NCBI GenBank assembly: GCA_026416125.1
Contig: JAOAFT010000022.1
Location: forward strand, 1-36,894
Origin: Bacteroidota bacterium
GTDB lineage: Bacteria > Bacteroidota > Ignavibacteria > UBA10030
Length of the DNA: 36,894 nucleotides
Direction of reading: 5' to 3'
A model generated the notes under the pieces. That model saw only the letters and a program-made list of their open reading frames with translations, was not told the origin of the DNA and searched no databases. This document shows positions 1 to 36,894 of the stretch, one piece after another. Position numbers and translations under genes: made by a program. Position 1 is the first letter of the stretch. Each line of letters starts with the position of its first letter.

Positions 1-86
1 CGCCCGTGTGGGGCGCGACATATCATTGTCTATATAGACTTCTGGTTCATTTTTGTTTCAATCCACGCGCCCGTGTGGGGCGCGAC
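1..86 (-). CRISPR. CRISPR array, leader-proximal end (type I-C repeats)
   Basis: One complete 32-nt repeat lies at 55-86 and the last 19 nt of a second, identical where visible, at 1-19. They flank one 35-nt spacer (20-54). Read on the minus strand, the repeat starts GTCGCGCCCC, carries a perfect 7-bp stem (CGCGCCC/GGGCGCG) around a 5-nt loop, and ends in GTGGATTGAAAC, the usual type I-C 3' end. That orientation matches the cas operon and puts the leader between cas2 and the array, so 20-54 should be the newest spacer. The array continues beyond the left edge of the window. Confidence 0.95.
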
Positions 87-251
87 TGCCGGGCGTTTTT
101 ACCTTTGTTTACTATCTGTATCTACCATTTATAACTCTAAGCTTTTTGAGTAATTCTATTTAGAATGCAATTCGATTCAATTCTGCATATTATACTCATT
201 TTTCAAACCGCTAACCTCGCAGCCTGTTTGTGTACACTTCAGTTAGCGATT
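87..251 (-). promoter_or_regulatory. CRISPR leader between cas2 and the first repeat
   Basis: This is an AT-rich non-coding stretch of 165 bases between the cas2 stop codon and the first repeat. Just after cas2 there is an inverted repeat (CGCTAAC at 209-215, GTTAGCG at 242-248), an element I recall as common in type I-C leaders. A perfect TATAAT box on the minus strand sits at 189-194 with no convincing -35 hexamer. It would start transcription roughly 90-100 nt before the first repeat. Leader assignment is secure from position; the promoter is inferred. Confidence 0.75.
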
Positions 252-542
252 TCAGACAATGAAAGGTTCATCCCAACTAACACTCTTTTTTGCCCCGTAG
301 TGTTCAACCCGTCGTTGCCAATTTGAACCCAAGAAGTAAAACCTCAAACTATCCTCTTCGGCGTTGTAAATTTTCAGTAAGGTATTCTTCAAAACTTCCC
401 ACTGGGCTGGATCGACATTGCATTCAAACACAGAATTTTGTACTCGCATACCATAATTCAAACATGCTTCTGCTATCTTTCGGAGTCTGGTTGTACCAGC
501 TTCTGATTTTGTTGATACATCGTAACTTACAACTACTACCAT
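252..542 (-). CDS. cas2: CRISPR-associated endonuclease Cas2 (type I-C)
   Basis: This 96-residue protein is the small partner of Cas1 in the spacer integration complex. The N-terminus VVVVSYDVSTKSEAG has the beta-strand with the conserved Asp of Cas2 (ferredoxin-like fold), followed by RLRKIAEACLNYGMRVQNSVFEC, the family's most conserved stretch. The length is normal for the I-C subtype. The start is supported by a GAGGGA ribosome binding site 6-7 nt upstream. It is the last gene of the cas operon, 9 nt after cas1 and directly before the leader. Confidence 0.97.
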   Translation of the reverse strand: MVVVVSYDVSTKSEAGTTRLRKIAEACLNYGMRVQNSVFECNVDPAQWEVLKNTLLKIYNAEEDSLRFYFLGSNWQRRVEHYGAKKSVSWDEPFIV

Positions 543-551
543 TGTGTTCCC

Positions 552-1580
552 TCATCGAATATAAAATGGTGGATAACTTGAAATATCACCACGGATATAT
601 CGAGCAAGTAACTGCGCCTGAACATATGGTAATAACCCTATGGTCATTTTTTCTTCTAAGAAAGGGTGTACAATCTCTTCCTGTTTCCGCTTATGATACG
701 CTGTCAAAATTATTTTCCGGGCATTATCGTTTAAACGGACTTCGCCTGTTTCTTGTATTTCAAAATCATCACTTGTAATCTGTTTTAAATTGATAACATT
801 GAGCATAATCCGGTCACCTAAGTAAGCTCGGAACTCTTCCATAAGATCCAATGCCAAACTAGGTCTTCCTGGTCGTACTCGGTGAAGAAATCCTACATAG
901 GGATCGAGCCCGACTGTTTCAATTGCTGAACGCACATCGATAGCTAATAGCACATAAACAAACGACAATAAAGCATTGACAGGATCACGGGGTGGACGTT
1001 TCGTTCGTTTCGTAAACCGAAAATCATCTTTCTGCGTAATAATGAGTTGGGAAAGTTCACTGAAGTAGATTGAAGCGCAATCACCCTCATGACCACGGAG
1101 TTCGTCGAGTGTTTGTGCACGACTAATATCAGAAATACGATTCCCCAACATTGTTATAGCTGTACTAAGTTCAGGAGTACAATGTTCAGGATGGTTTCGT
1201 TGGTGACGTTGCAATAACGTGCGACAATTCAATACTTTCGCTGCAACGATAGGGCGTGCAATAGCGAGTGCTTGTGCCTCATCATCAGCTATTCTATACT
1301 GAGCTTTTCGGAGCAGAACATTCCCTTGTTGTGCACCCTGTACACGCGCAAGGAATCGACCATACTCTGTCAGATAACTGATTCCAACATTGTTTTCTGC
1401 GCAAAACGCCATGAGTGCTGGTGTAATTGCTTTAAACCCGAAACAGACAATATTTTCAATTGATTTGACAGGGGCTTGTAAAATTTTTTGATTATTCACC
1501 TCAACTACGAACGTTTCATGCTCCTTTCTGATATATGCATCTTCGGATGTAATGTATAACGTTGTAAGATGCTTTTTCAT
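552..1580 (-). CDS. cas1: CRISPR-associated endonuclease Cas1 (type I-C)
   Basis: This 342-residue protein is the integrase that inserts new spacers at the leader end of the array together with Cas2. The N-terminal beta domain runs to about residue 85. The C-terminal helical domain carries the metal-binding residues: E165 in RGHEGDCAS, H233 in GFLHRVRPGRPS, and D245/E248 in LALDLMEEF. All expected catalytic positions are present and the length is normal. A GAGG ribosome binding site precedes the ATG, and the gene begins 9 nt after cas4 ends. It looks fully functional. Confidence 0.97.
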   Translation of the reverse strand: MKKHLTTLYITSEDAYIRKEHETFVVEVNNQKILQAPVKSIENIVCFGFKAITPALMAFCAENNVGISYLTEYGRFLARVQGAQQGNVLLRKAQYRIADDEAQALAIARPIVAAKVLNCRTLLQRHQRNHPEHCTPELSTAITMLGNRISDISRAQTLDELRGHEGDCASIYFSELSQLIITQKDDFRFTKRTKRPPRDPVNALLSFVYVLLAIDVRSAIETVGLDPYVGFLHRVRPGRPSLALDLMEEFRAYLGDRIMLNVINLKQITSDDFEIQETGEVRLNDNARKIILTAYHKRKQEEIVHPFLEEKMTIGLLPYVQAQLLARYIRGDISSYPPFYIR

Positions 1581-1589
1581 AGCAATACC

Positions 1590-2258
1590 TCATCCTCTTT
1601 CATTATCGCTCAGCATATAGAGTTGGTGTAAATATTTTATAAGTTTTTGCTCATTCATTGCTCGTGGCATGCATATATGCTCTATGGAACAGTTCCTACA
1701 CTTCGATGTGTACTGTGATTGTGGGATGGTACCCGAAGTAAGGAGATGTCGAACATTGATGATGGTCTCTGTTGTATGACGTCGCAATTCTTCAGTAAAG
1801 GGAACTGTAACACGCCGTCGGATTTTGCCATAAAAGAACGCTCCACATTCTATTGGAATGTCAAACATTTCTTCTAAGCAAAATGCTTGAGCACAAAGCT
1901 GAACAGAATCAGAACTATCGTCCTTCGGTTCACCGACTTTGAACTCCACGGGCATGATATGCTTCGTACGGCGCACACTGCACGAAGTACCATCACTACT
2001 TTCAGCAACTACCTCCACCACATCGCATCTCCCTGCTAACCCGAACCGTTTAGAATAGATATGCAAACCGCGTACAATTTTTTTATTCCCACGTACTTCT
2101 TCTGTTTCTGTATCAACTTTCTCGTGGAAGATCTCACCGCGGACGGTATAGAGATTATCTTCCCACTCTTTCTCAGTGTAAATTAATGCACATTGACGTG
2201 GACAATAGATATAATGCTGCAGCGAGCTGATTGGTATATACTCTCCATCGAACCCCAT
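1590..2258 (-). CDS. cas4: CRISPR-associated exonuclease Cas4 (type I-C)
   Basis: This 222-residue RecB-like nuclease takes part in PAM-dependent trimming of prespacers during adaptation. Four cysteines expected to hold an iron-sulphur cluster are visible: C19 in HYIYCPRQC and C187, C190, C196 in SKCRNCSIEHIC. The RecB nuclease residues are present: H45, D79 in GRCDVVE, E105 and K107 in VEFKVGE, and a Q-rich helix around 120-124. The ATG abuts the TAA of cas7 with no spacing and has no clear ribosome binding site, so it is probably translated by coupling to cas7. Confidence 0.96.
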   Translation of the reverse strand: MGFDGEYIPISSLQHYIYCPRQCALIYTEKEWEDNLYTVRGEIFHEKVDTETEEVRGNKKIVRGLHIYSKRFGLAGRCDVVEVVAESSDGTSCSVRRTKHIMPVEFKVGEPKDDSSDSVQLCAQAFCLEEMFDIPIECGAFFYGKIRRRVTVPFTEELRRHTTETIINVRHLLTSGTIPQSQYTSKCRNCSIEHICMPRAMNEQKLIKYLHQLYMLSDNERG

Positions 2259-3110
2259 TTACTCAACAATCGCAGTTTGAGAAAATTCTTGCATAGGTTT
2301 TCCATCCAATAAAATTTCATAGTCTGTGAATTCTCGTGCTGGACCTTGCGTTGTTCTTCGATGGGAAACACGAGTAAAAAGTTCATGTGCTGGTTTGTTA
2401 CCAAGAGCTGTCTTATGTTCAAAAATTATCAGCCGACGGGCACTCATCAGTCCACGTGCAGCTGAGCGATCGTGTTCAAACATGTTCTGCAACGCTTCCC
2501 AAAAGAGATACAAGTCTTCTTGAGAAAAACCTGTTTGTGCCGCAAGGAAGGGTGACACAAAACCATGTACTCGGTAAAGACCATATGGGACTGTATACTT
2601 ACGTCCCATCTCTGAGCCACCAGATTCAGCACGTTCTTCTTTAGTTTTAGCGACACGAGTGATACTGTGTTCTAAAGCAACTATAGGTTCTACAGAACGA
2701 GCAAACGTAAGTTGAACAGGTCCACGGACTTGTCCAGCATTTTTACCTGTTGTCATTACTGCGCCGAAAACGCGTATGTCGTAGTAATTCTTGCACATCC
2801 ATTGTCTTGCTGATTCTATTTTCTCATCTTCCTTAGTTTTGCTTTTCACAGATTCGTCTTCTCTTGCTTCAGCTATCAAATTATTTAGTATTGCTTTTTC
2901 TTTCACAAAAATATCATATGGACGTTTGAACTCTCTAATAATTGCTATATAGTTCCTAACTTTTCGTTTCAAACACACATCAGTAACTACTCCTATCCCA
3001 GTTTCCGCATCAATACGAGGTAAGTTGCCAGCATCTGGATCGCCATTGGGATTACCATCCTTTACATCAAAATAGTACACGAAATCATAACGTTTTGTAA
3101 TAGTAGACAT
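2259..3110 (-). CDS. cas7c: Cas7/Csd2, type I-C Cascade backbone subunit
   Basis: This 283-residue RNA-binding protein polymerises along the crRNA to form the backbone of the type I-C effector. The N-terminus has the Csd2 signature [21 protein letters not shown] followed by [19 protein letters not shown]. Other family landmarks are [22 protein letters not shown], the [12 protein letters not shown] block and the C-terminal [16 protein letters not shown]. Length is typical. A strong AAGGAG site precedes the ATG. It lies 38 nt after cas8c. Confidence 0.97.
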
Positions 3111-3148
3111 GGCTTTGCTCCTTTCTTTGTAAATGGTTAGTATTATTT

Positions 3149-4879
3149 TTATTCACTATTTCCCTTTTTGCTTATAAAGAAATCTTGGCGTTGATGATAA
3201 TATCCGATTGCAAAATATGCTTGGTCATTCATTGTGAGATGATTCGGAAATATTGTAATGTTCCACAGAATCTCGCCAATGAGTTTTTCGAAGTTTACTC
3301 GCCTCCCAGGGTTTTCCAATTTTGCCAAATGATGATTTTTAAGTTTTAACAATTGTGAAAATACTGCTATAGGGTTTGTTGAAGCTGCACCATAAAAACG
3401 GTCACGAATTGTAGTATTTATACCTGGCTGTGCCTCTTCTTGGATTTTTTCTAAAACAGCAAATAGACGACCAAGTAAGTAACCGAGATTAGTGTTTGAT
3501 GAATCGAGTGCCATAGCAATCTCCTTTTCGTAAGGTTTATAAATACGATTAAAACGATTAATTGTTGCTTTGAGTATTGAAGCACGTGCATGTGTAACGT
3601 CACGTTTTGCACGGATGCGGCGTATACACTGATAGAGAAGCGTCATAGGATATGGTGTTCCGTCTAAAATGCTTTCAAAAACTGCAGATGCAAGGTTTGG
3701 TGGAACGTTCTCCATTTTATAATCTAATGCAGTTGAAGTAAGGATACGATAGAGTGAGAGATGTTCAGGCTCTTTTGGACCGTGGATAATTTTAAAATCT
3801 TCAAAGTGCTTAAAAATATTTACTCCAAAGTCTCTAATAGTCCCTTGGCGGAAGAATCTAATAGAGATTCGTGATGCGTTTGGTGCTAAAGCAAGCACAT
3901 AAAATCTTTCACTACTTTGCGTAAGTTTCCCAGTATTAATTGCTTCGTAAAGGCTTTTCACAGCTTCTATGTTGCGGTCAGGGTTGTCTTTATCATCGGT
4001 CAAATACCAAGGGAAAACAGACTCAAAATCGTATAGTTGTTTCGCTTTTCTTTTCTCAGCCCAAAAAACAATTGTAGCATCTCCAATGTAAACTTTGTTA
4101 TCGTTCGAATTTACCAGACTTTGAAGAGCTTTTGTATATCGAGATGCTGAAAGTTTGCAAACGGGGGCATTTAAGCTTTGCTCTTTTCCATAAGACAAGT
4201 AAGCAGAGTCATTAAATGAAATGAGATTGGCACCTGAAGATTTTGCATCTCTTATACCTTTAATCACTTTATGTGTTCGTTCAAGCGGTACGTTATTTGC
4301 TCCAGTTAATAGGCACGTACCTAAATCACTACCGGAATTTAACGCAGACTCTGCAGCCTTACGTGCATGATTTTTGCAAGCAATAGGAAATTTATCTCCT
4401 TGTATTCGAAACGTAACGATTGGTGAACCTGTGGTAATTATTTTCCCTACCTCCTTGTGTTCAAGAATTTTTTTAAACGGTTTATCTCTTTTTTGTTCAA
4501 GCTTATAGAATTTTAACACTGCCTCAACATCTTTGGGTGGTGATGGATAAAAGTGTTTAATTGTTTCAACAAACGATTTTAGTTTTATTTTCCCCTTTTT
4601 CCCAATGCCAAAAACAAATTCTGATTTATCCCACAATAGGTTTGCATCATCTCCAGCATTTGAATGTTTCTCTGACTGTTTTCCGATGTCGGGAACGTAA
4701 TAAGTTGTTCCAAAAACTCTATTACCTTCAGTTCTTTGGTGATTTTCGATATCTACAAATTCCCCATTGTTATCTATTACGACAATAAAATCTATTTCTT
4801 TTTCAATGAAACCGTCTGGTGCTATTTGATTTTGCTCTAATTTTCGTTGGTAATACTCATACAGTGCTTGCAGTATCAT
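3149..4879 (-). CDS. cas8c: Cas8c/Csd1, type I-C Cascade large subunit
   Basis: This 576-residue large subunit of the type I-C effector is thought to read the PAM and recruit Cas3. Recognition rests on overall Csd1 features: the N-terminal [11 protein letters not shown], a central [20 protein letters not shown] segment followed by [17 protein letters not shown], and the C-terminal helical part with [16 protein letters not shown]. The length is normal. Its ATG overlaps the cas5 stop as ATGA (4876-4879), and an AAGGAGG ribosome binding site lies inside the end of cas5. The two are therefore translationally coupled. Confidence 0.95.
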
Positions 4880-5631
4880 CTTAGTACCTCCTTACTAGCT
4901 ATCGGTGGAACGTGAATAACACCTTGCTCCAATTTCGCACGGAAAAACATCGGCTTTGGATTTTCTACATCAGTAAAATCCATATCGTACAACATGTAGC
5001 CGAGATCACGTGTTTCCTGAATAGGTTGTAGAGGATCATTCTCAGGATTATCCACAAGCCGAAAATGGCAACTGAATTCGCGGCACCCAAGGTACGGTTG
5101 ATTAAAACACTGGCCTTTTCGTGCTCGACGCTCAAACATCGCGAGATACTTGCCAGGTGTTTCACCATTACGTGAACGATCCATCTTTTCTTTGAAAAAT
5201 TTCAGTTCTTCTTGTATAAAGTCCTGCTCTTCTTGATCCCACAAGAACATCGGCACAGTCTGAAACGTAAGGTGTGTCCGTTTCTCCAGTGGAATGTATT
5301 CGAGCGTTGCATAGAAACGATAGTGAACATCTTTTAGTAATACACCTGCACGTTGCTGGCGATCATCTTCGATGAAAATACCATTACTCCTATCGCTCAT
5401 TCTGCTTCCTATTTCATTGCGCCGTACCGAGGTCCATTTGATTGGCTTCAATACTTCAATTTTATTTACGTGCCATCGTATCGCAGGCTTCCAAAGGATC
5501 GCTTCGAACACTGCCCGTACTGCAGAAGGTGTAGGTACGTCATAGCTAACACGTTCAACTTTCATTTCAGGACGTGTAAAACATGCGTAGTCCCCCCACA
5601 CTTCGAGACAAAAAGGTTTGTAAGGGTTCAT
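4876..5631 (-). CDS. cas5c: Cas5d, type I-C crRNA-processing endoribonuclease
   Basis: This protein is 251 residues. In type I-C systems, which lack Cas6, Cas5d cuts the pre-crRNA and then stays bound to the 5' handle. The N-terminus CLEVWGDYACFTRPEMKVERVSY and the next block DVPTPSAVRAVFEAILWKP are characteristic of Cas5 (RAMP fold). Further family blocks are LLKDVHYRFYATLE and the C-terminal YLGCREFSCHF. No cas6 is present nearby, consistent with this role. An AAGGAT site precedes the ATG. A 101-nt gap separates it from cas3, large for this operon, so an internal promoter is possible though none is clear. Confidence 0.95.
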   Translation of the reverse strand: MNPYKPFCLEVWGDYACFTRPEMKVERVSYDVPTPSAVRAVFEAILWKPAIRWHVNKIEVLKPIKWTSVRRNEIGSRMSDRSNGIFIEDDRQQRAGVLLKDVHYRFYATLEYIPLEKRTHLTFQTVPMFLWDQEEQDFIQEELKFFKEKMDRSRNGETPGKYLAMFERRARKGQCFNQPYLGCREFSCHFRLVDNPENDPLQPIQETRDLGYMLYDMDFTDVENPKPMFFRAKLEQGVIHVPPIASKEVLR

Positions 5632-5732
5632 AATATTATCCTTCTTTGTTGATGAATAGATTTATAAACACTTAAACCATTTCAGAATAATACCGTACTC
5701 TCTTAGTTTTATCATACTACATATCTGATATG

Positions 5733-8030
5733 CTATATTACACAATTCTCTAACCATTTTGTATCATCCAATTCTAAACCCAGACCTGGCTTGTACAAGC
5801 CATCACTGCTTTGTATCCAGTATCCAGCTACCTCTTGGACAAATCCCTGCTTTCGTATGTTTTCAAAAATTTTCAAATGTACGTTGACTACAAATCGTTG
5901 AAGCTTTCTTAGAAGGTTACGATTAATGTTTCCTGCCTGTAATTGCTTGATGAGTTCTTCGCTATTATTTCCATTCTTTGGATTCGTATACCATACAACA
6001 ATGCTTTGTTGTACTTCGTCGATGAGATTGAATTCCTGAGCAAACGAACGGAATGCAAAAACAAAATATGGTGCATTTTTTACAAGTCGCTCATAAAACC
6101 GTGGTTTATCCATATCATCTAATCGTGCATAAAAGTATTCAAAATATTGTTTGAATAACTGAGGTGATAGTTCGTCTACTTTATTATTTCTTAACAATTC
6201 TTTGCATGCATCTTCTTGGTATCGTAGCAAACCACGTGGTGATGGTTTTGGTGGAATGAACACAATTACTTTTCCTTTCTGGGGTAATTTGCCTTCTCGG
6301 TTACAACGACCAGCAGCTTGTGCAAGGGAATCGAAACCAGTAAGTGCTCGGTACACAACAGGGAAATCAATATCAACACCTGCTTCTACTACTTGAGTGC
6401 TAATAACGCGAATTTGTTTACCTTGTCGAAGCTTTTCTTTTATAGTGGATATAATGACACTTCGTTCTTCCCCACACATCAAGGCAGAAAGATGTATAGT
6501 GTCTTCAGGCATAAGGTTATGGAGCTCACGACAATCTTTTCGAGAGTTTACAATACAGAGTACTTGTTCGTGCTGGAGAAGTTCATCACGTACATTTTCC
6601 CAGTTCATCGGATTGGTTAGTGTTTTGGGAAAAATTATTTCTACCCTGTTATTCCATTCTCTGGCTAGTGACTCTGGATCATCAATAATAGGACGTACAT
6701 TGTGAAGTCCCTGAATAACTGTAGGTGGCCTTCCAATTGTTCCTTCAAAAAGGGGTTGCGTAGCAGTCATCATAACTACAGTAACTCCAAAGTGATCGAC
6801 AAGTCCACGTAATACCGACAGAATTGGCTTGAGATGTTCAGGTGGCAGCAACTGTACTTCATCGAGAATAATGACACTGTTTACTATATTGTGGAGTTTC
6901 CTGCACATGGATGGTGTGTTTGCAAAAAGTGACTCAAAGAGCTCAACATTTGTTGTTATGATGATTGGTGCATCCCAATTTTCACAGGCAAGACGATTCC
7001 GTGCAGTTTCTTCTCTCGGATCGATATTGCTATGATGTTCTACAACTTGGTCTTCGCCAAAGAGAACATTACCACTGTTTTTTCTCTCTATAATTTCTTC
7101 ATCGTTATCGGTACCGTATTTGAGAATTTTTGCTGTTTGTTCAATGATGCTTGTATAAGGAATAGCAATGATTATTCGACGTTTTCCAAAGTGCAACGCA
7201 TGTTCAAGTGCAAATGCCAAAGACGAGAGTGTCTTCCCACCTCCGGTTGGAACAGTGAGCGAGAAAGTTCCTGGTGGAAGTTTTGCTTTTTCGACACATA
7301 TTGTACGTATTTCTTTCCGCTTTCTGTTTATTGGTGTATCAGGTACTTGTTGTTCTTTTTGAGCTATAAAGTAATCAAAGCGTTTCTTGAGTTCATGAAG
7401 TGAAAGGTATGTGCCACGCGCCTTTGTGTGCTCAGGTTCCATAAATTCTTCAGTATCAAGAAAATCTGCGTCTACTAAACATGAGAATAGCATACGAATC
7501 CAAAGATGAAGATGTTCAAAGGATTGTTTTTCGTTTGAAATGACACACGGTTTAGTTATCGGAAGTGGACAGTTTAAAAAACTTGTTGCTGCCTCGACTG
7601 ATTGAACTAAATTGGTTGAAGTTATTTCTGAGTTCTTAAGTAATCGACATTCTAGCTCAGAGTACCAATCAGATAATCCACTGTGATGCCCTGATATTGT
7701 ATAGGCAAAAACACGTGAAGGTATTTCATTGTTACACTGCTTAACAGCTACTAATGCACCTACACCACTATGAGGTGGTTTTCCTCTTTGGCTCTCAATA
7801 TGTAGATTTTCATCTTGGTTAGCATGGGTACGGATGTACTGCTGCCAGAGTGGATGATACTTTCCAAGATCATGAAGGTAACCAATGTATTCACCCCAAT
7901 CTCTGTTACCAAATTCAGCAGCAAATGTGCCGGCAAGCTGTGCCACACGGTGGAGGTGTTCTGGAAGAGAGTGGTACACTACAACATTATTTCCAGTTTT
8001 CTTACAATGAGCCACATACTGCTCTGCCAT
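5733..8030 (-). CDS. cas3: CRISPR-associated helicase/nuclease Cas3 (HD domain N-terminal)
   Basis: This 765-residue protein is the effector that unwinds and degrades target DNA after Cascade binding. The N-terminal HD nuclease shows H25, the H53-D54 pair in GYLHDLGKYHPLW, H87, H115-H116 in SGHHSGL and D187 in LVDADF. The SF2 helicase core follows: Walker A PTGGGKT (261-267), the DEVQ box (390-393), MTATQ (421-425), STQVVEAGVDIDFP (544-557) and motif VI QAAGRCNREG (571-580). All motifs are intact. A GGGGGAG ribosome binding site precedes the ATG. It is the first cas gene, 72 nt after the acyl-CoA synthetase gene on the same strand. Confidence 0.97.
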   Translation of the reverse strand: MAEQYVAHCKKTGNNVVVYHSLPEHLHRVAQLAGTFAAEFGNRDWGEYIGYLHDLGKYHPLWQQYIRTHANQDENLHIESQRGKPPHSGVGALVAVKQCNNEIPSRVFAYTISGHHSGLSDWYSELECRLLKNSEITSTNLVQSVEAATSFLNCPLPITKPCVISNEKQSFEHLHLWIRMLFSCLVDADFLDTEEFMEPEHTKARGTYLSLHELKKRFDYFIAQKEQQVPDTPINRKRKEIRTICVEKAKLPPGTFSLTVPTGGGKTLSSLAFALEHALHFGKRRIIIAIPYTSIIEQTAKILKYGTDNDEEIIERKNSGNVLFGEDQVVEHHSNIDPREETARNRLACENWDAPIIITTNVELFESLFANTPSMCRKLHNIVNSVIILDEVQLLPPEHLKPILSVLRGLVDHFGVTVVMMTATQPLFEGTIGRPPTVIQGLHNVRPIIDDPESLAREWNNRVEIIFPKTLTNPMNWENVRDELLQHEQVLCIVNSRKDCRELHNLMPEDTIHLSALMCGEERSVIISTIKEKLRQGKQIRVISTQVVEAGVDIDFPVVYRALTGFDSLAQAAGRCNREGKLPQKGKVIVFIPPKPSPRGLLRYQEDACKELLRNNKVDELSPQLFKQYFEYFYARLDDMDKPRFYERLVKNAPYFVFAFRSFAQEFNLIDEVQQSIVVWYTNPKNGNNSEELIKQLQAGNINRNLLRKLQRFVVNVHLKIFENIRKQGFVQEVAGYWIQSSDGLYKPGLGLELDDTKWLENCVI

Positions 8031-8102
8031 GTACTCCCCCGATATTTAATTTTTCATCACTACTTCGTGGCAATTCCTACAACTTTAATACCTCAACGAT
8101 TT

Positions 8103-10028
8103 TCACTCTAACATTCTTCTCATGATCATCATGTTCTGACTATTGAATATATTTTTCCCTTCAGAGGTAAACATGTACTCTATGCGATCTCGGTAAAACT
8201 CTGCTATCTTACCACGAACCATTTTCAACGTACTATTTAAGAACTTGTTCTGTTCTGTGAATCCTTCACCAAGAACAGAAAACGTTGCTGGTAACCACCG
8301 TTCAGGAAATTCACCGCCGTACTTTCCACCACTTTTAAATTGCGCAATTTGACTTTCCAGTAATTCTAAAGCAAGACGATGCCCCTTTTCTGTTGTCGGA
8401 TCAATATTATGGTGGAAAAGGTACCGCTGTATTGCTTCTCGATTTGGTACAACCAATGCCACGGTATACGGTGATTGGTTGTTGTAGAGCATGATTTGAT
8501 CGATGTACTCAGAATGTTCCGTAATAGCTTCTTCAATACCTTCAGGGCTATACTTTTCACCATCGTGACTGATAAGGAGGCTCTTCTCACGACCAAGAAC
8601 ATACAGAAACCCGTCATCATCAATATAGCCGAGATCTCCTGTGTACAGCCAACCATCTCGAATTGCTTCCTTTGTTGCTTTTTCGTTTCTCCAGTATCCT
8701 GCCATTACATTTTCCCCTCGTACAACAATTTCACCTTGGTGACCACGTGGAAGTTCATTGCCCTGTTCATCACATATTTTAATGTGCATGTTTATCACAG
8801 GTGTTCCAGAAGATCCAAGCTTGTGACGTGCTGGTACATTTGCGGAAATAATTGGTGATGCTTCCGTTAATCCATATCCTTGGTACATTGGTATACCAAT
8901 AGCATAGAAGAACCGCTGGAGTTCAATATCAAGAAGGGCTCCACCTCCGATGAAGAACTCAAGCCGACCACCAAACTGTTCTCGAATTTTACGGAACAAT
9001 AGTACATCATACACCCTGTATGCTGCCTTAAGAAATAGTGATGCATTCTTCCCTCGATCCCATCCATTGCCATTATACTTGTATGCAACGTTCAATGCTC
9101 GACGAAAGAGTGCTTCAACTGCTAATCCTTTTTCACGAATCCCTTTCTCAATATTTTTTCTGAAATTCTTTGCTAATGCAGGTACACTCAAGAGAAAGTG
9201 AGGACGAACCTCTCTGATATTCTGTGGAATATTCTTCAATGTTTCAAACGGTGTTTTCCCTACCTGAACTGATGCCATACTCGCACCATTCTTTATCAGC
9301 GTGTAGATCCCAGCAGTGTGTGCAAAACTGTGATCCCACGGAAGAATCAACAGCGAACAATAATATTCTGGAATTGGGAGTAAAGCGGATGCTTGTTCGA
9401 CGTTCGCTGTATAGTTTCGATGAGTGAGAACGATTCCTTTGGGATCTGCAGTTGTTCCAGAAGTATAGCAAATGGTCGCAGGATCTTGTTCAGAAACTGA
9501 CTGCCAGCGCTCTTCCAGCACCCTTTTTGAGATTGTTAAGAATAACTTTCCTTGCTCAAGAAGACGGATGAACGGAATCTCATCACTCATGTATCGATCT
9601 TGTTCGTCGAGTATAATGAGAACTTCGAGTGTAGTGAGATCTCTTTTTATAGTCCGAATTTTCTGCAGTTGGTGACCAGATACAATAATCATTCGACATC
9701 CTGCGTGCGCAAGACGAAACTTTAAGTCATTTAATTCTTCAATCTTAACAGAGAGAGGAACATTAATTGCACCTGTGTAAAGTATTCCCAATTCAGAAAT
9801 AACCCAATCGTTCCTTCCTTCAGAAAGTAGGGCAATCCGATCACCTTTCTGTACACCAAGACTCAACAATCCTGCTGCGCACTGGTGGACAAGTTTTTGT
9901 ATTTCAGCGTATGTGCTTCCCTCATAAGCATCACCTTTCTTTTCCCACATCATGACATTCAATCCATACTTTGCGTCATTTTTTTCAACTATTTGTAGTG
10001 TTGTGTGTTCCTTATATGAAATTACCAT
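8103..10028 (-). CDS. Long-chain fatty-acid--CoA ligase (AMP-binding)
   Basis: This 641-residue member of the ANL adenylating superfamily most resembles long-chain acyl-CoA synthetases (FadD/FAA1 type), which activate free fatty acids with ATP and CoA. The P-loop YTSGTTADPKG lies at 188-198. Also seen are GYGLTEASP, the hinge region YTGDLGYIDDDGFLYVLGREK and the C-terminal LNSTLKMVR with the expected catalytic lysine. There is no signal peptide, so it is cytoplasmic or membrane-associated. The ATG has no obvious ribosome binding site. Substrate chain length cannot be read from sequence. It is unrelated in function to the adjoining cas genes. Confidence 0.92.
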   Translation of the reverse strand: MVISYKEHTTLQIVEKNDAKYGLNVMMWEKKGDAYEGSTYAEIQKLVHQCAAGLLSLGVQKGDRIALLSEGRNDWVISELGILYTGAINVPLSVKIEELNDLKFRLAHAGCRMIIVSGHQLQKIRTIKRDLTTLEVLIILDEQDRYMSDEIPFIRLLEQGKLFLTISKRVLEERWQSVSEQDPATICYTSGTTADPKGIVLTHRNYTANVEQASALLPIPEYYCSLLILPWDHSFAHTAGIYTLIKNGASMASVQVGKTPFETLKNIPQNIREVRPHFLLSVPALAKNFRKNIEKGIREKGLAVEALFRRALNVAYKYNGNGWDRGKNASLFLKAAYRVYDVLLFRKIREQFGGRLEFFIGGGALLDIELQRFFYAIGIPMYQGYGLTEASPIISANVPARHKLGSSGTPVINMHIKICDEQGNELPRGHQGEIVVRGENVMAGYWRNEKATKEAIRDGWLYTGDLGYIDDDGFLYVLGREKSLLISHDGEKYSPEGIEEAITEHSEYIDQIMLYNNQSPYTVALVVPNREAIQRYLFHHNIDPTTEKGHRLALELLESQIAQFKSGGKYGGEFPERWLPATFSVLGEGFTEQNKFLNSTLKMVRGKIAEFYRDRIEYMFTSEGKNIFNSQNMMIMRRMLE

Positions 10029-10134
10029 TTGAATATTCTGAATTTGGTGTTTCGATAGTCTCTTCCCTTAATACTCAACAGCGTTACGCACTGTACTGAA
10101 TCCACGCAGTGAAATTATTGTTCGTTCGGTAGTG

Positions 10135-11151
10135 CTATTCTACTTGTGCTTCGTACCATACGACGATATTCTTACCAGAACGTTGTGCCTGGTAGAGTGC
10201 TTCTTTTGCACAAAGAAGGAGTTCCCGTTCTGTTTGTGCATGGCGTGGGTACATTGCCACACCAATGCTTACTGTAATATGGAGTTTTTGGTGTGTAAAC
10301 TCTTGTTGTTCGATGGAACGACGTATATCGTCGGCAAATTGAAGTGCTTCTTCCTGCGAGACGTTCTCACGGAACACAACAAACTCATCGTACCCAAAAC
10401 GTCCTGCGGCATCGAAAGGACGTAAAAAAGAACGAATGATCGTAGCACATTCTTTTAGTACCAACTTCGAAACATCATAACCATACGTTAAGGCAACTTG
10501 CTTAAAATTATCGATATCCATTAAGAGAATTGCAAATTTTTCCTTGAGTGTTTGAGCTCGTGTTACAGCAGCAGCAAGTTTTTCAAGAAATGGTGCGTAT
10601 TTCTCCAACTCAGTATCATGGTCAATAGGATCTAAACGGAGTACTTTTTCATACAAGCGGGATCGAACCAGTGCAATTCCTGCAAAATCTGCGAGAGCTT
10701 GAAGCACAGGTACGTCAGCCTCGGATAGGACGTTTGGTTCTTTCGTTTCAACGTGTAAGTACCCAAGAGTACGCTGATCGACAGCTATTTGTACACAAAT
10801 GCACGACCCAAACGGATGTTCAAGCTGTACATCCTGCGCAGCATCAGGATTTACCTGTGGATGCTGGAGAATGACTGGTTTGCCAGTCCATAGTAACTTC
10901 CCAATACTTCCAGTTGCAACTTTTCGACGAAATGATTTCTCAAACGTGAGTGAAAGTCCATAACTCGATTCAACCTTCAGATACTCTGTTGCTGGATCAA
11001 TGAGAATAATTGCACATGCCTGGCAGTGGTACATTCGAACAATTCGGTCAAGCACAAGAGAAAATACTTGTTCATACTTGTTTGTCGATTTTAGTACGGT
11101 GAGTATCTCAATGAGAAAATGTAAACACTCTTCTGATTTCAATGGTACCAT
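10135..11151 (-). CDS. GAF-GGDEF protein with degenerate cyclase site
   Basis: This protein is 338 residues. An N-terminal GAF-like sensor domain (about 20-165) is followed by a GGDEF domain (about 205-335). The signature is GYDEF (253-257) instead of GG(D/E)EF. In the block corresponding to FKxxNDxxGHxxGD the sequence reads FKQVALTYGYDVSK, so the two residues that contact guanine in PleD (N335 and D344) are Ala and Lys here. The metal-binding MDID (211-214) is kept, and so is the inhibitory I-site RPFD (244-247) exactly five residues before the signature. I infer that it does not make c-di-GMP and may bind it. A GAGGAGG site precedes the ATG. Confidence 0.88.
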   Translation of the reverse strand: MVPLKSEECLHFLIEILTVLKSTNKYEQVFSLVLDRIVRMYHCQACAIILIDPATEYLKVESSYGLSLTFEKSFRRKVATGSIGKLLWTGKPVILQHPQVNPDAAQDVQLEHPFGSCICVQIAVDQRTLGYLHVETKEPNVLSEADVPVLQALADFAGIALVRSRLYEKVLRLDPIDHDTELEKYAPFLEKLAAAVTRAQTLKEKFAILLMDIDNFKQVALTYGYDVSKLVLKECATIIRSFLRPFDAAGRFGYDEFVVFRENVSQEEALQFADDIRRSIEQQEFTHQKLHITVSIGVAMYPRHAQTERELLLCAKEALYQAQRSGKNIVVWYEAQVE

Positions 11152-11175
11152 AGTCAGTTCCCTCCTCTTGAATAG

Positions 11176-12591
11176 TTATTGTAATTTAGATTTCTCTTTG
11201 GAGGTCGCTCCATCACGTTTCATTGTGTCTTCGATTTCTTCGATCGTCACTGGTGCTAATGCTGAAAGCATGGTACAACCATTCTCCGTTACCACCACAT
11301 TATCCTCAAGGCGAATACCAATTCCTCGATACTCAGCCGGATATTGAAGAGAATCAGGAATGTAGAGAGCTGGTTCAAGTGCGAGTACCATTCCAACCTC
11401 GAGTGGTTGTTTTGAGGAACCAACATCATGCACATCCAAACCAACGAAGTGACAGAATTCATGGAGAATTAGTTTTTTTGCTTCGTCCGGTGTCGTTGTT
11501 ATTCCTAATTTACAGATTCCTTGAATGAGAACACGTTCCATGACTGTATGGATCGCGTGAAGTGTAGTCCCAATTTCCACTGCTGCAATGCCACTATCAC
11601 GAGCAGCAAGAACTACATTGTAAAGTTTACGTTGTACGGGTGTAAATTTCCCACTCACAGGAAACGTACGGGTAATATCTGCACCGTAGCCGTGAACTTC
11701 AGCTCCACAATCAACTAACACAAGAGATCCTTTCTTGAGCTTACTCGTTTTCGTTTCATAGTGTGGATAGAGTGCATTCTTACCACAAGCGATAATTGGA
11801 GAATATGCTTGTGATCGACTACCGTGCTGCATCAATGATTGCTCAAGGATCATTTCAAGTTCATACTCATAGATCCCTTCTCTGGTACTTTTCATTACTT
11901 GACTCAACGCTTCAATTGTTCGATTGACCGCTTCTTGAAGACACTGAAGTTCATTGTATGATTTAATAATTCGAAGCTGTTGAACGAGCTCGTTCGAGCT
12001 TCGTACTTCAAGATTGGGGAATCGCTCTTGAAGATGTTTCTTCGCTTCACGCCAACTGATGTATGGAATATTTGCAACTCTATCGATGAACGTCTCAGGT
12101 AACGATGGCGTGTAGTAGAGAACCCTGATCGATGGTAGTACTGTAGAGAGAATTGTTTGGAGTGTGTCGTATGGGAGTACAAGATCTGTGAGTTGGGTAA
12201 ACCCATATCGTATTCTTCGTTCTTCAAGTGAAGGAATTTCTCCTGTCCACGTAAATCCTCCTCGTGTTAGGAAAAGAATCGAATGAACAAGGAGCGAGTC
12301 CCTTGTATACATTCCATCAGAAATAAGAAGGAGCACCGCACGTTGTTCGTGAATCCCTGTAAGATAGAGAAACGTACTATTTTGCCGGTATGGGTAGGGA
12401 ACATCATCATTCCTCATCATTTGCTCTGCAGAACAAAAAATTGCAGCAGTACCCGGTTCAAGCTTCGATAAGATGGCAGCACGACGGTGCGTATATTCTG
12501 AGAGTGGAATGGTTGCTCCTTGCCACGCTTCAAGATGCATTGGTCTCAGAATACAAATGCAAACGAAGAAAACTCTCCATTGCTTTATCAT
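11176..12591 (-). CDS. Secreted Xaa-Pro aminopeptidase (M24B)
   Basis: This 471-residue metallopeptidase of the aminopeptidase P type removes an N-terminal residue preceding proline. An N-terminal creatinase-like domain (about 30-170) is followed by the pita-bread catalytic domain with all five metal ligands: D294 in LVDCGAEVHGYG, D305 in ADITRTF, H381 in HEFCHFVGLDVHD, E406 in ALEPALY and E429 in GIRLEDNVVV. Residues 1-22 (basic start, then VFFVCICIL) form a probable signal peptide, unusual compared with cytoplasmic PepP, so periplasmic location is likely. A GAAGGGA ribosome binding site supports the start. It is 24 nt upstream of the GGDEF gene on the same strand. Confidence 0.93.
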   Translation of the reverse strand: MIKQWRVFFVCICILRPMHLEAWQGATIPLSEYTHRRAAILSKLEPGTAAIFCSAEQMMRNDDVPYPYRQNSTFLYLTGIHEQRAVLLLISDGMYTRDSLLVHSILFLTRGGFTWTGEIPSLEERRIRYGFTQLTDLVLPYDTLQTILSTVLPSIRVLYYTPSLPETFIDRVANIPYISWREAKKHLQERFPNLEVRSSNELVQQLRIIKSYNELQCLQEAVNRTIEALSQVMKSTREGIYEYELEMILEQSLMQHGSRSQAYSPIIACGKNALYPHYETKTSKLKKGSLVLVDCGAEVHGYGADITRTFPVSGKFTPVQRKLYNVVLAARDSGIAAVEIGTTLHAIHTVMERVLIQGICKLGITTTPDEAKKLILHEFCHFVGLDVHDVGSSKQPLEVGMVLALEPALYIPDSLQYPAEYRGIGIRLEDNVVVTENGCTMLSALAPVTIEEIEDTMKRDGATSKEKSKLQ

Positions 12592-12711
12592 ACTGTTCCC
12601 TTCTTTAAATTGATACTTTCCCCCTCTTCACCCACGATTGTACCAATTTTTTCCGGTGTGTGCAAGCATACCGTGCATACCAAACCATGTAAATTGCACA
12701 TAATATACTTT

Positions 12712-13656
12712 CTACAATCGTGCATCAATACTTTGTACAAATCGAATAAAATTTGATATAATTTTCTCGATAACTTCATCCGGTACACCATCTGGGTGCT
12801 GCGATTGGAACCGCATATCACACATCTCATTCACATAATCAACAGAAACGACACGCGCATCGGTCGTAAAAGCAAGTTCCGTTGAGAAGAAATCTAACTT
12901 ACATAATGACGCGATCGTGTGCGTTATGGTTCGGAGTTGTCCCAAATTGTAGTGCTGTTCTTCTTCCTGTGTAACTGCACGGTATACATGGGTTTGGTCG
13001 TTCCACCAGCAGAGTAATATATCCCCAAATGCATAGAACACCCTAAACCACGCACGTTCTCCATTGAGCAATGTTGGAACAATCGTTTCCTGCAAAAGAT
13101 ACTTATCACTTCCGTGAGTCTTTCGTGCTTCGAGCACATCTGCTAGTGTTTCGGCTCCCATAACAACTCCAAGCCCCCCACCAGTAGTATTAGCGGGTTT
13201 AATAATAAACGGTCGCCCCAACTTTGCAAGTTCGGTAATCGACAACCCGACTTCACGGTGTGTGTCGTACGGTGAAATAATAATTGTGTATGGTACATGG
13301 ATACCATGGGTAATGAACTCTAAATGCATTGTAGCTTTGTCAGATGCATGGCGTATGTAGTCCAACGGATTGATCGGACGCGGATAGGTCAAACTATTGT
13401 TCTTCCATTCGTCATCAACGAGTTTTGCAAACGAATAGAAAGCATCATTCTCATCGGATGCTCTATCGAAGAAGTACCGAAAGGAAAGCTCTCGATGAAT
13501 ATAGCGAGTGCGAATTTCATCAAGGTTGCGTGGATGTATTTCTATAACCGTATAGGAATTCTGTGTTGCAACATCACGAAGTCGTTGTACAAACGGTTCA
13601 TCGTACTCCCACGACCATGCTATAGCAATATCGTACACCTGATGTTGTGATACCAT
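12712..13656 (-). CDS. ATP-grasp superfamily protein, substrate unknown
   Basis: This protein is about 314 residues. The pattern is ATP-grasp (RimK/glutathione-synthetase-like). YIRHASDKATMHLEFITHGIHVPYT matches the lead-in to the ATP-binding domain, RPFIIKPANTTGGGLGVVMG is the glycine-rich grasp loop, YLLQETIVP gives the adenine-binding hinge, and SVDYVNEMCDMRF near the end matches the metal-binding strand. It should ligate a carboxylate to an amine or thiol. The preferred start is the ATG at 13654-13656, where the conserved part begins. A GTG at 13690-13692 would add 12 residues. Neither has a clear ribosome binding site. No adjacent gene reveals the substrate. Confidence 0.75.
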   Translation of the reverse strand: MVSQHQVYDIAIAWSWEYDEPFVQRLRDVATQNSYTVIEIHPRNLDEIRTRYIHRELSFRYFFDRASDENDAFYSFAKLVDDEWKNNSLTYPRPINPLDYIRHASDKATMHLEFITHGIHVPYTIIISPYDTHREVGLSITELAKLGRPFIIKPANTTGGGLGVVMGAETLADVLEARKTHGSDKYLLQETIVPTLLNGERAWFRVFYAFGDILLCWWNDQTHVYRAVTQEEEQHYNLGQLRTITHTIASLCKLDFFSTELAFTTDARVVSVDYVNEMCDMRFQSQHPDGVPDEVIEKIISNFIRFVQSIDARL

Positions 13657-13759
13657 ACGATGGTTAGTACTTTTGTTCACTATCGTTAACACTGGATTGG
13701 TGTTGACTTCATATAAAGCGCACTTTGTCTCCCGCCTTTAATACTTTTTTCTAAAGTTC

Positions 13760-14707
13760 TCAATTATGAGCGTTCCTGAGTGAAACAGAAAATGTTGCAA
13801 CTGTTTCAATTGCTGAGAAATCACTTTTAACCATGAATACCGTAAACAAAAGATCGCACTCTTGTACTGTACACCGCACGTAATGAAACATCCTCTTCTC
13901 GGTTTGGTGTGGGAAGTGATCGTACCATAGTTGCTTTTTGCCAAGGAGAAGTGTATGCTGGAGTCCACCTCCACCACCTAGAACAATAAAATCTTTACCA
14001 CCTTCTCTGAAGTGTTCAAAGGCATGAGAATGCCCACTGAGAAATACTTTGCACTTCGAATGTGCTAGGAACGCTGGAACAAAATCTCGTTCAACTTCCT
14101 TTGATGGACCAACGACAGTATTGTTCGTATACGGTGGATGGTGACAACCAACCAAGACAGCAGCAACTGTTGAATCCGATTGGAGAGAGTCAAGCACTTG
14201 CTCATACCACTGTTTCTGAAATGTCCGCTCTTCTGCTGAGAGTATCGAGTAATTCGAATTGAGCAAAACAATTGCTAATGATTTGAACCGTACGCAATAT
14301 CCTGTTCGTTTGTATGAAGGAAATCGTTTTATAAACTGTTGTTCACCTTTACTTGCTCGCACTAAGTAGTCATGGTTCCCCATTGTTGCAACAATCGGAA
14401 TACCTTTAGACTGAAAACGTACGAGGATCGAATCGATTCGTCCCCACACTTTCTCAGAACTGCTTCGCTCAGTTACATCGCCCAATAACGCAACCATGCC
14501 AACCAAGGAATCGTTCAATATGTGTGTAAAAAGCATTGCTGTAGCTTCTTCATTCTTATTCCGACTTACTGCTATTGCTTCAATCCACATTGGCGACTGG
14601 GTATCGCTCATGAACACAAGTGCTGAATCAGCAGAACAAGCGGCCCCGCTGTCAGAGCAAACAACAATGAAAATAAAAATTAAACAGCGACGAATACTTG
14701 TACTCAT
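13760..14707 (-). CDS. Exported calcineurin-like metallophosphoesterase
   Basis: This protein is 315 residues. Motifs of the metallophosphoesterase fold occur in order: SDTQ (the D-x-H motif with Gln for His), LLGDVTE, MGNHDY, GCHHPP and SGHSHAFEH. A signal peptide (IRRCLIFIFIVVCS up to about residue 24) predicts export. The ATG at 14705-14707 is chosen because AAGGAG lies 5-6 nt before it and the signal peptide starts there. The open frame reaches further upstream to 14854, but would run into the divergent MerR gene. The substrate could be a phosphomonoester or a nucleotide and cannot be told apart here. Confidence 0.9.
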   Translation of the reverse strand: MSTSIRRCLIFIFIVVCSDSGAACSADSALVFMSDTQSPMWIEAIAVSRNKNEEATAMLFTHILNDSLVGMVALLGDVTERSSSEKVWGRIDSILVRFQSKGIPIVATMGNHDYLVRASKGEQQFIKRFPSYKRTGYCVRFKSLAIVLLNSNYSILSAEERTFQKQWYEQVLDSLQSDSTVAAVLVGCHHPPYTNNTVVGPSKEVERDFVPAFLAHSKCKVFLSGHSHAFEHFREGGKDFIVLGGGGGLQHTLLLGKKQLWYDHFPHQTEKRMFHYVRCTVQECDLLFTVFMVKSDFSAIETVATFSVSLRNAHN

Positions 14708-14782
14708 ACTCTCCTTCCTCATATCCATTTGCAACTCAAACCAAGATTTACTATGTTTGAGAGAGAAAGCACGAAGGTACTC
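14708..14782. promoter_or_regulatory. Divergent intergenic region, phosphoesterase / MerR
   Basis: This is a 75-base gap between two divergently transcribed genes, each with a good ribosome binding site (AAGGAG leftward, GAAGGT rightward). MerR-type regulators often act on adjoining divergent promoters. No clear inverted operator or sigma-70 boxes could be identified here, so the call rests on gene arrangement only. Confidence 0.35.
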
Positions 14783-15166
14783 ATGAAATATACAGGTATC
14801 AAAAAACTCTACTACTCCATCAGTGAGGTCAGTAAAATCACAGGACTCGAGCAATATGTGCTTCGCTACTGGGAAACTGAATTCCCTGAATTAAAACCAG
14901 CAAAGAACCGGGCTGGAAACCGTATCTACACAAACAAAGATATAAAACTCATTCTACATATCAAAAAGCTTCTACGAGAAGAAAAATACACAATTGAGGG
15001 CGCAAAACAAATCCTCAAAGAATACAAACCTGAACCAGATGGTGGTGAACAGCTCGAGCTCCTCACAATTCCTCAGAAACGGAAGATTAAAGACGAAGAA
15101 ATTCGACAAGACATGATAGAAGTAAAAGAATTCCTTGAGCAATTACTTGCAAAACTCGAGCAATAG
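14783..15166 (+). CDS. MerR-family transcriptional regulator
   Basis: This 127-residue regulator has an N-terminal winged helix-turn-helix. YYSISEVSKITGLEQYVLRYWETEFPEL is the MerR DNA-recognition part, NRIYTNKDIKLILHIKKLL is the wing and second helix, and KYTIEGAKQILKEY follows. The C-terminal IRQDMIEVKEFLEQLLAKLEQ is a short coiled coil for dimerisation. There is no effector-binding domain or cysteine cluster, unlike metal-sensing MerR proteins. The ATG at 14783 has GAAGGT just upstream. Earlier in-frame starts (ATG 14753, TTG 14729) lack such a site. The next gene follows after 23 nt. Confidence 0.9.
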   Translation: MKYTGIKKLYYSISEVSKITGLEQYVLRYWETEFPELKPAKNRAGNRIYTNKDIKLILHIKKLLREEKYTIEGAKQILKEYKPEPDGGEQLELLTIPQKRKIKDEEIRQDMIEVKEFLEQLLAKLEQ

Positions 15167-15189
15167 ATCCAATCAAACTCTTCCTCGGG

Positions 15190-16755
15190 GTGAACAACGA
15201 GTTGATCATACCAACAAAGAATAAAATCTGGGAACCCCTTTTTTTTGTAGGGATATTTCTTTCCCCACTATTCATTTTAAGTATACACTTTCAGAGCCCG
15301 ATGTTCGCTCAACAACAAAAAAAATCTGCTGTATACAAAGAACCATATCGCTTCACAGGTTTACCGCTCATCCTTTACTCAGCGTACGACGCACAAGTCG
15401 TTGAACTCTTTACACTCATTCAAGAAGCAAATGCAGGAAAAGCCCTCGCACAACATGACCTTGGAATACGCTACCTTCTTGGTAAAGGGCTTCCTGCCGA
15501 CACAACCAAAGCTGTGTATTGGCTCATGCGTGCTGCTGAAAACAAACTACCACTTGCACACTATAATCTCGGAATCCTCCATCTCCATGGAATCGGCGTT
15601 CCGTGGAATCCATTCGATGCATACAAACACTTTCAGTATGCAGCTGAGGAAGAAATTCCTGAAGCACTCTTTGCAATGGGGATTCTTACATCGGAAAACT
15701 TTATCGTGCCACGTAATTGGCCTAAAACATTCCAGTATATCAAACGAGCTGCTGAATTAGGTTACGAAGACGCACACGAAGCACTCAAAGAACTCCGCTA
15801 CCGTGGAATCGACAGCATCGAAACGAATCAACAACATTCGAGGCAGAAAAAAACACAATCCTCTTCCCTATCATCAGGAACTTTGCTCTTCCTCGACTTT
15901 TCAAGTACTGATACTACAACTATCCCACCCGATACTCTTCTCCAACGTGAAGCATACCGTGAACTTTCCTCAATACAAAAAAAATTTTCACAACCACTAC
16001 GAACAGATTCAACGTTTGTAAAACTCTTTGAACTTGCAGAGCTTGGTGTTCCTGAAGCCGTGACGTACATTGGGAGAATTTACGAAAAAGGATATGGCCA
16101 AGAGCGATCCTTGATAAAAGCTGCACTCCTTTACTTCAGGGCAATCCGACTGGAATCACTACGAGCACCTTCACTACTGTGGAACCTTATCCACACTCAA
16201 GAATTCACTAATGAGTTCGAACACTTAACAAGAATTCAAGAACCGTATGCTCTCATGCTATGGGCTGGATTAACAGCGCTTCGGTTTAGTACGCTCCTCA
16301 ACGAACAGCAAGCATTCACAATTCTCCAGCAAGCAGCCAATTCCAACTGCACACCAGCTATGACTGAATTGGGACTCTGTTACTACACCGGTCGTTGGAC
16401 AAAACAAGACAAAAACAATGCCGCATACTGGTTTAAAAACGCATCCGATCGTGGAGATCACGATGCACGTATCCGCTATGCTGTGATGGTACTGAGCAAC
16501 GAAGTTTCAAATGGAATGAGTATAGATTCAGCCCTCCACTACCTGAACACTATGACAGAACGAGGATCTCTTCTTGCTCGGAATGCATTAGCACTTTGTT
16601 ATGAACGTGGTTATACCGTCATGCAGAACAAAGGTGAAGCATACCGTTTGTATAGGCAAGCACTTGCACGAGGAAGTGAAACTGCGTATCGATCGCTCAT
16701 ACGAATGCATAATGAGATCAGACCGAATGATCCGGATTTTCAAATCAACGAATAA
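15190..16755 (+). CDS. Secreted Sel1-repeat (TPR-like) protein
   Basis: This protein is 521 residues. Residues about 14-40 form a signal peptide ending in MFA before QQQ, so it should be periplasmic or surface-exposed. Sel1-type helical repeats are clear at about 85-120 (AQHDLGIRYLLGKGLPAD), 121-156 (AHYNLGILHLHGIGVPWN) and 157-192. More follow in the second half, such as EAVTYIGRIYEKGYGQ, AMTELGLCYYTGRWTKQ, DARIRYAVMVLS and LARNALALCYERGY. Sel1 arrays generally mediate protein-protein contacts; no enzymatic domain is visible. The start is GTG at 15190. A TTG at 15202 is an alternative. It is probably co-transcribed with merR. Confidence 0.88.
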   Translation: MNNELIIPTKNKIWEPLFFVGIFLSPLFILSIHFQSPMFAQQQKKSAVYKEPYRFTGLPLILYSAYDAQVVELFTLIQEANAGKALAQHDLGIRYLLGKGLPADTTKAVYWLMRAAENKLPLAHYNLGILHLHGIGVPWNPFDAYKHFQYAAEEEIPEALFAMGILTSENFIVPRNWPKTFQYIKRAAELGYEDAHEALKELRYRGIDSIETNQQHSRQKKTQSSSLSSGTLLFLDFSSTDTTTIPPDTLLQREAYRELSSIQKKFSQPLRTDSTFVKLFELAELGVPEAVTYIGRIYEKGYGQERSLIKAALLYFRAIRLESLRAPSLLWNLIHTQEFTNEFEHLTRIQEPYALMLWAGLTALRFSTLLNEQQAFTILQQAANSNCTPAMTELGLCYYTGRWTKQDKNNAAYWFKNASDRGDHDARIRYAVMVLSNEVSNGMSIDSALHYLNTMTERGSLLARNALALCYERGYTVMQNKGEAYRLYRQALARGSETAYRSLIRMHNEIRPNDPDFQINE

Positions 16756-16766
16756 GTATTGTACAT

Positions 16767-16862
16767 ATGTTTGAATGGTATGGAACTGAAACTTCTCCGA
16801 TAGAAAAACTCTACCTAAGACTACATTCAATTTACCATTATTCACAGATATATAAACAATAA
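16767..16862 (+). CDS. Possible 31-residue ORF coupled to the next gene
   Basis: An ATG at 16767 opens a 31-codon frame (beginning MFEWYGTETSPIEK) whose TAA overlaps the ATG of the following membrane-protein gene as TAATG (16860-16864). That arrangement is typical of translational coupling. There is no clear ribosome binding site before it and no recognisable family, so it may be a chance frame in the leader of the next gene. Confidence 0.2.
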   Translation: MFEWYGTETSPIEKLYLRLHSIYHYSQIYKQ

Positions 16863-17401
16863 TGTATACTACAGAATATCCTACTAAGAGTTATACCCTT
16901 CTATACACAACAGAAGGTCCAGAGTTCATCATCCAGATACAAAAGCAGTGGTATACAATAGTTTTTATGATCTTCTGGCTTATCGGTTGGGGTATCGCAG
17001 AGTATACAGTTTTAAAAATGGCTGCTTCAAATAAAGATAGCGAACACTATGGTCTTGTTGTATGGCTTATCCTTTGGACCTTGGCAGGTGGTGTTGCACT
17101 TGTTATAGTGCTTTGGCTATTGTTTGGTACCGAACACATTGTTCTTCATCCAACGGACATAACAATTTATCACAAACTTTTCTTTTTCAAGCGTTCTCAC
17201 ACATACGATATTGCCTCTATTCGTAATCTTCGCGTAGAACAATCCATAAACGCTGAAAGTCCATCTTTCTATACTAGTCGCCAATTACAGCCAATTGCTT
17301 TCGAGTATCAAGGAAAAACTTACCGTTTCGGAAATGGTATTAGCTCCACTGATGCATCAGAAATAGTTGAGTTCTTGCGATCGCAGTACCGGTTTCCATG
17401 A
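16862..17401 (+). CDS. Membrane protein with two helices and PH-like C-terminus
   Basis: This protein is 179 residues. Two hydrophobic segments, about 30-51 (WYTIVFMIFWLIGWGIAEYTV) and 64-88 (GLVVWLILWTLAGGVALVIVLWLLF), are joined by a short hydrophilic loop. The C-terminal 90 residues read as strands: EHIVLHPTDITIYHKLFFF, SHTYDIASIRNLRVE, IAFEYQGKTYRFGNGI, then the helix SEIVEFLRSQY. This resembles bacterial PH-like membrane proteins of unknown function. I infer an inner-membrane protein with a cytoplasmic sensor or scaffold domain. No specific family is recognised. It converges on the pseudogene to its right. Confidence 0.75.
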   Translation: MYTTEYPTKSYTLLYTTEGPEFIIQIQKQWYTIVFMIFWLIGWGIAEYTVLKMAASNKDSEHYGLVVWLILWTLAGGVALVIVLWLLFGTEHIVLHPTDITIYHKLFFFKRSHTYDIASIRNLRVEQSINAESPSFYTSRQLQPIAFEYQGKTYRFGNGISSTDASEIVEFLRSQYRFP

Positions 17402-17891
17402 TGAGAGATATGGATGATGTTTTCCCAAAGCTCTCTCGTGGAATGAACGTAGGGGTACGTTTTTCATACTTTCGGTGCACATTACCAAACTTTATTTCGA
17501 GCTCTCGTAATTCAGGCGCACTAATGACGATAAAGATTGGAACTCAGATTGCAATAGGCGAGAAAGAGGGGAGTATGAATCCAACTCCCAAGACTATGAG
17601 AAAAGACCTCTGAGGATTTGATTTCTCATGAAGAGATACGTTCCACTGCAAACAAGTCTCTCCGGTGGTCAAAGACAGAGAGCGTACCATGTGCTTTTAA
17701 AAGTGATACCCAGCCCAGATTGCTAACAACAATCCCACCATTATGCTGAGCACTCCACACACCGTACTAAGAGGATGAATGAAAAAACTTTTTTGTAGTA
17801 CCCAATCAGTCTATATCGCAATGAGTCCTACGACGCATATAAATCCGAAGAAAGACTCAGTAGCACTCTTAAAATATTTTCGGGGAAATAC
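17402..17891 (-). pseudogene. Decayed isoprenylcysteine carboxyl methyltransferase-like gene
   Basis: No intact gene fits this stretch, but the minus strand holds consecutive pieces of an ICMT/phospholipid-methyltransferase-type membrane enzyme. The first piece is a membrane segment (GFICVVGLIAI, then an in-frame TAG at 17811-17813). Next comes GVLSIMVGLLLAIWAGYHF ending in TAA at 17697-17699. In a shifted frame follow a TGA (17669-17671) and PPERLVCSGTYLFMRNQ, which matches the family's PP..LV.sGpYryvRNP. Back in the first frame are LIVLGVGFILPSFSPIAI, a TGA (17544-17546), and SAPELRELEIKFGNVHRKY with EKRTPTFIPR, the typical C-terminus. The order, spacing and total length of about 150 codons fit the family. 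Two compensating frameshifts and four stops show it is dead. Confidence 0.72.
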
Positions 17892-17938
17892 TCACTTTAC
17901 GGTTTCACTCTCACAAAATATATACCTCAGTATTAAGA

Positions 17939-20900
17939 TCAATCCGTAATAAGCAAACTCCCGTAATTATTGAGCTCTCCATAGGTCTCCGTTCTACCGA
18001 ACACATGGACAACGATTCCGGTAGTAATAGTAAATCGAGCCCCGACGTCAATCACCAAGTTGTTGTTGACCATAATGTTCGATGAGGCAGTTTTCATACC
18101 AACATTTCGAAGAACGAGATCGTAGTAACTACCTGGTATTATTGTTTGATCACTAGATCCTGCATAGATCACTGTATTAGGATTTGCTGAAGCGTTTATA
18201 GAAGCTACTGTGACAGGTGAACCGTTGATCGTAAGGGATGCATTTGGTCCCTGACTCATACTCCCAATGCCTGTGAAACTCCCATTCACAGTTATAGTTC
18301 CTGTGTTCGTAATTGTCCCATTGATTTGAAGGTTATTAAATGTTGTCGTACCAACAATTGTTTTCCCTATTCCTCCTAGAACAATTGTGCTTGTTCCTGC
18401 TGTAAATAATCCGTTATCAACCCAATTTCCATTCACGGTAAATGTAACTGCACCAGAGATCGATAATGGTGTACCAGGATCTATCGTACAATTCCCGGTT
18501 GCTACAATGTTTGTACTTATTGTTTTCGTTCCTGTCCCTGTGAAGAGTAAGCTTCCATAATCAAGTGGTGTAACTATTTGTGCTGTTGGACTATAGTACT
18601 CAACGATGCTTTGCTCATCGAGATCATACGTTTCGAACGTTGGGGCACCTGCTGCGCTGCGGACGCGGAGTTTGGCATCTGCGTTAATCTGTAATTCACC
18701 TCCATCACTATCTTCTGTGAGTGTGTAGGTAGTAAGATCGAACACCCCACTCTTGATGTGTAACAAGCGAACCCCAGCTACATTCTGTGCGAGAATTGTG
18801 GTGGCACCATTTTTTTCAATAACAATTTGTGGAAGCAAGATGGGATTTAGTGTGCCACCTATTTGTGAAAGCGTTGTACCAGTAAAAATAACGCTGTGAA
18901 TCGTTGGAGTGAATGTACCATTAACACTCAAATTACCAGTCATAGAGATGTCCGAATTCAAACTAATTGAAGAACCAGTATTAATGGTAAGGTTGTTAAA
19001 GACTGCTCCACTCCCTGTTGTTATAGTTTTATTACTTCCTGTCATCGTAATGGTCGATGTCTGTCCTTTAAAGGTTCCGTTGATGTTAATCGATCCACCA
19101 ATTGAATATGTATACGCCCCCCCATTGAATGTCGCGCCTGAGGTAACATTCAAATCATTTCCTATAGTCCACCCAGCGGGGAGTGTTATACCATTAGGGT
19201 TGGTATTTGAAATTGTAAGTGTATAGATATTTGGTGACGTACCAACTATCGATAGTGCTCCTGTTCCAGCAAATTCAACAATACCTGTACTGCTAAATGC
19301 AGTAATCCCAGAAGAACTGAGGAGAACCACCGTAACAGGAATTGATGGTTCAAATTTTAAAGTACCACTGCTTGTGATTATACCATTATTTGTTAACGGG
19401 CCTTTAAATGTGTGGGTTGCCGTACCTCCAAAGAACTTCGCTCCTAACCCTACGGTGAACTCCCCATTAACTGTCCATCCCATCGTAGGAGATATACCAC
19501 TTGTATTATTAACGTTAAGATTGTTAAACGTCGGAGGGCTTGACCCAGTAAACGTTGGCGCCACAGTACCATTGAAATTCACAATTCCTGTACTGAGAAA
19601 TCCGGCATTCATTGCAATATTCTGTGTTTGGGTACCAGTAAACGTTAATATGCCTGAAGAAGATAGTGTACCATTGTTCAAGAGATTTCCTGCAATAGTC
19701 AGTGTCGTTGGTCCAGCTGTTAGTATTCCAGTTCCTGTAACTGTGAGCGTACCATTAACTGTAGTATTCGTTAAGAATGAATATGCTCCAGTTACAGTAA
19801 GATTATTAAATGTATTTGAAGAAGATCCGCCAACTGTTTTGTTTGTACCTGCAAGTTGTACTGTACCAGTCGAAGGAGTAAATGTGCCATCGTTCACCCA
19901 GTTCCCTTGGAGCGTTAGAACATATGAACTTCCGTTGAATGTACTCCCTGTTTGAATCGATACATCACCAGCGATGGTTGCAGTTCCTCCAAGCGTCGCA
20001 GTAGCACCAGCCTTACTAATGGTAAGATTACCATAACTTAGCCCTCCTCGAACAGTTTGTGCCACTGTCCCATAGTATACAACAGTACTAGTTGGTGCCA
20101 AAGAATAGGTAGAAAAATTTGCAGGGAAGTTATTTGCTCCAGAGAGTCGAAGTGTTGTAGTACCATTCATGGTGAAGGTACCACCGAGCGATGATCTATT
20201 TAACGTAAAGTCAGCAATATCGAGCGTACCACTTTGGAGTGTAAGATCGCTATTAACAATTACAGAACCAATTAAGGTAACGCTCCCTGCGGGTTTATTG
20301 ATTATAAGAGTGTTGAAGGTCGTTGCATCGATGGTCTGTGCAGATGAACCATTTACAATTACTGTCGATGTGCCTGGTACAAATGTCCCTGTTCGTATCC
20401 AATTCCCCCCAACAGAAATTGTTGAAGCATTAGCCTGAAACACTGTGGATGAACCAATAGTAACATTTCCAAGAACATTCAACTGAGCATTGAGGGCAAG
20501 TGTTCCTCCGGTTGAAAGGGTAAGTGATCCATTAACAGTAGTTTGTGCATTAACATTTGCTGTACCACTGCTTTTACTTATGACGATGTTATAGTACTGA
20601 AGGCCTGCAATACTCTGATCGAGTGTTCCATTGTAAGTTACTGTACCTGTCCCAGCTGTGAATGTGCCACCTGTGTAGACATAATTCCCTTGAAGAGTCA
20701 TTGTACCAGTGCCAAATGCAATACTTGCATTCCCACGGTGGATAAGCGTTCCGAGAATAGTTACTGAGCCACTTCCAACAACAAGGTTGATTGAATGATC
20801 TGCTGTACCATCACTTAAAACAACATCACCATTGACAGTAAGTGTTTGCGCACCAACATTGATACTATGGGTAGCATTACTGTTCCACTGGCCAGTAATT

Positions 20901-23900
20901 CCACTTGTTACCAATGAGCCTCCAGTACTTATCGTAACCGTCACAGGTTGCACACTTCCGAATACAATGTTCTTTACAGTTACAGCAGTACTTATGATAG
21001 GCTGATTTGTAAACGTTGATGTTCCGAGTTGCACAATATCATTGGACGAAGGTGGTAACGATGGCGAACCTTGAATAGCAGTCCAGTTCGCTGCTGTACT
21101 CCACGATGAACTTGTGCTTCCATTCCATTGTACTACGTTCTGGTCATCGGAAATCGTCCATCGATTGGTAATATCAGTCAAGGAACTTTGTTCCACCCAA
21201 TTATCTGTTTCATTGTTAGCTGTTTTTCCAGATACACCCCACTGCGTACCATTGTATCTCCAAAGTTGCATCGATGACTCAACATTCCCATTCAACTCAT
21301 CATCGAGATAGTGAAGTCGGAGCGTTGCTGTATAGCCACTGCCACTCACAGAAATAGCATATTGTCTATTGATTGATCCATTGAATGGAAAGTCGTTTAC
21401 AACGCCTATCGTTACTGTTACTGTCACCGATGTAACCGATCCAACTGTTGAAAATGTAACCGTGTTATATGGACTTTCGAATGCATACGCAGTCCCAACT
21501 GTAAATGTATGCGAACGTGTAATGGTGCCAATAATGTAGCCATTCCCTGTACGCGTATTGGTAATTGTAATGCTGTTCGTACCTGTGTTGATATTTCCAT
21601 TCGCAACATTCAATGTTGCAGCTGTAACATTCACTCCTACAGTGACTTTATTGGATGGGTTGCTTTTATTCACAACAAGAGTATTAAATACAGAAGGATT
21701 TGTTCCCCCGATTATAGCATCTGCTGTACCTGTTAATTGAATTGTACTCGAGCTTGCTGTAAACGAACCATTGTTTATCCAGTTTCCATGCACGGTGTGC
21801 GTGTAAGTACCGGCATTGAATGTTGTTCCACTTTCAATAGTAATGTTGCCATTGACAGTCAACGCTCCTGCAGCTGTTTTCGTATTACCATTCGCGAGTA
21901 TAAGATGATGGTATGTTGCAACAAGTACATTTTGAGCGCCTGTTCCGTTGTACGTTACTGTATTTGGAGTTCCACCATTCACCGCATCGAGTGTCCCCGA
22001 GAGGGTAAATGTTCCTCCAATCCCTAATTGAGCATTTGTCATTAATCGGAGCGTTGCCCCTGTATTAACAGTGACATTGTAGAGATTAGCTACTCCTGAT
22101 ACTTGAGATGGATTTCCCGCAAAAGTAAATGTTCCGGTAGATGCTGTAATTGTACCACCTGTAAGATGCTGACTAATGAAGACGTTCGATGTTGCTGTTA
22201 CAGTGTTTATTACTGATAGCGAACTAAGTGAAATAGTACCTCCTCCACTAATTGCACTTCCATTACCTGCCATTGTTAAGGTAGTGCCTGAAGCACCTGT
22301 GAATGAACCACTCACAGTTAAGTTACCTGTCATGGTTATAGAACTATTCATCGTAACAGAACCAGAAACAGTGAGATCATCAAGTTGAATGTTGTTGCCA
22401 CTTATTGTTCTTGTTGTCCCTGTCATTGTAATAGTACCACTTCCACCCGCAGTATGTGTGAACGTACCTGAACCTGATGTTGAAAGATTATCTGCAATCG
22501 TGAGAGATGTGTTTGCATCGACAGTAACACCTGCCCCAGTTATTGTAAGCGTATTAAAGTTATATGTACCGCTCCCACTTATCACAGCGTTTGTTCCTGC
22601 CATTGTCACAATGCCAGTATTGCCACTAAAAGTACCGGTATTCGAAAAATTTCCATTGAGTGTTATGGAGTATGTCGATGCTGAAAGAGTTCCTGACACA
22701 ATGGTAAGGTTTCCGTTAACTGTAATGTTCCCACCTAGAGTAGCTGTTTGTGTTCCCTTGGTAATCGACAAGTGATGGTACGTTGTTGGCTTAATAGTTT
22801 GTGCAGCAGTAGTACCGTTATAGTGTACTGTATTCGGATTCGCAGTAGCGTTAAGTGTACCCGTTGTTAGCAATGGTCCTGCTACATTGAGCGTTGCATT
22901 TGCTGCATTAGTCCACACACTATTTGCACCACCACCAATAATTCCACTTGCATTGGTGGATGATACAGTACCATTGTTAACAACAGTAACACCGTCATTA
23001 ATTGTCATTGCACCTGATACAGTTAGATTTGCGGTGGAAAGGATAGTTTTATTACCACTTATCGTAGAAGTTGCCGCCAATGTTCCACTTCCATTAATTG
23101 TAGTATTTACTCCAGTTAAAAGCACTGGTTCTGTCCCCGTTCCACCTAAATTCCCATTTATAAGGAGATTTCCTGCAATAGTTAGCGTACCTGCAGCATT
23201 AGCAGTTGTTACCGTTACATTACTGTTGACTGTCACATGGCCAAAAGAGATGTTAGCTGTTGGTGTTACAGTTGAGTTCCCGGTGAACGTTGTATTACTC
23301 GTTGCGTTAAGAGTAAGAGCAACAGAAGCAGTAAGATTATTTGCAAACGTTATATTCGATCCCTCAACAGTATTAAAAATGGGTGCTGCGGATAGTTGTG
23401 GACCAAAAGCGTATGTCGAATTAAAGTTGATTGTTCCAGTACTTGTAATAGAAACAGTTCCTTCACCATGGCTAAATGGAGCATTAATATTGATAGTACC
23501 AGTTGACACTGTGAGAAGAGCACTTGCTGAACTTGTCCCTGTAGAAAGTGTAGTTGTACCATTTAACGTGAGTGTACCCGAGGTTACACGTATTCGAGCG
23601 ACACGAGACGCAGTATTGTTTGCTCCTCCAATGGTTGTAGTACCCTGGACAATTGCACTTCCACCATCGATGTTCCATGACGTTGTTCTATTATTTGTAC
23701 CAGGTTGGTATATAGTGACATTGCCAGTAACTGTCAACGATGCGGTACCACTGTGCGTCAGCGATCGATTTCCCCCTCCTGCAGATGCTGGTATATTCAG
23801 ATTAACACACGAATTATTGTTCGTCATTGTCACCGCTGCAGCATTTGTTGATGTTCCAATATTCAATGTCCCAAACGCTGTTGGTGTTGTACCACCAATT

Positions 23901-24787
23901 GTCCGAGTACCAGTTATCGTCACAGGATTTGTGCCAGCGTTGAGTGTACCACCGTTATTTGTCCAATTTCCCGCAACAGTAATTGCACCTGCAAGTGTAA
24001 CAGTTCCACCTTCCAACACAATATTGCCAAATGTCATTGCTGTAGTAGGAGTTATTGTAGAAACACTAGTGAATCTGGTCGTCGAATTTGTGAGGTTGAA
24101 TGTACCGAGTGTATTCGTAACATTCGACCGAAATGTAATAGTTGCCGCTCCACTTGATGTAAATGTTGAATTTGAACCATTTTGTGTAAATGGTCCAACA
24201 AAAGTAATTGTTCCAGTGGTTACCGTTATTGCACATCCGCGTGCAGCTGATGCATTTGCACCTGCAAGTGTTGTACCCCCAACATAGAGCGTCCCTGTTC
24301 CAACACTAAAGGTGATGAGCGTTGTTGCAGCAGTGGGTTGAACTGTTAAATCTCCACTAATATTCAATGTACCACCGTTGAAAGTTATAGTCATATTGGC
24401 ACCAGCTACCTGAGGACTGAGGTTTGCACTTGCACACGAGAGGGTTACTCCTGTGTTCAAATTGATGTTATGTAAACGCGCTGTTGTTGTAATAGTATTT
24501 GTAATCGGCCCTGTAACTGTTAGGTTCGCATTAACAGTTAACGTCGTTGCTGCTGCATTCCCGTACGTAAGTGCTGCTATAGTTGTAGGAGTACTTATTG
24601 TTGGTTGATTGGTGACGGTGCCATCACCAAGAATTACCGTCGACGTCGCAGTTGGTACTCCATTCGTCCAATTTGCTGCATTCTCCCATGCTGTACTCAC
24701 TGTGCCACGCCACGAGGTTGTTTGGGCAAAAGCTACGGAACTATACACAACTCCTATACCTATCATAAAGAGCACTAATCGTTTCAT
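17939..24787 (-). CDS. Giant beta-strand-repeat surface protein (2282 aa)
   Basis: A signal peptide (residues 1-21, ending VAFA) is followed by WRGTVSTAWENAANW and a long array rich in Thr, Gly, Asn, Ser and Val. Recurrent units read V-x-Y-x-G-T-x-x-Q-x-I, then YHHLxI, a TVNGxLTI strand, then GNWxNNGTF and GTIxLTGT. At least six copies of the YNGT...Q motif are seen. Around residue 1160-1210 is a non-repeat module (LRLHYLDDELNGNVESSMQLW ... WTISDD), and at about 1220 a second WNGSTSSSWSTAANW starts a new array. The C-terminus (YGELNNYGSLLITD) has no T9SS sorting domain. It is probably a beta-helical exported adhesin or surface-layer-like protein. A GGAAAGAG site precedes the ATG, and a TACATTTG box (24819-24826, minus strand) may belong to its promoter. 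Confidence 0.9.
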   Translation of the reverse strand: MKRLVLFMIGIGVVYSSVAFAQTTSWRGTVSTAWENAANWTNGVPTATSTVILGDGTVTNQPTISTPTTIAALTYGNAAATTLTVNANLTVTGPITNTITTTARLHNINLNTGVTLSCASANLSPQVAGANMTITFNGGTLNISGDLTVQPTAATTLITFSVGTGTLYVGGTTLAGANASAARGCAITVTTGTITFVGPFTQNGSNSTFTSSGAATITFRSNVTNTLGTFNLTNSTTRFTSVSTITPTTAMTFGNIVLEGGTVTLAGAITVAGNWTNNGGTLNAGTNPVTITGTRTIGGTTPTAFGTLNIGTSTNAAAVTMTNNNSCVNLNIPASAGGGNRSLTHSGTASLTVTGNVTIYQPGTNNRTTSWNIDGGSAIVQGTTTIGGANNTASRVARIRVTSGTLTLNGTTTLSTGTSSASALLTVSTGTININAPFSHGEGTVSITSTGTINFNSTYAFGPQLSAAPIFNTVEGSNITFANNLTASVALTLNATSNTTFTGNSTVTPTANISFGHVTVNSNVTVTTANAAGTLTIAGNLLINGNLGGTGTEPVLLTGVNTTINGSGTLAATSTISGNKTILSTANLTVSGAMTINDGVTVVNNGTVSSTNASGIIGGGANSVWTNAANATLNVAGPLLTTGTLNATANPNTVHYNGTTAAQTIKPTTYHHLSITKGTQTATLGGNITVNGNLTIVSGTLSASTYSITLNGNFSNTGTFSGNTGIVTMAGTNAVISGSGTYNFNTLTITGAGVTVDANTSLTIADNLSTSGSGTFTHTAGGSGTITMTGTTRTISGNNIQLDDLTVSGSVTMNSSITMTGNLTVSGSFTGASGTTLTMAGNGSAISGGGTISLSSLSVINTVTATSNVFISQHLTGGTITASTGTFTFAGNPSQVSGVANLYNVTVNTGATLRLMTNAQLGIGGTFTLSGTLDAVNGGTPNTVTYNGTGAQNVLVATYHHLILANGNTKTAAGALTVNGNITIESGTTFNAGTYTHTVHGNWINNGSFTASSSTIQLTGTADAIIGGTNPSVFNTLVVNKSNPSNKVTVGVNVTAATLNVANGNINTGTNSITITNTRTGNGYIIGTITRSHTFTVGTAYAFESPYNTVTFSTVGSVTSVTVTVTIGVVNDFPFNGSINRQYAISVSGSGYTATLRLHYLDDELNGNVESSMQLWRYNGTQWGVSGKTANNETDNWVEQSSLTDITNRWTISDDQNVVQWNGSTSSSWSTAANWTAIQGSPSLPPSSNDIVQLGTSTFTNQPIISTAVTVKNIVFGSVQPVTVTISTGGSLVTSGITGQWNSNATHSINVGAQTLTVNGDVVLSDGTADHSINLVVGSGSVTILGTLIHRGNASIAFGTGTMTLQGNYVYTGGTFTAGTGTVTYNGTLDQSIAGLQYYNIVISKSSGTANVNAQTTVNGSLTLSTGGTLALNAQLNVLGNVTIGSSTVFQANASTISVGGNWIRTGTFVPGTSTVIVNGSSAQTIDATTFNTLIINKPAGSVTLIGSVIVNSDLTLQSGTLDIADFTLNRSSLGGTFTMNGTTTLRLSGANNFPANFSTYSLAPTSTVVYYGTVAQTVRGGLSYGNLTISKAGATATLGGTATIAGDVSIQTGSTFNGSSYVLTLQGNWVNDGTFTPSTGTVQLAGTNKTVGGSSSNTFNNLTVTGAYSFLTNTTVNGTLTVTGTGILTAGPTTLTIAGNLLNNGTLSSSGILTFTGTQTQNIAMNAGFLSTGIVNFNGTVAPTFTGSSPPTFNNLNVNNTSGISPTMGWTVNGEFTVGLGAKFFGGTATHTFKGPLTNNGIITSSGTLKFEPSIPVTVVLLSSSGITAFSSTGIVEFAGTGALSIVGTSPNIYTLTISNTNPNGITLPAGWTIGNDLNVTSGATFNGGAYTYSIGGSININGTFKGQTSTITMTGSNKTITTGSGAVFNNLTINTGSSISLNSDISMTGNLSVNGTFTPTIHSVIFTGTTLSQIGGTLNPILLPQIVIEKNGATTILAQNVAGVRLLHIKSGVFDLTTYTLTEDSDGGELQINADAKLRVRSAAGAPTFETYDLDEQSIVEYYSPTAQIVTPLDYGSLLFTGTGTKTISTNIVATGNCTIDPGTPLSISGAVTFTVNGNWVDNGLFTAGTSTIVLGGIGKTIVGTTTFNNLQINGTITNTGTITVNGSFTGIGSMSQGPNASLTINGSPVTVASINASANPNTVIYAGSSDQTIIPGSYYDLVLRNVGMKTASSNIMVNNNLVIDVGARFTITTGIVVHVFGRTETYGELNNYGSLLITD

Positions 24788-25066
24788 GCTCTCTTTCCTT
24801 TCATTGGTAAATACACTTCAAATGTAATGGTATTATGCATGAATTTCACATATTCAAAATTTGTTGAATGTTCAGGCACTCACCGGATAAATGTTTTGTT
24901 CCACATACTAAAGTAAGTATAAAATAACCGCCTTTCTTATAAAATATTGTAAACACCGTATTTTAAAACTACGGTAAAAACCGTAAGTAGTTGTAAACCG
25001 CATTATTTTTGGGGGTTATATGTTTTTTTACTGGTACATTGAAGATTCCTACGACAGGAAATACAA
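24788..25066 (-). promoter_or_regulatory. Upstream region of giant gene with ACCGTA/TACGGT hairpins
   Basis: This 279-base non-coding gap holds three arms: ACCGTA (24955-24960), TACGGT (24970-24975) and ACCGTA (24980-24985). The middle arm can pair with either flank, giving a 6-bp stem with a 9-nt loop or a 6-bp stem with a 4-nt loop. Further AACCGC copies lie near 24927 and 25006. It could be the terminator of the DUF1028 gene, an operator, or part of the leader of the giant gene. The sequence does not decide between these. Confidence 0.4.
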
Positions 25067-26041
25067 TTACTTTTTTGATGGTAGTGCAAGTATTTTCATC
25101 AGTTGGTCTCCGTCAACCGTTAACAGCCCAACAGGGACAAGTCGAGATGTTAATTCTCTCCACCTTGCATCTTTCTGAAACACATCGCTAAAGAGTGGGA
25201 GTGCGCGATCAATTGCTCCACTATTTGCCAAGGCCACTGCATGCCAATACTTCATTTCTAGGTTATCCGGTAAAAGTGCTTCTGCTGCTGAATACTCTCG
25301 TAACGCTCCTTCAACATCATTCTTCTCCAATGCAAGATCACCGGCATTCATGTGCATGTAGGCACGGTGTACTGTAACTAATCGACGTAATTCAACCAAT
25401 GGTTGAGGATGATCTTCCACACGGAGATCCATTATTCGATCAACCCACGGTCGCCCAGTATTCTTTCCACTAACAATGAGTATTGCAGCCGACTGTTTAC
25501 CACGAATGTCTCCTCCTGCCAATTCTGCCGCATCGAGTGCTGCAAGCATGCGTTCAGCAAGGGTTCCTTTTGTTTTTCGAAACGCTTCTGCCATTGCATT
25601 CCAGACCTTGTTACTGAGCATCATGTTTGCTTGGACAGAGAACTGTTCACCCACACTGTGACCAGCTTCAGCAATACATTTCTTACCAGTATGAACAGCA
25701 ACATTTCCCTTGGCATCAATCATCGCAACCTGCCTGTACTCTGCACCTGGATCTGAAGCCAATAAACCATCAAGCGCCTGCTGTGCAGTTTTGCCTGCTT
25801 TCATCATTTCAAGTCCTAATGGACCGTAAGCAGGGTCAACCAGTGACTGAGTAGCAACCGCACCAACTCCAGCTTCTGCCCAGCTAACAATAGAACCAAC
25901 AGAGAACCAATGTGATTGTACGGCTACTCCAAGTTCACCGGTAGCAGAGTCCCGTGCAACAATTGAGTAGGTGTGAACAAGTTGAGCTTGGGAAACACTC
26001 ATTGCACAAGCAACCCATATCCCCAAGAAGTACTGTTTCAT
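25067..26041 (-). CDS. Secreted DUF1028 protein with TPR-like C-terminus
   Basis: This protein is 324 residues. Residues 1-19 are a signal peptide ending SQA. The mature part begins QLVHTYSIVARDSATGELGVAVQ, the DUF1028 hallmark, followed by VGAVATQSLVDPAYGPLGLEMM, QVAMIDAKGNVAVHTGKKC and ADLAGGDIRGKQSAA-like glycine-rich blocks. DUF1028 has an Ntn-hydrolase-like fold, with function not firmly established. From about 215 on, helical pairs (GDLALEKNDVEGALREYSAAEALLPDN, YWHAVALANSGAIDRALPLF) look like TPRs. A GGAGGG site precedes the ATG. It ends 279 nt upstream of the giant surface protein gene on the same strand. Confidence 0.9.
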   Translation of the reverse strand: MKQYFLGIWVACAMSVSQAQLVHTYSIVARDSATGELGVAVQSHWFSVGSIVSWAEAGVGAVATQSLVDPAYGPLGLEMMKAGKTAQQALDGLLASDPGAEYRQVAMIDAKGNVAVHTGKKCIAEAGHSVGEQFSVQANMMLSNKVWNAMAEAFRKTKGTLAERMLAALDAAELAGGDIRGKQSAAILIVSGKNTGRPWVDRIMDLRVEDHPQPLVELRRLVTVHRAYMHMNAGDLALEKNDVEGALREYSAAEALLPDNLEMKYWHAVALANSGAIDRALPLFSDVFQKDARWRELTSRLVPVGLLTVDGDQLMKILALPSKK

Positions 26042-26068
26042 AGTCCCTCCAGAATAAGTTTGTGTGTG

Positions 26069-27097
26069 TCATTCCATGACAAGTACTTTTGCACCACGAA
26101 CACTCCCTCTCTTCAATTCGAGTAAAGCACGATTCGCTTCAAGAAATGGATACTGTTCAATTGTTGGCAAGAGAGGAATTTGTCCTGCCAGTTGTAGAAT
26201 TGTTTGTACATCCATTCGTGTAACATTCGCAACAGTAATAATCTCTTTTTCCATCCAAAGATCGCGTTCGTACTTCAGTTCCAGTAAAGAATTGATGTCG
26301 TCATTTTCTTTTCGAATAGCATTAATAACCATTCGTCCACCGGGCAAGAGGGTACGCAACGTTGAAACGATCGGTTTCCACACCGGTGTTGTATCAATAA
26401 TGGCGTGGAGCTTTTCAGGTGGTTCCTCATGAAAATCACCTGCCCAGTGCGCTCCTAGCTGATATGCAAATTGCCGTTCAGTAGTACTCCGTGCAAACAC
26501 ATAGATTCTAGTGTTTGGGTAGAGTGCTTTAACCATTTGCAGGACTAAGTGTGCTGAAGCTCCAAAACCACTAAACCCTAAACACTGTCCATCGCGTATG
26601 TTCGTTAAAGAAAGTGACCGATACCCTATTGCTCCAGCACAGAGAAGAGGAGCTGCATGTGCAGAATCGATCGCCTCAGGTATCTTGTATGCGTACTGCT
26701 CAGGAACAACAAGATACTCTGCATATCCGCCATGAACATCACGACCGGTTGCTTGAAACTGTGAACAAAGATTTTCACGTCCTGTCGTGCAGTATTCACA
26801 ACTCCCACATGTTCTATAAATCCATGCAATACCGACACGATCACCGATTGCAAAACTTTGTACATGCTCACCCCTCTCAACAACTCTACCTACACCTTGA
26901 TGGCCAACAACTATTGGGAAAAATGCAGGTACTGCACGCCCTTCAATCTCATCTAATTCTGTGTGACACACACCGCATGCTTCGATTCTAACTAATATTT
27001 CATGAGGCTGTGGTACTGGAATCGGCATGTCAACCAGTTTGAGAGGATGAGCATTCTGCATCAACGATGTAGTACCATGAAGAATAAATGCTTTCAT
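26069..27097 (-). CDS. Zinc-dependent alcohol dehydrogenase family protein
   Basis: This 342-residue medium-chain dehydrogenase/reductase has an N-terminal GroES-like catalytic domain with C44 in CGVCHTELDE and H66 in VGHQGVGRV. The structural zinc cysteines are C97, C100, C103 and C111 (CGSCEYCTTGRENLC). The Rossmann domain follows with LGFSGFGASAHLVLQM. The catalytic glutamate position after H66 is Gln (GHQ), which I recall as usual in the adh_fam_2 subgroup rather than a defect. The substrate is unknown, probably a primary alcohol or aldehyde, with NAD(P). It starts 28 nt upstream of the DUF1028 gene, so the two may share a transcript. Confidence 0.92.
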   Translation of the reverse strand: MKAFILHGTTSLMQNAHPLKLVDMPIPVPQPHEILVRIEACGVCHTELDEIEGRAVPAFFPIVVGHQGVGRVVERGEHVQSFAIGDRVGIAWIYRTCGSCEYCTTGRENLCSQFQATGRDVHGGYAEYLVVPEQYAYKIPEAIDSAHAAPLLCAGAIGYRSLSLTNIRDGQCLGFSGFGASAHLVLQMVKALYPNTRIYVFARSTTERQFAYQLGAHWAGDFHEEPPEKLHAIIDTTPVWKPIVSTLRTLLPGGRMVINAIRKENDDINSLLELKYERDLWMEKEIITVANVTRMDVQTILQLAGQIPLLPTIEQYPFLEANRALLELKRGSVRGAKVLVME

Positions 27098-27288
27098 AGA
27101 ACATCACACATTTATAATCAAGTTTTTCAACGACCGTTTCAAAATATGTACACTCTCATAGTAAAATATATCCATTTATGAAAATTATTCAACGTGTTCT
27201 CTCCACATCGACTTGAACTTTCAGAATTAGATTGTTCAAGAAATATTGCGTATACTATACAGTGTAACTTCAATAGGATGGGATACTT
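27098..27288. promoter_or_regulatory. Divergent promoter region, ADH / transport operon
   Basis: This 191-base AT-rich gap lies between divergent genes and should contain both promoters. On the plus strand a TATACT box (27251-27256) lies 33 nt before the ATG, without a good -35 at standard spacing. An AGGATGG ribosome binding site is visible for the rightward gene. No inverted repeat operator stands out. Confidence 0.35.
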
Positions 27289-28026
27289 ATGAAAACACTG
27301 GTCTTCACACTACTCACCCTAACCACGCTCACTCACTCTCAAACAGCATATGAGATCGTAAAAAAATCCGAGGAACTGCACTATGCAACAAGCAGCTACA
27401 TTGAAATGACAATGACTATCATTAAACCAACCTGGCAACGAACCTTTGGGATGAAAGTATGGGCTCTTGAACCAGATTATGCACTCGTCTATGTAACAGC
27501 CCCAGCACGAGACAAAGGTACAGTAACGCTTAAGAGAAAAAACGAAATCTGGAACTGGCTCCCAACTATTCAAAAAACAATTAAAATACCACCGTCTATG
27601 ATGAATCAATCATGGATGGGATCAGATTTTACAAACGATGACCTTATTCGCTCCTCATCGTATTCTGAAGATTACAACCATACAATTCTCGGTAAAGAAA
27701 CAGTTGATGGTTACGTATGCTATAAAATACAGTCAATCCCCAAACCAAATGTTGGTATTGTGTGGAGCAAAGTTATAAGTTACATTGCAATAGAATCATA
27801 CATTCACTTAAAATCAGAATTCTACGATGAAGATAACACCCTTGTTAAAGTTTTCCACGGTCTCCATATCCGTGAAGTGGATGGAAGGCAAATTCCTACA
27901 ATATGGGAAATGATCCCGCTCGACAAGGAAAACACAAAAACTATTATCGAATACCATACCATCAAGTTCAATATCGATATTACCCCATCGTTCTTTTCTC
28001 AGCAAAATATGACCAGAGTAAAGTAA
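27289..28026 (+). CDS. Outer-membrane lipoprotein-sorting (LolA-like) protein
   Basis: This 245-residue protein starts with a signal peptide (MKTLVFTLLTLTTLTHS) and then YEIVKKSEELHYATSSYIEMTMTI. The half-barrel pattern of LolA-like proteins of COG2834 follows: RTFGMKVWALEPDYALVYVTAP, RDKGTVTLKRKNEIWNWLPTI, SWMGSDFTNDDLIR and TIIEYHTIKFNIDI. Such proteins carry a lipid or lipoprotein across the periplasm. It is separated by 1 nt from the first permease gene. That places it as the soluble periplasmic part of the ABC system downstream. The actual cargo cannot be deduced. Confidence 0.88.
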   Translation: MKTLVFTLLTLTTLTHSQTAYEIVKKSEELHYATSSYIEMTMTIIKPTWQRTFGMKVWALEPDYALVYVTAPARDKGTVTLKRKNEIWNWLPTIQKTIKIPPSMMNQSWMGSDFTNDDLIRSSSYSEDYNHTILGKETVDGYVCYKIQSIPKPNVGIVWSKVISYIAIESYIHLKSEFYDEDNTLVKVFHGLHIREVDGRQIPTIWEMIPLDKENTKTIIEYHTIKFNIDITPSFFSQQNMTRVK

Positions 28027-28027
28027 A

Positions 28028-29248
28028 ATGACCCTTTACCTGTCACTGGCATGGCGTAATATTTGGCGTAACAAACGACGAACTTTTATTGCAACATCTT
28101 CTGTCTTCTTTGCAGTGTTCTTTGCACTTATCATGCGTTCGATGCAGTACGGTTCGTACGAATTCATGATCGATAGTGCCGTGCGAACGTATACGGGTTA
28201 CATCCAGATACACGGAATTGGCTATTGGGAGGAAAGGAGTCTCGAGAAGTCAATTGATGCAGACAGTGTTTTTGTTTCTACAATAGAGAAAATGGAAAAT
28301 GTAGAAATAGCAGTACCACGTCTCGAAAATTTTATGCTTGTTTCATCGAAAGAAATTACGAAGGTTGGTTCAGTTGTATGTATTGATCCTGAAAAGGAAA
28401 ATGCAATGACCCGACTCAAAAACAAAATAATATCTGGAAGATACATAAACCATAATGACAAAGGTATATTAATTGCTGAAGGGCTTGCCAAAATGCTTAA
28501 TGTGGGCGTTGAAGATACTGTGGTTCTTTATGGACAAGGAATTTATGGAACGACCGCAGCAGCGCTGGTTCCGATTATTGGTATAGTAAAATTTGCATTG
28601 CCAGACTTAAACAATTCATTCATGTATATGCCAATTACTTATGGGCAAGACCTATTTTCAATGCAGGGTAAACTAACTACGCTGTCAATAATGATTAACA
28701 ATCCAAGAAAATTGGACAAAGTATATGAAGTTCTCAAAGAGACTACAAAAGGTAAGTATGAAGTAATGCGTTGGGAAGATATGATGCCAGAGCTTGTGCA
28801 AGGAATTTTCCTCGATAATGTCGGTGGTGTGATAATGATTGGAATTTTGTATCTGATTATTGCCTTCGGGATATTTGGTACAGTTATGATGATGACAGCT
28901 GAAAGAACAAAAGAATTTGGTGTCCTTATATCAATCGGTATGAAAAAGACTGTACTGGTTTTGGTAACAACAATCGAGGCAATATTTATTTCATTCCTCG
29001 GTGCTATGTCTGGGCTTATTTGTTCAATACCACTTATAATATATTTCAATAGGAATCCAATTCAGTTCACTGGAGAGATAGCAGAAGTATCGTTGAAGTT
29101 TGGAGTTGAGCCTATAATTCCTTTAAGCACTGATGTGACTATATTTATTGCGCAGACCTTGGTTGTATTGGCTATTGCAATCTTTTCTGCATTGTATCCT
29201 GTAAATTACATTCGTAAGCTTAAGCCTGTCAAAGCAATGAGGGCGTGA
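28028..29248 (+). CDS. FtsX/LolE-type ABC transporter permease 1
   Basis: This 406-residue protein opens with LAWRNIWRNKRRTFIATSSVFFAVFF, a cytoplasmic amphipathic start followed by the first membrane helix. A periplasmic MacB-type domain (about 45-265) comes next, then three C-terminal helices (VIMIGILYLIIAFGIFGTVMMM, VTTIEAIFISFLGAMSGLI, VTIFIAQTLVVLAIAIFSALYP) with the FtsX motif ERTKEFGVLISIGM. It should pair with permease 2 and the downstream ATPase in a LolCDE-like complex that releases or moves lipids. Its first 60 codons use CGN for arginine, whereas later parts use AGA/AGG, as in the next genes. Confidence 0.92.
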   Translation: MTLYLSLAWRNIWRNKRRTFIATSSVFFAVFFALIMRSMQYGSYEFMIDSAVRTYTGYIQIHGIGYWEERSLEKSIDADSVFVSTIEKMENVEIAVPRLENFMLVSSKEITKVGSVVCIDPEKENAMTRLKNKIISGRYINHNDKGILIAEGLAKMLNVGVEDTVVLYGQGIYGTTAAALVPIIGIVKFALPDLNNSFMYMPITYGQDLFSMQGKLTTLSIMINNPRKLDKVYEVLKETTKGKYEVMRWEDMMPELVQGIFLDNVGGVIMIGILYLIIAFGIFGTVMMMTAERTKEFGVLISIGMKKTVLVLVTTIEAIFISFLGAMSGLICSIPLIIYFNRNPIQFTGEIAEVSLKFGVEPIIPLSTDVTIFIAQTLVVLAIAIFSALYPVNYIRKLKPVKAMRA

Positions 29249-29250
29249 CA

Positions 29251-30465
29251 ATGCTTCTACAGCTTGCTTGGAAAAATATATGGCGAAATAAAAGACGGAG
29301 TCTGATTCTAATATTGTCTGCAATTGTTGGAATATGGGGAGGCGTAGCTTCGAACGGCATAGTAATAGGTATGTGGGAAACAACCATCGAAGCAGCTATT
29401 AACAGAGAATTATCTCATATTCAAATTCATCATCCGAAATTTCGCGATGAAAAGCTACTTTCTCAAAATATTCCCAGAATTAATGAAGTAAGGGAAATAT
29501 TGAAACAAGCTCCTTTTATTAAAAACTACTGCGAGCGGTTGATAATAGAAGGTATGGCATCTTCTCCGGTATCAGCAGGAGGAGTTCGGATTTTTGCAAT
29601 AGACCCGTCAAAAGAAAAAGAAATGACGAGCATAAGTCAAAAAGTAATTGCCGGTACATACTTCGGTCGGTTAAAAAACAATGAGATATTGATTGGAAAT
29701 AGACTTGCTGAAAAGCTAAAACTTAAATTGAACTCGAAGGTTATATTGTCATTTCAGGATTTGCAAAATAATCTAGTATCATCAGCGTTTAGAGTTTCGG
29801 GCATCTATAAAACCGAGTCATTGAATTACGATGGTATAACCGTTTTTGTGAAGAAGGACGATATCGCCACTTTACTAGGAACTGACACGCTTGTTCATGA
29901 AGTTGCAATACGGGTTGCAAATGTAGCTCATATTGATACATTAAGGAACTATCTAAAATCAAAAATAGATTTTGCAAAAGTGGAAGACTGGAAAGAAATA
30001 GCACCTGAGTTTGCACTAGTTCAGGGTATATTGTATTTAGAGTTAAACATCTTTATAGGCATTATTCTGTTTGCTTTGCTTTTTGGGATATCGAACACAA
30101 TTATGATGTCGGTATTTGAAAGGATTCGAGAATTCGGTGTCCTTATGGCAGTTGGCATGAAAAGAATCCGGTTGTTTATGATGATAATTATGGAATCGGT
30201 TTTTTTATTGTTCACAGGTGGTACAATAGGAACATTAATTGGATATCTTACAATTGAGTTTTACTCAAAGCGAGGCATCGATCTCTCAATACTTGAAGAA
30301 GGGATGGCAGCGTATGGAATGCCGGCGATTTTGTATCCTACGTTGCCATGGCATATGTATGTTAGTCTTTTCCTAATGATGTTGGTAACTGCTTTCATAG
30401 CTGCGGTATCACCTGCAATTAAGGCAACAAGATTGAAGCCAGCTGAAGCAATAAGGATGTATTAG
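29251..30465 (+). CDS. FtsX/LolC-type ABC transporter permease 2
   Basis: This 404-residue protein is a paralogue of permease 1 with the same layout: LQLAWKNIWRNKRRSLILILSA at the start, a periplasmic domain, ERIREFGVLMAVGMKRIRLFMM, and C-terminal helices ending VSPAIKATRLKPAEAIRMY. The ATG at 29251 is chosen because GAGGG lies 7 nt before it. A GTG at 29245, overlapping the previous stop, has no room for a ribosome binding site. Arginine codons are mostly AGA, AGG and CGG, unlike the cas and housekeeping genes. The ATPase partner is displaced 1.8 kb downstream by the broken restriction-modification genes. Confidence 0.92.
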   Translation: MLLQLAWKNIWRNKRRSLILILSAIVGIWGGVASNGIVIGMWETTIEAAINRELSHIQIHHPKFRDEKLLSQNIPRINEVREILKQAPFIKNYCERLIIEGMASSPVSAGGVRIFAIDPSKEKEMTSISQKVIAGTYFGRLKNNEILIGNRLAEKLKLKLNSKVILSFQDLQNNLVSSAFRVSGIYKTESLNYDGITVFVKKDDIATLLGTDTLVHEVAIRVANVAHIDTLRNYLKSKIDFAKVEDWKEIAPEFALVQGILYLELNIFIGIILFALLFGISNTIMMSVFERIREFGVLMAVGMKRIRLFMMIIMESVFLLFTGGTIGTLIGYLTIEFYSKRGIDLSILEEGMAAYGMPAILYPTLPWHMYVSLFLMMLVTAFIAAVSPAIKATRLKPAEAIRMY

Positions 30466-30479
30466 AGAGTTGATATGCA

Positions 30480-30514
30480 TTTGCAATGGATGATTAAAAT
30501 ATTTAGTATATTTG
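30480..30514 (+). promoter_or_regulatory. Bacteroidetes-type promoter (TTTG / TAnnTTTG)
   Basis: TTTG at 30480-30483 and TATATTTG at 30507-30514 are separated by 23 nt and match the -33/-7 consensus of Bacteroidetes sigma-ABfr promoters. The predicted start of transcription would be within a few bases of the methyltransferase ATG at 30522. That would give a leaderless or nearly leaderless mRNA, consistent with the absence of a ribosome binding site there. Confidence 0.4.
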
Positions 30515-30521
30515 TAATAAA

Positions 30522-31388
30522 ATGACGGTAAAACTTAGACATAAAAAAAGGCAAATTAGTTTAAAGAAAACGAACGAAGTTGAATTCGGGTCATTATTGG
30601 AGGAGTTTACAAGTGCAAAGAAGAAACTTGTCCTACACCATAAAAATGTTATTCTATTGCATGATGATGTTTTAAGGAAGGACTTATTTGATAAAGAAAT
30701 TTTTGATTTAATAGTTACATCGCCTCCTTATAATGTAGACATCAAATACAATTCTCACAAAGACAATTTGAACTATGAGGAGTATTTGGAGTTCTCGGAA
30801 AAATGGATGAATAATTGTTTTAGATAGTGTAAGAATCAAGGGAGATTTTGTTTAAATATACCTCTTGATAAAAATAAAGGCGGCCAAAGAAGTGTCGGTG
30901 CAGATTTAACTACAATCGCTCAGAAAATTGGATGGAAGTATCATTCAACAATAGTCTGGAATGAGGGAAATATTTCGAGGCGAACAGCCTGGGGATCATG
31001 GATGTCAGCTACTGCACCATACGTGATTGCGCCAGTTGAATTAATAGTTGTTCTATATAAGGGGAAATGGAAAAGAACTAATGGTTCGCAGACTTCTGAC
31101 ATTAGCAGGAAAGAGTTTATGGATTGGACAAATGGTTTGTGGACATTTAGTGGTGAAAGTAAGAAAAAAATCGGACATCCTGCCCCTTTTCCAATAGAAT
31201 TACCTTATAGGTGCATTAAACTTTTTAGTTTTATTAATGATATCGTTTTTGATCCGTTTGTTGGAAGCGGAACCACCTTGATTGCTGCAAATAATACAAA
31301 TCGTTATGGTGTGGGAATTGAAATAGACGCTAAATATTGCGAGTTAGCTAAACAAAGAATTTTGACTGAATCGGAAACTTTATTCTAG
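30522..31388 (+). pseudogene. DNA methyltransferase (beta class), nonsense-disrupted
   Basis: A single reading frame of 289 codons encodes a site-specific DNA methyltransferase except for one in-frame TAG at 30825-30827 (codon 102). Motif IV TSPPYNVD (66-73) precedes motif I FDPFVGSGTT (243-252), the beta-class order used by N4-cytosine and some N6-adenine enzymes. SPPY favours the N4-cytosine type. Between them are GRFCLNIPLDKNKGGQRS and WNEGNISRRTAWGSW, which are intact. Reading continues in the same frame on both sides of the TAG, so a single substitution killed it. No reinitiation ATG with a ribosome binding site follows closely. Its partner is the broken HNH nuclease next door. Confidence 0.88.
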
Positions 31389-31395
31389 AAAATTA

Positions 31396-31981
31396 ATGAA
31401 AAAAAGAAAAAGCATAAGTGACTTTATTGTTGAGTATTTCAAGAGACATCCGAGAAAGAACATACCTCGTGCACCTGTAGTAGATTGGGTTGAAGAACGG
31501 TATAAGAAGCTATATAATAAGAAGCCGAGATACCTGGAGGGCAATAAGAAAGCTTCATCAAGAAGGTTTTCTAATAAAAGTTAAAAAAGGTATTTACCGA
31601 TACGACCCAGATTATGTTGTGAACAGGCAATTAGATGATTTCACGCCTGAGTTGAAAAAACAAATATTAGAAAGAGATGGATATAAATGTGTCCAATGTG
31701 GAAGAACTGCAAAAGAAGGGTATGAGTTGCAAGTAGATCATATATTGCCAAAAGATAAAGGTTGAAAAGCAACATTAGAAAATGGCCAAACGCTATGTTC
31801 TATTTGTAACTTTAGAAAAAAGAATTACAACCAAACAGAAAGTGGAAAGAGGATGTTTATAAAAATGTGGAAAGTTGCAAAAGAAATCGGAGACAAGGAA
31901 ACGGAAAAATTCTGTGAAGATATTTTAAATACATATGAAAAACACAATATTAATGATCACATCGAATGGAAGAAGGAATAG
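31396..31981 (+). pseudogene. HNH restriction endonuclease, frameshift plus nonsense
   Basis: The gene starts 7 nt after the methyltransferase (MKKRKSISDFIVEYFKRH..., a winged-helix-like N-terminus) in one frame. Near 31530 the frame shifts (NKKPR, then DTWRAIRKLHQEGFLIKV in the next frame). The HNH domain follows with YKCVQCGR, LQVDHILPKDKG, then a TGA at 31763-31765 where related proteins have Gly, then KATLENGQTLCSICNFRKKN with the second CxxC pair. The tail runs to TAG at 31979-31981. The zinc-ribbon HNH and its position mark it as the nuclease of a small type II restriction-modification system. Two independent lesions make function very unlikely. Confidence 0.85.
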
Positions 31982-32235
31982 TAGTTTAGTCTGAGAAAAA
32001 CTTTGAAATATTAGAGTTAAATTGTGCCTTTGGATATTTTGATTGAAAGAAACCTTGGGAAAATGTCATTGCGAATGATTTGTATGAAACAATTTACCAA
32101 AAGTGAGGTAACAATGTCATTTCTTGTTATAAGCAGGACTTCGTCAGATTTCCTGTCGCAGTGACTTTACGGAATATTTTTCAAAGATCTTCTCCATTGA
32201 TAAAGTGTTGTTTAAAATTATGATTGATTACTTCA
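31982..32235. other. Non-coding junction between dead R-M genes and ATPase
   Basis: This is 254 bases of AT-rich sequence with stops in all frames. A 16-codon frame from ATG 32114, preceded by GAGGT, is the only hint of coding and has no recognisable similarity. No terminator, transposon end or duplicated target site was found, so how the R-M genes entered the operon is not visible. Confidence 0.4.
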
Positions 32236-32922
32236 ATGCCAATTATACAAATACAAAACGTAAACAAAGTCTATGACGAGACCAAAATTCCTGTTCACGC
32301 ACTATCAGACATAAATCTTAAGATTGATAAAGGTGAATATACTGCCATAGTCGGGCCTTCAGGATCTGGTAAAACCACATTGCTTAATATGATAGGTGGG
32401 CTGGATAATCCAACAAGTGGTAAAGTCATTGTCAATGGCATCGATCTCTCAAGCTTAAAGACAGATAAGCTTATTGAATTTCGATTGAGGAACATTGGGT
32501 TTGTTTTCCAATCCTTTAACCTGATTCCTGTTCTAACAGCAAAAGAAAATGTCGAGTTCATAATGCTTTTACAAGGGGTAAAAAAAGAAGAGCGAGAAAA
32601 ACGTAGTATTGAACTGCTAAAAGCCGTTGGATTGGAAGATAAGCTTGATGCAAGACCATTTGAACTTTCAGGTGGGCAGCAACAAAGAGTAGCAGTTGCC
32701 CGTGCCCTTGCTTCGAACCCTTCGTTTGTTTTAGCAGATGAGCCAACTGCAAATCTCGATACTGATGCTGCCGAAGGATTACTTGATATCATGGAAACGC
32801 TCAACCGTGAACGAGAAATGACATTCATTTTTGCCACACATGATTACAGAGTTATTAATCGCGCACGACGAGTTATAACACTCCACGATGGCAAAATTTC
32901 ATCTGACACATTGCAACGGTAG
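32236..32922 (+). CDS. LolD/MacB-type ABC transporter ATP-binding protein
   Basis: This 228-residue ATPase has Walker A GPSGSGKT (40-47), Q-loop FQSFNLIPVLTAKENV (91-106), signature LSGGQ (144-148), Walker B FVLADEP (164-170) and H-loop H202. All are intact. The sequence and size place it in the LolD/MacB/FtsE group that energises FtsX-type permeases, so it is the natural partner of the two permeases upstream. The ATG at 32236 begins the conserved PIIQIQNVNKVY. An in-frame TTG at 32224 is less likely. Neither has a good ribosome binding site. Its 3' end overlaps the next gene by 35 bases. Confidence 0.94.
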   Translation: MPIIQIQNVNKVYDETKIPVHALSDINLKIDKGEYTAIVGPSGSGKTTLLNMIGGLDNPTSGKVIVNGIDLSSLKTDKLIEFRLRNIGFVFQSFNLIPVLTAKENVEFIMLLQGVKKEEREKRSIELLKAVGLEDKLDARPFELSGGQQQRVAVARALASNPSFVLADEPTANLDTDAAEGLLDIMETLNREREMTFIFATHDYRVINRARRVITLHDGKISSDTLQR

Positions 32923-34078
32923 TTTACTCTTTCTTCTCTGTTGTCTACTCTGTCCTACGAAAAGTTTAACTCAACAATGGGAAGTTGGAGGATATTGTAA
33001 ATACCTCGTGAGTACAACACAGATGAGTTCTTCTCCGTCACTATTCATTGACCATACGCTCCACTCACGCATAAGTCTTTCGTGGTTCATAAGCGAACAT
33101 GTTACGTACACCCTTGGTATACGGAACAAACTTATTGTGGGTGACTCGCCAGAACAAATTCCACATTACGCTGAAACACTTAGCCAAAGCGATGCACTCC
33201 TCACCCTCAACACTTTCCTCTGGAAAAAACGCCGTTCACTCAACTATCTTGAATGCGATCGATGCTGGTTCGATTACAACATTCAAAACCTTCGTATAAG
33301 TATTGGGAAACAGCGTATTGCATGGGGTACAAGCTACGTGTGGAATATTACTGATCTATTCAATCCACTCTCTATATTAGATTTCGACTATGAAGAACGT
33401 CCTGCTGTCGATGCACTCCGGTTACAATACTTTACATCAGACGTCTCGAGAATTGATTGTGCCCTCACCCCTAGCCCACGTGCAGATCACCGTACTCTTG
33501 CCCTTCAATACACAATGAACATTGCTGAGTACGACATTTCACTTGTCATAGGGTACTATCTTCAAAGAGTACTTATCGGTATGAATTGGGTTGGCACTAT
33601 CCGCGGAATAGGATTCCGTGGTGAAATGATTGTAACGGAGGCACCATCTGCCATGTGTTTTGCAACACAGAACTCATTTGCAAGCCAGAAACATTTGCAG
33701 TTTAGTGCTGTTATTTCCGTTGATTATACATTCCCTACTTCACTTACTCTTCACTCAGAAGTACTCTACAACAATATCGGAAAAACACAATCCATTCGAT
33801 TGTTCACAAACGATGCCCGTGCTATTGGACTTCTTTCACCCTCACAAGTTGAGCTCTTTTTCCGTACTAGTTACACAATTACACCTCTCTTCCGAGTTGA
33901 TGCTATGATCCTCTATAATCCATTCGATACATCAACAGCTCTCCTACCGCAATTCAACTACTCACTCCATGACGATGTAGATATTGCCTTCATTGCGCTT
34001 TCTCTCACCGGCAAAGGCTTAAGTGAATATAGCCCTACAACACGATTGTATTGTATCCGTACGATGCTTTCCTTCTAA
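32888..34078 (+). CDS. Predicted outer-membrane beta-barrel protein of transport operon
   Basis: This 396-residue protein starts inside the ATPase gene (ATG 32888, 35-base overlap) with a signal peptide (LLFLLCCLLCPTKSLTQ). The rest is alternating-strand sequence typical of barrels, for example SLSWFISEHVTYTLGIRNKLIVG. A central conserved-looking block, RISIGKQRIAWGTSYVWNITDLFNPL followed by EERPAVDALRLQYF, is a pattern I associate with porin-like outer-membrane proteins found beside LolA/LolCDE-like genes. The C-terminus ends in an aromatic residue (MLSF). I infer the outer-membrane exit or acceptor of the ABC system. A specific family name is not claimed. Confidence 0.8.
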   Translation: MAKFHLTHCNGSLLFLLCCLLCPTKSLTQQWEVGGYCKYLVSTTQMSSSPSLFIDHTLHSRISLSWFISEHVTYTLGIRNKLIVGDSPEQIPHYAETLSQSDALLTLNTFLWKKRRSLNYLECDRCWFDYNIQNLRISIGKQRIAWGTSYVWNITDLFNPLSILDFDYEERPAVDALRLQYFTSDVSRIDCALTPSPRADHRTLALQYTMNIAEYDISLVIGYYLQRVLIGMNWVGTIRGIGFRGEMIVTEAPSAMCFATQNSFASQKHLQFSAVISVDYTFPTSLTLHSEVLYNNIGKTQSIRLFTNDARAIGLLSPSQVELFFRTSYTITPLFRVDAMILYNPFDTSTALLPQFNYSLHDDVDIAFIALSLTGKGLSEYSPTTRLYCIRTMLSF

Positions 34079-34210
34079 CGATGAATCCAGTATACTCACT
34101 ATCACTTAGAATGGTTCGAATAAAAAATTTACCACTAATCTCATCACTGCATATTTCTGAATCGGATGAGTATTTTCCTTACGATTTGTACACTTGCATT
34201 AGAAGGTTAC

Positions 34211-34251
34211 GAAAGAAAAATAAAAAGGGTCTAGGAACGTTTCCTAGACCC
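34211..34251 (-). terminator. Intrinsic terminator of the T9SS cargo gene
   Basis: A perfect 11-bp stem (GGGTCTAGGAA / TTCCTAGACCC, 34227-34251) with a 3-nt loop lies 28 bases past the stop of the leftward gene. On the minus strand it is followed by TTTTTATTTTTC (34215-34226), the expected U-tract. On the plus strand no U-tract follows, so it serves the minus-strand gene. Confidence 0.88.
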
Positions 34252-34279
34252 AAAGTCTGAGTGGATATTCGACTCAATT

Positions 34280-36271
34280 TTACTTCATGTACACCATCTT
34301 TTGAGTTCGTACTCCATCAGCACTCTCAAGTCGAGCATAGTAAATACCACTTGTTTTGAGTCTATCTCCAATGTGAATTGAATAGACTTTCCCACTCTCT
34401 GCGAAGTCATCAAAAGCTGTTGTAATTTCACGACCCAAAATATCAAAAATACGAATCAAAACTTTACCCGATGTTTTTACAGAGAAAACTATACTTGTCG
34501 TAGGGTTAAATGGGTTGGGGTAATTACTAAACATTATTGATGTTGGTACAATCTCATTGCTTCCTACTTTGACTAATGGGTTTTGAACATCACCTAATGT
34601 CCATAATGAAAATGATTGAATACCTGTTAGTGTAACAGTATTTGTAGTTGTATTCACTTCACCACCCATTAGTGTCCACGTAATACCATTATCGGTCGAG
34701 CGGAAAAGCCGTAAATTTTCTTCTGGAATTCCATTTAACTCTGACTCGGCGTAGCTAAAGACAAAAGTAGCATTTAAATTGGAATTATTTGACGGTAAGA
34801 TTTTATACCATCGAGAAATACTTTGTCTATTATTACTTGTAAATGCTGTAAAGCCTCGTTTAACAACTGTAAATCCTAAATCAGCATTCGATGTAATAAT
34901 AGCCCCTAAACTGCCCACATTAGCTGCTGCTGGAGCAACAAGCGTAGCAGTGTCAGATAATGTTCCATTACCGGATACATTTTTAAATGCGAATATCTTT
35001 CCATTAAGAGCTAAATCCCCTGACTTTAGAATTAATGCATTTGTAACAATTGTATTCTGCGACAACATTACTCCGGCATTGTTGTCAATTGTTAGATTAC
35101 TAATGCTATCAGGTAATGCAGTACCTGTTTCCTGAGTAGAAGAACCACAATAAGTGTAGAAAGCTCCTTTACTTAATACATTCTCACCCAACCCATTATC
35201 TGCTTTTCCATCACATTGGATATTTCCATTAATCCCGCTAGGATGTTTCGTCATGAATTCAGCACCGGTTTGTAGAATAAAGGTGCCTGTTCCCTTTACT
35301 ATATCTGTTTCTGTCATTAAAAGTGAAGAACCTGTTTGAACTTCAAAATTCATTGTCGACCACTTTGGTTCTTCTGTGGTTAATGTATGAATTTTATTAC
35401 CTACAAATCGAATCAACCCTTTAGGATAGGACATAGATAATGAACATTTCTTAAACACAACATTTCCTTTAACATTGAAATATGTAGGCATTGCTGCACT
35501 TCCACGAGTTAAAGCGAACCAGCATTCATTAACATTTGTACCTTCTACAATAATATCTTTATCAACATTAATTTCATATTGCTTCAAATTTGCATCAGGA
35601 CTTACATTACTGGAACCATTTGCTGCAAATTGTCCTTTATAGAGATAGATACTTCCTTTTATATCAATCGGTTCTTTGTATATAGAAGAAACAGAACCAG
35701 GAGCTGTTAAGTATATTCTACCACTAGAACCCGTTGCACGACAAATAAAATCTCCACGAATGTCATATTCCCCAGTTAAATTAAAATTTAAATTTCCTGA
35801 TTGACTTGTACAATTCCATTCTAGATTATAAAAACTTTGATTTCCATTGACCGGATTTGCATTGACAGTTATACCCTCAGAAATAACCATACAAGTTGAA
35901 CCATCTTTCCACATTGCTTTTGGAATATATGGCGTCGTTACGTTGCTCTTATAAACTGAACCACTCTCAAATATCAAACTATCTGTTGCTGTTCTTCCAA
36001 TCTTTCCTTCCATTCGTAACGTATCAAAAATAGAAACACAAACATTTACTGTGATTGAATCACCAGCTTTTATAGTAATCTTTTTTCTTCCATCAGGAGC
36101 TGAAGTTGCGTTACTCCATGCACTACCATTCCATACCTGCCATGAACTAGGGTCGCTCCAATTCCCACCTGTCGTTGAATTTGATCTGTAGTCTCCAATA
36201 TTCTGAGCAAGTATGTTTTGCTGTACTATTCCAAGTAGTACAAAAAAAATTATAATTGAATAATATCTCAT
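34280..36271 (-). CDS. T9SS type A sorting domain-containing surface protein
   Basis: This protein is 663 residues. A signal peptide (MRYYSIIIFFVLLGIVQQNILA) is followed by GGNWSDPSSWQVWNGSAW, a module also seen in the giant surface protein, and then beta-strand-rich sequence. Near the end ELNGIPEENLRLFRSTDNG to SFSLWTLGD forms a pre-sorting domain. It is followed by the T9SS type A domain: NYPNPFNPTTSIVF, GKVLIRIFDILGREI and SGIYYARLESADGVRTQKMVYMK. The cargo should be exported by the type IX system and anchored or released at the surface. The ATG at 36269-36271 is chosen for its AAGGAG site and signal peptide. The frame stays open 18 codons further upstream. Confidence 0.92.
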   Translation of the reverse strand: MRYYSIIIFFVLLGIVQQNILAQNIGDYRSNSTTGGNWSDPSSWQVWNGSAWSNATSAPDGRKKITIKAGDSITVNVCVSIFDTLRMEGKIGRTATDSLIFESGSVYKSNVTTPYIPKAMWKDGSTCMVISEGITVNANPVNGNQSFYNLEWNCTSQSGNLNFNLTGEYDIRGDFICRATGSSGRIYLTAPGSVSSIYKEPIDIKGSIYLYKGQFAANGSSNVSPDANLKQYEINVDKDIIVEGTNVNECWFALTRGSAAMPTYFNVKGNVVFKKCSLSMSYPKGLIRFVGNKIHTLTTEEPKWSTMNFEVQTGSSLLMTETDIVKGTGTFILQTGAEFMTKHPSGINGNIQCDGKADNGLGENVLSKGAFYTYCGSSTQETGTALPDSISNLTIDNNAGVMLSQNTIVTNALILKSGDLALNGKIFAFKNVSGNGTLSDTATLVAPAAANVGSLGAIITSNADLGFTVVKRGFTAFTSNNRQSISRWYKILPSNNSNLNATFVFSYAESELNGIPEENLRLFRSTDNGITWTLMGGEVNTTTNTVTLTGIQSFSLWTLGDVQNPLVKVGSNEIVPTSIMFSNYPNPFNPTTSIVFSVKTSGKVLIRIFDILGREITTAFDDFAESGKVYSIHIGDRLKTSGIYYARLESADGVRTQKMVYMK

Positions 36272-36824
36272 ATAGTTACTCCTTACAAAATTAAATGTGA
36301 TAGAATATTTAATGGAACGGGCCATGAAATAAATAAAACATCACACACGCGTACAGTAAAATTACCAACAACTAACTTAATGACGAAAAACTTTATAGTC
36401 AACTATTTTGTTTTTTTCCAGTTATACAAAAATAGAATCCTCGCATCAACAAATTAGTTATATTTACTTCACTTTAGCGTCATTTTCGTATCAATTCAGC
36501 AATTATATCCAAAGTAGCACTTCATACATTTCACATTAGCGCAAGAGTTCATACCAAATATGTTTTATGAAAGAAATATTCTTACGAAAATTATCAAACT
36601 TAATTTATCGTTATGCATAATCATTATGCTATATTAGAGAATAAAACTAACGTTACTAATAGAGAATATCCTCTACGCTATAACAATTATAGAAAACTTT
36701 TAAGGGGTAATTTACCCTGAATGTTTAAACAAAATTTGCCTGTGACGATTCATAATAAAAATACCTAAACATCTCCATGTTAATAATTTTCAAATACTTA
36801 AAATATCCTTGCACACAAATTCCA
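36272..36824. other. Long AT-rich intergenic region
   Basis: No gene is seen in this stretch. It should contain the promoter of the leftward T9SS cargo gene; a TATTTTTG box (36427-36434, minus) is a weak candidate. Palindromes include TTATGCATAA (36611-36620) overlapping GCATAA-TCA-TTATGC (36615-36629). A direct repeat TAGAGAATA occurs at 36635-36643 and 36660-36668, and a short inverted repeat GGGTA/TACCC lies near 36705-36717. These may be operator-like sites. Confidence 0.35.
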
Positions 36825-36853
36825 TTGAGTTTCCTTTAAAAAATACGTACACT
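36825..36853 (+). promoter_or_regulatory. Candidate tRNA-Leu promoter
   Basis: TTGAGT (36825-36830) and TACACT (36848-36853) are spaced by 17 bases. Each matches four of six consensus positions of a sigma-70-type promoter, and the pair ends 13 nt before the tRNA. Position and spacing fit a tRNA promoter, but the boxes are imperfect. Confidence 0.4.
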
Positions 36854-36866
36854 ACACAAAAGAATA

Positions 36867-36894
36867 GCCCGAATGGCGGAATTGGCAGACGCGC
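36867..36894 (+). tRNA. tRNA-Leu, 5' part (cut by window edge)
   Basis: The last 28 bases read as the start of a leucine tRNA: a 7-nt acceptor strand GCCCGAA, then TG and the D-arm GCGGAATTGGCAGACGCGC. The class II leucine pattern (GGCGGAATTGG.AGACGCGC) is highly conserved in bacteria. The anticodon lies outside the window, so the isoacceptor is unknown. Confidence 0.85.

Follow-up and report, generated by a model that had tools for sequence, protein, structure and literature searches.

Small multi-pass membrane methyltransferases of the families PF04191 (PEMT, phospholipid methyltransferase) and PF04140 (ICMT), annotated in bacteria as 'isoprenylcysteine carboxylmethyltransferase family protein', share a series of membrane segments, an LV.sG.Y..mRN core and an E..LE.kFG...Y.....P.fiPR C-terminus. 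The characterised members use S-adenosylmethionine on membrane-bound lipid or prenylated substrates. Remnants of genes are also known from gaps without annotated genes, and the Pseudofinder report gives 238 and 305 of them in two genomes (PMC9336565). In Salmonella, young pseudogenes are reported to be rapidly removed (PMC2916853).

The window analysed here is the whole 36,894-nucleotide stretch of contig JAOAFT010000022.1 (assembly GCA_026416125.1, Bacteroidota bacterium). On its minus strand, at about 17421-17891, lies what is almost certainly a pseudogene of a small multi-pass ICMT/PEMT-type (PF04191/PF04140) membrane methyltransferase. The membrane segments, the core and the C-terminus of the family are recognisable there in the family order, whereas two stops, three frame switches in the best-fitting map, the lack of a Pfam match and an NCBIfam score below the cut-off set the remnant apart from intact members. 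Like the Pseudofinder-type remnants it lies in a gene-less gap and was found by translated search, and it shows no difference in kind from them.

Position and reading frames of the remnant

A preliminary description had proposed a buried ICMT-like ruin between two convergent genes, with a membrane start and a C-terminus in one frame and the core motif in a shifted one. Reading the gap in all frames bore this out: every claimed peptide is present on the minus strand in the claimed order, GVLSIMVGLLLAIWAGYHF is in the same frame as ELRELEIKFGN..TPTFIPR, and PPERLVCSGTYLFMRNQ sits in a shifted one. The ORF list likewise gives convergent flanks, 16862-17401 on the plus strand and 17939-24787 on the minus strand. 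The features are as follows.

17700..17891, minus strand: membrane part of the N-terminus, in the first minus frame and interrupted by a stop at 17813-17811
17669..17700, minus strand: short piece LKAHGTLSVFD, third minus frame, aligned with G-T-.-.P-[FW]-[DN]-P in the closest subfamily
17597..17668, minus strand: core motif piece PPERLVCSGTYLFMRN, shifted frame
17615..17624, minus strand: 5-base unit in two tandem copies at the RN[P] motif, within the interval of the frame return
17418..17606, minus strand: C-terminal part, first frame regained, with an in-frame stop at 17546-17544 and ending in ELRELEIKFGN..TPTFIPR
17398..17613, plus strand: spurious ORF of 71 aa, antisense on the remnant

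The remnant has no single open reading frame, its minus strand being interrupted by stops and frame switches, and in the composite search it matches itself with stops inside. Of the core motif G.Y...R[HN]P it reads GTYLFMRN, with the frame broken at P, and the C-terminal motif E.....FG..Y..Y....P.fiPR is kept with H at the first Y. Upstream the remnant reaches past the GVLS... start, at least to 17879-17891. The start of the gene was not located, the first 27 profile positions being without a match at most settings, and the large surface-protein gene ends at 17939. Scans of 17300-18100 for promoter-like and terminator-like signals gave no result. A structured RNA in 16700-18200 was ruled out, as no Rfam family matched.

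Homology to the ICMT/PEMT-type family

Homology was assessed with two profiles. The broad profile was built from 29 intact PF04191-derived proteins (29 fetched loci besides the own one) and the genome's own copy L001, its members being picked by PF04191 and by iteration from L001 and not by likeness to the composite reading of the pieces; a further profile whose proteins had been picked by such likeness is circular and was left out of the evidence. Against the first minus frame as it stands, with stops read as X, it gave 27.9 bits (E 6e-10 among six frames), against the core-motif frame 3.2 bits and against the plus frames at most -0.3. In a frameshift-tolerant alignment the minus strand scored 59.5 and the plus strand 16.7, while 400 dinucleotide shuffles averaged 13.6 and peaked at 24.2, and 120 other tiles of the window, on both strands, reached at most 18.7; none of the 400 or of the 120 attained 59.5.

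The subfamily profile, which comprises 32 proteins and has L059 as its seed, was aligned with the DNA at ten different penalty settings; as L059 had itself been found with the composite, the choice of this profile is not fully independent. At a switch penalty of -6 it scored 68.4 on the minus strand and 14.2 on the plus strand, which like the 16.7 of the broad profile is background level. The best of 500 shuffles reached 22.4 and the best of 120 window tiles 20.8 (0/500 and 0/120 at 68.4), and the score fell to 35.8 when no frame switches were permitted. The subfamily of L059/L148 and L046 is the best-fitting of the profiles tried, its 68.4 and the 59.5 of the broad profile coming from different profiles and being only roughly comparable. 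L059 and L046 carry G-R-G-[TS]-L-A-P-W-N-P ahead of the core motif and the subfamily accounts for the third-frame piece, but L059 has only 31% identity to the composite. The likeness runs along most of the length of the family, and over its conserved half it is beyond chance. Profile scores, shuffles and tiles therefore uphold the proposed methyltransferase ruin, with a revised list of lesions.

Searches of genomes point the same way. The C-terminal piece 17418-17543 (42 residues) found, in 61 genomes and at E <=0.001, its own place and three relatives, the three hits in relatives all lying in ORFs of ICMT type with EERELEIRFGASY.EYKSRTP.LFPR; at E up to 1 it had matches in 31 of the 61, many of them probably chance. 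The composite matched proteins in 71 of 150 genomes, its own included, with about 24-36% identity among the matches given loci, and in a wider draw of the phylum it had matches at E <=1e-7 in 3 of 395 genomes, again with its own among them. A match to ICMT/PEMT proteins in the two minus-strand frames, on which the preliminary description had staked its reading, is thus found with family proteins and with profiles. The Pfam search that it had recommended gave nothing: neither the pieces nor the composite matched PEMT, ICMT or any other family. The NCBIfam model isopcys_mtase matched the composite over 14-155 of 160 residues (E 6.9e-5), its 22.8 bits being far below the cut-off of 160 bits. As the intact relatives L004 and L001 themselves obtain only 27 and 29.8 bits with this model, the low score is due to the subfamily as much as to decay. 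No solved structure was found by sequence.

Lesions and alternative explanations

The preliminary description listed in-frame stops at 17811, 17697, 17669 and 17544 together with two nearly cancelling frameshifts. All four stops are present, those at 17811, 17697 and 17544 in the first minus frame and that at 17669 in the shifted frame, and the net frame change is zero. Nevertheless, the subfamily profile is better fitted by three frame switches with two stops in frame than by the four stops and two shifts first listed. In this map all three minus frames are used, the only in-frame stops are those ending at 17811 and 17544, and the switches lie near 17700, near 17668 and within 17624-17603. 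At penalties of -8, -6 and -4 the path follows the first frame to about 17700, the third to about 17669 and the core-motif frame from 17668, and regains the first frame from 17603. The stops at 17697 and 17669 would then be by-products of the switches and so need not be part of the reading. Penalties of -2 and -3 introduced many switches and were over-fitted, and with -4 and a heavier stop penalty two further switches appeared at the N-terminal end, upstream of 17891. The three-switch map depends on the subfamily profile, because the path of the broad profile has two switches and keeps the stop at 17697, as in the first reading. Both alignments put the last switch at 17608-17603; since the 5-base tandem repeat at 17624-17615 lies at the broken RN[P] motif, the switch is probably located there rather than at 17603.

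Homology to intact genes combined with disabling stops and frame changes is what marks the stretch as a pseudogene. The minus strand almost certainly once held a gene for a small ICMT/PEMT-type methyltransferase that spanned the membrane several times and would have acted, with S-adenosylmethionine, on a lipid or prenylated substrate bound to the membrane. In all likelihood this gene lost its function and picked up no fewer than two stop codons and three indels that change the frame, one of them probably the 5-base tandem duplication, but was not deleted. Most likely no working enzyme is made from the remnant today, and it would be unexpressed and evolving neutrally.

Three other explanations were weighed. 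Indel errors are common in runs such as TTTTAAAA, and one of the frame switches falls at that very run in an assembly of 77 contigs, so that a live gene might look broken through assembly or sequencing errors. Any one lesion taken singly could be such an error. Together, however, errors would have to account for two stop codons and three frame switches within 470 bases, next to long ORFs (15190-16755 and 17939-24787) that are open throughout, which makes this explanation very improbable. It is harder still to believe in a living gene expressed by programmed frameshifting and stop readthrough: the zero net frame change over the switches and the well-kept C-terminal motif would suit it, but expression would have to get past two stops as well as three switches, the RNP motif is broken, and such an arrangement is not seen at this site in any relative, no copy at all having been found there (0/14 regions).

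Equally hard to credit is a real small plus-strand gene of 71 aa at 17398-17613 beside which the minus-strand likeness would be incidental, for although this ORF is open with an ATG start it has no Pfam or NCBIfam match, and the minus-strand homology is far above shuffles. It matches 2 of 150 genomes, one of them its own, and its sole other relative (G054:C110:39186-39302, plus strand) is the opposite strand of an ICMT gene that matches the remnant at G054:C110:39197-39298, minus strand. The conserved non-homologous plus-strand gene that would have spoken against the preliminary description was sought among the 150 genomes and not found; with no family and its only relative antisense to an ICMT gene it can be ruled out, and by sequence comparison the ORF is a shadow of the pseudogene. 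The annotation of the gap is corrected accordingly, as the wreck of a gene would otherwise be left blank or replaced by a false plus-strand ORF.

Family copies, site history and neighbouring genes

The genome assembly amounts to 2.41 Mb in 77 contigs and is 98.65% complete. Its one intact PF04191 gene, L001, lies on another contig (C33, 1405-1980). L001 resembles the NCBIfam model LmtA_Leptospira, a lipid A methyltransferase, at 53.4 bits, below the cut-off of 325. The likeness is to the Leptospira lipid A 1-phosphate methyltransferase, and the ORFs near L001 are presumably lipid A synthesis genes. Given this resemblance of the own intact copy, membership of the family reveals little about the substrate, and ICMT is used here as a family label only, carrying no substrate assignment.

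Copies of PF04191 number 1 to 9 per genome and occur in all 32 genomes examined from the taxonomic family, so that the loss of one copy, which the remnant documents for this lineage, is unremarkable. The remnant is a case of ordinary gene loss, real but unsurprising, of a kind common in gaps where it is sought, and it opens no long-standing question. A search of the own genome for a second copy of the remnant DNA gave one match only, and a second copy was accordingly rejected. Plasmid transfer was considered and ruled out, the one distant match, of 29% identity, lying on a Rhodopseudomonas plasmid and being annotated as the same family.

The Sel1-repeat gene (15190-16755) occurs in 45 of 61 genomes, and a scan of named genomes with its protein gave two distant loci, one in an Ignavibacteriales MAG and one in a Bacteroidetes MAG. 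At E 1e-3 the composite had no match in the Sel1-gene regions (0/14, that is 12 cut regions and the two named loci, some of them short at contig ends, so that an intact copy may lie further off). The 179-residue membrane-type protein encoded at 16862-17401 (plus strand) has no relative in 60 other genomes and no family above cut-off. With such a neighbour and no match in the Sel1 regions, the site looks lineage-specific. Since no intact copy was found at the corresponding place in relatives, the intact ancestor at this site is itself an inference.

On the other side the remnant adjoins the gene at 17939-24787 (minus strand), which encodes a 2282-residue repetitive surface-type protein; about 48 bases separate the end of this ORF from the start of the remnant. 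No T9SS tail was matched in the last 250 residues of this protein, unlike the product of 34280-36325, which has one (TIGR04183). The 3' end of the gene, beside the remnant, may be missing. That a single rearrangement cut both neighbours, depriving the methyltransferase of its N-terminus and the surface protein of its secretion tail, seems unlikely; if it did, the surface protein would be a truncated product that has lost its anchoring.

In the remainder of the window no direct repeats of at least 20 bases were found in 1-700, and a CRISPR array, if there is any, therefore probably lies outside the window. According to PADLOC models, the minus strand at 552-8030 encodes a type I-C CRISPR-Cas set made up of Cas1c, Cas4c, Cas7c, Cas8c, Cas5c and Cas3c.
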